Below the pieces are notes generated by a model, which was not told the origin of the DNA, did not search any database, and saw only the letters and a list, made by a program, of their open reading frames with translations. Shown piece by piece: positions 1-64,000 of a stretch of 64,000 bases of DNA. This DNA comes from Anaeromyxobacter diazotrophicus (GTDB lineage Bacteria > Myxococcota > Myxococcia > Myxococcales > Anaeromyxobacteraceae): positions 62,001-126,000 of the forward strand of contig NZ_BJTG01000006.1 in assembly GCF_013340205.1 (NCBI RefSeq), in the 5' to 3' direction. Every line of letters begins with the position of its first letter. The first letter of the stretch is position 1. The translations under genes and the position numbers were made by a program.

Positions 1-207
1 GATCACGAAGACGAGGGCGACGAGATAGAACCGCGGATTGAAATTCATCCACGCGGTGCCGATGGGCTTCTCGCCGCACTCGTAGATGCTGGCCTTCGCC
101 GCCTCGGGGAAGTTCGGCCGCAGGAAGCGCCCGGCCGTCAGGGCGATCGCCGCGAAGCCGATGGCCACCACAGCGAAGGCGAAGACCGCGCCGAATCCAT
201 AGCCCAT
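1..207 (-). CDS. nuoA: NADH-quinone oxidoreductase subunit A, second copy (partial)
   Basis: This is the first 69 codons of a NuoA-type complex I membrane subunit; the rest lies beyond the window edge. A hydrophobic segment at about residues 5-24 is followed by the family motif YECGE (42-46) and then by the beginning of the second membrane helix. The ATG is preceded by GGGAG at a good distance. It is transcribed away from the nuoA of the large operon to its right, and the two NuoA proteins differ clearly in sequence. This suggests a second complex I gene set to the left of the window. The family assignment is firm; whether the remaining nuo genes follow is not visible. Confidence 0.85.
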   Translation of the reverse strand, partial: MGYGFGAVFAFAVVAIGFAAIALTAGRFLRPNFPEAAKASIYECGEKPIGTAWMNFNPRFYLVALVFVI

Positions 208-255
208 CGGGTTCGCTCCCGGCGAAAGGCGTGCATGAAGGGAAAGGCGGGAGGC

Positions 256-285
256 GGAATACCCCGCCCGGGCACAGTCTGTCAA
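256..285 (-). promoter_or_regulatory. Putative sigma-70 promoter for the left nuoA
   Basis: On the minus strand there is a perfect -35 box TTGACA (285 to 280) and, 18 bases on, TATTCC (261 to 256). The predicted transcript would start near 249 and give a leader of about 42 bases containing the GGGAG ribosome-binding site of the left nuoA. The call is inference from motif spacing only. Confidence 0.5.
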
Positions 286-299
286 GCGGGGGATTTCGT

Positions 300-322
300 T
301 TGACAATGATTACAGGTTGACG
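300..322 (+). promoter_or_regulatory. Direct TTGAC repeats upstream of the nuo operon
   Basis: TTGACA (300-305) and TTGACG (317-322) are spaced by exactly 17 bases in the divergent nuoA-nuoA gap. Neither has a convincing -10 box downstream on the plus strand, so the pair may be an operator rather than two -35 boxes. The role is unproven. Confidence 0.25.
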
Positions 323-377
323 CAGGAAAGGGGGCGCACTCGCTCCTACGTTGGGCTCCTCCACGGGCAGGGAGACG

Positions 378-746
378 ATGACCCCCCTTCAAACTTATTT
401 TCCACTCGCAGTCGCCTTCTTCATGGCCGGGCTCCTGGCGGTGGTCCTCGTCGGCGCGGCCACGCTCCTCGGCCCGCGGCACCCCAGCGCGGTGAAGTCG
501 AGCGTCTTCGAGTGCGGCTCCGATCCCGTCGGCAGCGCGCGCGAGCGGTTTGGCGTGAAGTTCTACATGGTCGCCTTACTGTTCATCGTGTTCGACGTCG
601 AGGCGGTCTTCGTCTATCCCTGGGCGGTCCTGCTCAAGGAGCTCGCCTGGCCGGGCTACGTCGCGATGGCGTTCTTCGCCTTCACGCTCGTCATCGGCCT
701 GGCCTACGTGTGGAAGAAGGGCGCGCTCGACATGGAGAGCGACTAG
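378..746 (+). CDS. nuoA: NADH-quinone oxidoreductase subunit A
   Basis: NuoA is a small membrane subunit of complex I, at the junction between the peripheral arm and the proton-pumping arm. The 122-residue product has three hydrophobic segments, the motif FECG (44-47) and the acidic motif FDVE (72-75) typical of the family. I chose the ATG at 378 because it follows GGGAG and puts the first helix near the N-terminus; an in-frame ATG at 351 would add nine residues. Its stop codon shares a base with the GTG of nuoB, so translation of the two is probably coupled. It is the first gene of a seven-gene nuo operon. Confidence 0.93.
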   Translation: MTPLQTYFPLAVAFFMAGLLAVVLVGAATLLGPRHPSAVKSSVFECGSDPVGSARERFGVKFYMVALLFIVFDVEAVFVYPWAVLLKELAWPGYVAMAFFAFTLVIGLAYVWKKGALDMESD

Positions 747-1300
747 TGGCTTCCGATCTCGACACGACCCCGGTCATCGCCACCCGCCGCGAGGAGGCGA
801 CCGGCTTCTTCCAGCGCATGGTCTCGAAGGGCCTCGGCTGGGCGCGGAAGAACTCCCTCTGGCAGTACCCGTACGTCACGGCCTGCTGCGGGATGGAGTA
901 CATGAGCGTCTCGTCGGCGCGCTACGACATCGCGCGCTTCGGCGCCGAGGTGCCGCGCTTCTCGCCGCGCCAGGCGGACCTGCTGCTGGTGGTGGGCACC
1001 ATCAACTGCAAGCAGGCGCCCATCCTGAAGCGCGTCTACGAGCAGATGAGCGAGCCGAAGTGGGTCATCGCCTTCGGCGTCTGCGCCAGCTCCGGCGGCT
1101 TCTACGACAACTACGCCACGATGCAGGGCATCGACCGGGTCATCCCGGTGGACGTCTACATCCCGGGCTGCCCGCCGCGGCCGGAGCAGGTGCTCGACGG
1201 CCTGATGCTCCTGCAGCGCAAGATCCAGGACCAGCAGCACAAGCTCATCGACCGCGCCCAGGTGCCGACGCTCGCCCAGGGTGGCGGGGAGCGGAGGTAG
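746..1300 (+). CDS. nuoB: NADH-quinone oxidoreductase subunit B
   Basis: NuoB carries Fe-S cluster N2, the last electron carrier before quinone in complex I. The 184-residue product has the tandem cysteines in CCGMEYM, a third cysteine in GVCASSGG and a fourth in PGCPPRPE, the complete N2 ligand set. The start is a GTG overlapping the nuoA stop by one base (TAGTG); no better start lies close by, and the length matches the family. nuoC begins three bases after the stop. Confidence 0.95.
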   Translation: MASDLDTTPVIATRREEATGFFQRMVSKGLGWARKNSLWQYPYVTACCGMEYMSVSSARYDIARFGAEVPRFSPRQADLLLVVGTINCKQAPILKRVYEQMSEPKWVIAFGVCASSGGFYDNYATMQGIDRVIPVDVYIPGCPPRPEQVLDGLMLLQRKIQDQQHKLIDRAQVPTLAQGGGERR

Positions 1301-1303
1301 CGC

Positions 1304-1831
1304 ATGGCGAAGGCGGTGCTGGAGGCGCTGGCCGCGCGCTTCCCCGGCGACGTGTACGAGCCGTACGAGGGCGTGGGCGGCGACGACTGCATCTTCGTGC
1401 GCAAGAGCGAGATCGCGTCGGTGTGCCGGTTCCTCAAGACCGAGCCCGCGCTCGCCTTCAACATGGCGCCGTACATCACGGCGGTGGACTACCTCGGCGT
1501 CGAGCCGCGGTTCGAGGTGGTCTACAACCTGCTCTCGACCGTGCACAACCACCGGCTTCGCCTCAGGGTGAAGGTGCCCGAGGGCGACCTCGAGCTGCCG
1601 AGCGTGACCTCGGTGTGGCGCGGCGCCGACTGGTTCGAGCGCTACTGCTTCGACATGTACGGCCTCAAGTTCCGCGGCCACCCGGACCTGCGCCGGCTCC
1701 TCATGTACGACGAGTTCGTGGGGCACCCGCTGCGCAAGGACTATCCGCTCCGCGGGCGGCAGCCGCTCGTGAAGGAGCGCGAGATCGGCGACATCTTCCG
1801 CGGGCCGGGGCCCGCCGGGCGTGACGGTTAG
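1304..1831 (+). CDS. nuoC: NADH-quinone oxidoreductase subunit C
   Basis: NuoC is a peripheral-arm subunit packed against NuoD and has no redox centre. The 175-residue protein ends with the signature around FDMYGLKF, GHPDLRR and GHPLRKDYPL (about residues 120-150), which identifies the 30-kDa subunit family. It is a stand-alone NuoC, not the NuoCD fusion of enterobacteria. The ATG lies just after the nuoB stop, and nuoD follows with an overlapping or nearly touching start. Confidence 0.93.
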   Translation: MAKAVLEALAARFPGDVYEPYEGVGGDDCIFVRKSEIASVCRFLKTEPALAFNMAPYITAVDYLGVEPRFEVVYNLLSTVHNHRLRLRVKVPEGDLELPSVTSVWRGADWFERYCFDMYGLKFRGHPDLRRLLMYDEFVGHPLRKDYPLRGRQPLVKEREIGDIFRGPGPAGRDG

Positions 1832-1847
1832 CGAGGGCGCGACAGCG

Positions 1848-3152
1848 ATGGCCACCGATTCCCACGGGATGGGCGGACGCGATCCGCAGGCGACGCCGGG
1901 CAGCTTCGGCGCGGGCGAGCCCGCGCGGCCGTTCGAGGGGCAGCACCACGCGCGGGGCTACGAGGGGGCGCTCGACGCGCCGCTCAAGGGCCGGCAGATG
2001 GTGGTGAACCTCGGCCCGAGCCACCCCGCCATGCACGGCGTCACCCGCGCCGTGGTCGCGCTCGAGGGCGAGACGATCGTCGAGATGAAGCTCGACATCG
2101 GCTTCCTCCACCGCGGCTTCGAGAAGAGCTGCGAGAACGTCACCTGGGGCCAGTGCTTCCCGTACACGGACCGGCTCAACTACGTGAGCTCGATCCTGAA
2201 CAACGTCGGGTTCGCGCTGGTGGTCGAGAAGCTGTGCAAGATGGAGGTGCCGCTGCGCGCCCGCTACCTGCGCGTGCTCACCGGCGAGCTGCACCGCATC
2301 TGCGACCACCTCACCCTGGTGGCCGCCATGGGCCTCGAGCTCGGCGCGATGACGGTGTTCCTCTACGGCATCGAGGCGCGCGACCTCATCTGGGACCGCC
2401 TCACCGAGATCTGCGGCGCGCGGCTCACCTCGAACTACGTGCGCGTGGGCGGCGTCTCGCGCGATTGCCCGGACGATTGGCCGGCCAAGGTCGAGCAGAC
2501 GCTCGCCCGCGTGGCGGAGCTGCGCGAGACCATCGACAAGCTCCTCACCCGCAACCGCATCTTCATGGACCGCACCCGCGGCACCGGCGTCATCTCGCGC
2601 GAGGACGCGCTCGACTTCGGCTTCACCGGGCCCTGCCTGCGGGCGTCGGGCGAGCCGTACGACATCCGCAAGGCGGCCCCGTACCTCGTCTACGACCAGC
2701 TCGACTTCGACGTCCCGGTGGGGAAGAACGGCGACAACTTCGACCGGTACCTCATGCGCATGGAGGAGATGCGGCAGTCCGACCGCATCGTCCGCCAGTG
2801 CCTGCGGCAGATGGAGCCGGGAGACATCGTCGTCCAGGACTTCCGGTACGTGCTGCCGCCCAAGCCCCAGGTGTACGGCACCATCGAGGGGCTCATGGCG
2901 CACTTCAAGCTCGTCATGGAGGGGATCAAGGTCCCGGCGGGCGAGGCGTACAGCTACACCGAGGCGGCCAACGGCGAGCTCGGCTTCTACGCCGTCTCCG
3001 ACGGCGGCGGCCGCGCCTACAAGCTCGGGCTGCGGGCGCCGGGCTGGCCCATGGTGGCGGCCCTCCCGCACATGACCAAGGGCGCGCTGCTCGCCGACCT
3101 CGTCCCGACGTACGACAGCATCAACATGATCGGCGGCGAGGTCGAGCAGTAG
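1848..3152 (+). CDS. nuoD: NADH-quinone oxidoreductase subunit D
   Basis: NuoD is the 49-kDa subunit that forms the quinone pocket together with NuoB and NuoH. The family features are clear: NLGPSHPAMHG near residue 55, IGFLHRGFEK, and a C-terminal end with the conserved DIVFGEVDR-like region altered to NMIGGEVEQ. The N-terminus carries about 50 extra Gly/Asp-rich residues before the conserved core. I prefer the ATG at 1848; an in-frame GTG at 1821, overlapping nuoC, is an alternative. Downstream there is a 92-base gap with two hairpins, where many operons carry nuoE and nuoF; nuoG follows instead. Confidence 0.94.
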   Translation: MATDSHGMGGRDPQATPGSFGAGEPARPFEGQHHARGYEGALDAPLKGRQMVVNLGPSHPAMHGVTRAVVALEGETIVEMKLDIGFLHRGFEKSCENVTWGQCFPYTDRLNYVSSILNNVGFALVVEKLCKMEVPLRARYLRVLTGELHRICDHLTLVAAMGLELGAMTVFLYGIEARDLIWDRLTEICGARLTSNYVRVGGVSRDCPDDWPAKVEQTLARVAELRETIDKLLTRNRIFMDRTRGTGVISREDALDFGFTGPCLRASGEPYDIRKAAPYLVYDQLDFDVPVGKNGDNFDRYLMRMEEMRQSDRIVRQCLRQMEPGDIVVQDFRYVLPPKPQVYGTIEGLMAHFKLVMEGIKVPAGEAYSYTEAANGELGFYAVSDGGGRAYKLGLRAPGWPMVAALPHMTKGALLADLVPTYDSINMIGGEVEQ

Positions 3153-3167
3153 GGCGCGACGGCCGTA

Positions 3168-3231
3168 GGGCGGGGCAGGACCCCCGCCGTGAGGACACCG
3201 CCACGTGAGGCGGGGGGTCGTCCCCCGCCTC
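3168..3231 (+). repeat. Two similar GC hairpins in the nuoD-nuoG gap
   Basis: The first hairpin pairs GGCGGGG (3169-3175) with CCCCGCC (3182-3188). The second pairs GAGGCGGGGG (3207-3216) with CCCCCGCCTC (3222-3231) around the loop GTCGT. The two hairpins and their right flanks (GAGGACACCG and GGAGAACACCG) are recognisably the same unit repeated. Neither is followed by a T tract. Possible roles are mRNA processing, stabilisation or attenuation inside the nuo operon; this is inference. Confidence 0.6.
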
Positions 3232-3244
3232 GGAGAACACCGAG

Positions 3245-5014
3245 ATGGCCGACGAGACGAAGCCCCCCGCACCGGCGACCGCGGCCCCCAAGCCGCCGCC
3301 CGGCCCGCCCGCGCCCCCGCCGCCCAAGAACCCGGGCTTCGTGACCTGCACCATCGACGGTCGCGAGGTGGTGGTGAAGCCGGGGACGAACGTCGTCGAG
3401 GCCGCCAAGTCGGTCGGCGTCGAGATCCCGTACTACTGCTACCACAAGCGCCTCTCCATCGCGGCCAACTGCCGGATGTGCCTGGTGGAGATGTCGAACG
3501 CGCCCGGCGGCAAGCTCATGCCTGGCTGCCAGATGCCGGTGGCCGAGGGCATCACCGTCAAGACCGAGACCGCGCGCGTGAAGGACCAGCAGCGCGCGAC
3601 GCTCGAGTTCCTGCTGCTCAACCACCCGGTCGACTGCGCCATCTGCGACCAGGCCGGCGAGTGCAAGCTGCAGGACTACTACATGAAGTACGACCAGAAG
3701 CCCTCCCGGCTCGACATGCCGAAGGTCGAGAAGGGGAAGCGGGTGCCGCTCGGCCCGATGGTCGTGCTGGACCAGGAGCGCTGCATCCTCTGCACCCGGT
3801 GCGTGCGCTTCATGCGCGAGGTGGCGAAGAAGCCGCAGCTCGGCGTGGACGAGCGCGGCAACGAGTCGTTCATCACCACCTTCGACGGGCAGCCGCTCGA
3901 CTCCAAGTACTCCGGCAACGTGGTCGACATCTGCCCGGTGGGCGCGCTCACCAGCACCGACCTCCGGTTCCGCGGCCGCGTCTGGTTCATGTCCTCGGCG
4001 CGGAGCGTCTGCACCGGCTGCTCGCGCGGGTGCAACACGTTCCTCGACTACCTCAAGGAGACGACCTTCCGGTACCGCCCGCGGGAGAACGAGGCCGTCA
4101 ACCAGGAGTGGATGTGCGACGACGGGCGGCTCTCCTACAAGTACCTGAACTCGGAGCGCGTGCTGACGGCGTTCCAGGGCCGCGGCGCGGCCGCGCGTGA
4201 CCTCCCGCTCCCGGCGGCCGCCGAGGCCGCCGCCGGGGCCCTGCGGAAGGCCGCGGCGGGCGGGGCGCTGGCCGCGCTCTTCTCCCCGGTCGCCTCGCTC
4301 GAGGACCTGCTGGTCGCGGCGCTGGTGGCGAAGGAGGGCCTCGGGCTCTCCGAGGTGTACGTGGGCGGCCGGCCCGACGGCTGGCAGGACGACTTCCTGA
4401 AGCGCGCCGACGAGAACCCCAACCGGCGCGGGCTGGAGCTGGTGGCGCAGGCGTTCGGCCTCGCGCTCAAGCCCTTCGCCGAGCTCGGGCCGGCCATCGA
4501 GGCCGGCCGGGTGAAGGCGGTCTGGGCGGTGGGGACCGAGGTCCCGGACCCGGCCGCCGCGGCGGCCTTCGCCCGGCTCGAGACGCTGGTGTGCCAGGCG
4601 TACAACCACGGCCCGCTCGCGCGCGAGGCGACCGTGCTCCTGCCGGCGGCGCCCCACAGCGAGGCGGACGGGACGTACGTCAACTTCGAGGGGCGCCCGC
4701 AGCGGTTCGAGCTCGCCTACTGGCCGCGCGGCGGCGCGCGGCCGCACTGGGCGCTGGCGGCGGAGCTGGGCCGGGCGCTCGGGCTCGCCTGGCGGTTCCA
4801 GAGCGCGCGCGGGGTGTGGGACGAGCTCGGCGCGCGCGTCGCCGGGTCGCTCCCCGGCTTCGAGTGGGACAGCCTGCCCTCCACCCAGAAGCGGCGCGGC
4901 CTGGTGCCGCTGGCGGCGGGCACGGTCGACGGTCGGCTCCCGGGGTACCGCGAGCGCGTCCCCACCGACGCGGTGGGCGACACGCGCATGGACCTGCTCA
5001 AGGTCACGAGATAG
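3245..5014 (+). CDS. nuoG: NADH-quinone oxidoreductase subunit G
   Basis: NuoG is the large Fe-S subunit of complex I. After a proline-rich N-terminal tail (residues 1-35) come the [2Fe-2S] ferredoxin domain (CYHKRLSIAANCRMC, then PGCQMP), the His/Cys motif HPVDCAICDQAGEC, a 4Fe-4S motif CILCTRC with VVDICPVGAL, and a CTGCSRGC motif with a later MCDDGR cysteine that matches the N7 cluster. The remaining molybdopterin-oxidoreductase-like part is short: 589 residues in total compared with roughly 700-900 in many relatives. The ATG at 3245 is preceded by CGGAG. No nuoE or nuoF lies beside it, so the NADH-oxidising module must be encoded elsewhere or be absent. Confidence 0.93.
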   Translation: MADETKPPAPATAAPKPPPGPPAPPPPKNPGFVTCTIDGREVVVKPGTNVVEAAKSVGVEIPYYCYHKRLSIAANCRMCLVEMSNAPGGKLMPGCQMPVAEGITVKTETARVKDQQRATLEFLLLNHPVDCAICDQAGECKLQDYYMKYDQKPSRLDMPKVEKGKRVPLGPMVVLDQERCILCTRCVRFMREVAKKPQLGVDERGNESFITTFDGQPLDSKYSGNVVDICPVGALTSTDLRFRGRVWFMSSARSVCTGCSRGCNTFLDYLKETTFRYRPRENEAVNQEWMCDDGRLSYKYLNSERVLTAFQGRGAAARDLPLPAAAEAAAGALRKAAAGGALAALFSPVASLEDLLVAALVAKEGLGLSEVYVGGRPDGWQDDFLKRADENPNRRGLELVAQAFGLALKPFAELGPAIEAGRVKAVWAVGTEVPDPAAAAAFARLETLVCQAYNHGPLAREATVLLPAAPHSEADGTYVNFEGRPQRFELAYWPRGGARPHWALAAELGRALGLAWRFQSARGVWDELGARVAGSLPGFEWDSLPSTQKRRGLVPLAAGTVDGRLPGYRERVPTDAVGDTRMDLLKVTR

Positions 5015-5023
5015 GAGGGCGGC

Positions 5024-6355
5024 GTGCGGCGATTCCTCGGCATGTTGCTGTTCGCGATGTTCGGCCCGGTGGCGCTGGTGCTCTTGTCGTACGGGCTCTA
5101 CTGGGTGGTCGCGCTGGTGGAGCACTTCACCTCCGGCCACGGGCTGCCGCCCACCTACGGCGCGGCCATCGCGAACGTGCTCCTGCTCATGGCGGGCGTG
5201 GTCATGACCACCGCGGCCCTCCTGACGGTGGGCGAGCGCAAGTGGTCGGCCATGATCCAGAACCGGATCGGCCCGAACCGCATCAAGGTGTTCGGGACCT
5301 CGGTGGGCGGGATCTTCTTCCTCATCGCCGACGCCCTGAAGATGCTGACGAAGGAGAACATCGAGCCCTCGCAGCGCTCGCGCCTGATGTACGAGCTCGC
5401 GCCCATGGCGGCCTTCGCGCCGTCCTTCGTGCTCTTCGCGGTGGTGCCGGTCGGCCCCTCGGTCGACATCGCGGTGGGCACGGCCGTCCACAAGGTGGCG
5501 CTGCAGGTGGCGAGCATCGACGCCGGGCTGCTCTTCGTGTTCGGCGCCGCCTCGCTGGCCGTGTACGGCACCGCGCTCGCCGGCTGGTCGTCGAACTCGA
5601 AGCTGGCCATCCTCGGCGGCGTCCGCGCCAGCTCGCAGATGATCAGCTACGAGGTCTCGCTCGGCCTGGCGCTGGTCGGCTCCATGATGGCGTACCAGTC
5701 GCTCCGCCTGGAGGAGATGGTGCAGGCGCAGGGGCAGCTCCTGTGGGGCTTCCTGCCGGCGCTGGGCGTCTTCCTGCAGCCGGTGGGCATGCTGGTCTTC
5801 TTCGCGTCCTCCTTCGCGGAGACCAAGCGCGCGCCCTTCGACCTCCCCGAGGGCGAGAGCGAGATCGTCGGCTACTTCGTCGAGTACCCGGGCATGAAGT
5901 TCGGGATGATGTTCCTGGCCGAGTTCATCGAGGTGGTGGTGCTGGCCGGCATCACGGCCGCCATCTTCTTCGGCGGGTGGCACCCGATCCTCTTCGAGCA
6001 GACGTTGAAGGACACCTTCGGCGAGGCCTCGGTGGCGTGGGCCGCCATCTGCGCCGGCGCCTTCCTGTGCAAGGTGCTCCTGCTGTGCTGGCTGCAGCTC
6101 GTGATCCGCTGGACGCTGCCCCGCTTCCGCTTCGACCAGGTGCAGAAGCTGTGCTGGAAGATGATGCTGCCCATCGCGCTCGGGAACGTCTTCGTCTCCG
6201 GCGCGCTCATCCTGCTCGACGGCTCGCTGCACCTCCTGGCGGCGGTCGGCCTGGTGGAGCTGGTGGCGATGGTCCTCCTCACCGCGGCCGCCAGCAAGAA
6301 GGGCGAGGTCCCCGCGCCCGCCCACGCCGCCGCGCACGCCGCGCCTGGTCACTAG
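5024..6355 (+). CDS. nuoH: NADH-quinone oxidoreductase subunit H
   Basis: NuoH is the membrane subunit that contacts the quinone pocket. Family motifs are present: [17 protein letters not shown] and [19 protein letters not shown] followed by EYPGMKFG, with about eight to nine membrane helices. At 443 residues it is longer than the usual 320-350. The extra length lies in a loop after the first helices (about residues 120-175) and in an Ala/His-rich cytoplasmic tail at the C-terminus. The start is GTG, ten bases after the nuoG stop and preceded by GGAGGGC. Confidence 0.94.
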
Positions 6356-6368
6356 GAGAAGGCCCCCG

Positions 6369-7082
6369 ATGCCCTACCGCCTCGACGACACCGCCGCCGA
6401 CCTGCGCGAGCGCCTGTACTTCCCGGAGGTGATCCGGGGGGTCGGCATCCTCATGAAGCAGTTCCTCCGGAACTTCTTCTTCGGGCGCGAGAAGAACCCG
6501 GACATGCTGGCGCGGGATCGCTCGCTGTCGCAGAACGCGACGCTCCAGTACCCCGAGGAGCGCGTCCCGTACCCGCCCGGCTACCGGGGCCTGCACCGGC
6601 TCGTGCCGCGCGAGGACGGCCGGCCGCGCTGCGTCGCCTGCTACATGTGCGCGACCATCTGCCCCGCCCAGTGCATCTACATCGAGGCGGGCGAGCTCCC
6701 GGACGACCCCATCGAGAAGTACCCGACCAAGTTCGTCATCGACGAGCTCCGGTGCGTGGTCTGCGGGTTCTGCGTCGAGGCGTGCCCCAAGGACGCCATC
6801 CGGATGGACTCGGGCGAGCACGCGCCGCCGTCGTACACGCGCGCCGCGCAGATCTGGGACGAGAAGCGGCTGCTGCGCGGCCCGCCCGTCTCGTACCAGT
6901 ACGATCCCTGGCTGCGCCGGGGCGCCTCCTCCATCCCGGCCGAGAAGCTCGCCGAGATGAAGGCGAACGCGAAGCCGTTCTCGACCGTCGCCACCGACGA
7001 GTACGCCCAGACGCCCGGCTTCTCGGTGAAGAACCTCGCCGCCGAGGCCAAGGCGCGCGGGGAGACGCTGGCCCGGAAGTAG
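6369..7082 (+). CDS. nuoI: NADH-quinone oxidoreductase subunit I
   Basis: NuoI carries the two 4Fe-4S clusters N6a and N6b that pass electrons to NuoB. Both ligand motifs are visible: [12 protein letters not shown] and [12 protein letters not shown], in a 237-residue protein with a somewhat long C-terminal tail ending in Lys/Arg-rich sequence. The ATG lies 13 bases after the nuoH stop, preceded by AGGAGAAGG. It is the last nuo gene here: the next gene faces the opposite way, so subunits J-N, which form the antiporter-like arm, are missing from this operon. Confidence 0.94.
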
Positions 7083-7127
7083 CGGGCCGGGCGGGGCCGG
7101 GAAGGGCGGGGATCGCCCGCGCCGTCA

Positions 7128-7151
7128 CCCCCGCCGGCGGCGCCGCGGGGG
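7128..7151. terminator. Hairpin between convergent nuoI and permease genes
   Basis: CCCCCGC (7128-7134) pairs with GCGGGGG (7145-7151). It sits in the 82-base gap between two genes that face each other and has no T tract. It could act as a two-way terminator, which is inferred from position. Confidence 0.35.
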
Positions 7152-7164
7152 AGGGGCGTCTCTC

Positions 7165-8745
7165 CTAGCCCCGTGGCCCGCGCGCCGCGATGCCGTGGCG
7201 CGCCGCCAGGAACGCCGCCCAGGCGAAGCCGATCACGACGCCGGCCACCGGCGGGCCCACGAGGTCGAGCCAGTCGGACGGCCGCGCCGGGTGGAGCATG
7301 ACGGCGGTGGCGCGGGCGAGCTCGAAGGGCGCCTTCCCGCCGTGCATCGCGCGCAGGGCGAGGAGCACCGCGCTCGTGAGGTAGAAGAGCCCCGCGGAGA
7401 GCACCGCCGCGTAGAGCCCACGCCGGACGAGCGCGCCCGCCGTGACCGGAGCGCCCACCTTCTCGCCGGCGCCCAGGTCCGCCTCGGCCGTCTCCGGGAT
7501 CTCCCGCGCCTGCCACGGCACGAACCGCTGCAGCATCACCATGCCGGGGATGGCCATGGGGATGGTGAGCAGGAAGAAGTCGCGCCACCCCAGCGCGTCG
7601 ATGAGCACGCCCGCCGGCGGCCCGGCCACGGTCCGGTTGAGCGCGAAGATGCTGGAGAAGAGGGCGTACTGGGTGGCGCTGAACCGCTTCTGGGTGATGC
7701 GGAGCAGGAGCACGTTGAACGCGGCCGTGCCGAGCCCGATGGCGCCCGCCTCGAGGCCCATGGCGGCGTACATGGCCGGGCGGTTGATGCCGAGCTCGGC
7801 GACCACCGCGTAGCCGCCGTGCGCGAGCGCCTGCACCACCCCGAACACCCACAGCGCGCGCCCGACGCCCCAGGCCGTGCAGGCGAGGCCGCCCAGGATG
7901 GTGCCGCCGATGTTGGCGAAGAGGCTGATGGTGCCGGTGGCGATGCCCACCTCGAGCGGGTGGTAGCCGAGCTGGCCGAGGAACGGGCGCACCAGCGCCT
8001 CGGCCACGTTGTTCGAGAACTTGTAGAGGAACAGGAAGCTCGCGATCTCGAGCGCGCGCGGGTGGCGGAAGAAGCTGACGAAGGGGTCCCAGACCGCCGC
8101 GCGGAGCGAGGCGGGGGCGGGGGGCACGCCCTCCGGCTCGGGCGCGAGCGCCGTCACCGGCAGGAGCGCCAGGAAGACGAGCCCGAGCAGCACGAAGGCG
8201 AGGCCCCAGCCGATCTTCGGCCCGATCGACACCACCACCGCGCCGCCGATGTACATGGCGGCGCGGTAGAGCGCGACCCGCGCCCCCACCGCCGCGCCCT
8301 GCTCCTCCTTGCGCAGCACCTCGACCGTGTAGGCGTCGATGGCGATGTCCTGCGTGGAGGAGGAGAAGCTGATGAGCAGGGTGAGGACGGTGATGGCGCC
8401 CATGGTCGGCCGCCCGGCCCACAGCGCCAGGGCGGCGACGCTCGCCGCGAGCAGCACCTGGCCGATGGCGATCCAGGCCCGCTTGCGCCCGCGCCGGGGC
8501 GCGAAGCGGTCCATGAGCGGCGACCAGAGGAACTTGAAGGCGTAGGGCGCCTGCGCCAGCGTGACGAGCCCGATCGACTTGATGTCGATGCCCTCCTGCT
8601 GCATCCAGAACGGGATGGCGGTCAGCACGAGCCCGAGCGGCAGGCCGGAGCTGAAGGAGAGGAGGGACACCGAGCCGAGCCGCCAGCTGGAGAAGGCGGC
8701 GCGGAGCGACTGCGAGGTGGTGAGCTTCTGGGCGGGGGCGGCCAA
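7165..8745 (-). CDS. AmpG-like major facilitator permease
   Basis: This is a 526-residue inner-membrane transporter of the major facilitator superfamily with twelve or more predicted helices. The N-terminal stretch with SSGLPLGLVLTAIPFW, then IGLVTLAQAPYAFKFLW and SPLMDR, matches the AmpG branch, whose known members import anhydromuropeptides during peptidoglycan recycling; related permeases take up siderophores, so the substrate is not certain. There is an extra hydrophobic region at the C-terminus (about residues 425-520). It lies 72 bases downstream of polX on the same strand and could share its transcript. Confidence 0.8.
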   Translation of the reverse strand: MAAPAQKLTTSQSLRAAFSSWRLGSVSLLSFSSGLPLGLVLTAIPFWMQQEGIDIKSIGLVTLAQAPYAFKFLWSPLMDRFAPRRGRKRAWIAIGQVLLAASVAALALWAGRPTMGAITVLTLLISFSSSTQDIAIDAYTVEVLRKEEQGAAVGARVALYRAAMYIGGAVVVSIGPKIGWGLAFVLLGLVFLALLPVTALAPEPEGVPPAPASLRAAVWDPFVSFFRHPRALEIASFLFLYKFSNNVAEALVRPFLGQLGYHPLEVGIATGTISLFANIGGTILGGLACTAWGVGRALWVFGVVQALAHGGYAVVAELGINRPAMYAAMGLEAGAIGLGTAAFNVLLLRITQKRFSATQYALFSSIFALNRTVAGPPAGVLIDALGWRDFFLLTIPMAIPGMVMLQRFVPWQAREIPETAEADLGAGEKVGAPVTAGALVRRGLYAAVLSAGLFYLTSAVLLALRAMHGGKAPFELARATAVMLHPARPSDWLDLVGPPVAGVVIGFAWAAFLAARHGIAARGPRG

Positions 8746-8817
8746 GGCGACCGCAGCGTAAGCGGTGCCGCCGCGGGCGACAAGGCGCTGGCCTCGCGAG
8801 GCGCGTGCGCGCGGGCC

Positions 8818-10536
8818 TTACGCCGGCCGCACCGCGCGCGCGAACGCCTCCGCCGGCAGCGCGTTCAGCACCTGGCCCCTCCGGATCCAGCCGCGGCGGG
8901 CGGTGTCCACCGCGAAGCGCAGGTACCCGAAGGCTGCGGTGGAGTGGGCGTCCACCGACAGCACCACCGGGATGCCCCGCTCGGTCGCGAGGCGGAGGAA
9001 GCGGGGCTCGAGCTCGAGCCGGTGGGGGTCGCCGTTCACCTCGACCGCGCCGCGCGCGCCGGCCAGCGCGTCGAGCACCTCCTCCATCCGGCACTCGAAG
9101 GGCTCGCGCTCCAGCAGGAGCCGCCCGCGCGCGTGGCCCCAGATCTTGAACACGGGCAGCTCCATGGCGCGCCGGAGCCGGCGCGTCATGGCGGCCTCGT
9201 CCATCTTGAAGCGCGTGTGGACGCTCGCCACGATGACGTCGAGCTGCTCCAGGACGGCGTCGGGGAAGTCGAGCAGGCCGTCCTCGGTGATGTCGGACTC
9301 GGTGCCGCGCAGGAGCTTCACCCGCACGCTCTCCTGCACCCGCGCCAGCTCGTCCCACTGGGCGCGGAGCCGGTCCACCGTGAGCCCGCCGGCGTAGTGG
9401 GCCGAGGGCGAGTGGTCGGTGATGGTGAGGTACTCCATCCCCAGCGCGTCGGCGGCGGCCGCCATCTCCTCCAGCGTGGCCCGGCCGTCCGACCAGCGGG
9501 TGTGGCAGTGGACGAGGCCACGCACGTCCTCCTGCCGCACCAGGTCGGTCGGCAGCGCGCCGGACAGCGCCGCCTCGAGCTCGCCCGCGTCCTCGCGCAG
9601 CTCGGGCGGGATGAAGGGGAGGCCGAGCCGGGCGTAGAGCTCCTCCTCCGAGGCCACCCGGATCGGCGCGCCGCCGTCGAGGGCCGCCAGCCCGTACTCG
9701 GACAGGCTGTAGCCGCGGTCGCGGGCGAGGCCGCGCAGGCGGACGTGATGCCCCTTCGACCCGGTGGCGTGGTGGAGCGCGGCGGCGTGATCCTCCGGCG
9801 CCACCACCCGCAGGTCCACCTGAACGCCGCTCGCGAGCCGCACCACGGTCTTCGTCTCGCCGCGCGCCACCACCTCGGCGGCCAGGGGGAAGGCGGTCAG
9901 CCGCCCCGCGAAGTCCGCCGGCCCGGGGGCGGAGGCGACGAGGTCGAGATCCCCCACCGTCTCCTTCCGGCGCCGGGCGGAGCCCGCCAGGTCCACCCGC
10001 TCGTCCGGGCCGGCGCGGAGGTGGCGCACCAGCCGCTCGCCCAGCTCGAGCGCGTCCGAGAGGAGCAGGCGCGCCTCGCGGCCCCGGAACCGGGCGAGGG
10101 CCTCGAGCAGGCGCTGCTCCGTCTTCTCGCCGAACCCCTTCACGCCGCGCACCCGCCCGGCGCGGCAGGCCGCCTCCAGCTCCGCCACCGAACCGACGCC
10201 CAGCGCCTCGCGCAGCGCGGCGACCTTCTTCGGGCCCAGGTCGGGGACCTGCAGGAGCTCGAGCAGCCCCGGCGGCAGCTCGGTCCGCAGGCGCTCGAGG
10301 AGGGCGGTCCGGCCGGTGAGGTGCAGCTCGGAGATCTTCTTCGCGAGCGCCTCGCCGATCCCGCGCAGCTCGGTGAGGCGCCCCGAGGAGACCAGGGCCG
10401 GGAGGTCCTCCTGGCTGTCCTCGAGCGCCCGCGCCCCGGTCTCGTAGGCGCGGACCTTGAAGGGATTCTCACCCTGCGCCTGCAGGAGCAGGCCGATCTC
10501 GCGGAGCGCGCGCGCCACGGCGAGCTTGTCGAGCAT
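8818..10536 (-). CDS. polX: DNA polymerase/3'-5' exonuclease PolX
   Basis: Family X DNA polymerase used in base-excision and gap-filling repair. The 572-residue protein has helix-hairpin-helix DNA-binding segments in the first 140 residues, the nucleotidyltransferase motif GSARRRKETVGDLD (about 180-193) with its catalytic aspartates, and a C-terminal PHP domain beginning with HCHTRWSDG and TITDHS, which supplies the metal-dependent exonuclease activity in bacterial PolX. Length and domain order are normal. It diverges from a lipoprotein gene only 29 bases away, and the two start regions share a palindromic TATATA element. Confidence 0.92.
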   Translation of the reverse strand: MLDKLAVARALREIGLLLQAQGENPFKVRAYETGARALEDSQEDLPALVSSGRLTELRGIGEALAKKISELHLTGRTALLERLRTELPPGLLELLQVPDLGPKKVAALREALGVGSVAELEAACRAGRVRGVKGFGEKTEQRLLEALARFRGREARLLLSDALELGERLVRHLRAGPDERVDLAGSARRRKETVGDLDLVASAPGPADFAGRLTAFPLAAEVVARGETKTVVRLASGVQVDLRVVAPEDHAAALHHATGSKGHHVRLRGLARDRGYSLSEYGLAALDGGAPIRVASEEELYARLGLPFIPPELREDAGELEAALSGALPTDLVRQEDVRGLVHCHTRWSDGRATLEEMAAAADALGMEYLTITDHSPSAHYAGGLTVDRLRAQWDELARVQESVRVKLLRGTESDITEDGLLDFPDAVLEQLDVIVASVHTRFKMDEAAMTRRLRRAMELPVFKIWGHARGRLLLEREPFECRMEEVLDALAGARGAVEVNGDPHRLELEPRFLRLATERGIPVVLSVDAHSTAAFGYLRFAVDTARRGWIRRGQVLNALPAEAFARAVRPA

Positions 10537-10542
10537 GGTCGC

Positions 10543-10554
10543 GGGTATATACCC
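10543..10554. promoter_or_regulatory. Palindromic shared -10 region of polX and the lipoprotein gene
   Basis: GGGTATATACCC is a perfect 12-base palindrome lying between two divergent start codons (10536 and 10566). On the plus strand TTGTCG (10526-10531) and TATACC (10548-10553) form a promoter with a 16-base spacer. The minus strand offers TATACC symmetrically but has no obvious -35 box. It may serve as a two-way promoter element or an operator. Confidence 0.45.
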
Positions 10555-10565
10555 TGCGCCTCCAC

Positions 10566-11195
10566 ATGACGCCGCCGCTCCGCACCCCGACCGCCCTCGC
10601 GCTCGCCGCGCTCGCGCTGGCCTGCGCCTCCCCCCGCCGCGAGCCCTGGCGCGACGCGCCGCCGCCCGAGGTGCTCCTGGAGGTCCTGCCGCGCGAGGTG
10701 GCGGTGACCGTGGACGGCGCCCCGCTCGGCGCCGGGGCGCGGGCCATCCCGGTGCCCGACCCGGCGCACCACTACCGCTTCACCTTCCGGGCGCCGGGCT
10801 TCGTCCCCGCCGAGCGCGAGGGCGACGGCGCGAAGCTGGCCGGGACGCGCCTCGGGGTGGTGCTGCGGCCGGACGGGTTCGGCAGCGCCCGCCGGCTCGA
10901 GCTGGACGACGGCGGGGGGCTCGCCGCCGCCGCGCTGCTGCTGGAGCGGCACGGCTCGCACCAGGCCGCGCTCGCGTACGCGGAGCGCGCCGCCGAGCTG
11001 GCGCCGGAGCTGCCGCTCGCGCACCGCGCCGCGGGCGACGCGGCGAGCGCGCTGGGCCGCCGCGCCCGCGCCATCCAGGCCTACAGCGCCTACCTGGCGC
11101 TCGCGCCGGACGCCCCGGACCGCGCCGCGGTGGCGGCCCGGGTGGAGGCGCTGCGAGGCGACCTCACCGTCCCGGCGCCGGACGACGGCCGCTGA
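10566..11195 (+). CDS. Putative lipoprotein with PEGA-like and TPR-like regions
   Basis: The 209-residue product begins with a signal peptide ending in the lipobox LALAC (cysteine at about residue 20), so it is probably a lipid-anchored envelope protein. Residues 35-100 (EVLLEVLPREVAVTVDG and FTFRAPGFVPAER) resemble a PEGA-type beta domain. Residues 115-195 have two helical repeats like TPRs (ALAYAERAAELAPELPLA and RAIQAYSAYLALAPD). I do not recognise a named function. It is followed 16 bases later by moaB and may be the first gene of a three-gene transcript. Confidence 0.65.
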   Translation: MTPPLRTPTALALAALALACASPRREPWRDAPPPEVLLEVLPREVAVTVDGAPLGAGARAIPVPDPAHHYRFTFRAPGFVPAEREGDGAKLAGTRLGVVLRPDGFGSARRLELDDGGGLAAAALLLERHGSHQAALAYAERAAELAPELPLAHRAAGDAASALGRRARAIQAYSAYLALAPDAPDRAAVAARVEALRGDLTVPAPDDGR

Positions 11196-11211
11196 GAGGA
11201 GAGGAGTCGCC

Positions 11212-11742
11212 ATGGGCCACGAGGAGCACCGCAGGGAAGGGCCGCGGCAGGTCCGGCTGGCGGTGATCACCGCCTCCGACACGCGCGGCGAGGCGGAGGA
11301 CGCGAGCGGCGCCTACCTGCGGGCGCAGGCCGGCGCCGCCGGACACCCGGTGGTGCTCTACCGCGTGGTGAAGGACGAGCCGGAGGCCATCCGCGCCGCG
11401 CTCGCCGCCGCGCACGCCGCGGGGGCGCAGGCCGTGCTCGTCAACGGCGGGACGGGCATCGCCGCCCGCGACCGGACGTACGAGGCGGTGGCGGGCCTGC
11501 TGGAGAAGCGGCTCGACGGCTTCGGCGAGCTCTTCCGGATGCTCTCCTTCGGGGAGATCGGCGCCGCGGCCATGATGTCGCGGGCGGTGGCGGGGGTCTG
11601 GCGCGGCGCGGCGGTCTTCTCGATGCCGGGCTCGACGGCGGCGGTGCGGCTGGCGTGGGAGAAGCTCGTCGCGCCGGAGCTGCCGCACCTCGTCCGCGAG
11701 CTGGAGAAGGATCGGAAGGGATCCGCGGCGCCCGGCGGTTAG
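11212..11742 (+). CDS. moaB: MoaB/Mog-type molybdenum cofactor protein
   Basis: A 176-residue MoaB-family protein that acts on molybdopterin during Mo-cofactor synthesis (adenylylation in the Mog/MPT-binding family). Visible features are the start of the Rossmann-like fold VRLAVITASDTRGEA, the motif NGGTGIAARDRTYEA and SMPGSTAAVRLAWEKL. The ATG is preceded by GAGGAG. It sits between a lipoprotein gene and a TIGR02757 gene, so the cluster gives no further hint; a molybdopterin-domain protein is encoded at 42130-43614. Confidence 0.88.
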   Translation: MGHEEHRREGPRQVRLAVITASDTRGEAEDASGAYLRAQAGAAGHPVVLYRVVKDEPEAIRAALAAAHAAGAQAVLVNGGTGIAARDRTYEAVAGLLEKRLDGFGELFRMLSFGEIGAAAMMSRAVAGVWRGAAVFSMPGSTAAVRLAWEKLVAPELPHLVRELEKDRKGSAAPGG

Positions 11743-11751
11743 GGGAGGGCC

Positions 11752-12678
11752 ATGGCGCGCGGCACCTCCCGGCCCATCTCCCCCGCTCGCGCCCGGACGC
11801 TCCTGCCGCTCCTGGAGCAGCTCGAGCGCGGGTTCGACAAGCGGGCGCGGCTCGGGTTCGACCCGGTCGAGCTGCCGCGGCGGCACGCCGACCCCGCCGA
11901 CCAGGAGGTCGCCGGGCTCTTCGCGGCCGCGCTCGCCTACGGCCGCGCCGACCTCTTCAAGCCGCAGCTCGAGCGCGTGCTGGGCGAGATGGGGCCGTCG
12001 CCGGCGCGCTTCTGCGACCGCTTCGCCCGCGCCCCGCGCCCCGGTGCCTTCGCCGGCTTCCGCTACCGCTTCAACCTCCCCGAGGACGTGGCGGCGCTGG
12101 CCGCCGCCGCCGGTCACCTGCGCCTCCTCCACGGCAGCCTGGGCGCGCGCTTCGCGGCGCTGCTCGCCGGGGAGGGCGGCCAGCTCCGGCCGGCGCTGGC
12201 GCGCTTCGCCCGCGAGCTGCGGGAGGCGCCGCCGGCGCGCGCGCTGCTCGCGCGGCGAGGGCCGCGCGGCCTCGCCCACCTCCTGCCGGACGCCGGGCTC
12301 GCCGGCGCCTGCAAGCGGTGGCACCTCTACCTGCGCTGGATGGTCCGCGGGCCGGACGCGATCGACCTGGGCGTCTGGCGCGGCGTCCCGCCGGCCGCGC
12401 TCCTCGTCCCCCTCGACACCCACGTGGCCCGCATCGCGCGCCACCTCGGCCTCACCCGGCGCGAGGACATGAGCTGGCGCACCGCCGAGGAGATCACGGC
12501 CGGCCTGCGCCTCCTCGACCCCGCCGACCCGGTGCGCTTCGACTTCGTGCTGTGCCACCTCGGCATGAGCGGCGCCTGCCCGCTGCGGCGCGACCCCGCC
12601 CGCTGCGCGCAGTGCGCGCTCGCCCCCGCGTGCCGCGCCAGGGCCCGGCCCCCGGGGAGCGCGCGCGCTGGCCTGTAG
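11752..12678 (+). CDS. TIGR02757 (DUF2400) family protein
   Basis: A 308-residue protein of the TIGR02757/DUF2400 family, whose function is not established. The middle part is helical and resembles a helix-hairpin-helix DNA glycosylase fold (WRGVPPAALLVPLDTHVARI). The C-terminus has four cysteines in CPLRRDPARCAQCALAPAC, the arrangement used for a 4Fe-4S cluster in endonuclease III-like enzymes, so a role in DNA binding or repair is a reasonable but unproven inference. It begins nine bases after moaB and ends facing the DAC-domain gene. Confidence 0.75.
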   Translation: MARGTSRPISPARARTLLPLLEQLERGFDKRARLGFDPVELPRRHADPADQEVAGLFAAALAYGRADLFKPQLERVLGEMGPSPARFCDRFARAPRPGAFAGFRYRFNLPEDVAALAAAAGHLRLLHGSLGARFAALLAGEGGQLRPALARFARELREAPPARALLARRGPRGLAHLLPDAGLAGACKRWHLYLRWMVRGPDAIDLGVWRGVPPAALLVPLDTHVARIARHLGLTRREDMSWRTAEEITAGLRLLDPADPVRFDFVLCHLGMSGACPLRRDPARCAQCALAPACRARARPPGSARAGL

Positions 12679-12683
12679 AGCGG

Positions 12684-12699
12684 TGGCGGCGCTCCGCCA
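12684..12699 (+). terminator. Small hairpin after the TIGR02757 gene
   Basis: TGGCGG (12684-12689) pairs with CCGCCA (12694-12699) around a four-base loop, six bases after the stop codon and between convergent genes. There is no T tract, so the terminator role is weakly supported. Confidence 0.3.
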
Positions 12700-12766
12700 T
12701 GGCGCCTCGTGCGCGCGCGGGCGCGGTGCGGCACGGCCGGGGCGGCGCGGCCGCCGCGGCGCACCC

Positions 12767-13648
12767 TCAGATCCTTCGCGCGGTCTGGTGCAGCTCGAGC
12801 GCGATCTCGCCCCCCTTGAAGAACCGCACCGTGCCGGTGGTCTGGGAGACGGTCACCGCCACCGCCTTGGTGGCGCGCGTCACCGCCGCGGCGGCGCTGT
12901 GCCGGGCGCCGAGGCCGATGGGGAGCTTCACGTCCTTCGAGAACACCTGCAGGTAGCGGCCGGCCGAGAGCACCACCCCGTCCTCGCGGATGACGAACGC
13001 GCCGTCGAGCACGGCGAAGGTCTTGATGGCGTCGCGGATGGGCGGGTCCATGCAGTTGCGCTCCGCCTCGCTCATCCCGGCGAACGGGTTGAGCGTGAGC
13101 TGCCGGCTCTGCTCCATCACCGCCGTGGAGTCGCCCATCACCAGGATGGTGCCGGTGGGGTGGCCCTCGTAGCCCTGCGCCCCGATCTCCATCGCGACGT
13201 GGAGCAGGTTCTCCACCACCTGCGAGCTGAACTCCGGCCCGAGGTCGAGCGAGTCCACGCGGATGGGCTCGTCGTCCTCGTCGCCCAGGCGGATGCGCAC
13301 CAGCGTGTCGAGGTTCCGCTCCGGCCCGCCGCCGGCGAGGGCGAGGATGGTGTCGCCGTCCTTGAGCAGCCCCTCCGACTGGCAGGCCACCAGCGCCACC
13401 TTGATCTTCTCGACGCGGGAGTAGTCGTAGGGCGGGATGGCGACCGCCTGGTACTTGCGGCTGGCGAGCTGGGAGACCAGCGCGTCCCGGGTGACCGCGT
13501 ACACGAGCTTGCGCTTGATCGGCCGGCCGCGGATCTCGTGCGGCTGGAGCGGGTGATCGCTCACCACCAGGAACCGGTCGACCTCGCCGCGGGCCGCCAG
13601 CGCCAGCGCGGCGCGCACGAATTCTCGGTCGAAGCGGGCCTCGGCCAT
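12767..13648 (-). CDS. DAC-domain protein, putative diadenylate cyclase
   Basis: The last 110 residues match the DisA_N/DAC domain that makes cyclic di-AMP from two ATP. The catalytic motif DGA is at 215-217 and the second motif reads GARHSAAAA, with RHS at 249-251 where active enzymes normally have RHR. The N-terminal 190 residues form a separate alpha/beta domain, an arrangement like that of archaeal DacZ proteins rather than membrane CdaA or DNA-binding DisA; no membrane helix is visible. Total length is 293 residues. It diverges from dksA. Because the second arginine is replaced, activity should not be assumed. Confidence 0.75.
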   Translation of the reverse strand: MAEARFDREFVRAALALAARGEVDRFLVVSDHPLQPHEIRGRPIKRKLVYAVTRDALVSQLASRKYQAVAIPPYDYSRVEKIKVALVACQSEGLLKDGDTILALAGGGPERNLDTLVRIRLGDEDDEPIRVDSLDLGPEFSSQVVENLLHVAMEIGAQGYEGHPTGTILVMGDSTAVMEQSRQLTLNPFAGMSEAERNCMDPPIRDAIKTFAVLDGAFVIREDGVVLSAGRYLQVFSKDVKLPIGLGARHSAAAAVTRATKAVAVTVSQTTGTVRFFKGGEIALELHQTARRI

Positions 13649-13659
13649 CGGGCGCGATC

Positions 13660-13687
13660 ATGGCAGGTCGCGGGTGCGAGGAGTCAA
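13660..13687 (-). promoter_or_regulatory. Weak candidate promoter for the DAC gene
   Basis: On the minus strand TTGACT (13687 to 13682) is followed after 16 bases by TGCCAT (13665 to 13660), about 11 bases before the ATG at 13648. The -35 box is good and the -10 box poor. Confidence 0.3.
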
Positions 13688-13721
13688 GCAAAGTCGGGCC
13701 CGCGGCCACCGGGTCGTTCCC

Positions 13722-13750
13722 TTGACACCGGGGGACGCGCCGCCTTACCT
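13722..13750 (+). promoter_or_regulatory. Promoter of dksA
   Basis: A perfect TTGACA (13722-13727), a 17-base spacer and TTACCT (13745-13750). The predicted start near 13757 gives a leader of about 46 bases with a small hairpin and the ribosome-binding region of dksA. Confidence 0.6.
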
Positions 13751-13766
13751 TCCCCGTCCTTTTTGA

Positions 13767-13782
13767 AGCCCCGGCGGGGGCT
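13767..13782 (+). other. Hairpin in the dksA leader
   Basis: AGCCCC (13767-13772) pairs with GGGGCT (13777-13782), loop GGCG, inside the predicted dksA 5' leader and about 20 bases before the start codon. It could affect translation; this is inference. Confidence 0.4.
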
Positions 13783-13802
13783 CGGAAACGAGGGTAAGGC
13801 GC

Positions 13803-14165
13803 TTGAACAAGAAGGATCTGAAGCGGTTCAAGGCGATGCTCGAGGAGTCGAAGAAGCAGCTCCTCCTCTCGGCGAAGAAGACCCTCACCGAGGAGTCGAG
13901 CTTCGACACCGACGACCTGCCCGACGAGATCGACCTCGCGTCGAGCGAGTACACGCAGTCGATGATCTTCCGCCTGCGCGACCGGGAGAAGTTCCTCCTC
14001 GCCAAGATCGACAAGGCGCTGGCCCGAATCGAGAACGGCACCTTCGGCATCTGCGAGAAGTGCGAGGAGGAGATCTCGATGAAGCGCCTCGACGCCCGCC
14101 CGGTGACCACCCTCTGCATCCGCTGCAAGGAAGAGCAGGAGCAGAAGGAGAAGAGCTTCGGGTAG
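13803..14165 (+). CDS. dksA: DksA/TraR family RNA polymerase-binding factor
   Basis: DksA binds in the secondary channel of RNA polymerase and works with (p)ppGpp in the stringent response. The 120-residue protein has a long coiled-coil N-terminal part (residues 1-80, with DDLPDEIDLASSE at the tip region) and a C-terminal zinc finger CEKCEEEISMKRLDA ending in CIRCK, giving four zinc cysteines. The start is TTG, preceded by GAGGGTAAGG. A strong promoter lies upstream. The matching (p)ppGpp synthetase gene is at 25061-27250. Confidence 0.92.
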   Translation: MNKKDLKRFKAMLEESKKQLLLSAKKTLTEESSFDTDDLPDEIDLASSEYTQSMIFRLRDREKFLLAKIDKALARIENGTFGICEKCEEEISMKRLDARPVTTLCIRCKEEQEQKEKSFG

Positions 14166-14192
14166 GCGGTCCTCGCCGGGCGCGAGGCGGCC

Positions 14193-15017
14193 CTACTCGA
14201 GCCTCACGAGCTGCATCCCGACCAGCACCTGGTCGCCCGCCGTCACCGGCACCGGCCCCGCCACGCGGAGGAAGGTGCCGTTCGAGCTCCCCAGGTCCAC
14301 CAGCACCACCGCGCTCGCCAGCACGTCCAGCCGGGCGTGGCGGGCCGAGACGTAGCGGTCCTGCGGGAAGGTGACGTCGCCCACCTCGCGGCCGAGCAGG
14401 TTCTCGCCCGCCTTGAGGGGGAAGGCCTCGCCGGTCCCGCTCCCGTCGAGGAGCTGGACGAGCCGCGCCCGGTAGCCCGGGTCCGGCGAGCCCCACGGGC
14501 GCGTCCCGGCGGCGGCGGGGCGCGCGATCGCCTCGAGGCGGAGGAGCTGCCGGCCGAGGCGCACCTCGTCCCCGAGGGCGAGCGGGCGAGGCCCGCGCAG
14601 CCGGAGGAAGGTACCGTTGAGGCTGCCCAGGTCCTCGAGCAGCGCGCCGTCGCCCCGCGGCGTGAACCGGGCGTGGCGGGGTGAGACGGTGGTGTCGTCC
14701 GGGAAGAGCAGCTGCCCCTCGGCACGCCCGCAGATGACGCCGGCCCCCTGGAGCGGCTGCGCGGGTCCGGCGCGGCCGTCGTGGCGCACCGGGACGAGCT
14801 TCAGGGAGGGGATCCCCGCCGGGCGGGCCTGGGGGGCGGCGGGCGCTGCCGGCGCCGCGGGCGCCTGGCCCGGGAGCGAGCGCGGCGACGTGTCGCGGCG
14901 CGCCGGGGCGGGCGGCGCGACCGGGGCGCCCGCGACCGGGCGCCCGCACTGGGCGCAGAACCGGAACGCCGGCTCGAGGTGGGCGCCGCAACCGGCGCAG
15001 CGCTGATCGTTCGCCAT
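14193..15017 (-). CDS. Zinc-ribbon protein with two FHA domains
   Basis: FHA domains bind phosphothreonine, usually on targets of Ser/Thr kinases. The 274-residue protein has an N-terminal zinc ribbon (CAGCGAHL and CAQCGRP), a Pro/Ala linker (about 35-75), and two FHA domains: GRAEGQLLFPDDTTVSPRHA with SLNGTFLRL (about 95-165), and LLGREVGDVTFPQDRYVSA with SSNGTFLRV (about 205-270). Both keep the Arg, Ser-x-x-His and Asn residues used for binding. The first FHA domain closely resembles one in the protein at 23982-24857, so the two are paralogues. It has its own promoter with a -10 box about ten bases from the ATG. Confidence 0.85.
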   Translation of the reverse strand: MANDQRCAGCGAHLEPAFRFCAQCGRPVAGAPVAPPAPARRDTSPRSLPGQAPAAPAAPAAPQARPAGIPSLKLVPVRHDGRAGPAQPLQGAGVICGRAEGQLLFPDDTTVSPRHARFTPRGDGALLEDLGSLNGTFLRLRGPRPLALGDEVRLGRQLLRLEAIARPAAAGTRPWGSPDPGYRARLVQLLDGSGTGEAFPLKAGENLLGREVGDVTFPQDRYVSARHARLDVLASAVVLVDLGSSNGTFLRVAGPVPVTAGDQVLVGMQLVRLE

Positions 15018-15026
15018 CCACCCGCA

Positions 15027-15055
15027 CGTTTACCCTCGCCCGCCGGGGCGGTCAA
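15027..15055 (-). promoter_or_regulatory. Promoter of the first FHA gene
   Basis: Minus-strand TTGACC (15055 to 15050), a 17-base spacer and TAAACG (15032 to 15027). The predicted start is near 15020, only about three bases before the ATG at 15017, so the transcript may be nearly leaderless. Confidence 0.5.
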
Positions 15056-15071
15056 CGCGCCGCGCCCTCCC

Positions 15072-15100
15072 TTGCCGCCCCCCGCGCGCGGGGCTAGCGT
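15072..15100 (+). promoter_or_regulatory. Promoter of the D-lactate dehydrogenase gene, with palindromic spacer
   Basis: TTGCCG (15072-15077), a 17-base spacer and TAGCGT (15095-15100). The spacer contains the perfect palindrome CCCCGCGCGCGGGG (15080-15093). The predicted start near 15107 is about five bases before the ATG at 15112, which has no Shine-Dalgarno sequence. The palindrome may be a regulator site. Confidence 0.5.
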
Positions 15101-15111
15101 GGCGCTCCTAC

Positions 15112-17970
15112 ATGAACGACATCGCCCGCGCCGAGGACGTCGCCGCCCTGCCGCCCGCCTATCGCCGCTTCTGGGAGGCAGCGCGCGCGGTGGTCCCCCC
15201 CGCCGCCCTGGCCTGCGACCCGGTCCGGACCCTGGCCTGGGGCACCGACGCCAGCTTCTACCGGCTGGTGCCGAAGATCGTGGTGAAGGTACGCCGCGAG
15301 GACGAGGTGGTGGCGCTGCTCGCGGCGGCGGCGCGGCTGGCGCTGCCGGTCACCTTCCGCGCCGCCGGGACGAGCCTCTCCGGCCAGGCGGTCACGGACT
15401 CGATCCTGCTCGTGCTGGCGGGCGGCTGGAAGGAGCGCCGCGTGGAGGCGGGGGGCGCGCGCATCGCGCTCGGGCCGGGCGTGATCGGCGCCGAGGCGAA
15501 CGCCGCGCTGGCGCCGCTCGGCCGCAAGATCGGCCCCGACCCGGCGTCCATCGGCGCCTGCATGGTGGGCGGCATCGTCGCGAACAACGCCTCCGGCATG
15601 TGCTGCGGGACCACCCAGAACAGCTACCGGACGCTCGAGTCGCTGAAGCTCGTCCTCGCCGACGGGACCCGCCTCGACACCGGCGACCCCGCCTCGCGCG
15701 CCGCCTTCGCGGCGGCGCGACCGGAGGTGGTGGCCGGACTCGCCCGGCTCCGCGACGAGATCGCGGCCGACCGCGCGCTGGCCGAGCGGATCCGGCGCAA
15801 GTACCGCATCAAGAACACCACCGGCTACGGCCTCAACGCCTTCCTCGACTTCACCGACCCCATCGACATCCTGGCGCACCTCATCGTCGGGTCGGAGGGG
15901 ACGCTGGCGTTCGTCTCCGAGGTCACCTTCCGCACCGTCGAGGAGCACGCCCACCGCGCCAGCGCGCTCCTGCTCTTCCCCGACCTCGCGCAGGCGGCGC
16001 TCGCGACCCAGCGCCTCAAGGCGGGGCCGGTGGCGGCGGCCGAGATCATGGATCGCCCCTCGCTGCGCTCGGTCGAGGGCAAGCCCGGCATGCCGCCCGT
16101 CCTCGCCACCCTGGGGCCCGCCGCCTGCGCGCTGCTCGTCGAGACCCGGGCCGCCTCGGCCGAGGCGCTCGCGCGCCAGGCGGAGGAGGTCGCCGCCATC
16201 CTGGCCGGGCTGCCGACGCTCGAGCCCATCGCCTTCACCGCCGTGAAGGCGGAGTTCGAGCGGCTCTGGGACGTGCGGCGCGGCATCTTCCCGTCGGTGG
16301 GCGCCGCCCGGAAGATCGGCACCACCGTCGTCATCGAGGACGTGGCCTTCCCCATCGAGCGGCTGGCGGAGGGGACGGTGGCGCTGCAGAACCTGATGCT
16401 GGCGCACCGCTACGACGAGGGCGTCATCTTCGGGCACGCGCTCGACGGCAACCTGCACTTCGTCTTCACGCAAGGGTTCGACGACCCGCGCGAGGTGGCG
16501 CGCTACGGCCGCTTCATGGACGAGGTGGCCGAGATGGTGGTGCGGCGGTTCGACGGCTCGCTCAAGGGCGAGCACGGCACCGGCCGCAACATGGCGCCCT
16601 TCGTGGCGCTGGAGTGGGGCGAGGCGGCCTACGGCGTCATGCGCCGGGTGAAGGCGCTGCTCGACCCGGCCGGCCTCCTCAACCCCCGCGTGCTCCTCGA
16701 CGACGATCCGCGGGCGCACCTCAAGCACCTGAAGCCGCTCCCGCCCGCGCACGAGATCGTCGACCGCTGCACCGAGTGCGGCTTCTGCGAGCCGCGCTGC
16801 CCGTCGCGCGACCTCACCCTCACGCCGCGGCAGCGCATCGTCACCCGGCGCGAGATCGCGCGGCTCGTCGCCACCGGCGAGAGCGCGGAGCGGCTGGAGC
16901 GCTTCGAGGCTGGGTGGGCCTACCTCGGGGACGAGACCTGCGCCACCGACGGGCTGTGCCAGCTGGCCTGCCCGGCCGGCATCGACACCGGCAAGCTGAC
17001 GAAGCGCCTGCGGGCCGACGCCCGCACGCCCGCCGCCGAGGACCTGGCCGAGGACGTGGCGGCGCACTTCGCGGGCGCGCTCGCCGGCGTGCGCGCCGGG
17101 CTCGCCACCGCGCACGCCGCCCACGCGGTGCTCGGGACGCGCCTCATGGGCGCGATCACCCGCGGCGCGCGCGCCGCCAGCCTCGGCCACCTGCCGCAGT
17201 GGACCCCGGCGCTGCCCACCCGCTCCCCGCGGGCGCGCCTCGAGGACGTGCGGCGCGGCCGCGGCCGCGAGGTGGTCTACTTCCCGGCCTGCGTGGCGCG
17301 CGCCATGGGCCCGGCCGCGGGCGCCCCCGACGCGCGGGCGCTGCACGAGGCCACGCTCTCCCTGCTCGAGAAGGCGGGCTACGACGTCCTCTTCCCCGAG
17401 GCCATGGACCGGCTCTGCTGCGGGCTCGCCTTCGAGTCGAAGGGCTTCCCGGAGCTGGCCGACGCCAAGGCGAAGGAGCTGGAGGCGGCGCTGCTCGCCA
17501 AGACCGACGGCGGGCGCATCCCGGTGCTGTGCGACACGAGCCCCTGCCTGTACCGCATGCAGGGCGCGCTCGACCCCCGGCTGCGGCTGCACGAGCCGGT
17601 GGGCTTCATCCACGCCCACCTCATGGACAAGCTGCGCTTCGAGCGGCGGCCGGAGACGGTGGCCATCCACGTCACCTGCAGCGCCATCAAGATGGGGCTC
17701 GACGGGGCGTTCAAGGCGGTGGCGGCGGCCTGCGCCGAGCGGGTGGTCGCGCCGCCCACCGGCTGCTGCGGATTCGCGGGGGACAAGGGCTTCACGACCC
17801 CCGAGCTCAACGCCTCGGCCCTGTCCGGGCTCCGCGCGGCGCTCCCTCCGGACTGCAAGGCCGGCTTCTCCAACAGCCGCACCTGCGAGATCGGGCTCTC
17901 GACGCACGGCGGCGTGCCGTACCAGTCCATCGTCTACCTGGTCGACGCCTGCACGCGGCCGCTCCCGTGA
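15112..17970 (+). CDS. dld: FAD/Fe-S D-lactate dehydrogenase (Dld-II type)
   Basis: A 952-residue respiratory flavoprotein. The N-terminal half is a VAO-type FAD domain (AAGTSLSGQAVTDSILL, then NASGMCCGT) with the linked FAD-oxidase C-terminal domain (FGHALDGNLHFVF and GEHGTGRNM). From about residue 555 follow a ferredoxin-type motif CTECGFCEPRCP, a second cysteine set CATDGLCQLACP and two CCG-type motifs (RLCCGLAFESKG and TGCCGFAGDKG). This fused architecture is that of the Shewanella Dld-II D-lactate dehydrogenase, which passes electrons to the quinone pool. The neighbouring lactate permease and LutABC genes support lactate over other 2-hydroxy acids, although glycolate-type substrates cannot be excluded. 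Confidence 0.88.
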   Translation: MNDIARAEDVAALPPAYRRFWEAARAVVPPAALACDPVRTLAWGTDASFYRLVPKIVVKVRREDEVVALLAAAARLALPVTFRAAGTSLSGQAVTDSILLVLAGGWKERRVEAGGARIALGPGVIGAEANAALAPLGRKIGPDPASIGACMVGGIVANNASGMCCGTTQNSYRTLESLKLVLADGTRLDTGDPASRAAFAAARPEVVAGLARLRDEIAADRALAERIRRKYRIKNTTGYGLNAFLDFTDPIDILAHLIVGSEGTLAFVSEVTFRTVEEHAHRASALLLFPDLAQAALATQRLKAGPVAAAEIMDRPSLRSVEGKPGMPPVLATLGPAACALLVETRAASAEALARQAEEVAAILAGLPTLEPIAFTAVKAEFERLWDVRRGIFPSVGAARKIGTTVVIEDVAFPIERLAEGTVALQNLMLAHRYDEGVIFGHALDGNLHFVFTQGFDDPREVARYGRFMDEVAEMVVRRFDGSLKGEHGTGRNMAPFVALEWGEAAYGVMRRVKALLDPAGLLNPRVLLDDDPRAHLKHLKPLPPAHEIVDRCTECGFCEPRCPSRDLTLTPRQRIVTRREIARLVATGESAERLERFEAGWAYLGDETCATDGLCQLACPAGIDTGKLTKRLRADARTPAAEDLAEDVAAHFAGALAGVRAGLATAHAAHAVLGTRLMGAITRGARAASLGHLPQWTPALPTRSPRARLEDVRRGRGREVVYFPACVARAMGPAAGAPDARALHEATLSLLEKAGYDVLFPEAMDRLCCGLAFESKGFPELADAKAKELEAALLAKTDGGRIPVLCDTSPCLYRMQGALDPRLRLHEPVGFIHAHLMDKLRFERRPETVAIHVTCSAIKMGLDGAFKAVAAACAERVVAPPTGCCGFAGDKGFTTPELNASALSGLRAALPPDCKAGFSNSRTCEIGLSTHGGVPYQSIVYLVDACTRPLP

Positions 17971-18046
17971 CCCGCGATCCGGGTACGCGCTGACAGGGGG
18001 CGCCGCGGCGGTCGCGCTGCGGTGACCCGCCCGGATGGGGTGGCCC

Positions 18047-18076
18047 TTGAAAGTGTTCCGGCCGAAAGGCTCGAAT
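18047..18076 (+). promoter_or_regulatory. Candidate promoter of the lactate permease gene
   Basis: TTGAAA (18047-18052), an 18-base spacer and TCGAAT (18071-18076) in the 184-base gap before the permease gene. Match quality is moderate. Confidence 0.35.
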
Positions 18077-18154
18077 GTCGGCTACACGGTAAGTTGACGC
18101 CTCCCGTCCGAACCCGTCGGCCCACCTCCTCGAACCCGTCCGCGGAGCGACCTC

Positions 18155-19960
18155 GTGTACCACCAGAACTACAACCCGACCGGAAGCGCCTTCCTCTCCA
18201 CGGTGCTGGCGGCCGTCCCGATCCTCGTCCTGCTCTACTTCATCGCGCTGCACCCGCACCGCGACAAGCAGGGCATGAAGCACCTCGGCATCTCCGCCCC
18301 GTACGCCGCGTTCTACGGCGTCATCGCCGCCTTCGTCATCGTCTGCATCGTCTTCAGCATGCCGGTGGTCTCGGCGATCTCCGCCTTCTCGCTCGGCGTG
18401 CTGTCGGGCTTCCTCGGGATCATCTGGATCATCCTGGGGGCGATGTTCCTCTACACGATGACGGTCATCACCGGGAAGTTCGAGATCGTGAAGGAGTCGA
18501 TCATCAACATCTCGCACGACCGGCGGCTGCAGGTGCTGCTCATCGCCTTCTCGTTCGGCGCCATCATCGAGGGGACCTCCGGGTTCGGGACGCCGGTCGC
18601 GATCGCGGGCGCCGTCATGGTCGGGCTCGGCTTCTCCCCGTTCCAGGCCGCCGTGCTCAACCTGCTCGCGAACACCGCGCCCGTCGCGTACGGCGCCATC
18701 GGCACGCCCATCGTCGTGCTCTCGCAGGTGAGCGGCCTCGATCAGCTCACGCTCTCGACGATGGTGGGCCACCAGCTGCCGTGGGTGTCGCTCCTCGTCC
18801 CGTTCTGGCTCATCGCCGTGTTCGTGAAGATGGAAGGGGGGACGTGGAAGGAGGTCTTCGAGGTCTGGCCGGCGGCGCTCGTCTCCGGGGCGTCGTTCGC
18901 CCTCATGCAGTACTTCGCGTCGGGCACGGCCGAGTTCCACCTCATGACCGACGTGGTGGCGGGCGTCTTCTCCGTCGTCTGCACCGCCCTGTTCCTGCGC
19001 TTCGTCTGGCACCCCAAGACGCGCTTCCTGCTGAAGTCGGAGCGCGCGGCCGCGGCGGCGGCCGGGGCCGCCGCTGCGCCGCACGACCGCAGCGGCCCCG
19101 CCAACCCCTACAGCCTGGGTCAGACGGCGTACGCCTGGCTGCCGTGGGCGATCCTCATCGGCGCGTGCGCCCTGTGGGGCGCGCCGGAGTGGAAGAAGAC
19201 GCTCAACGGCCTCTTCGCCGGCGTGAAGTTCGACACGACGCTCCTCGGCTCGAAGTTCAACGGGACCCTCTCGCTCCCGGGCTGGGACATGCCGGCGCTC
19301 CACAACCTCGTCCAGCGGATGCCGCCCGTCGCGCCGGTGAACGCCAAGCCGGAGGGCGCGCGCTTCGTCATCAACTGGCTCTCGGCCGCCGGGACGGGGG
19401 TGTTCGTCGCCGCGCTCCTGTCGGGCTTCGTGCTGCGGCTCAGCGCCGCCCAGTGGAAGGAGGCGACGATCCGGACGCTGCACCGCATGAAGATCCCGGT
19501 CCTCGTCATCGGCCAGGTGCTCGGCCTCGGGTTCCTCACCCGCTACTCCGGCACCGACGCGGTGCTCGGGCTCGCCTTCACCAGCGCGGGCGTGATGTAC
19601 CCCTTCTTCGCCGCCTACCTCGGCTGGCTCGGCGTCTTCCTCACCGGCTCCGACACGGCGTCGAACGCGCTCTTCGGCAGCCTGCAGCGGATCACGGCCC
19701 AGCAGCTCAACTTGAACCCGATCCTGACGGTGGCGACCAACTCGACGGGCGGCGTCATGGGCAAGATGATCGACGCTCAGTCGATCATGGTCGCCTGCGC
19801 CGCCTGCTACGACGATCCGAAGGAGCGCGCCCACGCGCTGGGCCCGATCTTCCGCAGGGTCTGGTGGCACTCGGTGGCGGGCGCGGCCGTGATCGGGCTC
19901 ATCGCGCTCCTGCAGGCCTACGTCTTCACCGGAGCGATCCCGGTGCCGCCCATCAAGTGA
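18155..19960 (+). CDS. lldP: L-lactate permease
   Basis: A 601-residue inner-membrane lactate/proton symporter of the LctP family. The sequence has about a dozen hydrophobic helices and the family signatures GAIIEGTSGFGTPVAIAG, NLLANTAPVAYGAIGTPI and GSDTASNALFGSLQ. The GTG start is preceded by GGAG seven bases upstream and by a candidate promoter. It lies between the D-lactate dehydrogenase and the L-lactate complex genes, and probably supplies both with substrate. A strong hairpin follows its stop codon, so the downstream lut genes are probably transcribed separately. Confidence 0.93.
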   Translation: MYHQNYNPTGSAFLSTVLAAVPILVLLYFIALHPHRDKQGMKHLGISAPYAAFYGVIAAFVIVCIVFSMPVVSAISAFSLGVLSGFLGIIWIILGAMFLYTMTVITGKFEIVKESIINISHDRRLQVLLIAFSFGAIIEGTSGFGTPVAIAGAVMVGLGFSPFQAAVLNLLANTAPVAYGAIGTPIVVLSQVSGLDQLTLSTMVGHQLPWVSLLVPFWLIAVFVKMEGGTWKEVFEVWPAALVSGASFALMQYFASGTAEFHLMTDVVAGVFSVVCTALFLRFVWHPKTRFLLKSERAAAAAAGAAAAPHDRSGPANPYSLGQTAYAWLPWAILIGACALWGAPEWKKTLNGLFAGVKFDTTLLGSKFNGTLSLPGWDMPALHNLVQRMPPVAPVNAKPEGARFVINWLSAAGTGVFVAALLSGFVLRLSAAQWKEATIRTLHRMKIPVLVIGQVLGLGFLTRYSGTDAVLGLAFTSAGVMYPFFAAYLGWLGVFLTGSDTASNALFGSLQRITAQQLNLNPILTVATNSTGGVMGKMIDAQSIMVACAACYDDPKERAHALGPIFRRVWWHSVAGAAVIGLIALLQAYVFTGAIPVPPIK

Positions 19961-19964
19961 GCTC

Positions 19965-20000
19965 GCGTGGGCGGCGGGCCGCTCGGCCGGCCGCCCACGC
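19965..20000 (+). terminator. Strong hairpin terminator after lldP
   Basis: GCGTGGGCGGC (19965-19975) pairs perfectly with GCCGCCCACGC (19990-20000), and the loop itself can pair further (GGCCG with CGGCC). It begins five bases after the lldP stop. No T run follows, as is common for hairpins in very GC-rich genomes. Confidence 0.55.
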
Positions 20001-20031
20001 CCTCCGGTGATCCGGTGTACGATCGCCCGCC

Positions 20032-20784
20032 ATGCTCACCGTCGGCCTCTTCATCCCCTGCTACATCGAGCAGCTCTACCCCGAGGTCGGGCTCGCCACC
20101 GTGCGCGTGCTGGAGCGGCACGGGGTGCGGGTCGAGTACCCGGAGGACCAGACCTGCTGCGGGCAGCCCATGTCGAACACCGGCTGCACCGAGGAGGCGA
20201 GGCCGCTGGCCGAGAAGTTCCTGCGCCTCTTCCGCGGCTACGAGCACGTGGTGGCGCCCTCGGGCAGCTGCGTCTCGATGGTCCGCAACCACTACGACGG
20301 CTTCCTGGCGGGCCAGCCCGGCTTCGACCACCTGAAGCGCTCGACCTGGGAGCTGTGCGAGTTCCTGGTGGACGTGCTGAAGCTGCCCCGCCTCGAGGGC
20401 GCCTTCCCGCACAAGGTGGGGCTGCACCAGAGCTGCCACGGGCTGCGCGAGCTGCGTCTCGGCTCCGGCAGCGAGCGCCGGGTGGCGCCGTTCAACAAGG
20501 TCCAGCTCCTCCTCTCCGAGCTGCGCGGCCTCCAGCTCGTCGAGCTGGCGCGGCAAGACGAGTGCTGCGGCTTCGGCGGCACGTTCGCGGTCCAGGAGGA
20601 GGCGGTGAGCTGCATGATGGGGCGCGACCGCCTCGCCGACCACGAGCGCGCGGGCGCCGAGATCGTGACCGGCGTCGACATGTCGTGCCTCATGCACCTC
20701 GACGGCCTCATCCGGCGCGAGCGCCGGCCGCTCCAGGTGCTGCACGTGGCCCAGCTCCTCGATCGGGCGGAGGCGGCGGCGTGA
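20032..20784 (+). CDS. lutA: L-lactate oxidation complex Fe-S subunit LutA/LldE
   Basis: LutA (LldE) is the first subunit of the three-part iron-sulfur L-lactate dehydrogenase. The 250-residue protein has the two cysteine-rich CCG motifs of the family: DQTCCGQP with a preceding PCYIEQLYPEVG, and CHGLRELRLG with DECCGFGGTFAV. The ATG is 71 bases after lldP. Its stop overlaps the GTG of the next gene by three bases, so translational coupling with lutB is likely. Confidence 0.93.
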   Translation: MLTVGLFIPCYIEQLYPEVGLATVRVLERHGVRVEYPEDQTCCGQPMSNTGCTEEARPLAEKFLRLFRGYEHVVAPSGSCVSMVRNHYDGFLAGQPGFDHLKRSTWELCEFLVDVLKLPRLEGAFPHKVGLHQSCHGLRELRLGSGSERRVAPFNKVQLLLSELRGLQLVELARQDECCGFGGTFAVQEEAVSCMMGRDRLADHERAGAEIVTGVDMSCLMHLDGLIRRERRPLQVLHVAQLLDRAEAAA

Positions 20785-22190
20785 GCGCCCCCCCGAGCGC
20801 GACCGGCGAGCTGGAGCGGACGGTGGACCACGCCGCGGCCGCGGCGCGGTTCGTGGCCGACGACGCGAAGGCCCACTGGCACGACCAGGCCCTGTGGTGG
20901 GTGCGCAAGAAGCGGGACGCCGCCTCGGCCGCCGTGCCGGACTGGGAGGCGCTGCGCGACGCGGCGGCCGGCCTCAAGGCGCACACGCTCTCTCGCCTCG
21001 GCGACTACCTGGACGAGTTCGCCCGCAACGCCGAGGCGCGCGGCGCGCACGTCCACTTCGCCCGCGACGCCGCCGAGCACAACGCCATCGTGCACGGCAT
21101 CCTGCAGGAGCGGGGGATCACGCGGCTGGTGAAGTCGAAGTCCATGCTGACGGAGGAGTGCCACCTCAACCCGTACCTCGAGGCGCGCGGCGTCACCGTC
21201 ACCGACACCGACCTCGGCGAGCGCATCGTCCAGCTCCGCCACGAGCCGCCCAGCCACATCGTGCTGCCCGCCATCCACCTCAAGAAGGAGGAGATCGGCG
21301 AGCTGTTCCACCGGGAGCTCGGGACCGCCGAGGGCGCGAGCGATCCCAAGGTCCTGACCGAGGCGGCGCGGCAGCACCTGCGGCAGCGGTTCCTCGAGGC
21401 GGAGGCGGGCCTCACCGGCGTCAACTTCGCGATCGCGGAGACGGGCGGCGTGGTCGTCTGCACCAACGAGGGCAACGCCGACATGGGCTCGACGCTGCCC
21501 CGGGTGCACATCGCCTGCATGGGCGTCGAGAAGCTCGTGCCGCGGCGGGAGGACCTGGCGGTCTTCCTGCGGCTCCTGGCGCGCTCCGCCACCGGACAGC
21601 CGGTGACGACCTACACCACGCACTTCCACGGCCCGCGCCCGGACGGCGAGCTGCACATCGTGGTGGTGGACAACGGCCGCTCGCGCCAGCTCGCGGATCC
21701 CGTCTTCCGCCGCTCGCTCTCCTGCATCCGCTGCGGCGCCTGCATGAACACCTGCCCGGTGTTCCGGCGCAGCGGCGGGTACAGCTACGGCTACATCGTG
21801 CCCGGCCCCATCGGCAGCATCCTCGGGCCCGCGCGCGACCCGGCCGGCCACCGGACGCTGCCGTTCGCCTCCTCCCTGTGCGGCTCGTGCAGCGACGTCT
21901 GCCCGGTGCGGATCGACCTCCACCACGAGCTCTGGGCGTGGCGGAAGGAGCTCGTGAAGCGCGGGCTCCTGCCGTGGCGGAAGCGGGCCGCGATGAAGCT
22001 GGCCGGCGCGGTGCTGCGCTTCGCCTGGCTGTACCGGCTGGCGGGCTGGGTCGCGCGGCGGCTCGTCCCGGCGCTGCCGCGCCGCCTCGCCTACGGGCGC
22101 TGGAACGCCTGGGGGCGCCAGCGCGAGCTGCCCCCCATGCCGCGGCAGACCTTCCGCCAGCTCTACCGGAGCCACCGTGACCGCTCGTGA
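20781..22190 (+). CDS. lutB: L-lactate oxidation complex Fe-S subunit LutB/LldF
   Basis: LutB is the 469-residue iron-sulfur subunit of the L-lactate complex. The N-terminal part is the LUD domain (VKSKSMLTEECHLNPYLE, then NFAIAETGGVVVCTNEGN). The C-terminal part has two ferredoxin motifs, CIRCGACMNTCP and CGSCSDVCP, for two 4Fe-4S clusters. The GTG start overlaps the lutA stop and gives the family-standard length. The C-terminal basic and hydrophobic tail (WLYRLAGWVARRL) may touch the membrane. Confidence 0.94.
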   Translation: MSAPPSATGELERTVDHAAAAARFVADDAKAHWHDQALWWVRKKRDAASAAVPDWEALRDAAAGLKAHTLSRLGDYLDEFARNAEARGAHVHFARDAAEHNAIVHGILQERGITRLVKSKSMLTEECHLNPYLEARGVTVTDTDLGERIVQLRHEPPSHIVLPAIHLKKEEIGELFHRELGTAEGASDPKVLTEAARQHLRQRFLEAEAGLTGVNFAIAETGGVVVCTNEGNADMGSTLPRVHIACMGVEKLVPRREDLAVFLRLLARSATGQPVTTYTTHFHGPRPDGELHIVVVDNGRSRQLADPVFRRSLSCIRCGACMNTCPVFRRSGGYSYGYIVPGPIGSILGPARDPAGHRTLPFASSLCGSCSDVCPVRIDLHHELWAWRKELVKRGLLPWRKRAAMKLAGAVLRFAWLYRLAGWVARRLVPALPRRLAYGRWNAWGRQRELPPMPRQTFRQLYRSHRDRS

Positions 22191-22767
22191 GGAGATGCTG
22201 GCGGCCATGCGCCGGAACGCGCCGCGCGAGACGCCGCGGCCCGACCTGGCGCGGCTGGGCGTGAAGTTCGCCGACCCGGCGGCGAAGTTCGCCGAGTCGC
22301 TCCAGGGCGTGGGCGGGACCTGCCTGCGCGTCCCCGACCTGGCCGTGGCTGGTCGGGCGGTGGCGGAGCTGCCGGTGCGCCAGGCCGCGAAGAAGGTCGT
22401 CTCGCTGGTGCCGGAGGTGGAGCCGGGGAACCTCGACCTCGCCGCGGTGAAGGCGCCGCGCGAGCTGGAGGGGCTCGACCTCACCGTGCTGCGGGGCGAG
22501 CTGGCGGTGGCCGAGAACGGGGCGGTGTGGGTGGACGCGCAGCTCCTGCCGCACCGGGCGATCTTCGTCATCGCCGAGCACCTCGTGCTGGTGGTGGACG
22601 CGGCGGGGGTGGTGAACGACCTCCACGAGGCCTACGCCCGCCTGGCCGGGCGGCCCGCCGCCTACGGGCTCTTCATCTCCGGCCCCTCCAAGACGGCCGA
22701 CATCGAGCAGGCGCTCGTCATCGGGGCCCAGGGCGCGCGCAGCTGCACCGTCCTGCTGGTAGGCTAG
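22177..22767 (+). CDS. lutC: L-lactate oxidation complex subunit LutC/LldG
   Basis: LutC (LldG) is the third, cluster-free subunit of the L-lactate complex and consists of a LUD (DUF162) domain. The 196-residue product shows the typical end region GLFISGPSKTADIEQALVIG and GARSCTVLLVG. The GTG start, preceded by GGAG five bases upstream, overlaps the last 14 bases of lutB. This completes a lutABC set like lldEFG of Shewanella. Confidence 0.92.
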   Translation: MTAREEMLAAMRRNAPRETPRPDLARLGVKFADPAAKFAESLQGVGGTCLRVPDLAVAGRAVAELPVRQAAKKVVSLVPEVEPGNLDLAAVKAPRELEGLDLTVLRGELAVAENGAVWVDAQLLPHRAIFVIAEHLVLVVDAAGVVNDLHEAYARLAGRPAAYGLFISGPSKTADIEQALVIGAQGARSCTVLLVG

Positions 22768-22773
22768 CGCGGC

Positions 22774-23400
22774 ATGGCGAGCCCCTCCGCCGACCCGTTC
22801 CTCCGCGCGACCGCCGTCTTCGACCACGACCACCCGCGCGTGGCGGCGCTGGCGCGCGAGCTGGGCGGCGGCGACGCCGAGGCGGTCGCGCGGCGCATGT
22901 TCGAGTGGGTGCGCGACCGCATCCCGCACACCGGCGACGCCGGCCACGACGCGGTGACCTGCGCGGCGTCGGAGGTGCTCGCGACCGGCACCGGGTTCTG
23001 CTACGCGAAGAGCCACCTCCTCGTCGCCCTGCTCCGCGGCGCGGGGGTCCGGGCCGGCGTCTGCTATCAGCGGCTCTCGATCGGGGAGGGCCGGTTCCTG
23101 CTCCACGGGCTCGCCGCCGTCGAGCTCCCGACGTACGGGTGGTACCGGGCCGACCCGCGGGGCAACGGCTTCGGCATCGACGCGCAGTTCACGCCGCCCC
23201 GCGAGCAGCTCGCGCACGAGACGCGCATGCCGGGCGAGTGGGACTCGCGCCTCGTCTTCCCCGACCCGCTGCCGGCGGTGGAGGGCGCGCTGCGCCGGTG
23301 CCGGGGCGTGCGGGAGCTCTCGAGCGCCTGGCCCGACCTGGAGCTGCCCCCGCGCGGCGGGACCGGCGACGGGACGCGGACGGCGCCGGCCACCGCCTGA
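22774..23400 (+). CDS. Transglutaminase-like cysteine peptidase family protein
   Basis: A 208-residue protein with the transglutaminase-like fold. The catalytic triad is visible: cysteine in GTGFCYAKSHLL, histidine in LLHGLAAVEL and aspartate in GFGIDAQF. Proteins of this fold act as cysteine peptidases or acyl transferases on peptide bonds; the substrate is unknown. No signal peptide is seen, so it is probably cytoplasmic. It begins seven bases after lutC and may be co-transcribed with it, although no link to lactate use is apparent. Confidence 0.8.
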   Translation: MASPSADPFLRATAVFDHDHPRVAALARELGGGDAEAVARRMFEWVRDRIPHTGDAGHDAVTCAASEVLATGTGFCYAKSHLLVALLRGAGVRAGVCYQRLSIGEGRFLLHGLAAVELPTYGWYRADPRGNGFGIDAQFTPPREQLAHETRMPGEWDSRLVFPDPLPAVEGALRRCRGVRELSSAWPDLELPPRGGTGDGTRTAPATA

Positions 23401-23417
23401 GCGGTCGGCCGGCCGGG

Positions 23418-23960
23418 TCAGCGCCCCGGGGGCTCGCGCCGCGGCGCCGGGGTCGGGTTCGCCCGCGCCGTGCGCTCCTCCTCGTCGATGAGCTCGGAGG
23501 CGCCGAAGGTGAAGCGCGGGTCGTAGTCGGCGTAGTTGCGGGGGGCGAACGCGAGCTCGCCCTTGCTGGCGCAGCGGCCGATGTGGAGGGCGAGCCCGAT
23601 CTGGTGGCGCAGCGCGGCGCGGACCTGCGCCTCGGTCGCGAGCCCGCGCTCGATCAAGGTCTCGCCGATGGGCCGCCCGGTGGCGCGGCAGGAGTCGACG
23701 ACCGCCTCGATGTCCTCGGCCCTCACGCGGGCGTGCTCCTTGAGGTGCGCGGTGAACGCGCGCTGGTGCCGCGGATCGCTCGCCCAGGCCACCCGCCCGC
23801 GCTGGAGGTAGAGCTGCATCCGGCCACTGGCGCAGTAGCAGGTGAGCTCGCCGGTGGCGGCCTCCCGCGCCAGCGCGAGCAGCCGGTCGGACGCCGCCGA
23901 GTCCAGGGTCTCGACGTCGTCGAGCCGCACCACGCACGGCGGCGGGTTCTGCGCTCCCAT
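23418..23960 (-). CDS. DUF4388-like protein with a GspE-N-like segment
   Basis: A 180-residue protein I can only place partly. Residues 15-60 (ATGELTCYCASGRMQLYLQ and RGRVAWASD) look like the DUF4388/PATAN domain often found in myxobacterial signalling and gliding proteins. Residues 90-125 (IGETLIERGLATEAQVRAAL) resemble the N-terminal domain of type II secretion ATPases. It lies 21 bases downstream of the second FHA gene on the same strand, suggesting a shared operon and a shared signalling role. Confidence 0.6.
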   Translation of the reverse strand: MGAQNPPPCVVRLDDVETLDSAASDRLLALAREAATGELTCYCASGRMQLYLQRGRVAWASDPRHQRAFTAHLKEHARVRAEDIEAVVDSCRATGRPIGETLIERGLATEAQVRAALRHQIGLALHIGRCASKGELAFAPRNYADYDPRFTFGASELIDEEERTARANPTPAPRREPPGR

Positions 23961-23981
23961 CAGGGCTCCTTCACCAGAGGA

Positions 23982-24857
23982 TCAGGCCAGCTCGACGCGC
24001 AGGACCTCGCGCCCCATCCGCACCGCGTCGCCGTCGTGGAGCTCGCGCTCCGCGCCCGTCGGGACCCGCAGGAACGTGCCGGTGGTCGAGCCGAGGTCGC
24101 GCAGGCGCGCCTCGCCGCCGGCGTCGAGCAGGAGCTCGGCGTGGGCCGGCGCCAGGTGCGGGTCGTCCCCCAGGTTCACGGAGCAGCCGGAGCGCCCGAG
24201 CGTGATCGAGGGGCCCGCGCGGATCCAGCTGCGGCCGCCCGCGCCCCCCTCGAGCCACTCCTCGATCACCACCGCCGGCCCCTCGGGCCGGGCCGCGCCG
24301 AGCCGGCGGGTGCCGTCCGGGCCGGGCGGGGCGGGCGGCGCGAGCGGGCCGCCGAAGCGGAGCAGGCGCTCGCCGAGCGCGAAGAGGTGGCCGGGCCGGA
24401 GCGGGACGGTGAGCCCCCGCAGGCGCACGAACACGCCGCCGGCGGCGCCCTCGTCGCGCACGAGCAGCGTCCCGTCGCGCAGGGCGAAGGTCGCGTGCAG
24501 CGGCGACAGGCAAGGATCCTCGGGGAAGAGCAGCTGGCCCTCCGCGCGGCCCGCCTGCGCCTCGCCCGGGCGCAGCTCGAAGGACGCGCCCGCCGGCGCC
24601 TCGCCGCGCTCGACGACGAGGCGCGCCTTCTGGGCGCGGGGGGCTGCGCCGGCCACCGCGGGCGACTCCGGGTCGGCCCCGAGCGGCTTGCCGCAGCCGG
24701 CGCAGGCGCGGGCGCCCGGGTCGTTGTAGGCGTCGCACGCGCGGCAGACGAGGCCCAGCATCCCGGTGAGCCGCGCCATCGGGACCTCCGCCCCGCAGGC
24801 GGGACAGGCGGCCACCGTGACGTCGATCGTCACCCCGCAGGTCTTGCACGTCAGCAC
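23982..24857 (-). CDS. Double zinc-ribbon protein with two FHA domains
   Basis: A 291-residue paralogue of the FHA protein at 14193-15017. It starts with two zinc ribbons (CKTCGVTI with CPACGAE, then CRACDAYN with CAGCGKP). The first FHA domain (about 105-170) keeps GRAEGQLLFPEDPCLSPLHA but has AAGGVFVRL in place of the usual NGTFL motif, so phosphothreonine binding there may be reduced. The second (about 215-285) keeps the arginine and the TTGTFLRV motif. The GTG start at 24857 directly precedes the first zinc ribbon. It forms a likely operon with the DUF4388-like gene. Confidence 0.82.
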   Translation of the reverse strand: MLTCKTCGVTIDVTVAACPACGAEVPMARLTGMLGLVCRACDAYNDPGARACAGCGKPLGADPESPAVAGAAPRAQKARLVVERGEAPAGASFELRPGEAQAGRAEGQLLFPEDPCLSPLHATFALRDGTLLVRDEGAAGGVFVRLRGLTVPLRPGHLFALGERLLRFGGPLAPPAPPGPDGTRRLGAARPEGPAVVIEEWLEGGAGGRSWIRAGPSITLGRSGCSVNLGDDPHLAPAHAELLLDAGGEARLRDLGSTTGTFLRVPTGAERELHDGDAVRMGREVLRVELA

Positions 24858-25018
24858 GTTCGAGAGGCCTCCGCCTCCGGCAGGCGCACCGGCAGGGGCT
24901 CGTCCGTTCTACTCCGACGTTCCCCCTCGGCTCAACACGCCCGCGCCCGTCCGGCCGCGCGCTCTCGGCGGGGTCGCCTGGCACCCAGGCGCGGCGGGCA
25001 TTACGGATCCGCGCGTGC

Positions 25019-25047
25019 TTGCCGGCTCTGGGACCGGCAGATAGGCT
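25019..25047 (+). promoter_or_regulatory. Candidate promoter of rel with an inverted repeat
   Basis: TTGCCG (25019-25024), a 17-base spacer and TAGGCT (25042-25047). The inverted repeat TGCCGG (25020-25025) / CCGGCA (25034-25039) overlaps the -35 box and spacer. The predicted start near 25054 leaves a leader of about seven bases before the TTG at 25061. The spacing pattern matches that of the dld promoter. Confidence 0.42.
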
Positions 25048-25060
25048 TTTTGGTTGCCCC

Positions 25061-27250
25061 TTGCTGCGACTCAACGACATCCTCGACCGCGTCGGCGGTT
25101 ACCACCCCGACCCGGATCTCGACCTCATCAAGAAGGCCTACGTCTACTCGGCGAAGGTCCACCAAGGGCAGATCCGCAAGTCGGGCGAGCCGTACCTCAT
25201 CCACCCGCTGGAGGTGGCCGGCATCCTGGCCGAGATGCACCTCGACGAGGCCTCGGTCGTCACCGGCCTCCTCCACGACACCATCGAGGACACCCTCGCC
25301 ACCAAGGAGGAGATCGCGGAGCTGTTCGGGCAGGAGATCGCCGAGCTCGTCGACGGCGTCACCAAGCTCTCGCAGTTCACCGCCGGCAACACCCAGGAGG
25401 AGAAGCAGGCCGAGAACTTCCGCAAGATGGTCGTGGCCATGGCGAAGGACATCCGCGTCCTGCTCGTCAAGCTCGCCGACCGGACGCACAACATGCGGAC
25501 GCTCGAGCACATGACCCCGGAGAAGCAGGAGCGCATCGCCCGCGAGACGCTCGACATCTACGCGCCGCTCTCCAACCGGCTCGGCATCCAGTGGCTCAAG
25601 ACCGAGCTGGAGGAGCTCTCCTTCAAGTACCTGCACCGGGGCGACTACGCCGAGCTGGAGCAGAAGGTCGAGGCGCGGGCCAAGGAGCGGGACAAGTTCA
25701 TCGCCGAGGTGGTGGGGATCATCCGGGGCAAGCTCGACGAGTCGGGCATCCAGGGCGAGGTGTACGGGCGCGTGAAGCACCTGTACTCCATCTGGCGGAA
25801 GATGCAGGTGCAGAGCGTGGACTTCGAGCAGATCCACGACGTCATCGCCTTCCGCGTCATCGTCCAGAACGTCGCCCACTGCTACGAGACGCTGGGCCTC
25901 ATCCACTCTTTGTGGAAGCCGGTCCCGGGCCGCTTCAAGGACTTCATCGCCATCCCCAAGCCGAACCTGTACCAGTCGCTCCACACCACCGTGATCGGCC
26001 CGCGGGCCGAGCGGATCGAGATCCAGATCCGCACCGAGGAGATGCACAAGATCGCGGAGGAGGGCGTCGCCGCGCACTGGGCCTACAAGGAGGGGAAGAA
26101 CGGGGAGGGGCCGAGCGCCAAGGACGCCGCCAAGTTCGGCTGGCTGCGCCAGCTGCTCGAGTGGCAGCGCGACCTCACCGACCCGACCGAGTTCCTGGAG
26201 ACGGTCAAGGTGGACCTCTTCGCGGACGAGGTGTTCGTCTTCACGCCCAAGGGCGACGTGAAGAGCCTGCCCCGCGGCGCCACCCCGCTCGACTTCGCCT
26301 ACGCCGTCCACTCCGAGGTGGGCGAGCACACCGTCGGCGCCAAGGTGAACGGGAAGATCGTCCCGCTCCGCTCCACGCTCAAGAACGGGGACACGGTCGA
26401 GATCCTGACCGCCCCGGGCAGCCACCCGTCGAAGGACTGGCTGGGCTTCGTCAAGACCAGCCGCGCCCAGACCCGCATCCGCGGCTTCATCCGGCAGGCC
26501 GAGCACAAGCGCTCGCTCGAGATCGGCAAGGAGCTGGCGGAGCGCGAGCTGCGCCGCTACGGCGTCTCGCTGGCCAAGGTCACCAAGGGCGGCGAGCTCG
26601 ACCGGGCGGCCGCCGCGCTCGGCTACAAGCGCGGGGACGACGTGCTGGTGGCGCTGGGCTACGGCAAGATCGGCCCGCAGCAGATCCTGGCGCAGCTCGT
26701 CCCGGCCGAGCGGCTGGCGGCGCCCGCCCCGGCCGAGGAGCCCACCTCGCGGCTCACCGAGCTGTTCCGCAAGGTGGCGCGCCGGCCGACGGGCGGCGTG
26801 AGGATCAGCGGCATCGACGACGTGCTGGTCCGCTACGGCAAGTGCTGCAACCCGGTGCCGGGCGACGACATCGTGGGCTTCATCACCCGCGGGCGCGGCG
26901 TCACCGTCCACACCCGCGTCTGCGACCGGGCCCTCACCCTCGACCCGCTGCGCCGGGTGGACGTCTCCTGGGACATCCGCGCCAGCGAGGTGAAGCGGCC
27001 GGTCTCGATCAAGGTGGTCACCGACGACCGGCCGGGCGTGCTGGCGCAGATCTCGAAGACCATCAGCGAGGCCGGGATGAACATCTCCCAGGCCACCTGC
27101 CGCACCACCGGCCTGGGGCGGGCGGTGAACACCTTCGAGATGTCCATCGGCGAGGTGAAGCAGCTCCGCAGCGTCATGCGCAGCATCGAGGCCATCGAGG
27201 GGGTGGTCTCGGTCGAGCGCCTCTACGCCGTGGAGCGGGTGCCCTCCTAG
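25061..27250 (+). CDS. rel: Bifunctional (p)ppGpp synthetase/hydrolase
   Basis: The RelA/SpoT enzyme of the stringent response. From the TTG at 25061 it has 729 residues: an HD hydrolase domain with HPLEVAG and LLHDTIEDT (HD at 72-73), a synthetase domain (GRVKHLYSIWRKM, IHDVIAFRVI and EIQIRTEEMHKIAE), a TGS domain (about 385-450) and a C-terminal ACT domain (about 650-725). Both catalytic halves look intact, so it probably makes and degrades (p)ppGpp. A TTG at 25019 would add 14 residues but lies in the predicted promoter; the start with MLRLNDILDR fits the family better. No second full-length RSH gene is in the window. It can act with DksA. Confidence 0.93.
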   Translation: MLRLNDILDRVGGYHPDPDLDLIKKAYVYSAKVHQGQIRKSGEPYLIHPLEVAGILAEMHLDEASVVTGLLHDTIEDTLATKEEIAELFGQEIAELVDGVTKLSQFTAGNTQEEKQAENFRKMVVAMAKDIRVLLVKLADRTHNMRTLEHMTPEKQERIARETLDIYAPLSNRLGIQWLKTELEELSFKYLHRGDYAELEQKVEARAKERDKFIAEVVGIIRGKLDESGIQGEVYGRVKHLYSIWRKMQVQSVDFEQIHDVIAFRVIVQNVAHCYETLGLIHSLWKPVPGRFKDFIAIPKPNLYQSLHTTVIGPRAERIEIQIRTEEMHKIAEEGVAAHWAYKEGKNGEGPSAKDAAKFGWLRQLLEWQRDLTDPTEFLETVKVDLFADEVFVFTPKGDVKSLPRGATPLDFAYAVHSEVGEHTVGAKVNGKIVPLRSTLKNGDTVEILTAPGSHPSKDWLGFVKTSRAQTRIRGFIRQAEHKRSLEIGKELAERELRRYGVSLAKVTKGGELDRAAAALGYKRGDDVLVALGYGKIGPQQILAQLVPAERLAAPAPAEEPTSRLTELFRKVARRPTGGVRISGIDDVLVRYGKCCNPVPGDDIVGFITRGRGVTVHTRVCDRALTLDPLRRVDVSWDIRASEVKRPVSIKVVTDDRPGVLAQISKTISEAGMNISQATCRTTGLGRAVNTFEMSIGEVKQLRSVMRSIEAIEGVVSVERLYAVERVPS

Positions 27251-27317
27251 CGCCGGCGGCGGCGCCCGCCGCGCAGGTCGGCGAGCGGGCGGGGCGCGGT
27301 GGGGCTATCCTGGCGCC

Positions 27318-27710
27318 ATGTCCCATTCCACCGTCGCCACGCCGTCGGCGCCCCGCGCCATCGGCCCGTACAGCCAGGCCGTGCTCGTCGAGCGCGGGGG
27401 CACCCGCACCCTCTACTGCTCGGGGCAGATCCCGCTCGATCCCGCCACCGGCGAGCTCGTCCAGGGCGACATCGCGGTCCAGACCGAGCGCGTGCTCGCC
27501 AACCTCGAGGCGGTGCTCGCCGGGGCGAAGCTGTCGTTCGCCGACGTCGTCAAGACGACCGTCTTCCTCGTCGACCTGGCCGACTTCGCCCGGATGAACG
27601 AGGTGTACGGCCGCCGCTTCGGGGGCGCGCCGCCGGCCCGCTCGACGGTGCAGGTCGCCGCGCTGCCGAAGGGGGCGCGGGTGGAGATCGAGGTGGTGGC
27701 GGCGGGGTAG
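27318..27710 (+). CDS. ridA: RidA family reactive enamine/imine deaminase
   Basis: A 130-residue RidA/YjgF family protein; known members hydrolyse reactive 2-aminoacrylate and other imines formed by PLP enzymes. Family signatures are present: IGPYSQAV, YCSGQIPLDP and the conserved arginine in PARSTVQVAALPKGA. It lies 67 bases after rel in the same direction, and a TATCCT box ends seven bases before its ATG. Downstream it faces kamA across an array of hairpins. Confidence 0.92.
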   Translation: MSHSTVATPSAPRAIGPYSQAVLVERGGTRTLYCSGQIPLDPATGELVQGDIAVQTERVLANLEAVLAGAKLSFADVVKTTVFLVDLADFARMNEVYGRRFGGAPPARSTVQVAALPKGARVEIEVVAAG

Positions 27711-27760
27711 GCCGGGGGAGCGGCGGACTGGCCGCGGACGGGCGGATGTCGCAGGCACAG

Positions 27761-27881
27761 GGTTCCTGCTGCGATGGCCGGGTCGCGCCGCGTGGCGGCG
27801 CGACGGCTGGGGTTCCTGCTGCGATGGAGGGGTCGCGCCGCGTGGCGGCGCGACGTTGCTGCGCGGCGGACTTCGTCCGCC
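27761..27881. repeat. Tandem 50-base hairpin repeat between ridA and kamA
   Basis: A 45-base unit occurs twice (27761-27805 and 27811-27855, two differences, period 50). Each copy ends in a perfect 10-bp stem, GTCGCGCCGC / GCGGCGCGAC with loop GTG (27782-27804 and 27832-27854). A third, unrelated hairpin GGCGGAC-TTC-GTCCGCC follows at 27865-27881, just before the kamA stop codon. The array lies between convergent genes and probably ends both transcripts, but the duplication itself is unexplained. Confidence 0.65.
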
Positions 27882-27887
27882 TTGCGG

Positions 27888-29105
27888 CTAGGGCTCTTCG
27901 TACGTGTACGTCTCGCCGGCGTAGTTGCGGAACGTCCAGCGCTTCCCCTCGCGCTTCACGACGTACTCGGGGTTCACCGGGATCTTGCCCCCGCCCTGCG
28001 GCGCGTCGACCACGAACTGCGGCACGGCGAGGCCGCTCGTGTGGCCGCGCAGCGCCTCGATGATGCGGATGCCGCTCTCGACGGGCGTGCGGAAGTGGCT
28101 GATGCCCTTCGAGAGGTCGCACTGGTAGATGTAGTAGGGGCGGATCCGCATGAGGAGCAGCTTGTGGTTCAGCTCCAGCACCGTCTTCGGGTCGTCGTTC
28201 ACGCCCTTCAACAGCACCATCTGGTTGCCGATCACGCAGCCGGCGTCGGCGAGGCGCCGCGCCGCCTCGAACGCCTCGGCGGTGCACTCCTTGGGGTGGT
28301 TGAAGTGCGTGTTGACGTAGACCGGCTGGTGCCGGCGCAGCATGTAGACGAAGTCGTCGGTGATCCGCTGCGGCAGCGTGACGAGGTTGCGCGTGCCGAG
28401 CCGGAAGATCTCGACGTGCGGGATGGCGCGCAGCCGCCCCAGGATGTAGTCGAGTCGCTCGTCGGAGAGCGAGAGCGGATCGCCGCCCGAGACCACGATG
28501 TCGCGGATCTCGGGGTGGGCGGCGATGTAGCCGAGCCCGTCCTCGATCTGCTTCTTGGCGGCGGCGCTGCTCGGGTCGGCCACCTTCCGCTTGCGCGTGC
28601 AGTGGCGGCAGTACACCGGGCAGTTGTGCGTCGTGTAGAAGAGGACGCGGTCGGGGTAGCGGTGGGTGATGCCGGGGACCGGCATGTCCCGCTCCTCCGC
28701 CAGCGGGTCCTCCAGGTCGGCGGGCGCGATCTGCAGCTCGCCCAGCGTGGGCACCGCCTGCAGCCGCACCGGGCAGGAGGGGTCCTCGGGGTCCATCAGC
28801 GCCGCGTAGTACGGCGTGATGCCCATGTGGAACTCGGCCTCGGTCTCGCGGGCCGCCTGGCGCTCGCCGGCCGTCACCCGGATGACCTGCTCCAGGCGAT
28901 CGAGCGAGGTGACGCGCTCGCGCTGCTGCCAGTGCCAGTCGTTCCAGAGCGCGTCGGAGACGCCCTTCCAGATGGAGCGCGGGCCGGGCGGGAAGCGGGA
29001 GGTGACGTGGCGGACGGGGCGTGGGTCGCCGCCGGCGCCCAGGTCGGGGGCCGCGGACGGCCCGGGAGAAGCAGCCTCTCCCGTCAGGACCGGAAGGGTG
29101 GCCAT
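27888..29105 (-). CDS. kamA: Lysine 2,3-aminomutase, copy 1
   Basis: A radical SAM, PLP-dependent aminomutase that converts L-lysine to beta-lysine. From the ATG at 29105 it has 405 residues; the cluster cysteines are in CPVYCRHC (162, 166, 169), the glycine motif is VVSGGDPL, and the PLP lysine is in APQGGGKIPV. The aspartates in CDLSKG and VVDAP correspond to the two that bind the lysine ammonium group in clostridial KamA, which argues against a glutamate mutase. The chosen ATG has AAGGAG about 13 bases upstream; an ATG at 29153 would add 16 residues. It diverges from a paralogue. Confidence 0.88.
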   Translation of the reverse strand: MATLPVLTGEAASPGPSAAPDLGAGGDPRPVRHVTSRFPPGPRSIWKGVSDALWNDWHWQQRERVTSLDRLEQVIRVTAGERQAARETEAEFHMGITPYYAALMDPEDPSCPVRLQAVPTLGELQIAPADLEDPLAEERDMPVPGITHRYPDRVLFYTTHNCPVYCRHCTRKRKVADPSSAAAKKQIEDGLGYIAAHPEIRDIVVSGGDPLSLSDERLDYILGRLRAIPHVEIFRLGTRNLVTLPQRITDDFVYMLRRHQPVYVNTHFNHPKECTAEAFEAARRLADAGCVIGNQMVLLKGVNDDPKTVLELNHKLLLMRIRPYYIYQCDLSKGISHFRTPVESGIRIIEALRGHTSGLAVPQFVVDAPQGGGKIPVNPEYVVKREGKRWTFRNYAGETYTYEEP

Positions 29106-29270
29106 GTCGTTACGCTCGCTCCTTCGAGGCGGCGAACCGCTCGATGTACTCATAACATCGACCGGCGCGGACGGCAGGCTTCGGGCGCCCCGGTCGCCGC
29201 CGCACAGTACCTCGCCGGCCCGACGCCGCGAACCCGCCTCCGGCGGCCGAGCGAGCGCCGGCCGCGCGCT

Positions 29271-29299
29271 TTGACTTTCGGGGAGGGCCTGCGTAGGTT
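29271..29299 (+). promoter_or_regulatory. Promoter of the second kamA
   Basis: TTGACT (29271-29276), an exact 17-base spacer and TAGGTT (29294-29299) in the 263-base gap between the divergent kamA genes. The predicted leader is about 63 bases. I see no clear promoter for the leftward copy in the gap. Confidence 0.52.
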
Positions 29300-29368
29300 C
29301 GCGCGTTTTTCTCCAGCGACGGCGCGCCGCTCCGGCGCCGCGCCCGGGGCGAGCGGAAGACGGACGAG

Positions 29369-30538
29369 ATGAGCGGACGCGATCTCTTTCCCGGGGTGAG
29401 CGAGGCCGAGTGGCGCGACTGGCGCTGGCAGCAGCGCCACGCGCTGCGCACGCCGGAGGCGGTGGCGCGCCTGGTGGACCTGTCCGACGCGGAGCGCCGC
29501 GGGCTGGCCCTCACGGCCGGGGCGTTCCGGGTCGCCATCACGCCCTACTACGCCTCGCTCATCGACCCGCACCACCCGTTCTGCCCCGTCCGGATGCAGG
29601 CCATCCCGGTGGCGGCCGAGGCCGAGGCCGCGCCCGGCGACCTGCGCGACCCGCTGGGCGAGGACCGGCACCGGCCCTGCCGCGCGGTCGTCCACAAGTA
29701 CCCCGACCGCGTCCTCTTCCTCGTCACCGACACCTGCGCCGTGTACTGCCGCCACTGCACCCGCCGCCGCATCACCGGCGGCGAGGAGGGCGCGTTCGAC
29801 CGGGCCGCCGCCGAGGAGGGGATCGCCTACGTGCGCGCCCACCCCGCCGTTCGCGACGTGCTCGTCTCCGGCGGCGACCCGCTGGTGCTGGGGGACGAGC
29901 GGCTCGGGTGGCTCCTGCGCGAGCTGCGCGCCATCCCCCACGTCGAGATCCTGCGGCTCGCCACCCGGGCGCCGGTCACCTGCCCCATGCGCGTCGACGA
30001 CGCGCTGGCGCGGCTGCTCCGCGGCGTGAAGCCGCTCTTCGTCGTGACGCACTTCAACCACCTGAAGGAGTGCACGCCCGAGGCGCAGGAGGCGTGCGAG
30101 CGGCTCGTCGACCACGGCGTGCCGGTCGAGAACCAGACCGTGCTGCTGCGGCGCGTCAACTCGACCGCGCGCAACATCGCGGCGCTCAACCAGCGCCTGC
30201 TCGCCTGGCGCGTGCGGCCCTACTACCTGCACCAGGGCGACGTGGCCGAGGGCACCGGCCACTGGCGGACGCCGCTCGCCTGCGGGATCGAGATCCTGGA
30301 GCAGCTCAGAGGTCACACCAGCGGCCTGGCCGTGCCGCACCTCGCGGTCGATCTCCCCGGCGGCGGGGGCAAGGTCACGCTGCAGCCGGAGTACCGGCTC
30401 GGCCCGGCGCCGGGCGGCACCGAGTTCCGCAACTACCGCGGCGAGCGGTACCTCTACCCCGATCCTCCCGAGGCGGACTGCAGCTGCCCCTACGACGAGG
30501 TCTTCCACGCGGGCCCGGCCCGACGGAGCGTCGAGTGA
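29369..30538 (+). CDS. Lysine 2,3-aminomutase paralogue, copy 2
   Basis: A 389-residue member of the same radical SAM aminomutase family as copy 1. The cluster cysteines are in CAVYCRHC (123, 127, 130), the glycine motif is LVSGGDPL, and the PLP lysine is in LPGGGGKVTL. The substrate aspartates are kept (QGDVAEG and AVDLP). It ends in a cysteine-containing tail (DCSCPYDE) that copy 1 lacks and that resembles the region carrying zinc ligands in clostridial KamA. The product could be beta-lysine as an osmolyte precursor or for another pathway, but no ablB-type acetyltransferase is nearby. Its stop overlaps the dedA start. Confidence 0.83.
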   Translation: MSGRDLFPGVSEAEWRDWRWQQRHALRTPEAVARLVDLSDAERRGLALTAGAFRVAITPYYASLIDPHHPFCPVRMQAIPVAAEAEAAPGDLRDPLGEDRHRPCRAVVHKYPDRVLFLVTDTCAVYCRHCTRRRITGGEEGAFDRAAAEEGIAYVRAHPAVRDVLVSGGDPLVLGDERLGWLLRELRAIPHVEILRLATRAPVTCPMRVDDALARLLRGVKPLFVVTHFNHLKECTPEAQEACERLVDHGVPVENQTVLLRRVNSTARNIAALNQRLLAWRVRPYYLHQGDVAEGTGHWRTPLACGIEILEQLRGHTSGLAVPHLAVDLPGGGGKVTLQPEYRLGPAPGGTEFRNYRGERYLYPDPPEADCSCPYDEVFHAGPARRSVE

Positions 30539-31206
30539 TCACGAAGGTCATCGCGGTGCTGGCGGTCTGGACGACGGGCGTCATCTCCTCGCTCGGCTAC
30601 GGCGGGGTGGCGCTGCTCATGGCCATCGAGAGCGCCTGTATCCCGCTGCCCTCCGAGATCATCATGCCGTTCGCGGGCTACCTCGTGTACACGGGCCAGT
30701 TCTCGCTGCACGGGGCGGCGCTGGCGGGCGCGGTGGGCTGCATCGTCGGCTCCATCCCCGCCTACTGGCTCGGGCAGTACGGCGGCCGGCCGGTCATCGA
30801 GCGCTGGGGGCGCTACGTGCTGCTCTCCCGCAAGGAGCTCGACCTCGCCGACCGGCTCTTCGCGCGCCACGGGCAGTGGGTGGTGCTGGTGGGGCGGCTG
30901 CTCCCCGTCGTCCGCACCTTCATCGCCTTCCCGGCCGGCGTGGCGCGGATGAACATGACGAAGTTCGTCGTGTACACGTTCGTCGGCTCGTACCCCTGGT
31001 GCTACGGGCTCGCCTGGGTGGGCATGAAGCTCGGCGAGCAGTGGGACAAGGACCCGCGGCTCAAGGCCGCCTTCCACCGCTTCGACCTCGTCATCGGGCT
31101 CGCCCTGGTGGCCGCGGCAGCCTGGTTCGTGTGGCACAAGCTCCGGGAGGCGAAAGCGTCCCGCGCGCCCGCGCCGGCGGCCCGGGAGGGCGCGGGGGAG
31201 GGGTAG
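30535..31206 (+). CDS. DedA/SNARE-associated family membrane protein
   Basis: A 223-residue integral membrane protein of the DedA family, whose members act in lipid carrier recycling and membrane homeostasis. Signatures are ESACIPLPSEIIMPFAGYL (about 33-51) and GRLLPVVRTFIAFPAGVARM (about 120-139), with four to five hydrophobic segments and a basic Ala/Glu-rich tail. The GTG start overlaps the stop of kamA copy 2 by four bases, so the two are probably translated together. The exact lipid substrate cannot be deduced. Confidence 0.87.
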   Translation: MITKVIAVLAVWTTGVISSLGYGGVALLMAIESACIPLPSEIIMPFAGYLVYTGQFSLHGAALAGAVGCIVGSIPAYWLGQYGGRPVIERWGRYVLLSRKELDLADRLFARHGQWVVLVGRLLPVVRTFIAFPAGVARMNMTKFVVYTFVGSYPWCYGLAWVGMKLGEQWDKDPRLKAAFHRFDLVIGLALVAAAAWFVWHKLREAKASRAPAPAAREGAGEG

Positions 31207-31210
31207 CCGC

Positions 31211-32359
31211 GTGCACCTCGGGTTCCGTCCCCCCCGCGCCGCGGCGGCGAGGAGCGCGGCCGGGCCCATCCTGGCCGCCCTGGCGCTCCTCGCCGCCACC
31301 CCTGCGCGCGCCGGCGAGGTGGTCCGCATCGCGGTGGCGGTGGGGCCGGGCCCGTTCACGGTGACGGCGCCGGGGCTCACGGTCGCGCCGCTGCGCGAGG
31401 GGTCGGGCGCGGCCGAGGCCGCCGCCGGCCGCGCCACCTTCGCGCTCCGAGGCGGAGCGCTGACCGTGAACGGCGCCCCGCTCGACGCGGCCGGCGCGGC
31501 GCTCGACGCGGCCGGCCCGCTGCGGGTGGACGCCGCCCCCAGGGCCACCTTCGCCGGGGGCCTCGAGGTCCGGCGCGCGCCCGGCGGGCTGGCGGTGATC
31601 CACGCCGTGCCGCTCGAGGACTACGTGGCGGCGGTGACCGTCTCCGAGATGCCGGCGCGCTTCCCGCCCGCGGCGCTCCAGGCGCAGGCGGTGGCGGCGC
31701 GCACCTTCGCGGTGTTCAAGAAGCTGGAGGCGGTCGGCGAAGGGCGGCCGTGGCACCTCGGCGCGACCGTGCTCGACCAGGTCTACCGCGCCGGGGAGCC
31801 CGACCCGCGCGCCCGCGCCGCCGCCGCCGCCACCGCCGGCGAGGTGCTCGTCTTCGAGCACGCGCCCATCGAGGCCTACTTCCACTCCACCTGCGGCGGG
31901 CGCACCGAGCGCGGCGCGGACGCGCTCGGGCGCGACCGCCCCTACCTCGCCTCGGTCGCCTGCGATCGCTGCCGCGCCTCGCCCCGGGCGCGCTGGACGG
32001 TGCGGGTCCCGGCGGCGGAGCTGGGGGCGCGCGCCGGGCTCCCCGGCGCCGTCGCGTCCGCCCGCGTCGCCGGGCGCACCGCCAGCGGGCGGGCCGCGCG
32101 GGTCGAGCTCGCGGGGCGCGGGCGCTCGGTCACGCTCTCGGCGGTGGACCTCCGCCAGCGGCTCGGGTTCGAGCGGCTGCCCTCGCTCGACTTCGACGTG
32201 AAGGTCGCGGGCGGGGCCGCGGTCTTCCAGGGCCGCGGCGCCGGCCACGGCGCCGGGCTGTGCCAGTGGGGCGCCGCCGGCGCCGCCGAGGCGGGGGAGG
32301 ACTACCGCGCCATCCTCGCGCGCTACTACCCCGGGACCGAGATCGTGAGGATGTACTGA
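31211..32359 (+). CDS. SpoIID/LytB domain protein
   Basis: A 382-residue exported protein: an Ala-rich signal peptide (residues 1-35, ending in ATPARA) followed by a SpoIID domain. SpoIID enzymes are lytic transglycosylases that cut peptidoglycan glycan strands lacking stem peptides. The core motif VPLEDYVAAVTVSEMPARF contains the catalytic glutamate (SEMP), and the family end GHGAGLCQWGA is present. The GTG start lies five bases after dedA. In endospore formers SpoIID acts in engulfment; here a role in cell-wall turnover, possibly during development, is inference. Confidence 0.87.
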   Translation: MHLGFRPPRAAAARSAAGPILAALALLAATPARAGEVVRIAVAVGPGPFTVTAPGLTVAPLREGSGAAEAAAGRATFALRGGALTVNGAPLDAAGAALDAAGPLRVDAAPRATFAGGLEVRRAPGGLAVIHAVPLEDYVAAVTVSEMPARFPPAALQAQAVAARTFAVFKKLEAVGEGRPWHLGATVLDQVYRAGEPDPRARAAAAATAGEVLVFEHAPIEAYFHSTCGGRTERGADALGRDRPYLASVACDRCRASPRARWTVRVPAAELGARAGLPGAVASARVAGRTASGRAARVELAGRGRSVTLSAVDLRQRLGFERLPSLDFDVKVAGGAAVFQGRGAGHGAGLCQWGAAGAAEAGEDYRAILARYYPGTEIVRMY

Positions 32360-34669
<2,310 letters not shown>

Positions 34670-34715
34670 GGCGTTTCGCTCGCTCGGGGCTGGGTCGGGC
34701 CCGGCGCGTTACCCG

Positions 34716-34745
34716 TTGCGATCGCGGCCCAAATCCTGCTAAAAG
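34716..34745 (+). promoter_or_regulatory. Candidate promoter of yajC-secDF
   Basis: TTGCGA (34716-34721), an 18-base spacer and TAAAAG (34740-34745), the latter preceded by TGC as in an extended -10. It lies in the 107-base gap after tgt, so the export genes could have their own promoter besides read-through. Confidence 0.4.
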
Positions 34746-34776
34746 ACGGCACTTTTTCCGCTTTCATGGAGATCGC

Positions 34777-35136
34777 ATGCACCAGGCCTTCGCGGCTTTC
34801 CTGAGCCAGACCGCTCCCGACGGGGGTGGCGCGCTCGGTGGCCCCATGTCGATGCCGCTCATGCTGCTGCTCATGTTCGGCGTCTTCTACTTCGTGCTCT
34901 GGCGGCCGCAGAGCAAGGAGCGGAAGAAGGTCGAGACCTTCCGCCAGAACCTCAAGAAGGGCGACAAGGTCTGGACCCAGGGCGGGATCATCGGGACCGT
35001 CGTCCAGGTCGAGGACCAGGCGGTGCTGCTCGAGATCGGCGCCGGGAAGGTCCGCGTGCTGAAGCAGTTCGTCGGCGGCGAGTTCAAGGAGAAGGGCGAG
35101 GCCGCCGAGCCCGCGAAGGTGGAGGCGAAGAAGTAA
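34777..35136 (+). CDS. yajC: Preprotein translocase accessory subunit YajC
   Basis: YajC is a small single-span protein of the SecDF-YajC complex. The 119-residue product has one membrane helix (MPLMLLLMFGVFYFVLW, about 29-45), followed at once by the conserved RPQSKERKK and the cytoplasmic domain with GDKVWTQGGIIGTV. The ATG is preceded by GGAG. secD begins directly after the stop codon. Confidence 0.95.
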   Translation: MHQAFAAFLSQTAPDGGGALGGPMSMPLMLLLMFGVFYFVLWRPQSKERKKVETFRQNLKKGDKVWTQGGIIGTVVQVEDQAVLLEIGAGKVRVLKQFVGGEFKEKGEAAEPAKVEAKK

Positions 35137-36963
35137 ATGGAACGGAACTGGTATCTGCGGATCGCCCTCATCGCGGGCGTCCTCGTCTTCAGCCTGTACC
35201 AGCTCGTGCCGAGCTGGTTCTACTTCCAGCTGCCGCCCTCCGAGCGCAACGGCGAGAAGTACGACCAGTCGGTGCCGAGCTGGGCCCCGAGCGCGCGCAA
35301 GCACCTCAACCTCGGCCTCGACCTGCAGGGCGGCATCCACCTCGCCATGGGCGTCGACGTCGACCGCGCCGTGAAGGCGAAGGTCGCCCGCCGCGCGGAC
35401 GAGATCGCCGACTTCCTGCGCGAGAAGAAGCTGCCGGTCGAGGCCTCCGCCCCGACGCCGGACGGCGCGCGCATCGCGGTCAAGACCTCCGACCCGAAGC
35501 GGGTCGAGTCGATCGTGCTCGACCAGTACGGCTCCGAGCTCACCTCCCCCTCGGGCGCGCCGCAGGGCACGGTCTACTTCGCCTTCAAGTCGAAGGTGCT
35601 GCAGGACTTCCAGGCCAAGGCGGTCGACCAGGCGGAGAAGACCATCCGCAACCGCGTCGACAAGTGGGGCGTCTCCGAGCCGGACATCAAGCGCAAGAGC
35701 AACAACCAGATCCAGATCCAGCTCCCCGGCTTCAAGGATCCGGAGAAGGCGAAGGAGCTGCTCGGCCGCACCGCCCAGCTCGAGTTCAAGATCACCGACG
35801 ACGACTCGGCGGCGCTCGACGGCGTCCGCGCCGCGCTCCCGGCCTGCCCGGTGGACCAGGGCCTCCTGCGGGCGCCGCTGCCCGAGGGCGGCTGCTGGTC
35901 GGTGGAGGGCGTGGAGCTGCCCGGCGGCCAGGCCCGCCAGGCCACCTTCGTCGCCGCCAACACGCGCGCCCAGCTCGACGCGGCGGTGGACAAGGCCGCG
36001 AAGCCGCTCCTGCCGCCCGGCGACGAGATCGGCGTCGGCGAGGGCACGATCGGCGCGGGTCCGGTGAAGGACCGCTTCTACCGGACCTACCTCCTGCACG
36101 GGAAGACCGAGCTCACCGGCGACTACATCTCCGACGCGCGCGCGGCGATGGACAACTCGCAGGGCGCCGGCAAGCCGGTGGTGGTCTTCACCATGACGCC
36201 CGAGGGCGGACGCCTCATGGAGAAGCTCACCACCCAGAACCTGGGCCGCCGCATGGCGACGGTGCTCGACGGCAAGGTCGAGACCGCCCCCTACATCCAG
36301 GGCAAGATCTCCACCAACGGCCAGATCACGCTGGGCTCGAACCGCCCCTACCAGCAGATGTTCGAGGAGGCGAACGAGATCGCGCTCGTGCTGAAGGCGG
36401 GCGCGCTGCCCGCCCCGGTGACCATCTTCGAGGAGCGCACCGTCGGCGCCACGCTCGGGCCCGAGCTCATCAAGAAGGGCACCACCGCCGCGCTGGTGGG
36501 GCTCCTCCTGGTGGTGGCGTTCATGATCCTCTACTACCGGGCGACCGGCCTCATCGCAGACCTGGCGCTGGTGCTGAACGCGCTGCTGGTGCTCGCCATC
36601 ATGAGCATCATCGGCTCGACCCTGACCCTGCCCGGCATCGCCGGCTTCGTGCTCACGCTCGGCATGGCGGTGGACGCGAACGTGCTCATCAACGAGCGCA
36701 TCCGCGAGGAGCTGCGCGCGGGCCGCACCGTCCGGCAGGCGGTGGAGCAGGGCTACGACAAGGTCTTCTGGACCATCGTCGACAGCCACGTCACCACCCT
36801 CGTCGCCGGCGTCGTCCTCATGCAGTACGGCTCCGGACCGGTGCGCGGCTTCGCGGTGACCCTCATCATCGGCCTCGTCGCCTCGATGTTCACCTCCATC
36901 GTGGTGACCCGCGCCTTCATGGACTTCTTCACGCGTCGCGACACGGCGCGCCTGAGCGTCTGA
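35137..36963 (+). CDS. secD: Protein translocase subunit SecD
   Basis: SecD uses the proton gradient to pull secreted proteins out of the Sec channel. The 608-residue protein has a first helix at the N-terminus, the motif LNLGLDLQGGIHLAMGVD, a large periplasmic domain (about 60-440), and five C-terminal helices beginning at LVGLLLVVAFMILYY with TLGMAVDANVLINERIREE. The ATG touches the yajC stop, and its own stop overlaps the secF ATG by one base, so the three genes are tightly coupled. Confidence 0.96.
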   Translation: MERNWYLRIALIAGVLVFSLYQLVPSWFYFQLPPSERNGEKYDQSVPSWAPSARKHLNLGLDLQGGIHLAMGVDVDRAVKAKVARRADEIADFLREKKLPVEASAPTPDGARIAVKTSDPKRVESIVLDQYGSELTSPSGAPQGTVYFAFKSKVLQDFQAKAVDQAEKTIRNRVDKWGVSEPDIKRKSNNQIQIQLPGFKDPEKAKELLGRTAQLEFKITDDDSAALDGVRAALPACPVDQGLLRAPLPEGGCWSVEGVELPGGQARQATFVAANTRAQLDAAVDKAAKPLLPPGDEIGVGEGTIGAGPVKDRFYRTYLLHGKTELTGDYISDARAAMDNSQGAGKPVVVFTMTPEGGRLMEKLTTQNLGRRMATVLDGKVETAPYIQGKISTNGQITLGSNRPYQQMFEEANEIALVLKAGALPAPVTIFEERTVGATLGPELIKKGTTAALVGLLLVVAFMILYYRATGLIADLALVLNALLVLAIMSIIGSTLTLPGIAGFVLTLGMAVDANVLINERIREELRAGRTVRQAVEQGYDKVFWTIVDSHVTTLVAGVVLMQYGSGPVRGFAVTLIIGLVASMFTSIVVTRAFMDFFTRRDTARLSV

Positions 36964-38153
36964 TGCAATTCAAGACCTTCGACCTCATCCCGCACGACAC
37001 GAAGTTCGACTTCGTCGGGAAGCGCCACATCGCGGTGACGCTGTCGCTGCTCGCGAACGCGGCGGTGATCCTCTGGGCCGTCTTCCACGGCCTCAACTTC
37101 GGCGTCGACTTCGCCGGCGGCACCGAGATGGAGGTCCGGTTCGAGCAGGCGGTCGACCCGGGCGCCATCCGCAAGGGCGTGGAGGAGCTCGGCTTCACCG
37201 ACGCCTCCGTGCAGACCTACGGCGCCGAGAGCGACCACACCTACCTCATCCGCGTCGGCCGCATCGCGCTCATGAGCCAGGCCGACGTCGACCGCGTGGT
37301 GAAGGCGGTCGAGGCCAAGTTCCCGGTCCAGGGCACGCCCCACTTCAACCCGGACGTGGGCGACAAGGTCGACTTCCAGTTCCAGGGCACGCCGCCCACC
37401 CCGGACCAGCTCCGGGCGGCGGTGGAGTCGGCCGGGGTCCGGGTGCGCGAGGTGCGGGAGGAGGCCGGCCTCACGGCCGGCACGAAGTCCTTCGCCGTCA
37501 TCACGCAGGGCATCCAGGACAAGATCGAGCGCGACCTGTCGGCGCGCTTCGCCGAGGCGAAGCCCGACGTCCGGCGCGTCGAGTACGTCGGCCCGGCGGT
37601 GGGGCGCGAGCTCCGCAACCAGGGCTTCAAGGCCGTCCTCTACGCGATGGCGCTCATCGTCGTGTACATCGGCCTGCGCTTCGACTTCCGCTTCAGCCCG
37701 GGCGTCATCATCGCCATCATCCACGACGCGGTCATCACGCTCGGCTACTTCGCCTTCAGCGGCCGCGAGTTCAACCTGACCTCGGTGGCGGTCATCCTGA
37801 CCGTCGTCGGCTACTCGGTGAACGACACGGTGGTGGTCTACGACCGCATCCGCGAGAACGCGGCCAGGCACAAGGGCAAGAAGCTCGGCGACCTGGTGAA
37901 CGAGTCCATCAACGAGGTCCTGGGCCGGACCTTCCTCACCTCGTTCGCGACCGCGCTCTCCCTCATCGGCCTGCTCGTCTACGGCGTCGGCACCATCTTC
38001 GACTTCTCCGCCGCCATGATGATGGGCATCATCTCCGGCACCTACTCGACCTGGTTCATCGCCGCCCCGATGACCATCTGGCTCGAGGAGCGCGCCGCGA
38101 AGAAGGGCGCCCCAGCCCGCGCCGACCGCGAGCCCGCGCGCGCCGCGCGCTGA
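36963..38153 (+). CDS. secF: Protein translocase subunit SecF
   Basis: SecF is the partner of SecD in the same export complex. The 396-residue protein has GVDFAGGTEMEVRF after its first helix, a periplasmic domain, and the C-terminal helices with VGYSVNDTVVVYDRIREN and FLTSFATALSLIGLLVYG. It is longer than the usual 300-320 residues because the periplasmic part has an additional segment (about 110-185). The ATG overlaps the secD stop. A terminator-like hairpin lies 27 bases downstream. Confidence 0.96.
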   Translation: MQFKTFDLIPHDTKFDFVGKRHIAVTLSLLANAAVILWAVFHGLNFGVDFAGGTEMEVRFEQAVDPGAIRKGVEELGFTDASVQTYGAESDHTYLIRVGRIALMSQADVDRVVKAVEAKFPVQGTPHFNPDVGDKVDFQFQGTPPTPDQLRAAVESAGVRVREVREEAGLTAGTKSFAVITQGIQDKIERDLSARFAEAKPDVRRVEYVGPAVGRELRNQGFKAVLYAMALIVVYIGLRFDFRFSPGVIIAIIHDAVITLGYFAFSGREFNLTSVAVILTVVGYSVNDTVVVYDRIRENAARHKGKKLGDLVNESINEVLGRTFLTSFATALSLIGLLVYGVGTIFDFSAAMMMGIISGTYSTWFIAAPMTIWLEERAAKKGAPARADREPARAAR

Positions 38154-38180
38154 CCCGCCGCGCCCCATCGCCGCCAGTAC

Positions 38181-38218
38181 CCAGGAGCCCGCGCGCCTCA
38201 CGGCGCCCGGGCTCCTGG
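38181..38218 (+). terminator. Terminator-like hairpin after secF
   Basis: CCAGGAGCCCG (38181-38191) pairs perfectly with CGGGCTCCTGG (38208-38218), an 11-bp stem with a 16-base loop. No T run follows. The rest of the 220-base gap up to 38373 shows nothing that I recognise. Confidence 0.5.
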
Positions 38219-38373
38219 CGTCTCGGGGCGGCCAGGCTCGGCCGGGACCCCCGAGGGCGCGGCCGCTCCCGCGACCGCGCAGCGGACGGCGCGGCGGCGT
38301 GCGGGGGCTCGGCGCCCGCGCCGCCGAGCGGCGGGGTGGCGTGAGCGGCGACGGGTGGCCGTGAGCCGCCGCC

Positions 38374-38970
38374 GTGCGCACCTCTTGGGTGGAACCGACG
38401 CCCTCCTGCGACGCTCGCCCGCGATCCCGCTGGGCCGCGCGCGCGGGCGCCTCCGCCGTGTCGCACGCTCCCTCCGATCCCTCGCGCTGGCGCGACCGAA
38501 TCGCCCTCGCCGCGCTGGCGTCGGCCGGACTCCTCGTCTCCGGCTACCTGGCCGCGTACCAGCTCGGCGCGGTGGCCGCGCCCTGGGATCCCGTCTTCGG
38601 CCCGGCCAGCAGCGCCCGCGTGCTGCACTCGGTGGTGTCGCGCCTGCTCCCGGTGCCCGACGCCGCCGCCGGCGCCGCCGCGTACGCGGTGGAGCTCGCG
38701 CTCGATCTGGTCGGAGGCGCGGAGCGCTGGCGCACGCATCCCTGGCTCGTGCTGGCGTTCTCGGCGGTGGCGGTCGCGCTCGGCGTCGCCGGGGTCGCGC
38801 TGACGGCCGTCCAGGTCCTCGTCGTCCGCGCCGGCTGCACGCTGTGCCTGTGCTCTGCCGCCCTCTCGATCGCCATCGCGTGGGCCGTGGTGGCCGGGGA
38901 CGAGCTGCGCGCGGCGCTGAAGACCGTCTCGGCCGGCGCCGGGGAGAGGGGGCACGCGCGATGGCGGTGA
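38374..38970 (+). CDS. VKOR-like membrane protein
   Basis: A 198-residue protein (170 residues if the in-frame GTG at 38458 is the start) with four hydrophobic segments. The sequence WDPVFGPASSARVLHS, then LPVPDAAAGAAAYAVEL and the redox pair in RAGCTLCLCSAALS, fits the vitamin K epoxide reductase family, whose bacterial members reoxidise periplasmic disulfide carriers using quinone. Only the single CxxC pair near the last helices is visible, without the additional loop pair of many homologues. The gene overlaps the next gene by ten bases, so they are probably co-transcribed. The family call is moderate. Confidence 0.62.
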   Translation: MRTSWVEPTPSCDARPRSRWAARAGASAVSHAPSDPSRWRDRIALAALASAGLLVSGYLAAYQLGAVAAPWDPVFGPASSARVLHSVVSRLLPVPDAAAGAAAYAVELALDLVGGAERWRTHPWLVLAFSAVAVALGVAGVALTAVQVLVVRAGCTLCLCSAALSIAIAWAVVAGDELRAALKTVSAGAGERGHARWR

Positions 38971-41087
38971 CGCTGCACGAGGGGACGACGTTCCTGGTGT
39001 GCGACGACCGGGGCGACTTCGCCCCGGAGGCCGACGGCGGGCTGTTCCACCTCGACACCCGGTTCCTGTCCCGGCACGAGCTCCGGCTGGACGGGCAGGT
39101 GCCCGTCCTGCTGCAGCCCTCGACCCCGCACGCCGGCGAGGCCTGGCACTTCCTGACCAACCCGCCGCTCGACGGGGTCCGCCGCTCCACGCTGGGCATC
39201 GCGGTGCACCGCGAGCTGGGGGACGCGCTGCTCGAGACGATCGCGGTCGAGAACTTCTCGGGCGAGGCGGCGCGCTTCACGCTGAGCGTCGGCTTCGACA
39301 CCGACTTCGAGTACATCCTCACCGTGAAGAAGCGCGCCGCGGGGGGCGAGGGCAGCGGCTGGGCGCCGCGGGTGCGCACCGCCGTCCACGGCGGCCGCGA
39401 GGTGGTGCTCGAGCTCGACGAGGGCGGCTCGCCTCACCGCACCGCGTTGACGTTCAGCGAGGCCCCCGACGAGCTGCGCGGGCGCGAGGCGCGCTTCCGG
39501 CTCGCGCTGGGGCCGCGCGGGCGCTGGCGCCTGGCGGTCGAGGTCGCGCCCTCCCTGGGGGACCGCCCGCGGCCCTCCCGGCCCTCGGCGGCGCAGGCGG
39601 ACGCCGCGCGCGAGCGGCGGCGCGCCCTCGGCCGGCAGATGCCGCGGCTCGAGAGCGATCACCCCGTGCTGGCGCGCGCCTTCGACCAGGCCTCGCGCGA
39701 CCTGGCGGCGCTGCGCATCAAGGCGGAGCGCGGCGGCGGGGACGACGGGGCCGGCGGGGGCGAGTACGCCATCGCCGCCGGGATCCCCTGGTACATGGAC
39801 CTGTTCGGCCGCGACAGCCTGATCGCCTCCTACGAGACGATGCTGCACGATCCGGCCCTCGCGCGCGGCACCCTGCGCGCCCTGGCGCGGCTGCAGGGGA
39901 CGAAGGTCGACCGGGTCTCGGAGGAGGCGCCCGGGAAGATCCTGCACGAGTACCGGCGTGGCCCGCTGACGCCGGCCGCGCGCGAGCTCATCCCGACCTA
40001 CCCTTACTACGGCACGATCGACGCCACCCCGCTCTACCTCGTCACGCTCTCCGAGTACGTGCGCGCCACCGGCGACCTCGCCTTCGCCCGGAGCGCGTGG
40101 GACCACGTCCGCGCGGCCGTGGAGTGGATGCGTCGCTACGGCGACCGCGACGGCGACGGACTCCTCGAGTACCAGCGCGACTCCGAGGTGGGCCTCGTCA
40201 ACCAGGGGTGGAAGGACTCGACCGACTCCGTCCGCTTCCGCGACGGGCGCATCGCCGATGCCCCCATCGCGCTGGTGGAGGTGCAGGGGTACGCCTACGA
40301 CGCCCGGCGGCGGACCGCCGAGCTGGCGCGGCGGCTGGGCGCCGCCGACGAGGCCGAGCGGCTGGAGGAGGAGGCGGCGGCGTTGCGGCGGCGGCTGCGG
40401 GAGCGCTACTGGCTGCCCGATCGCGCCTTCTACGCCGAGGCGCTCGACGGCCGGAAGCGGCCCGTCGACGCACTCACCTCCAACCCGGGCCACCTGCTCT
40501 GGGCGGGCGCGGTCGACGCGGACCACGCGCGCGCCATCGCCCGCGTGCTCCTCGGGGAGGAGCTGTTCAGCGGGTTCGGCGTCCGCACCATGGGCGCGCG
40601 CGAGGGCGGCTACAACCCGGTGAGCTACCACGGCGGGAGCGTCTGGCCGCACGACAACGCCCTCATCCTGGCCGGCCTGGTCCGCTACGGGCTGCGCGAC
40701 GAGGCGACCCGCCTGGCGGACGCGCTGCTCGGCGCCCTGGGCGCCTTCCCCGACGCCGAGCCGCCCGAGCTGTTCTGCGGCTACCCGGCGCGCGAGTACG
40801 CCACCCCGGTGCGGTACCCGACCGCCTGCCGGCCGCAGGCGTGGGCGTCGGGCGCCGTGGCGCTCGTCACCCGCGCCGCGCTCGGGCTCGAGGTCGACGC
40901 GCTGGAGCGCGAGGTCGCGGTGGCGCCGCTGCCGCTCGCAGGGATGTCGCGGCTCGCGCTGCGGGGCATCCCGGCCGGCGGGGGCCGGATCGACGTGGCG
41001 GTGCGGGTCCGCGGCGGCGGCGCCGAGGCCGAGGTGACCGGCCTGCCCGAAGGGTGGCGGCGGGTCGAGCCGCGCGTGGAGCGCTGA
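38961..41087 (+). CDS. Glycogen debranching enzyme family protein
   Basis: A 708-residue amylo-alpha-1,6-glucosidase-type protein. The N-terminal beta domain (about 1-215; GTTFLVCDDRGDF and GLFHLDTRFLSRHEL) matches the N-terminal bis-domain of glycogen debranching enzymes, and the C-terminal part (about 250-690) is an (alpha/alpha)6 barrel with IPWYMDLFGRDSL, YYGTIDATPLYL, NQGWKDS and SYHGGSVWPHDNAL. Such enzymes trim branched alpha-glucans or related glycosides. The ATG at 38961 lies inside the end of the VKOR-like gene. No other glycogen gene is adjacent, so the true substrate is open. Confidence 0.85.
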   Translation: MAVTLHEGTTFLVCDDRGDFAPEADGGLFHLDTRFLSRHELRLDGQVPVLLQPSTPHAGEAWHFLTNPPLDGVRRSTLGIAVHRELGDALLETIAVENFSGEAARFTLSVGFDTDFEYILTVKKRAAGGEGSGWAPRVRTAVHGGREVVLELDEGGSPHRTALTFSEAPDELRGREARFRLALGPRGRWRLAVEVAPSLGDRPRPSRPSAAQADAARERRRALGRQMPRLESDHPVLARAFDQASRDLAALRIKAERGGGDDGAGGGEYAIAAGIPWYMDLFGRDSLIASYETMLHDPALARGTLRALARLQGTKVDRVSEEAPGKILHEYRRGPLTPAARELIPTYPYYGTIDATPLYLVTLSEYVRATGDLAFARSAWDHVRAAVEWMRRYGDRDGDGLLEYQRDSEVGLVNQGWKDSTDSVRFRDGRIADAPIALVEVQGYAYDARRRTAELARRLGAADEAERLEEEAAALRRRLRERYWLPDRAFYAEALDGRKRPVDALTSNPGHLLWAGAVDADHARAIARVLLGEELFSGFGVRTMGAREGGYNPVSYHGGSVWPHDNALILAGLVRYGLRDEATRLADALLGALGAFPDAEPPELFCGYPAREYATPVRYPTACRPQAWASGAVALVTRAALGLEVDALEREVAVAPLPLAGMSRLALRGIPAGGGRIDVAVRVRGGGAEAEVTGLPEGWRRVEPRVER

Positions 41088-41120
41088 GGAGGGGAGCTGC
41101 TCACCAGCAGGGGAGGGGAC

Positions 41121-42122
41121 ATGGCACGGAAGGTCCGGGATCGGGTGGTGGTGGTGACGGGGGCGTCGGCGGGCGTCGGCCGCGCGGTGGCGCGCGCGTT
41201 CGGCCAGCGAGGCGCGAAGGTGGGGCTCATCGCCCGGACGCGCGAGGCGCTGGAGGACGCGGCGCGCGAGATCGAGCGCGCCGGGGGCGAGGCGATGGTC
41301 TTGCCCCTCGACGTGGCCGACGCGGCGGCGGTGGAGCAGGCGGCCGACGAGGTGGTGGCGCGCTGGGGCCGGATCGACGTGTGGGTGAACGACGCGATGG
41401 TGAGCGTCTTCGCGCCGGTCAAGCAGATGAAGGCGGAGGAGTACCGGCGCGTCACCGAGGTGGACTACCTGGGCTTCGTCCACGGGACCCAGGCGGCGCT
41501 CAAGCACATGCTGCCGCGCGACCGTGGCCAGGTGATCCAGATCGGCTCGGCGCTGGTCTACCGCTCGATCCCGCTGCAGAGCGCCTACTGCGCCAGCAAG
41601 GCGGCCATCCGCGGCTTCACCGACTCGCTGCGGTGCGAGCTGTACCACGACGGCAGCCACGTGCGGCTCTCGATGGTGCAGCTCCCCGCCGTCAACACGC
41701 CGCAGTTCGACGTGGTGCGCTCGCGCCTGCCGAACCACCCGCAGCCGGTGCCGCCCATCTTCCAGCCCGAGGTCATCGCGCGCGCCGTGCTGCACGTGGC
41801 CGATCACCCGGTGCGCGAGCTGTGGGTGGGGTGGCCGGCCGTCAAGGCGATCCTGGGCCAGAAGCTCTTCCCCGGGCTGCTCGACCGCTATCTCGGCCGG
41901 ATGGGGTACGCCGCCCAGCAGACCGACCAGCCCGTGTCGCCGGAGCGCCGGGACGACGTGGACCGGCCGCTCCCGGGCGACCGCGGCGCCCACGGCGACT
42001 TCGACGCGCGCGCCCGCGGGTGGAGCGCCGAGCTTTGGCTGCGGATGCACCGAGGGTGGATCGCCGGGATCGCCGCGGCCGCCGCGGCGACCGTCGTCGG
42101 CTACCGCGCCCTGCGGGCGTGA
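41121..42122 (+). CDS. Short-chain dehydrogenase/reductase with C-terminal extension
   Basis: A 333-residue NAD(P)-dependent SDR. The cofactor motif is TGASAGVG (about 14-21), and the catalytic serine and the Tyr-Lys pair are in QIGSALVYR and SAYCASKAA. The usual NAG motif reads NDA. After about residue 255 comes an extension of some 75 residues ending in a hydrophobic helix (WIAGIAAAAAATVVGYRAL), which may anchor the enzyme to the membrane. The substrate is unknown. It lies 33 bases after the debranching-enzyme gene and eight bases before the molybdopterin fusion gene. Confidence 0.82.
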   Translation: MARKVRDRVVVVTGASAGVGRAVARAFGQRGAKVGLIARTREALEDAAREIERAGGEAMVLPLDVADAAAVEQAADEVVARWGRIDVWVNDAMVSVFAPVKQMKAEEYRRVTEVDYLGFVHGTQAALKHMLPRDRGQVIQIGSALVYRSIPLQSAYCASKAAIRGFTDSLRCELYHDGSHVRLSMVQLPAVNTPQFDVVRSRLPNHPQPVPPIFQPEVIARAVLHVADHPVRELWVGWPAVKAILGQKLFPGLLDRYLGRMGYAAQQTDQPVSPERRDDVDRPLPGDRGAHGDFDARARGWSAELWLRMHRGWIAGIAAAAAATVVGYRALRA

Positions 42123-42129
42123 GGCGGCC

Positions 42130-43614
42130 ATGGCGCTCGAGTTCCCGCTCTGGCTGCGAGCGGCCCACTACTTCAACCTGCTCTTCCTCTCCGTGTCGCT
42201 GCGGAGCGGGCTGCAGATCCTGGCGGCGCACCCCAAGCTCTACTGGAACGATCACTGCACGCCGGGCAGCGAGTGGCTGCGCCTCACCCGCAAGCGGCTG
42301 CCGGCCCACGCGCCTTGGACCTCGCGCGACGAGGAGGAGGCGTTTTCGCCCTGGGTCGCCTTGCCTGGCGGGCGCAGCCTGGGCCTGGGGCGGCACTGGC
42401 ACTTCCTGGGCGACCTGGGCTGGCTGCTGACCGGGATCTCCTACGTCGTCCTCCTCTTCGCGACCGACGCGTGGCGCCGGCTCGTCCCCACCTCGTGGCA
42501 CGTCCTCCCCGCCGCCTGGCACGCCGCGGCGGGCTACGCCACGCTCCACCTGGTCGAGGCGCCGGGCGGCTACAACGCGCTCCAGCAGCTCGCCTACTTC
42601 GGGGTGGTCTTCCTGCTCTCCCCGCTCACCATCGCCACCGGGCTCGCCATGTCCCCGGCCATCTCCGCCCGCTTCCCGGGCTACCTCCGCCTCTTCCACG
42701 GCCGGCAGGCCGCCCGGAGCGTCCACTTCCTCTGCCTGTGCGCCTTCGGGCTGTTCGTGGTGGTGCACGTCGCGATGGTCGTGCTCCACGGGCTGGCGCG
42801 CGACCTCGCGCTCATCGTGCTCGGCGAGACCGACCACCCGCAGGGCGGGCTCGCGCTCGCCGTCGGGCTCCTGGGGCTGGCGCTGGTGGTGGCGTTCCAC
42901 GTCGTCGCCACCCGCTACTCCCGGCGCCGCCCCGACCTGGTCCACCGCCGGACGGGCGCGGTCATCGACCTCGCCCGCCGGCCGCTCATGGCGGTGACGC
43001 CGTCCCGCCCCGCGTACACGCGCGCCGACGTCTCGCCGTACTTCCGCGTCAACGGGCGCCCGCCGCGGGACCCCGGGTATCAGGCGCTCGCGGCGCGCGG
43101 GTTCGCCGACTACACGCTCGAGATCGGCGGGCGGGTGGAGCGCCCGCTCCGGCTCTCGCTGGCGGACCTCCGGGGCATGCCCCGCGAGACGCAGATCTCG
43201 CTGCACTGCTGCATCCAGGGGTGGTCCGCCATCGCGGAGTGGGGCGGCGTCCCGCTGCGGCACCTGCTCGAGCTGTGCCGCCCGCTGCCGGAGGCGCGCT
43301 TCGTCCTGCTGGAGGCGTTCGACGACAAGAGCGCGTCCGAGCCGGACCCGGCCGGCCCGGGCCGCTACTACGGCACGCTCGAGCTGGCGCTGGCGCGGCA
43401 CCCCCGCACGCTGCTGGCCGACGAGATGAACGGCGCGCCGCTGCCGCTGGCGCACGGCGCGCCGCTGCGCGTCCGCGTCGAGACGCAGCTCGGCTTCACG
43501 ATGGTGAAGTACGTGCGCCGGATCGCGCTCGTCCCGGACTACCGCGGGATCGGCCAGGGGCGGGGCGGCTGGCGCGAGGACTGGCAGTTCTACGACCAGC
43601 AGGCCCCGATCTAG
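42130..43614 (+). CDS. Cytochrome b561-like/molybdopterin oxidoreductase fusion
   Basis: A 494-residue protein joining two modules. Residues 1-265 are a cytochrome b-type membrane domain with five to six helices and candidate haem histidines (RAAHYFNLLFLSVSL, SWHVLPAAWHAAAGY and SVHFLCLCAFGLFVVVHVA). Residues 300-490 are a sulfite-oxidase-type molybdopterin domain with the cofactor cysteine region LHCCIQGWSAIAEWGGVPL. The pair resembles MsrQ plus MsrP or a nitrate/sulfite-type reductase in one chain, and would pass electrons between quinone and an oxidised substrate. The helix count does not settle on which side the Mo domain lies. A moaB gene is at 11212-11742. Confidence 0.78.
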   Translation: MALEFPLWLRAAHYFNLLFLSVSLRSGLQILAAHPKLYWNDHCTPGSEWLRLTRKRLPAHAPWTSRDEEEAFSPWVALPGGRSLGLGRHWHFLGDLGWLLTGISYVVLLFATDAWRRLVPTSWHVLPAAWHAAAGYATLHLVEAPGGYNALQQLAYFGVVFLLSPLTIATGLAMSPAISARFPGYLRLFHGRQAARSVHFLCLCAFGLFVVVHVAMVVLHGLARDLALIVLGETDHPQGGLALAVGLLGLALVVAFHVVATRYSRRRPDLVHRRTGAVIDLARRPLMAVTPSRPAYTRADVSPYFRVNGRPPRDPGYQALAARGFADYTLEIGGRVERPLRLSLADLRGMPRETQISLHCCIQGWSAIAEWGGVPLRHLLELCRPLPEARFVLLEAFDDKSASEPDPAGPGRYYGTLELALARHPRTLLADEMNGAPLPLAHGAPLRVRVETQLGFTMVKYVRRIALVPDYRGIGQGRGGWREDWQFYDQQAPI

Positions 43615-43659
43615 CGACCCGCCGGGGCGCGCACGGTGAGATGTTCTGACCGGCCAGGC

Positions 43660-44742
43660 TCAGCGGAGGCCGAGCCGGCGGCGCCGGTACCGCAGCAGCT
43701 CGCCGACGACGATGTGGCCCGCCGCGGCGGCGGGGACGGCCAGGATCGCCCCCGGGATGCCGCCCAGCTCCCACATGAAGAGGACGGCCAGCACGATGAC
43801 GAGTGGGTTCACGTCGACGGTGTGCCGGTAGATCACCGGGTAGAGCACGTGGTTCTCGAGCTGCTGGTAGATCACGTAGTACGCGGCGACGCCGACCCCC
43901 GCCCACACCCCGCTCGTCGCCCAGGCGAGCAGCGACACGGCGGTGCCCATCACCATCACGCCCGCAAACGGGACCAGGCTGGCGAGCGCGCTCACGACGC
44001 CGAGCGGCAGGAAGAACGGGACGCCGGCGACGGCGAGCGCGATCACGGTCGCGAGCCCCTGCAGGCCGATGATGGCGAGGTGGCCGGCGACGTACCCCGA
44101 GAGCGCGCGGTAGACCTGGCCCAGCACGTCGCGGTACTCGTCGCGCCGCTCCCGGCGCGCCTGCGCGAGGAGGTCCTCGAGCAGCTGGTGGCCGCTCGTC
44201 AGCATGAAGATCGTCACGAACAGCGCCGTCACCGCCGCAGCCAGCGCCTCGACGGTCCACCCCACCGCCTGGAGCGCGGGACCCACGGCCGCGCCGATCC
44301 GCCCGAGCACCGCCTCCAGGTCGACGTGCCGCTGCAGGAGCTGGTAGGGCTCCGAGGCGCGGACCTTCTGGGCGATCTCCGGCGCGGCGCCGACCAGCGC
44401 CGACGCCTGCTTCACCAGCCTCGGGACCACCAGCCAGCCGAGCCCCGCCAGCACCACCGCCCCCGCGCCCAGGACGAGCGCGATGGCGACGCCGCGGCGG
44501 AGCCCGCGCCGCTGCAGGAACCCCACCGCGCGATCGAGCGCGACGGCGAGGAGGAGCGCGACGAGCGCGAGGACGAGCGCGCCCGCCGTCTTCCAGGCCA
44601 CCCACGCCGCGAGGGACACGCCCAGCGCCGTGGCGGAGAGGGTGGCGGCCGTCTTGACCGACACCTGCGAGCGCTCGCGCGGCCGCGGCGCGAGCTCGCG
44701 CTGGGCGGCGGAGCCGACCAGGGGCCGCTCCCAGGTGCTCAT
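43660..44742 (-). CDS. AI-2E family transporter
   Basis: A 360-residue membrane protein of the AI-2E/PerM/UPF0118 family; some members export quorum-sensing autoinducer 2 and others act as Na+/H+ antiporters, so the substrate is undecided. About seven hydrophobic segments occur, with the family features LPLGVVSALASLVPFAGVM and VLAVLFMWELGGIPGAILAV. The start overlaps the end of the upstream STAS-MlaE-like gene by four bases (ATGA), so translation is coupled. Confidence 0.85.
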   Translation of the reverse strand: MSTWERPLVGSAAQRELAPRPRERSQVSVKTAATLSATALGVSLAAWVAWKTAGALVLALVALLLAVALDRAVGFLQRRGLRRGVAIALVLGAGAVVLAGLGWLVVPRLVKQASALVGAAPEIAQKVRASEPYQLLQRHVDLEAVLGRIGAAVGPALQAVGWTVEALAAAVTALFVTIFMLTSGHQLLEDLLAQARRERRDEYRDVLGQVYRALSGYVAGHLAIIGLQGLATVIALAVAGVPFFLPLGVVSALASLVPFAGVMVMGTAVSLLAWATSGVWAGVGVAAYYVIYQQLENHVLYPVIYRHTVDVNPLVIVLAVLFMWELGGIPGAILAVPAAAAGHIVVGELLRYRRRRLGLR

Positions 44743-45458
44743 CGGCCCTCCGCTGCGTCGGATGGGTCCTCACGGCGCGCGCCGCGCTCGGCGCGCGCCG
44801 CGTCGCCCGCGACTGCGCAGAGATCGTGCCGCACCCGCGTCGACAGGCGGGAGACGACCCCGCTCATGGCGCGCGCGAACGCGGCGGCCTCGTCCGTGGT
44901 CGCCTGCGGCCCCTGGAAGGCCATGATGACGCCCAGGAGCACGGAGAGCCCGCCGATCAGCCACATCCCGTCGGCGCCCGCCCGCTGGAGCTGGTAGAGG
45001 GCGTCGTGGACGCGGAGCTCGCCGGGGCGCGCCGCGAGGTGCCCTGCGCTCGCGGTGAACCTGCCCACGAACTCGACGAACGCGCGCAAGGCGTCGCGGG
45101 CGCGGGCCGCCTTGCGGGCGAGCGGGACCGCGCCGGGCGTCCGCCGGGCGTGTGGGGCCCTCGGGCGATCGGGCGACCGGCCACGCACGAACTCGAGGAA
45201 CGCCGAGGCGGCGGGCGAGGCGCCCGCGACGACGCCGCGGCGCTGGCACCGGTGCTCGAGCTCGCGCACCAGCGCCACCCCGCCGGCGCCGAGGGGCGTC
45301 ACGCCCTCGAGATCGAGGACGATCCGGCGGGGCGAGCGCCGCAGCGCGCGGCTCGCCGCGGTCCAGAGCAGCTCCAGGTGCGAGCGATCGAGCTCCTCCG
45401 GGGGGCGCAGGACGACGCCCCCGTCTCCCTCCCAGCGCTCCACCTCCCCGCGACCCAT
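44739..45458 (-). pseudogene. Truncated STAS-MlaE permease fusion
   Basis: The 239-residue product begins with a STAS domain (about 10-90; RRIVLDLEGVTPLGAGGVAL) and continues into the start of an MlaE-type ABC permease (about 115-180; FVEFVGRFTASAGHL and GMWLIGGLSVLLGVIMAFQG). Intact STAS-MlaE proteins continue for nearly 200 more residues with five helices; here the permease stops after its first helix and a short Arg/Ala-rich tail follows. This looks like an internal deletion. The frame is nevertheless open and coupled to the AI-2E gene by an ATGA overlap, so a surviving regulatory role of the STAS domain is possible. Activity as a lipid transporter is unlikely. Confidence 0.6.
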
Positions 45459-45720
45459 ACAGCGTGAAGTTGGTCACGAACAGGCGTCCGGACCGTTCGC
45501 GGGTCGCGCCAGGTGGGCGGATCCCGCCAGCTGGGCGCCCGCGCGCCCGGTGGGCTGCCAGGGGCCGCGCCACGTCGCGGGGGTGGGGCTCGCCGGCCAG
45601 CCCGTTCCGCTCGTCGGCACGTCGCGGCGGTCGGCGCGCCCTCGCGCTGCACCCGGAGCCTGCGGCTGGAGCGCACCGGCGGGGCTCGCGCTATCCTGGA
45701 CGCGCCCCCCCGGAGACGCC

Positions 45721-48700
45721 GTGAGCACTCCACCCACCTCCCGAGTCGCTCGGCCGTGGCCGCTTTCGCTCGACGACGGGAGCGAGATGGGGCGCCGCAT
45801 CCTGGAGAAGGACTGGTCGCGGACGTCGCTCGGCCCCCTCGCGTCCTGGCCGGAGCCGCTGCGGACGGCCGTCGGGATGTGCCTCTCGACGCGGTTCCCG
45901 ATGTACGTCTACTGGGGCCCGGAGCGCTTCCAGCTCTATAACGATGCTGGCATCCCGATCATGGGCGCGCGCCACCCGCACGCCGCGCTCGCCCCCGTCC
46001 GCGAGGTGTTCCCGGAGATCTGGCCGGTGATCGGCCCGATGTTCGAGGAGATCGAGCGCACCGGCCGCGCGACCTGGTCCGAGGGCCAGCTCCTCGAGCT
46101 GGAGCGGCACGGCTTCCCGGAGGAGTGCTACTTCACCTTCTCCTACAGCCCCATCCTCGACGGCTCCGGCGCGGTGGCGGGCTTCTACACCGCCGCCATG
46201 GAGACCACCGGGCAGGTGCTCGCCCACCGCCGGCTCCGGACGCTGCAGGCCCTCGCGGCCCGCGCCGCCTCCGCGGCCTCAGCCGAGGAGGCCTGCGCGG
46301 GCGCGCTGGCCGCGCTCGCGGAGAACCCGGACGACGTCCGGTTCTCGGCCGTCTACCTCGTCGAGCCGCAGGGCGCCGGGGCCCTGCTGGCCGGGAGCTC
46401 GGGCCTCGCCGCCGGCGCCGGCCTGCCGCCGCGGGTCGGGCTCGAGCGCCCTGGCGAGGATCCGTGGTCCGAGCTCCTGGCGCGCGCGCTGCGATCGCGG
46501 CGCCCCGAGCCCGCCGCGGCGCCGGCGCGGGCGACCCTGGGCTCGAGCGGGAGCGCGGGGGCCGCCCCGGCGCTCGCGCTCCCGCTCGCCGCGGCGGAGG
46601 GGGCGCCGGCGTTCGGGATCCTCCTGGTGGGGCTCAGCCCCAGGCTCCCCCTGGGCGGCGACTACCGCACCTTCCTCGAGCTGGTGGCGGGGTCGATCGT
46701 CACGGCGGTGTCGAGCGCCCGCGCCCACCAGGAGTCCCGCGAGCGCGCGGACCGGCTCGCCGCCCTCGACCGCGCCAAGACGGTGTTCTTCGGCAACGTG
46801 AGCCACGAGTTCCGGACGCCGCTCACGCTCGCGCTGGGGGTCGTCGAGGAGCTGCTCGCGCGCCGGGACCTGCCGCCCGGGGCGGCGGAGCAGCTCCGCG
46901 CCGTCGATCGCAACAGCCGGCGGCTGCTGCGGCTGGTGAGCTCGCTGCTCGCGTTCTCGCGGCTCGAGGCGGGGCGCGCCGAGGCCCGCTTCGAGCCGAC
47001 CGACCTCGCCCGGCTCACCGCCCAGCTCGCCAGCAGCTTCGACTCGGCGTGCGCGCGCGCCGGGCTCGGCCTCCGCGTCGACTGCCCGGCGCTGCCGCGG
47101 CCGGTCCATGTCGACCTGGACATGTGGGAGAAGATCGTCCTCAACCTCCTGTCCAACGCCTTCAAGTTCACGCTGAGCGGCGAGATCGAGGTCCGGCTGC
47201 GCCCGGGCGACGGCGGCTGCGAGCTCACCGTCCGCGACACCGGGGTAGGCATCCCCGCGGCCGAGCTCCCGCGCGTCTTCGACCGCTTCTACCGGGTGGA
47301 GCGCTCGCCGGGCCGGAGCGCCGAAGGGTCCGGCATCGGCCTGGCGCTGGTGAAGGAGCTCGTCGAGCTGCACGGGGGGACGGTCGCCGTCGAGAGCGTC
47401 CCTCGCGAAGGGTCGACGTTCCGGGTCCGGGTGCCCTGGGGGACCGCGCACCTGCCGCCCGCCCAGGTCGCCGAGCCCGAGCACCACCCGGGCCGCACCG
47501 CGTCCGCGCAGGCGTACGTGGACGAGGTGCTGGGCTGGATCCACCCCCCTCCCGCCGAGGGGGCCCCCGCGCAGCCCGGCGGCGCGCCCGGCGGAGCCCT
47601 GGCGCTGGCGGCGACCCCGGAGGCGCGGCCGCGCGTGCTGGTCGCCGACGACAACGCCGACATGCGCGCCTACCTGAGCCGGCTGCTCGGGGCCGACTGC
47701 GACGTCGAGACCGTCGCGGACGGCGCGGAGGCCCTCGACGCCGCGCTGCGGCGCCGCCCCGACGTCGTGCTCGCGGACGTCATGATGCCGCGCCTCGACG
47801 GGCTCTGCCTCCTCTCCGCGCTGCGGGACCACCCGACGCTGCGGACGGTGCCGGTCATCCTCCTGTCGGCGCGGGCCGGGGAGGAGGCGGCCGAGCTGGC
47901 GTTCGAGACCGGCGCCGACGACTACGTGATGAAGCCCTTCTCGGCGCGGGTGCTCCTGGCGCGCGTGTACGCCAACCTGCGGCTCTCCCGCGCCCGCGCC
48001 GACGTCGAGCGCCGGCTGGTCGCCGAGAGCGCGCGGCTGGCGGCCCAGGCGGAGCACGAGCTCACCCAGCGCAAGCGCGCCGAGGCGCAGTTCCTCGAGG
48101 CGCAGCGGCTGGAGGGGATCGGGCGGCTCGCCGGCGGCATCGCGCACGACTTCAACAACATCCTCTCGGTGGTGCTGAGCTGCGCGTCCTTCGCGCTGGA
48201 CGCGGTCCGCGAGGGGGAGCCGCTGCGGGAGGAGCTCCTCGAGATCCAGCGCGCCGGGCAGCGCGCCGCGGCGCTCACCCGGCAGCTCCTCGCCTTCAGC
48301 CGCAAGCAGGTGCTGGAGCCCGAGAACCTGGACGTGAACCTGGTGCTCCAGGAGATGAACGGGATGCTCCGCCGGATCATCGGCGAGGACGTCGAGCTCA
48401 CCCTCCGGCTCGACCCGGCGCCGAGCGTGGTGCTCGCCGACCGGAGCCAGCTCGAGCAGATGATCCTGAACCTGGTCGTGAACGCGCGGGAGGCCATGCC
48501 GACCGGCGGCACGCTCGCCATCTCGACCCGGAACGTGCCGCCGGACGCCGGCGCCCTGCCGCCAGGGTGCGCGGGCCCGCACGTGCTCGTCGAGGTGGCG
48601 GACTCGGGCGCCGGCATGGACGCCGGCACGCTCCGGCACGCGTTCGAGCCCTTCTTCACCACCAAGCCGCGCGGGAAGGGGACGGGCCTCGGCCTCGCCA

Positions 48701-49239
48701 CCGTCTACGGCATCGTCCGGCAGAGCGGCGGCCAGGTCGAGGTCGCGAGCGCGGTCGGGAAGGGCACGACCTTCCGGATCTTCCTGCCGCGAGGGGGCGA
48801 GGCGGCGGCGCCGGCGGGAGAGCGGCCGATCCCGGCGGGGCACCGCGGCTCCGAGACCCTCCTCGTGGTCGAGGACGACGCGCCCGTCCGCACCGTCGCC
48901 CGGAAGGCCCTGGCGGAGGCCGGGTACGCGGTGCTGGAGGCGGCGTCCGCCGACGAGGCGCGCGCGCTCTTCGCCCGCCACGGGCGCGGCGTCGCGCTGG
49001 TCCTCGCCGACGTGGTGCTGCCGCACACCAGCGGCACCGCCCTGATCCGCGAGCTGCTCGAGAAGAACGCCGACCTGAGGGTGCTCTTCATGTCCGGCTA
49101 CACCGACGAGGCGGTCGTCCACCACGGCGTGGAGGATCGGAGCGTGCGGTTCGTCGCGAAGCCGTTCACCCCGGCGACCCTCCTGCGCAAGGTGCGAGAG
49201 GTCCTCGACGAGCCCGCGGCGCGGGCGCAGGGCCGGTGA
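45721..49239 (+). CDS. Hybrid histidine kinase with two kinase modules
   Basis: A 1172-residue signalling protein without membrane helices. Order: PAS domain (about 45-165; GPLASWPEPLRTAVGM and YVYWGPERFQLYND), GAF domain (about 180-340), first HisKA/HATPase module with phospho-histidine H362 (NVSHEFRTPLT), receiver with D686 (LADVMMPRLDG), second HisKA/HATPase module with H809 (GIAHDFNNIL), and a C-terminal receiver with D1097 (LADVVLP). Both kinase modules keep their catalytic N and G boxes. The GTG start at 45721 is preceded by GGAG six bases upstream. The 262-base gap before it contains no gene. No output regulator is adjacent, so the partner is unknown. Confidence 0.9.
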   Translation: MSTPPTSRVARPWPLSLDDGSEMGRRILEKDWSRTSLGPLASWPEPLRTAVGMCLSTRFPMYVYWGPERFQLYNDAGIPIMGARHPHAALAPVREVFPEIWPVIGPMFEEIERTGRATWSEGQLLELERHGFPEECYFTFSYSPILDGSGAVAGFYTAAMETTGQVLAHRRLRTLQALAARAASAASAEEACAGALAALAENPDDVRFSAVYLVEPQGAGALLAGSSGLAAGAGLPPRVGLERPGEDPWSELLARALRSRRPEPAAAPARATLGSSGSAGAAPALALPLAAAEGAPAFGILLVGLSPRLPLGGDYRTFLELVAGSIVTAVSSARAHQESRERADRLAALDRAKTVFFGNVSHEFRTPLTLALGVVEELLARRDLPPGAAEQLRAVDRNSRRLLRLVSSLLAFSRLEAGRAEARFEPTDLARLTAQLASSFDSACARAGLGLRVDCPALPRPVHVDLDMWEKIVLNLLSNAFKFTLSGEIEVRLRPGDGGCELTVRDTGVGIPAAELPRVFDRFYRVERSPGRSAEGSGIGLALVKELVELHGGTVAVESVPREGSTFRVRVPWGTAHLPPAQVAEPEHHPGRTASAQAYVDEVLGWIHPPPAEGAPAQPGGAPGGALALAATPEARPRVLVADDNADMRAYLSRLLGADCDVETVADGAEALDAALRRRPDVVLADVMMPRLDGLCLLSALRDHPTLRTVPVILLSARAGEEAAELAFETGADDYVMKPFSARVLLARVYANLRLSRARADVERRLVAESARLAAQAEHELTQRKRAEAQFLEAQRLEGIGRLAGGIAHDFNNILSVVLSCASFALDAVREGEPLREELLEIQRAGQRAAALTRQLLAFSRKQVLEPENLDVNLVLQEMNGMLRRIIGEDVELTLRLDPAPSVVLADRSQLEQMILNLVVNAREAMPTGGTLAISTRNVPPDAGALPPGCAGPHVLVEVADSGAGMDAGTLRHAFEPFFTTKPRGKGTGLGLATVYGIVRQSGGQVEVASAVGKGTTFRIFLPRGGEAAAPAGERPIPAGHRGSETLLVVEDDAPVRTVARKALAEAGYAVLEAASADEARALFARHGRGVALVLADVVLPHTSGTALIRELLEKNADLRVLFMSGYTDEAVVHHGVEDRSVRFVAKPFTPATLLRKVREVLDEPAARAQGR

Positions 49240-49310
49240 GCGCTCAGGGGAGCGGGTCGTGAAGCGCGCGGGCGCTGGGCCGTGTCAGGCCGCCGTGCTA
49301 CTCCCGCTGC

Positions 49311-51026
49311 GTGCTGGCGCGACGCTGGGTGGACGTGGGGTGCGACGACGCGGCGGCCGCGCGGCTCGCGCGCGAGCTCGGGATCGACCCGCTGGCGGCG
49401 CGCGTGCTCGCCTGCCGCGGGCTCGGAGATCCCGCCGAGGCGCAGCGCTTCCTCGACCCGCGGCTCGCCGACCTGCCCGACCCGTTCCTCATGTCGGGCA
49501 TGGAGGGGGCGGTGGCGCGGCTCGCCCGCGCGCTGGCGGCGGGCGAGCGGATCGCGCTCTACGGCGACTACGACGTCGACGGCGTCACCTCCACCGTGCT
49601 CCTGGCCGGCTTCCTGCGGGCGGCGGGGGGCGACGTGGTCACCTACGTCCCGCACCGCCTGGTGGAGGGCTACGGCCTCAACACCGCCGCGGTGCGGCGC
49701 CTCGCCGAGGGGGGCGCGAAGCTCCTCGTCTCGCTCGACTGCGGCATCACCAGCGTGGCGGAGGTGCGCGCCGCGGCGGAGCTGGGCCTCGACGCGGTGG
49801 TGGTCGACCACCACACGGTGCCGGTGGAGCTGCCGGCCGCGGTGGCCATCCTCAACCCGCACCAGCCCGGCTGCACTTACCCGTTCAAGCCCCTGGCGGC
49901 GGTCGGCGTCACCTTCTGCCTCGCCATGGCGCTGCGGAAGCGGCTGCGGGAGACCGGCTGGTTCGGCGCTGCCCGCCCGGAGCCGAACCTCCGCGAGGCG
50001 CTCGATCTGGTCGCGCTCGGGACGGTGGCCGACGTGGTGGCGCTCACCGGTGTGAACCGGATCCTGGTGCGGTGGGGGCTCGAGGAGCTGGCGCGGACGC
50101 GCCGCCCCGGCCTGCGCGCCTTGAAGCGGGTGGCGGGCCTCGCCGAGGGCGCCGCCGTGGGGGCGGGGCAGGTCGGCTTCCGGCTCGGGCCCCGGCTCAA
50201 CGCCGCCGGGCGCCTCGACGACGCGGGCCGGGGCGTGCGGCTGCTCCTCTCCCGCGACGAGGCCGAGGCGGCGGCGCTGGCCGACGAGCTCGACCGCGAG
50301 AACCGCGCCCGGCAGGACCTCGAGCGCCAGATCCTGGAGGAGGCGGTGGCGCAGGCCGAGGAGCGGCTCGCCGCCGGCGCCCGCGGCCTGGTGCTGTGGC
50401 GCGACAGCTGGCACCCGGGGGTGGTGGGCATCGTCGCCTCGCGGATCGTCGAGCGGTTCCACCGGCCGGCGGTGCTCGTCGGCGTGGCCGAGGGGGTGGG
50501 GAAGGGGAGCGGCCGCAGCATCGAGGCCTTCCACCTCCACGAGGCGCTCACCGCCTGCGCCGGTCACCTGCAGCGGTTCGGCGGCCACAAGCACGCGGCG
50601 GGCGTGACGGTGGACCCGGCGGCGCTGCCCGCTTTTCGCGCCGCCTTCGAGGCGTTCGCGGCGGCGCACCTCACCGACGAGGACCTCGTGCCGCGGTGCC
50701 GCATCGAGGGGCGCTTCGAGCTGGAGGCCGTCTCCGAGCAGGCGGCGCTCGCGCTCGAGCGGCTGGCGCCGTTCGGGGCCGGGCACCCCGAGCCGCTCTT
50801 CGCGGTCAGGGCGACGCCCCGCCGGGCGCGCACCGTGGGCGCCGGCGGGGCGCACCTCAAGCTCGCTCTGCGGCCGGGGCTGGATGCGATCGGCTTCTCG
50901 CTGGGGGATCGGCTGGCGGCGTGCGGGGGGGAGATCGAGGCCGCGGTGACGCTCGGGTTCGACGACTGGGACGGCTCGCGCCGGCTGCAGCTGCGGATCA
51001 GGGACCTGCGGAAGCCCGCGCCCTGA
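49311..51026 (+). CDS. recJ: Single-stranded-DNA-specific exonuclease RecJ
   Basis: RecJ degrades single-stranded DNA 5' to 3' in recombination and mismatch repair. The 571-residue protein has the DHH-family motifs ALYGDYDVDGVTST, SLDCGIT and VVVDHHTVP, then DLVALGTVADVV and the DHHA1 end motif SGRSIEAFHLHEAL and FGGHKHAAGVT. The start is GTG at 49311, 71 bases after the kinase gene, giving the usual length. It converges with the small YHS gene. Confidence 0.94.
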   Translation: MLARRWVDVGCDDAAAARLARELGIDPLAARVLACRGLGDPAEAQRFLDPRLADLPDPFLMSGMEGAVARLARALAAGERIALYGDYDVDGVTSTVLLAGFLRAAGGDVVTYVPHRLVEGYGLNTAAVRRLAEGGAKLLVSLDCGITSVAEVRAAAELGLDAVVVDHHTVPVELPAAVAILNPHQPGCTYPFKPLAAVGVTFCLAMALRKRLRETGWFGAARPEPNLREALDLVALGTVADVVALTGVNRILVRWGLEELARTRRPGLRALKRVAGLAEGAAVGAGQVGFRLGPRLNAAGRLDDAGRGVRLLLSRDEAEAAALADELDRENRARQDLERQILEEAVAQAEERLAAGARGLVLWRDSWHPGVVGIVASRIVERFHRPAVLVGVAEGVGKGSGRSIEAFHLHEALTACAGHLQRFGGHKHAAGVTVDPAALPAFRAAFEAFAAAHLTDEDLVPRCRIEGRFELEAVSEQAALALERLAPFGAGHPEPLFAVRATPRRARTVGAGGAHLKLALRPGLDAIGFSLGDRLAACGGEIEAAVTLGFDDWDGSRRLQLRIRDLRKPAP

Positions 51027-51035
51027 GCGGCGCGC

Positions 51036-51254
51036 TCAGGCGACGCCCCAGCGCACCTTCTGGCGCGCGAACAGCGCCCCCATGCGGGCCAGGTCGTGCA
51101 CGCGGTGGCGCTCGGCCTGGCGCTCGAAGCGCTCCTTGCAGTGCCCCGAGCAGAAGAAGTACCGCCGCCGCTTGTACTCGACGGCCTGCGCGCCGATGGG
51201 ATCCACGCGCTTGCCGCAGATCGGATCGAACGCCGGGTCTTCCTTGGTCTGCAT
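51036..51254 (-). CDS. Small YHS domain protein
   Basis: A 72-residue protein made almost entirely of a YHS domain (DPICGKRVDPIGAQAVEY, then YFFCSGHCKERFE). YHS domains occur in metal-handling proteins and the cysteines probably bind a metal, but no specific function is known. The ATG at 51254 has a strong GGAGGAG ribosome-binding site; the reading frame extends further upstream to 51461 but that part has no domain and is rejected. It diverges from aspS. Confidence 0.8.
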   Translation of the reverse strand: MQTKEDPAFDPICGKRVDPIGAQAVEYKRRRYFFCSGHCKERFERQAERHRVHDLARMGALFARQKVRWGVA

Positions 51255-51447
51255 CGCCGCTCCTCCGCGCCCCGCACCCTCGCGGTTGCAACGGTGAGGC
51301 CACCCGCATCCGCAGCGATCTGGCGAGGCCAGCCGACGCGCGCAGGCCCGCCATGTCATTTTTCCCGTCGGGGTGCTGTAAGAAGGATAGAAATCAGGGC
51401 GGCGGCAGGGCGGGCGCGGGGGTCCGGCCGGGCTCGCACGCCCCGCC

Positions 51448-51476
51448 TTGACGCGCTGCATTCGCGAGTGTTAGCT
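51448..51476 (+). promoter_or_regulatory. Promoter of aspS
   Basis: TTGACG (51448-51453), a 17-base spacer and TTAGCT (51471-51476), followed by a leader of about 20 bases that contains the GGAGG ribosome-binding site of aspS. An AT-richer patch at 51355-51395 lies further upstream and holds nothing I can name. Confidence 0.5.
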
Positions 51477-51503
51477 GCCTCACCCTACTTTCCGGAGGCT
51501 CAT

Positions 51504-53315
51504 TTGGCCCGCTTCATCACGGAGCTCAAGCGCACGCACACGTGCGGTGAACTGACCAAGGAGCAGCTCGGCCAGGAGGTCATCCTCTACGGCTGGGTCC
51601 ACAACCGGCGCGACCACGGTGGGGCGGTCTTCATCGACCTGCGGGACCGGGAGGGGCTCACCCAGGTCGTGTTCGAGGAGGACGTCCGGCCGGACGTCCA
51701 CGAGCTGGCGGGTCAGCTCAGGCTCGAGTTCTGCGTGGGCGTCCGCGGCAAGGTGGTCTCGCGCGGCTCGAACGTGAACCCGAAGCTCCGGACGGGCGAG
51801 ATCGAGGTGCACGCCACCGACCTCGAGATCTTCAACCGGTCCGAGCCGGCGCCGTTCCAGATCGACGACCAGATCGACACCGGGGAGGAGAAGCGGCTCC
51901 AGTACCGCTACCTCGACCTGCGCCGCGCGCCCCTGCAGAAGACGCTCATCACGCGCGCCCGGGTGAACCACCTCACCCGCAACTACTTCACCGAGCAGCG
52001 CTTCCTCGAGCTCGAGACGCCGTTCATGGTGAAGTACACGCCGGGCGGGGCGCGCAACTTCCTCGTCCCGTCGCGCCTCAACCCCGGCAAGTTCTACGCG
52101 CTGGCGGAGAGCCCGCAGCTCTTCAAGCAGCTCTACATGATCGCGGGCTTCGACCGGTACTTCCAGATCGTGCGCTGCTTCCGCGACGAGGACCTGCGCC
52201 TCGACCGGCAGCCCGAGTTCACCCAGATCGACGTCGAGATGAGCTTCGTCGAGCAGAACGACGTCTTCGACGTGATGGAGGGGCTCATCGTCAAGCTGTG
52301 GAAGGAGGTGCTCGGGGTCGAGATCCCGCGCCCCTTCCAGCGCATGCCGTTCGACGAGTCGATGGGAAATTACGGCAACGACAAGCCCGACCTCCGCTTC
52401 GACATGCCCCACACCGACCTCACCGCGCTGGTGAAGCAGCACGCGGGCGGCGGGGTGCCCATGCTGAAGGACGCGGTCGACGCCGGCGGCATCGTGAAGG
52501 CGATGCGCGTGCCGGCCTCGATGAGCTTCTCGCGCACCGAGATCGACAAGCTCGAGGAGTACGTGAAGGGCATGGGCGCGAAGGGCCTCGCCCGCGCCAA
52601 GATGGCCGAGGGCGGCGAGTGGACCCAGTCGCCGCTCACGAAGACCATGAGCGCGGAGCTGCGGCAGGCCATCAACGCCGCGGTGAAGGCCGAGCCGGGC
52701 GACCTCATCCTGTTCCAGTTCGGGAAGCCGTCCACCGTGCACACGGTGATGGCGAACCTGCGCGTGCACCTGGCCAAGAAGCAGGGGCTCATCCCGGAGT
52801 ACGGGTCGGGTGGGCAGTGGCGGTTCCTGTGGGTGGTGGACCCGCCGCTGTTCGAGTTCGACGAGGAGAGCGGGAAGTGGGCGGCCGCGCACCACGCGTT
52901 CACGCGCCCGCGCGACCAGGACCTGCCCTACCTCGAGACGGACCCGGGCCGCGTCTACTGCTGGCGCTACGACCTCGTCCTCAACGGCTTCGAGATCGGC
53001 GGCGGCTCGATCCGCCTCCACGACCCGGCGGTCCAGGCGCGCGTCTTCAAGGCGATGGGCATCAGCGACGAGGAGGCGCGCTCGAAGTTCGGCTTCCTGC
53101 TCGACGCGCTCAAGATGGGCGCGCCGCCGCACGGCGGCATCGCCCTCGGCATGGACCGGCTCGTCATGCTCCTCACCGGCGCCGAGAGCCTGCGCGACGT
53201 GGTGGCGTGGCCCAAGACGCAGAAGGGGACCGACCTCATGACCGGCGCCCCGGGCGACGTCGACGCGAAGCAGCTGCGGGACCTGTACGTGAAGAGCACG
53301 TACGAGCCCAAGTAG
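51504..53315 (+). CDS. aspS: Aspartyl-tRNA synthetase
   Basis: Class II aminoacyl-tRNA synthetase that charges tRNA-Asp. The 603-residue protein has the anticodon-binding OB domain at the start (YGWVHNRRDHGGAVFIDLRD), class II motif 1 and 2 regions (RFLELETPFM; CFRDEDLRLDRQPEFTQID), the bacterial GAD insertion (about 290-410) and motif 3 in GIALGMDRLVMLL. The start is TTG at 51504 with GGAGG five bases upstream, a clear decision over earlier in-frame codons. Whether it also charges tRNA-Asn cannot be read from the sequence alone. Confidence 0.95.
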   Translation: MARFITELKRTHTCGELTKEQLGQEVILYGWVHNRRDHGGAVFIDLRDREGLTQVVFEEDVRPDVHELAGQLRLEFCVGVRGKVVSRGSNVNPKLRTGEIEVHATDLEIFNRSEPAPFQIDDQIDTGEEKRLQYRYLDLRRAPLQKTLITRARVNHLTRNYFTEQRFLELETPFMVKYTPGGARNFLVPSRLNPGKFYALAESPQLFKQLYMIAGFDRYFQIVRCFRDEDLRLDRQPEFTQIDVEMSFVEQNDVFDVMEGLIVKLWKEVLGVEIPRPFQRMPFDESMGNYGNDKPDLRFDMPHTDLTALVKQHAGGGVPMLKDAVDAGGIVKAMRVPASMSFSRTEIDKLEEYVKGMGAKGLARAKMAEGGEWTQSPLTKTMSAELRQAINAAVKAEPGDLILFQFGKPSTVHTVMANLRVHLAKKQGLIPEYGSGGQWRFLWVVDPPLFEFDEESGKWAAAHHAFTRPRDQDLPYLETDPGRVYCWRYDLVLNGFEIGGGSIRLHDPAVQARVFKAMGISDEEARSKFGFLLDALKMGAPPHGGIALGMDRLVMLLTGAESLRDVVAWPKTQKGTDLMTGAPGDVDAKQLRDLYVKSTYEPK

Positions 53316-53333
53316 CGGAGGGGGTGCGTGTCA

Positions 53334-53372
53334 CCCCGCTGACGAGCGGGGCGCGTCAAGCCGTTGACGCGC
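53334..53372 (+). terminator. Two adjoining hairpins after aspS
   Basis: CCCCGCT (53334-53340) pairs with AGCGGGG (53345-53351), loop GACG. A second perfect stem GCGCGTCAA (53351-53359) / TTGACGCGC (53364-53372), loop GCCG, shares its first base with the end of the first. They begin 18 bases after the aspS stop and probably terminate it; no T tract is present. Confidence 0.5.
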
Positions 53373-53432
53373 GCGTAACCCCCCGCCGTTGCGGGCCCGG
53401 GGTCCTGGCCCCCTCCTTGCTCTCCCGGCGGT

Positions 53433-55715
53433 GTGGCCCGGATCTCGCTCTGCCTCATCGCCCGGAACGAGGAGCGCATGCTCCCCGACTGCCTCGCGTC
53501 GGTGCGCGGGGCGGTCGACGACGTGGTGGTCGTCGACACCGGCAGCACCGACCGCACCCGGGAGCTGGCGCGGGCGGCCGGGGCGCGGGTGTTCGAGGAG
53601 CCCTGGCGCGACGACTTCGCGGCGCCGCGGAACACCGCGCTCAAGCACGCGGTGGGCGACTGGATCCTGCAGCTCGACGCCGACGAGCGCCTCGCCCCCG
53701 GCGCGGCGCGCGCCGTCCGGGAGGCGGTCCGGGGCGCGCGCTTCGACGTCGGCATGCTCACCCTCCACAACGCGGCCCGGCTGGACGCGGCGGCGGCGGA
53801 CGTCCTCTCGGGTCGCGAGCGCTCCGGACCGCCGCGCCGGCTCCCGCGGCTCCTGCGCCACGCCGGCGGGCTCGCCTGGCGCGGGATCATCCACGAGTCG
53901 GTGGCCGACTGGTTCGTGCAGCGCGGGAGCAAGGCGGCCCTGATCCAGGGCGGCGAGATCGTGCACCTGGGCGGCGTCCCGTCCCTGCGCGAGGCGAGGA
54001 AGAAGCGGGAGCGCAACGAGGCCCTGCTGCGCCGGCGGTGCGCGCTGGAGCCGGGCGACGCCGTGGCGTTCGGGTACCTCGCCGCCGAGCTGCTCGAGGG
54101 TGGCGACGTCGCGGGAGCGGCGCAGGCCGCCGAGCGCGGCTGGGCCGCCGCGGCCGGGCAGCCCCGCCACCTCTCGCTCCAGCGCCTCGCCTGCCTGCGC
54201 GCGGTCACCGCGCTCCGCCGGGCCGACCCGGAGACCGCGCTCGAGAGCGTCCGCGCCGCCGAGGAGCGGCAGGGTCCCCACCCCGACCTCCACTTCCTGC
54301 GCGGGGCGGCGCTCTACCTGCGGGCGCTCGCCGCGCCCGCCGGCAGCCCGGAGCGGGCGGCCCGCGCCGCCGAGGCGGTGCGCGCCTACCGCGCCGCCGA
54401 CGCCAGCCGCGTCGAGCTGCCCGTCGAGCCGTTCACCGACGCCTCGGACGGCCCCGCCGCCCTGGCGCGCTCCGCCGACGCGCTCCTGCTGGCGGGATGC
54501 CCGGCGGAGGCGCTCGGCGCGGCCGAGACCGCCCTGCGCGAGCGCTCCGGCGAGCCCGTGGCGCAGCTCGCGCGGGCGGAGGCGGTCCTCGAGCTGGGCG
54601 AGCCGGCGCGGGCGCTGGCGCTGCTGGAGCCGCTCCTGGGCGAGCTGCCCGACGGCTGGGTGCTGGCCGCCGGCGCCGCCCTCGCCCTCGGCGCCGGGAG
54701 CGACGCCGCGCTCTTCCTCGCGCAGGCGCGGGAGCGGCTGCCCCGGGGCTTCTCCGCGGCGCACCGGCTGGAGCGGCTCGAGCGGCTCGCCGCCGGGACC
54801 GCGAGGCCGGCCGCGCCTCGGACCGCGCCCCCCGCGCCGCCGTCGGGCGCAGCCGCCCTGGCGCCCGCGCGGCGCCGGTTCGCGGTGACCGTCATCTCTC
54901 CGCCCGGCTACGCGCACAGCGCCGCCTTCCACGAGGTGGCCGAGACCCTCGTGCACGGGCTCGCCGCGCTCGGCCACGACGCGGTGCTCACGGCCGACCC
55001 CTCGCTGCCGGGGCGGCGGCACCTGGTGCTCGGGGCGAACCTCGTCCCCGCCACCGGCGCCCGCCTCCAGCCCGGCTCCATCCTCTACAACCTGGAGCAG
55101 GTGGACGAGGGCTCGAGCTGGATCACCCCCGAGCTGCTGGCGCTCTTCCGCGCCTACCCGGTGTGGGACTACGCGGCCGCCAACGCCGACGCGCTGGCGC
55201 GGCTGGGCGTCCCGCGTCCGGCGGTGGTGCCGGTCGGCTACGTCCCCCAGCTCACGCGGATCGCGCCGGCCGAGGAGGACCTGGACGTCCTCTTCTACGG
55301 CTCGCTCAACGAGCGCCGCCGCGCCGTCCTGGCGGAGCTCGAGCGGCGCGGCGCGCGCGTCCACGCCGCGTTCGGCGTCTACGGGCCGGCCCGTGACGCG
55401 CTGGTGGCCCGCGCCCGGCTCGTCCTCAACGTGCACTACTTCGAGGCGAAGGTGTTCGAGGTGGTGCGGGTCTCGTACCTGCTCGCGAACCGCCGCTGCG
55501 TGGTCTCCGAGCGCGGCGCCGACGCGGCGGCCGAGGCGGCGTTCGAGGAGGGGGTGGCCTTCGCGCCCTACGAGGCGCTCGCCGACCGCTGCCTCGCGCT
55601 GCTCGCCCGCCCCGAGGAGCGGCGGCGCGTGGCCGAGGCGGGCTTCCGGCTCATGGCCGCGCGCGACGAGGCCGGCTACTTGCGTGACGTGGTGGCGGCG
55701 CTGGGGGACGGGTAG
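53433..55715 (+). CDS. Glycosyltransferase 2 - TPR-like - glycosyltransferase fusion
   Basis: A 760-residue protein with three parts. Residues 1-200 are a GT-A (family 2) glycosyltransferase (MARISLCLIARNEE, VVDTGSTDRT and the metal motif LQLDADER). Residues 200-470 are Ala/Leu-rich helical repeats like TPRs. Residues 485-760 resemble a family of CgeB/DUF3880-like transferases (SPPGYAHSAAFHEVAETL, NLEQVDEG and FYGSLNERRRAVL, with LVLNVHYFEAKVFEVVR). The fusion suggests two linked sugar transfers or a scaffolded surface-glycan enzyme. The start is GTG with no clear Shine-Dalgarno sequence. glpA follows after 11 bases. Confidence 0.8.
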   Translation: MARISLCLIARNEERMLPDCLASVRGAVDDVVVVDTGSTDRTRELARAAGARVFEEPWRDDFAAPRNTALKHAVGDWILQLDADERLAPGAARAVREAVRGARFDVGMLTLHNAARLDAAAADVLSGRERSGPPRRLPRLLRHAGGLAWRGIIHESVADWFVQRGSKAALIQGGEIVHLGGVPSLREARKKRERNEALLRRRCALEPGDAVAFGYLAAELLEGGDVAGAAQAAERGWAAAAGQPRHLSLQRLACLRAVTALRRADPETALESVRAAEERQGPHPDLHFLRGAALYLRALAAPAGSPERAARAAEAVRAYRAADASRVELPVEPFTDASDGPAALARSADALLLAGCPAEALGAAETALRERSGEPVAQLARAEAVLELGEPARALALLEPLLGELPDGWVLAAGAALALGAGSDAALFLAQARERLPRGFSAAHRLERLERLAAGTARPAAPRTAPPAPPSGAAALAPARRRFAVTVISPPGYAHSAAFHEVAETLVHGLAALGHDAVLTADPSLPGRRHLVLGANLVPATGARLQPGSILYNLEQVDEGSSWITPELLALFRAYPVWDYAAANADALARLGVPRPAVVPVGYVPQLTRIAPAEEDLDVLFYGSLNERRRAVLAELERRGARVHAAFGVYGPARDALVARARLVLNVHYFEAKVFEVVRVSYLLANRRCVVSERGADAAAEAAFEEGVAFAPYEALADRCLALLARPEERRRVAEAGFRLMAARDEAGYLRDVVAALGDG

Positions 55716-55726
55716 ACTCTGCCCCC

Positions 55727-57364
55727 TTGGGCAGCTACGACGTCATCGTCCTCGGGGGCGGAGTGAACGGGACGGGCACCGCGCGCGACCTCGCGCAGCG
55801 CGGCCTTTCGGTGCTGCTCCTGGAGAAGGCCGACCTCGCCTGCGGGGCGAGCGGCGCCAACTCCGGGATGATCCACGGCGGCATCCGCTACATGCTGTCC
55901 GACCGGCACGTCACGGCGCTCGCGGCCCGCGACTCCGGGTACATCCAGCGCATCGCGCCGCACCTGCTCTTCCGCATCCCGTTCCTCATGCCGTTCACCT
56001 CGCGGAGGGAGCAGGCGACGCTCGTCGAGCGCGCCACCTGGTACGCCACCGAGGTCTACGTCGGGACGTACGACCAGTACCAGCCGCTCAAGCGCGGCAA
56101 GCCCTCGACCCGGCTCTCCGCCGACGAGCTCTACCGGCTCGAGCCCGCGCTCAGGCCCGGGCTCTCCGGCGCGGTCACCTTCGACGAGTGGGGCATCGAC
56201 GCGCACCGGCTCTGCGTGCTGAACGCGCTCTCGGCCCGCGCCCACGGCGCCGAGCTGCGCACCTGGACCGAGGCGCGCGACCTGCTGCGGGAGGGCGGGC
56301 GCGTCGCCGGCGTCCGGTTCCGCGACGCGCTCACCGGGGAGACGGGCGAGGCGCGCGCGCCGGTCGTCTTCAACGCCACCGGCGCCTGGTCGCCGCGGCT
56401 GGCTCGCCGCAACGGGCTCGCGGTGCCCATGCGGCCGGGGAAGGGCGTCCACCTCACGCTCGACCGGCGCTTTTCGAACTACGGCATCACCTGCACCGCC
56501 GTGGACGGCCGGCAGATGTTCCTCATGCCGCACGAGAACGACTCCATCGTCGGCACCACGGACGACGACTACTACGGCGACCCGGACGACCTGGAGGCGA
56601 CGCAGGACGAGGTGGAGTACCTCCTCGAGGGCGTCGAGGCGCTCTTGCCCGGGGTGCGGCGGGCGCGGGTGACGCGGGCGTGGTGGGGGCTGCGGACGAC
56701 CCTCCACGAGTACGGCAAGAACGAGGACGCCCTCTCGCGCGAGCACGCCATCCTCGACCACGCCGCCGAGGGCGCCGACGGGCTCCTCTCGATCGTGGGC
56801 GGCAAGCTCGCGAGCTACCGGGCCCAGTCGCAGGAGGTGGCGGACCTCGTGGTCCGGCGGCTGGGGCGCGCCGCCCGGCCCTGCCGCACGCACGAGGAGC
56901 CGCTCCCCGGGGGCGAGGCCGCGGCGGACGTCGAGGCGCTCGCGGCGGCCCACGGGGTGGCGGCGCCGCTGGTGGCGCGGCTCGTCTACCGGCACGGCGC
57001 CCTGGCGGAGGAGGTGCTGCGGCTGGTGGACGACGACCCGCGCCTCGGGCTCGTGCTGTGCCGGGACGAGGGCCTCACGGCGGCCGAGGTCGTGTACTGC
57101 TGCCGGCACGAGCAGGTGCGCCGGCTCCAGGACCTGCGGCGCCGCTGTCGGCTCGCGGTCGGCGCCTGCGGCGGCCTCGACTGCGCCCGCACCGCGGCGC
57201 AGGTGGCGGGCCGCGAGCTGGGCTGGAGCGCGGAGCAGGTCCGGGCCGAGCTGGCGGACCTGCTCGAGCTGGGCTGGCGCGAGCGGCGCGCGGTGCTCGA
57301 CGGCCACCAGCTGGCGCAGGAGGAGCTCCTGCGCGGTGCCCACACCGGCGTGGGGCGGCTGTGA
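55727..57364 (+). CDS. glpA: Anaerobic-type glycerol-3-phosphate dehydrogenase subunit A
   Basis: A 545-residue FAD enzyme that oxidises glycerol 3-phosphate to dihydroxyacetone phosphate. The FAD motif is VIVLGGGVNGTGTARDLAQR (6-25), followed by GASGANSGMIHGGIRYML, the DAO-fold motif GAWSPRLARRNGLAV and HENDSIVGTTDDDYYGDP. The C-terminal region (about 385-500) contains cysteines VVYCCRHEQVRR and ACGGLDCART of the type bound to a cluster in GlpA proteins. The start is TTG. Its stop overlaps the GTG of glpB, as in known glpAB operons; glpC is missing. Confidence 0.9.
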   Translation: MGSYDVIVLGGGVNGTGTARDLAQRGLSVLLLEKADLACGASGANSGMIHGGIRYMLSDRHVTALAARDSGYIQRIAPHLLFRIPFLMPFTSRREQATLVERATWYATEVYVGTYDQYQPLKRGKPSTRLSADELYRLEPALRPGLSGAVTFDEWGIDAHRLCVLNALSARAHGAELRTWTEARDLLREGGRVAGVRFRDALTGETGEARAPVVFNATGAWSPRLARRNGLAVPMRPGKGVHLTLDRRFSNYGITCTAVDGRQMFLMPHENDSIVGTTDDDYYGDPDDLEATQDEVEYLLEGVEALLPGVRRARVTRAWWGLRTTLHEYGKNEDALSREHAILDHAAEGADGLLSIVGGKLASYRAQSQEVADLVVRRLGRAARPCRTHEEPLPGGEAAADVEALAAAHGVAAPLVARLVYRHGALAEEVLRLVDDDPRLGLVLCRDEGLTAAEVVYCCRHEQVRRLQDLRRRCRLAVGACGGLDCARTAAQVAGRELGWSAEQVRAELADLLELGWRERRAVLDGHQLAQEELLRGAHTGVGRL

Positions 57365-58743
57365 CGGTCCGCCGGCCCGCGCGTCAGCCCCTGTCGACCT
57401 TCCCCCTCTCTCCCCGGGGAGAGGGCCGGGGAGAGGGGGCCGCCCCCCTCGTCACCGACGTCCTCGTCGTCGGCGGAGGTCTGGCCGGCGCCATGGCCGC
57501 CCTCGCCGCCCGCAGCCGCTCCGCTCGCGTGGTGCTGGCCCGGCGCGCCCCCGGCGCCACCGCGCTCTCCTCCGGCGCCATCGGCGCCGCCCCCGACACC
57601 TGGTGCGCGCCGGCGGAGCCGCTCGCCTCCCGGCTCGACACCCTGACCGCGGCCCGCCGGCTCGCGGCGAGCCGCCCCGAGCACCCGTACGCGGCGCTCG
57701 GCCCCGGCCTCGACGCGCTGGAGGAGGCGCTCGCCTTCGCCGCCGCGGAGCTCGCGGACTTGCTCGCCCCGCCCTCGGGCCGCCCGCTCTTCCTCTCCAC
57801 GCCCTACGGCGCGGTCGTCACCGCCGCGCTGGCGCAGCGGACCATGGTCGCCGCCGACCTCGCGGCGGTGCGCGGGACGCTGGCGGTGGTCGGCTTCCGG
57901 GGGCACCTCGGGTTCGACGCGCGGCTGGTGGCGGGCGCGCTCGCGCCGTGGGAGGCGCGGGGCGGGCCGCGGACGACCGCCGTGGAGCTCGACCTCTTCA
58001 TGAGGGGAGACCTGGCGCTGGCGCGCCCCCACGAGCTGGCCCGGGCCCTGGAGGCGCCAGGCGCCGCCGAGGAGGCCGGCAGGCTCCTCGGCCGGGCGCT
58101 GCCGGCGGGCGCCGCCGCCGCGGTGTTCCCGCCCGTGCTCGGGCGCGCTCCCGCCGCGCGCGTCATGGAGCGCATCGCCGGGGCCGCCGGCCTGCCCGTG
58201 GCCGAGACCCTCTCCGACGTGCCGAGCGTGCCCGGCCTGCGGCTGCAGGCGGCGCTCGAGGCGCGGCTCCTCGCCGCCGGGGTGGAGCTGGTGTCGGGCG
58301 AGGTGGCCGTCGAGCGCGGCGGGCGCCCCGGCGACGAGGTCCGCGCCGGCGGCCGCGAGGTGCGGGCGCGCAGCTGGGTGCTCGCCAGCGGGCGGTTCGT
58401 CGGCGGGGGGATCGTCCGCCGCGGCGCGCTGGTGGAGCCGCTCCTCGGCCTCCCGGTGCAGGCCACCGAGGCCGGCGCCCCGGACGGCGAGCTCGCGAGC
58501 CGCCCCGCGGCCTCGCTCACCGTCCGCGCCCGGCGCGCCGCGCAGCCGCTCCTCGCCGCCGGCGTGCGCATCGACCGCCAGCTCCGGCCGCTCGACGCCT
58601 CGGGGGCCCCGCTCCACCCGCGGCTCTTCGCCGCCGGGGCGGTGATCGGCGGCCACGAGGTGGCGGCCGACGGGACGGGGCTCGGGGTCGGGGTGCTCAC
58701 GGGCTATCTCGCCGGGAGCGCGGCGGCAGGCGCACCCGGGTAG
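57361..58743 (+). CDS. glpB: Glycerol-3-phosphate dehydrogenase subunit B
   Basis: A 460-residue FAD/NAD-binding protein of the GlpB family, the second subunit of anaerobic glycerol-3-phosphate dehydrogenase. The nucleotide motif VLVVGGGLAGAMAALAAR begins at about residue 35, later than usual. The first 30 residues are encoded partly by a palindromic DNA element (57401-57440), and no other start codon lies between it and the motif, so the repeat appears to be translated. The C-terminal end HPRLFAAGAVIGGHEVAADG fits the family. GlpC, which normally anchors GlpAB to the membrane, is not encoded next to it. Confidence 0.82.
   Translation: MTVRRPARQPLSTFPLSPRGEGRGEGAAPLVTDVLVVGGGLAGAMAALAARSRSARVVLARRAPGATALSSGAIGAAPDTWCAPAEPLASRLDTLTAARRLAASRPEHPYAALGPGLDALEEALAFAAAELADLLAPPSGRPLFLSTPYGAVVTAALAQRTMVAADLAAVRGTLAVVGFRGHLGFDARLVAGALAPWEARGGPRTTAVELDLFMRGDLALARPHELARALEAPGAAEEAGRLLGRALPAGAAAAVFPPVLGRAPAARVMERIAGAAGLPVAETLSDVPSVPGLRLQAALEARLLAAGVELVSGEVAVERGGRPGDEVRAGGREVRARSWVLASGRFVGGGIVRRGALVEPLLGLPVQATEAGAPDGELASRPAASLTVRARRAAQPLLAAGVRIDRQLRPLDASGAPLHPRLFAAGAVIGGHEVAADGTGLGVGVLTGYLAGSAAAGAPG
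57401..57440 (+). repeat. Palindromic element inside the glpB coding start
   Basis: The stretch contains the perfect palindrome CTCTCCCCGGGGAGAG, flanked by CCC/GGG runs, and then a second GGGGAGAGGGGG copy of the right arm. Elements of the form CCCTCTCC...GGAGAGGG are common dispersed repeats between genes in GC-rich bacteria, but this one lies within a reading frame. The frame stays open through it. Confidence 0.6.
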
Positions 58744-58845
58744 ACGCTCCGGCCCGAGGCCGACCCGACGCAGTCAGGCCGCTGGCGACCGCCAATTTTC
58801 TGGCGATCCTTCGAGAAACGCCCAGCGAAATCGCCGACGTCAAGC

Positions 58846-58861
58846 TGGCGCGCGCATTGCT
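58846..58861 (+). promoter_or_regulatory. Sigma-54 (-24/-12) promoter
   Basis: TGGCGCGCGCATTGCT matches the sigma-54 pattern TGGCACG-N4-TTGCW with one difference in the -24 block. GG (58847-58848) and GC (58859-58860) have the required spacing of 12 from GG to GC. The preceding base is C, as preferred. It lies 44 bases before the ATG of the methyltransferase gene, so transcription of the 58905-63650 set probably needs RpoN and an enhancer-binding activator. Confidence 0.6.
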
Positions 58862-58904
58862 ATGCCTCCGAGGGTCGGAAGTGACCTCCGCCCGAGGAAG
58901 TGGA

Positions 58905-60074
58905 ATGAACGACACCAGTCCCGCCCAGCTGCCGGCCTATTACTGCCTCCCACGTCCGGAGCTCACGCAGCTCGTCGCGGCCCGAGGCCTGCGCATCCTC
59001 GAGGTCGGCTGCGCCGCCGGCGCGATGGGCGCAGCCTTGCTGGAGAAGGGAGCCGCCGAGGTGGTGGGGCTCGACATCTTCGAGCCGGCGCTCGCGCTCG
59101 CGCGCACCCGGCTCTCCGCGGCCCACCGGGTCGACCTCAACGGCCTCCCGGAGCTGCCCTATCCCGACGGCCACTTCGACCTCATGACGTTCGCCGACGT
59201 CCTCGAGCACCTCGTCAATCCCGCGGCCGTCCTGCGCCACCTCAGCCGCTGGTTGAGCCGCGACGGGAAGCTGCTCCTGTCCTTGCCGAACATCCGCCAC
59301 GAGTCGGTCGTCCTCCCGCTGCTGGTCGAGGGGCAGTGGGAGTACGCGGACTCCGGGATCCTCGATCGGACGCACCTCCGCTTCTTCACGCGGAAGGGCA
59401 TGCTCCGGATGCTCGACGAGGCGGGCTTCGAGGGGGTCGGGAAGATCGCCGGCTCGCAGACGGCAACCCCCGTCTACGTCCAGAAGGCGGCCGAGCTGGT
59501 CAAGGCGCTCGGCGGCGATGCGGCGAAGTTCATCGAGGAGTGCAACGTCGTCCAGTTCATCACCTTCGCCGCGCGCAAGGGGGCGGAGGCGCGCGACGGC
59601 GACCGGGCGCCCCAGGTCGCCGCGCCGGCGTCGGCCCCGGTGGCCCCGGCGCCAGGAGCCGATCCCTGGGCCGGCTCGAGGGCGCAGCGGGTGCTCCTGG
59701 CGCCCGACGTCGGGTCGCCCGAGGACCGCTGGGCCGCGGTGCTGCCGAGGCTCGCCGAGCAGCTGAGCGGCAAGGCCGCCGTGACGCTCGGCCTCGCCCT
59801 GCCGCTGGAGCACGTCCAGAAGCCTCCCCAGCCCGTCCAGGCGCTGCCGTCCACGCTCGACCTCGATCTGCTGCTGACCGAGCAGCCGAGCTCGCTCGCC
59901 GGCTGGGAGACCCTGCTGCGGGGCGCGGGCGTCCTGGTGCTCACCGGGGCCCGCCCCGAGATCGCGGATCTCGCCACGCGCATGGGCGTCGTGATTCACG
60001 ACGCCGCCGCCGATCCGAAGCTTTGCCCCGCCCCGGTCGCGCCGAGCGCCGAGGCGGCGCGCTTCCCTGCCTAG
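58905..60074 (+). CDS. SAM-dependent methyltransferase with unknown C-terminal domain
   Basis: A 389-residue protein. Residues 1-215 are a class I methyltransferase: SAM motif ILEVGCAAGAMGAALLEKG (about 24-42), acidic motif VVGLDIFE, the DLMTFADVLEHLVNP motif, and SLPNIRHESVVLPLL, of the type found in polysaccharide and O-antigen clusters. After a Pro/Ala linker (about 228-255), residues 260-380 form a separate domain (AQRVLLAPDVGSPEDRWAAV and LLTEQPSSLAGWETLLRGAG) that I cannot assign, possibly a Rossmann-like glycosyltransferase part. It is the first gene after the sigma-54 promoter, with wbsX 13 bases behind. Confidence 0.8.
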   Translation: MNDTSPAQLPAYYCLPRPELTQLVAARGLRILEVGCAAGAMGAALLEKGAAEVVGLDIFEPALALARTRLSAAHRVDLNGLPELPYPDGHFDLMTFADVLEHLVNPAAVLRHLSRWLSRDGKLLLSLPNIRHESVVLPLLVEGQWEYADSGILDRTHLRFFTRKGMLRMLDEAGFEGVGKIAGSQTATPVYVQKAAELVKALGGDAAKFIEECNVVQFITFAARKGAEARDGDRAPQVAAPASAPVAPAPGADPWAGSRAQRVLLAPDVGSPEDRWAAVLPRLAEQLSGKAAVTLGLALPLEHVQKPPQPVQALPSTLDLDLLLTEQPSSLAGWETLLRGAGVLVLTGARPEIADLATRMGVVIHDAAADPKLCPAPVAPSAEAARFPA

Positions 60075-60087
60075 CCCCGAGGACGCC

Positions 60088-61743
60088 GTGACCGACCGCC
60101 CCACCGCTTCGTCCGCCGGCGCGCCCGTCCGCGCCATCGCTTACTACCTGCCCCAGTTCCACCCCATCCCCGAGAACGACGCCTGGTGGGGCCGCGGCTT
60201 CACGGAGTGGACGAGCGTCACGCGCGCCAAGCCGCTCTTCGAGGGGCACTATCAGCCGCACCTCCCGACCGAGCTCGGCTTCTACGACCTGCGCCTGCCG
60301 GAGGTTCGCGCCGCGCAGGCCGAGCTGGCGCGCGAGCACGGGATTCACGGCTTTTGCTATTACTATTACTCCTTCGGGACGAAGCGCCTGCTGGAGCGCC
60401 CGCTCCTCGACATGCTCGAGAGCGGGAACCCCGACTTCCCGTTCTGCATCTGCTGGGCGAACGAGAGCTGGTCGCGCCGGTGGGACGGCAGCGAGGCCCA
60501 GGTCCTCATCGCCCAGGATGATTCGCCGGAGCGCTATCGGCAGTTCATCCACGAGGTGCTCCCCATCCTGAAGGACCGCCGGTACATCCAGGTCGGCGGC
60601 GCGCCCATGCTGCTCGTCTACCGGGTGGGCAGGATGCCGGACGCCGCGGCCGTCGCCGCCTACTGGCGAGAGCAGGCCGAGGCCGCCGGGCTGCCGGGGC
60701 TGTACCTCTGCGCCGTCCAGAGCCACGACGCGACGTTCGATCCGCGCCGGGCGGGCTTCGACGCGGCCGTCGAGTTCCCGCCCTCCCCCTGGCACGGAAG
60801 GAAGATCGATCCCAGGACGCTCCCAGGCCTCGATCCGGACTTCACCGGCACCGTCTTCGACTACGAGGACTTCGTGACCCACAGCCTCGCGCGGAGCGCG
60901 CCGGACTACCGCCTGCTCCGGGGCGTCATGATGGGGTGGGACAACACGGCGCGGCGCGGGCCCGCCTCGTTCCTCTTCCATGGCGCGACGCCGCGCGGAT
61001 ACGAGGCGTGGCTCCGGGGGGCGGTGGCCTGGACGGCGGCGCACAACCCTCCCGACGAGCGCGTCGTGTTCCTGAACGCGTGGAACGAGTGGGCGGAGGG
61101 AACGCACCTCGAGCCGGACGAGCGTCACGGCCGGGCCTGGCTCGAGGCGACGCAGCGGGCGCTCTCGCGCGCGGAGGCCTGGCGCGGGGCGCTGGAGGCG
61201 CTCCGCCGCGAGGGCACGATCCCCCCGGAGGTGCTGCGGGCCCACGTGGAGGATCTGCAGCACGCGCTGGAGCGGCTCGAGCGCGTCGAGAGCGTGAGCA
61301 CCGCCTCTCGGGGCTCGTTCACGGAGGGCGTGGCCCCCGCGTTCGCCAGCAAGCCCCTTCACCTCGGCGGGCTCACGCAGCTGGAGTTCGTGCAGGGCCG
61401 CCCGCCCGGCGGGCGGATCAAGCTCCGGGACCGTGAGCCGCTGAAGGTCTCCGGATGGGCGGTCGCCCCCGGGCTCGACCTGCGCGGCGCGCCGGCCTTC
61501 CTGGTCCTGCGGTCGCCCACCGGGGAGCGCATCTACAGCGCCCCGCTCGGCGAGCGGACGGTCCGCCACGACGTGGCGTTCCAGCTCCGCCAGCTCGATC
61601 CGCGCTCGGTCTGCCTGGCCGGGTTCGACGTCGAGCTCGCCACCGACGCGCTCGCCCCCGGCGAGTACAAGCTCGGCGTCGTGCACGCCAGCGACAAGGC
61701 CGCCGTGGCGGGGTTCTCCGAGCACCGGATCTCCGTCGAATGA
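60088..61743 (+). CDS. WbsX-like glycan biosynthesis protein
   Basis: A 551-residue protein whose first 350 residues match the WbsX family (glycosyl hydrolase 99-like fold): AIAYYLPQFHPIPENDAWWG, GFTEWTSVTRAKPLF, HGIHGFCYYYYSFG and FLNAWNEWAEGTHLEPD. WbsX proteins occur in O-antigen and capsule loci and are thought to act as glycosyltransferases. Residues 420-551 are a separate beta-rich domain (REPLKVSGWAVAPGLDL) whose role I do not know. The start is GTG. The stop overlaps the ATG of the next gene by four bases, so translation is coupled. Confidence 0.82.
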   Translation: MTDRPTASSAGAPVRAIAYYLPQFHPIPENDAWWGRGFTEWTSVTRAKPLFEGHYQPHLPTELGFYDLRLPEVRAAQAELAREHGIHGFCYYYYSFGTKRLLERPLLDMLESGNPDFPFCICWANESWSRRWDGSEAQVLIAQDDSPERYRQFIHEVLPILKDRRYIQVGGAPMLLVYRVGRMPDAAAVAAYWREQAEAAGLPGLYLCAVQSHDATFDPRRAGFDAAVEFPPSPWHGRKIDPRTLPGLDPDFTGTVFDYEDFVTHSLARSAPDYRLLRGVMMGWDNTARRGPASFLFHGATPRGYEAWLRGAVAWTAAHNPPDERVVFLNAWNEWAEGTHLEPDERHGRAWLEATQRALSRAEAWRGALEALRREGTIPPEVLRAHVEDLQHALERLERVESVSTASRGSFTEGVAPAFASKPLHLGGLTQLEFVQGRPPGGRIKLRDREPLKVSGWAVAPGLDLRGAPAFLVLRSPTGERIYSAPLGERTVRHDVAFQLRQLDPRSVCLAGFDVELATDALAPGEYKLGVVHASDKAAVAGFSEHRISVE

Positions 61744-63650
61744 GCCACCCGACCGGAGGCGAGGTCGCCTGGCGCCCCGACCCGCTCGACGTGTCCATCG
61801 ACATCGTCGGGGCGTGCAACCTGGCGTGCCCGGCGTGCGGTCACGGAAACTCCCCGGGTGCGAATCGGTCGATGGGGGCGATGGGGCTCGAGCTGTTCGA
61901 GCGGATCCTGGACAAGGTGGAGCGCGAGGCGGCCCCCGCGCGACCGCGGATCCACCTCTTCAACTGGGGCGAGCCCTTGCTGCACCCGCAGGCTCCCGAG
62001 TTCATCCGGCGCGTGAAGGCGCGCGGGCTCTGCTGCCGGCTCTCGTCCAACCTCGTCCGGCCGAGGGACCTGCGCGGTGTCGTCGCCGCGCGCCCAGACT
62101 GGCTGAGGGTCTCGGTGTCCGGCTTCACGCAGCCGGTCTATGGCCAGACCCATCGCGGCGGCGACGTCGAGCGCGTGAAGGAGAACATGCGCCTCCTCCG
62201 GTCGTACATGGACGAGCTCGGCGCCCCGATCGCGGTGGAGGTGAACTACCACGTGTACCGGCACAACTGCGGGCCGGAGTACACGGCGATGCAGGCGTTC
62301 GCCCGCGAGCTGGGGTTCCACTTCGAGCCGATCTGGTCGGTCGCGGGATCGGCGGACAAGGTGCTCGCCTGGCTCGAGCACGGCGTTCCGGAGTCCGACC
62401 GCCCGCACGTCGAGCGCCTGGTGCACCGGCCCGAGGAATCGCGCGACATCTCCAACCGGTACCGTCACTTGCTCTCCCCCGGTGAGTGCGCGTTGCGCAA
62501 CTCCGTGCTGATCAACTCGGACGGGAGCGTCGACCTCTGCTGCGCAGTGTACGACGTGCCGCCCGTGGCGGAGAGCTTCCTCGAGACGACGGCCGAGGAC
62601 CTCCAGGCCGCGAAGCGCCGGGCGCCCATCTGCGAGCGGTGCATGGAGCAGGGGCTGCACCTCACTTACCTGTACGCCGGCAAGGCGGAGCGCGATGCGC
62701 GAGGGCTGGCCATTCTGGCCGCGGAGCAAGTCGCCGGGACCCACGCCAGCGTCGTGACACGGGAGGAAACGATGAGCACTACGCTTCCAGTCGAGCGTCG
62801 CCAGGATTCGGTCGAAGCCGCGCGGGGCGGGGCGAAGGCCACCGAGGCGGACGAGCTCCTCCCCGCCGGGGCCGGCGTCGAGCGTACGGCGCGGTCGGTC
62901 GCGGGCGGGCTCACGGCAGTCAGGGCTCGTTACCTCGATCTCATGAAGCGCTGCATCCTCAACCTGATCTACGAGGACGACGACATGCTCCGGAAGCAGT
63001 CGTTCTCCGCGGCGATGCGCCGCGACGGCCAGGACTGGCCGGCTGTCGCCCACTCCATGATCGGCCAGCGGAGGATGGACAACGTGCAGGCCTGCGTCGA
63101 GGACGTGATCCGGCGGGGCGTGCCAGGCGACCTCATCGAGACCGGGGTCTGGCGGGGCGGGACCACCATCCTCATGCGCTCCATCCTGGAGGCCTACGGC
63201 GTCTCGGATCGGCGCGTGTGGGTCGCCGATTCGTTCGCGGGGCTCCCCGAGCCGGACGCGGAGAAGTACCCGCACGACGCGGGCGACACGTTCCACACCT
63301 ATCCAGAGCTCGCGATCTCGGTGGAGAAGGTCCAGGAGAACTTCGCTCGCTACGGGCTGCTGGACGATCAGGTCCGATTCCTCGAGGGCTGGTTCAAGGA
63401 CACGCTGCCCACGGCGCCCATCGAGCGCATCGCGGTCGCCCGGCTGGACGGCGACATGTACGAGTCCACGATGGACGCGCTCCAGGCCCTCTACCCGAAG
63501 CTCTCGATCGGCGGGTACCTCATCGTCGACGACTACGGCGCGGTGCCCGGCTGCAAGGAGGCGGTGGACGGGTATCGCCGAGCGCACGCCATCACCGAGC
63601 CGATCGAGCGGGCGGACTGGACGGGGGTCTACTGGCGGCGCGAGCGCTGA
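61740..63650 (+). CDS. Radical SAM/SPASM - TylF methyltransferase fusion
   Basis: One open frame of 636 residues joins two enzymes. Residues 1-344 are a radical SAM protein with cluster cysteines in CNLACPAC (26, 30, 33) and a SPASM-type C-terminal cysteine set (GECALRNSV, DLCCAVYD and ICERCMEQG). Residues 345-636 are a TylF/macrocin-type O-methyltransferase (DLIETGVWRGGTTILMRSIL, VWVADSFAGLPEPD, VARLDGDMYESTMDALQALY and LIVDDYGAVPGC). At the junction an ATG (62772) follows a strong GGGAGGAAACG ribosome-binding site, so the second part may also be made alone. The pair suggests modification of a sugar or peptide. Confidence 0.8.
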   Translation: MSHPTGGEVAWRPDPLDVSIDIVGACNLACPACGHGNSPGANRSMGAMGLELFERILDKVEREAAPARPRIHLFNWGEPLLHPQAPEFIRRVKARGLCCRLSSNLVRPRDLRGVVAARPDWLRVSVSGFTQPVYGQTHRGGDVERVKENMRLLRSYMDELGAPIAVEVNYHVYRHNCGPEYTAMQAFARELGFHFEPIWSVAGSADKVLAWLEHGVPESDRPHVERLVHRPEESRDISNRYRHLLSPGECALRNSVLINSDGSVDLCCAVYDVPPVAESFLETTAEDLQAAKRRAPICERCMEQGLHLTYLYAGKAERDARGLAILAAEQVAGTHASVVTREETMSTTLPVERRQDSVEAARGGAKATEADELLPAGAGVERTARSVAGGLTAVRARYLDLMKRCILNLIYEDDDMLRKQSFSAAMRRDGQDWPAVAHSMIGQRRMDNVQACVEDVIRRGVPGDLIETGVWRGGTTILMRSILEAYGVSDRRVWVADSFAGLPEPDAEKYPHDAGDTFHTYPELAISVEKVQENFARYGLLDDQVRFLEGWFKDTLPTAPIERIAVARLDGDMYESTMDALQALYPKLSIGGYLIVDDYGAVPGCKEAVDGYRRAHAITEPIERADWTGVYWRRER

Positions 63651-63683
63651 CAGGTCGCGTGCGCCCTCTGCTATCGTGAGCCG

Positions 63684-64000
63684 GTGTCAGCCTCCCGCCC
63701 GCGCGCCCTCTCCTACCTCGCCTACCGCGCGCTGCTCGCTCACCCGCTGAAGCGCCTGCGCCAGCGGGGCACCGGGCTCGACCGGTTCCTCGCGAACTAC
63801 GCGGGCGAGGGCCTGGTCCCGACGCACCCGGACGACCGCGCCGTCGGGGAGGCGGCCAGCGCCTGCGTCGGGTGCGGGCTGTGCGAGGCCGGGTGCGAGC
63901 TCGCCACCGCGGTGCCGTCGATCCGCTCGCTCGGGCTCCACGCCGCCTTCCGGCTCTACGGGAAGAGCAGCGCCGAGCTCCCGCACGCGGCCGAGGCGCT
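63684..64000 (+). CDS. 4Fe-4S domain protein (partial, cut by window end)
   Basis: The first 105 codons of a protein that runs off the window. After a basic start (ALSYLAYRALLAHPLKRLRQ) comes one cluster motif CVGCGLCEAGCEL (about 60-72), which has glutamate where ferredoxins usually have proline. I cannot name the family. It begins 33 bases after the radical SAM-TylF gene on the same strand. The start is GTG with GAG seven to nine bases upstream. Confidence 0.6.
   Translation, partial: MSASRPRALSYLAYRALLAHPLKRLRQRGTGLDRFLANYAGEGLVPTHPDDRAVGEAASACVGCGLCEAGCELATAVPSIRSLGLHAAFRLYGKSSAELPHAAEA

Follow-up and report, generated by a model that had tools for sequence, protein, structure and literature searches.

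In-frame union of a radical SAM gene and a TylF-type methyltransferase gene in a putative glycan operon of Anaeromyxobacter diazotrophicus

Within the 64,000 nucleotides of Anaeromyxobacter diazotrophicus DNA that were analysed (the window), a radical SAM gene and a TylF O-methyltransferase gene are joined in one reading frame. This appears to be a real and so far unique in-frame union of two adjacent glycan-operon genes in which the downstream start was retained. ORF calling gave a single frame of 636 codons (636 amino acids) without a stop, and in the protein Pfam placed Radical_SAM on residues 23-157 (E = 2e-11) and TylF on residues 414-634 (E = 1.5e-107), which confirmed the in-frame joining claimed in the original prediction. 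The explanation that we consider probable is an operon for glycan decoration in which the two final genes became fused while the internal start stayed in place. The features of the locus are listed in Table 1.

Table 1. Features of the fusion locus, with coordinates in the window
Feature	Position	Strand	Basis or remark
GlpB-like FAD protein, left island border, conserved flank	57361..58743	+	Pfam, synteny
MT23-X, class I methyltransferase (Methyltransf_23) with C-terminal X region, first gene of the block	58905..60074	+	Pfam; G189 and G155 orthologs carry TylF in frame
WbsX-family gene (PF14307), second gene of the block	60088..61743	+	Pfam; kept upstream of the radical SAM gene in G002
Fused gene, radical SAM + TylF O-methyltransferase	61740..63650	+	ORF, Pfam
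Radical SAM half	61740..62735	+	CX3CX2C, five C-terminal cysteines, homology to free-standing ortholog
Junction, with out-of-frame TGA (62755-62757) and GGAGG (about 62762-62766)	62736..62771	+	Coding potential low in all frames
TylF half, 292 aa counted from the internal ATG	62772..63650	+	Pfam, PDB sequence matches, conserved residues, model
4Fe-4S ferredoxin-type gene, right island border	63684..64000	+	Truncated where the window stops; full length in the genome is 148 aa

From about residue 394 (62919) onwards the fusion carries the conserved TylF domain, which matched the profile of TylF O-methyltransferases (PF05711) with 359 bits against a cut-off of 23. The TylF half aligned with MycF, NovP and SpnH at E < 1e-82, and D570, D572, D597 and D598 of the DGD and VDDY motifs, which by motif correspond to the residues that serve NovP and MycF as metal ligands and base, occurred in 90% or more of the rows of the alignment. 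A structure model of this half, with pLDDT above 90 over most of its length, matched 2wk1 and 4x7z with a TM-score of 0.92-0.96 of the target. The half is thus predicted to be an intact sugar O-methyltransferase of the TylF/MycF type: like TylF, MycF, NovP and SpnH it has the whole catalytic domain with the metal-site DGD and VDDY, at about 50% identity to the solved members. Those solved enzymes are single-domain proteins that act on antibiotic sugars, whereas the window domain forms the C-terminus of a radical SAM protein in a glycan operon.

The radical SAM half matched the superfamily profile PF04055 with 44.8 bits against a cut-off of 29.5. The cluster motif C26-x3-C30-x2-C33 (CNLACPAC) and the further cysteines C250, C267, C268, C298 and C301 were invariant among the two to three radical SAM relatives compared, and these five C-terminal cysteines suggest an auxiliary cluster of the SPASM or twitch kind. 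The Pfam SPASM model gave no match in the window protein, and PF13186 matched only a distant relative (in locus L094), below the cut-off. The half was not assigned to a known radical SAM subfamily, all NCBIfam matches being far below their curated cut-offs; the maturase of tungsten cofactor oxidoreductases (TIGR04317) was rejected at 45.6 bits against 380. Sequence matches in the PDB were weak, the best (2.5e-4) being to a GDGT/macrocyclic archaeol synthase. Given that only two relatives were available to build on, the structure model of this half was poor; pLDDT was below 50 at residues 218-379 of the fusion.

The two halves had been proposed to be formerly separate genes, and comparison with relatives agrees with this. 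When 195 genomes of the phylum were searched with the radical SAM half at a cut-off of E <=1e-15, only G000 and G002 matched, and the sole close relative lies in G002 (same record as L031), which belongs to another genus of the same family. This relative is 63% identical to the window protein, shares its cysteine pattern and its WbsX and MT23-X partners, and stands in the gene order MT23-X, WbsX, radical SAM, GT2. Unlike the window protein it stops at 339 aa as a separate gene (L125:8107-9126), has a GT2 gene next to it and comes from a genome in which no TylF was found. The window radical SAM part measures 344 aa up to the internal methionine; its homology with the G002 ortholog stops at about residue 329-332 of the fusion, and the end of the G002 protein corresponds to window residues 331-344, that is, at the internal ATG. 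In G001, the other genome of the genus, neither half had a significant match.

A search for the same fusion elsewhere found no second case of a radical SAM domain and TylF in a single frame, either in 79 TylF loci of other species (with flanks up to 6 kb) or in the 195 phylum genomes, and the fusion is therefore known from a single genome. A clear relative of the window radical SAM protein occurred near TylF in just one of the 79 loci, L094, where it is 32% identical and lies two genes away. That locus is a Wzm/Wzt polysaccharide cluster in which TylF, MT23 and radical SAM genes stand side by side, the same kinds of enzyme as in the window, with the difference that each has a gene of its own, the order being TylF, MT23, radical SAM. 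Based on the neighbours, which are WbsX and MT23-X in the window and in G002 and Wzm, Wzt, methyltransferases and an acyltransferase in L094, the radical SAM protein can be tied to glycans. The literature search returned nothing on the pair of radical SAM and TylF (both words co-occurred only in a reference list) and nothing on WbsX with radical SAM.

The junction also looks like a place where two genes once met: at 62745-62790 the fused frame has a coding score below zero, with a return to higher values to the left and right of this stretch. Together with the free-standing ortholog in G002 and the lack of a radical SAM domain on TylF in the 79 loci, this dip argues for separate ancestral genes. 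The linker between the halves, of about 50 residues and predicted to be disordered, contains the in-frame ATG at 62772 (residue 345), which is preceded by CGGGAGGAAACG with GGAGG at a spacing of about 5 nt. The original prediction rated this ribosome-binding site as excellent. The in-frame ATG and the good site were both found; the site is not rare, however. With the test set as a match of at least 5 bases to the anti-SD complement at proper distance, 25/311 internal in-frame ATGs in the 52 called genes of the window had such a match, as compared with 17/52 called gene starts, giving a likelihood ratio of about 4 for a start over an internal ATG, and a second internal ATG of the fused gene (residue 150) also has such a match. 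Alone, the ribosome-binding site is therefore a modest argument, yet it is placed exactly at the domain boundary. The region around this ATG folds weakly (-13.8 kcal/mol, z = +1.3), no better than shuffled sequences. It is plausible that both the fusion protein and a free methyltransferase are made from the locus.

The TGA in the +1 frame was nearly where it had been placed, at 14 instead of 15 bases ahead of the ATG. It aligns with the stop of the G002 radical SAM gene and was tried as a displaced ancestral stop, but the alignment was not significant when compared with shuffles and random segments (p = 0.09-0.27), and such an origin is only suggestive. Since p was in this range, we do not choose between a substitution and an indel as the cause of the stop loss.

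One could instead ascribe the fusion to an assembly or base-calling error, an indel or a stop near 62700-62760, with the true genes being separate and translationally coupled. In general, errors or recent indels often underlie changed-frame singletons (PMC3711429), which calls for caution with a fusion seen in a single genome, and the TGA so close to a well-formed ribosome-binding site and ATG would fit an error, as would the fact that the +1 frame would stop the radical SAM protein at a length (338 aa) near that of the G002 protein (339 aa). Against this, homopolymers of 4 or more are absent from 62690-62800, no obvious frame-broken pairs were seen among the 52 genes called over the 64 kb (coding fraction of the window, 95%), the assembly of 17 contigs has scores of 100% for completeness and 0.07% for contamination, and the TGA aligns with the G002 stop no better than by chance. 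A sequence error is not favoured, and we rate it as improbable.

If the fusion is real, it might have been selected as a bifunctional enzyme in which the tethered TylF directly methylates the product of the radical SAM half, by channelling or through a fixed stoichiometry. Both sets of catalytic motifs are intact, the linker is long and predicted to be disordered, TylF is repeatedly joined to other glycan enzymes, and radical SAM and TylF genes co-occur in L094. However, no second fused example was present among the loci and genomes searched, the linker is conserved with nothing, and G002 has the radical SAM and WbsX genes without any TylF. Selection for such an enzyme is accordingly rated as unlikely, and so is the fuller scheme, which we hold with low confidence, of a sugar that is modified by the radical half and whose product is O-methylated by the tethered TylF, with free TylF added from the internal start. 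If true, it would be a new way to do two consecutive glycan modifications.

Fusions of TylF to other partners were found in single frames. TylF is the C-terminal domain after Methyltransf_23 and an X region in G189 and G155, and other domains that precede it are Methyltransf_23 with GT2, GT2 alone, WbsX, sulfotransferase and TPR (L123:8157-9968, L124:8283-10121, L040, L041, L045, L055, L058, L079, L097 and L102). The window protein fits this class, with a C-terminal TylF after another enzyme domain in one frame, and the joining of TylF to other glycan enzymes elsewhere indicates that fusions of this sort are tolerated. The combination of radical SAM and TylF appears to be a new pairing for a domain that, in the relatives examined, is already joined to many enzymes, and it adds the radical SAM enzyme to the list of partners.

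Two of the TylF domains closest to that of the window, in G189 (70% identity) and G155 (60%), are each fused to an ortholog of MT23-X. These proteins of Myxococcota (L123/G189 and L124/G155) are C-terminal fusions like the window protein, and their MT23-X parts are orthologous (40-46% identical) to the first protein of the window operon; their partner is a class I methyltransferase, whereas that of the window is a radical SAM protein. This raises the idea of domain relocation, in which TylF would have left an ancestral MT23-X-TylF protein and joined the radical SAM gene inside the same operon. The window TylF pairs with the G189 TylF in the tree with support of 90/85, and the MT23-X gene of the window is located 2 kb upstream. 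This support is non-decisive, being below the starred level, the MT23-X-TylF proteins of G189 and G155 do not cluster with each other, and G002 has the same MT23-X without TylF. A relic of the MT23-X C-terminus was looked for in the N-terminal extension of the window TylF and rejected, the alignment scores being at chance (p = 0.10-0.58). Given that no X-region remnant was found, relocation within the operon remains speculation and is considered very unlikely. The C-terminal region of MT23-X itself (59500-60074, about 190 aa) has no Pfam match and is conserved in G002, G189 and G155.

The surroundings of the fused gene suggest a variable site. Directly adjacent glpB and ferredoxin-type genes, with their matches 5-28 bases apart, were found in seven members of the family (G005, G006, G009, G010, G011, G013 and G015), whereas in the window a 4.9-kb block of MT23-X, WbsX and radical SAM-TylF is placed between them (58743-63684). 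The corresponding block is inverted in G002, the gap holds a 17-kb set of sugar and glycan genes in G003, and in G004 it holds one gene, of the family that adjoins the MT23-X-TylF genes of G189 and G155. From the compared loci (window 58743-63684, L125, L141, L142 and L143), the glpB-ferredoxin junction appears to be an insertion hotspot for glycan cargo in this family. The G+C content of the block is 0.69-0.73 and that of the flanks 0.75-0.82, a difference that would be expected for acquired DNA. Within the block, the ATG of the fused gene overlaps the stop of the WbsX gene by 4 bases (ATGA).

The fusion of the last two operon genes, which we favour, could have come about as follows, the order of events being our reconstruction. 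A small, horizontally variable operon between glpB and the ferredoxin gene would encode MT23-X, a WbsX-like enzyme, a SPASM/twitch-like radical SAM enzyme and a TylF-type sugar O-methyltransferase. In this lineage the TylF gene would have taken the position just downstream of the radical SAM gene, where G002 has a GT2 gene, and the radical SAM stop would then have been lost or shifted out of frame within the last dozen codons. Translation from 61740 through both domains would give a 636-aa protein with two intact enzymes and a flexible linker, and the old TylF start (GGAGG and the ATG at 62772) is probably still in use, giving some free methyltransferase of 32 kDa. The TylF domain would O-methylate a glycan, and the radical SAM half may act on the same glycan or on its precursor. 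A fusion that is real and in use would hint that the glycan of TylF is also acted on by this radical SAM family, which would give a concrete substrate class for a radical enzyme. The locus would also be a case of operon fusion with the downstream start still present.

Two further observations were made in the comparison loci. The L094 region (L094:297-9020) is a Wzm/Wzt export cluster with a rhamnosyl O-methyltransferase, TylF, Methyltransf_23, the distant radical SAM relative and an acyltransferase. Next to the MT23-X-TylF genes (L123:9974-10840 and L124:10118-10966) lies a protein family, about 290 aa long (MxFxVIIVxPxxYxHxxAFxExAET...), that has no Pfam match; it occurs also at the hotspot of G004 (L142:1435-2340), and sequence similar to it is fused to TylF in L045, L056 and L066.
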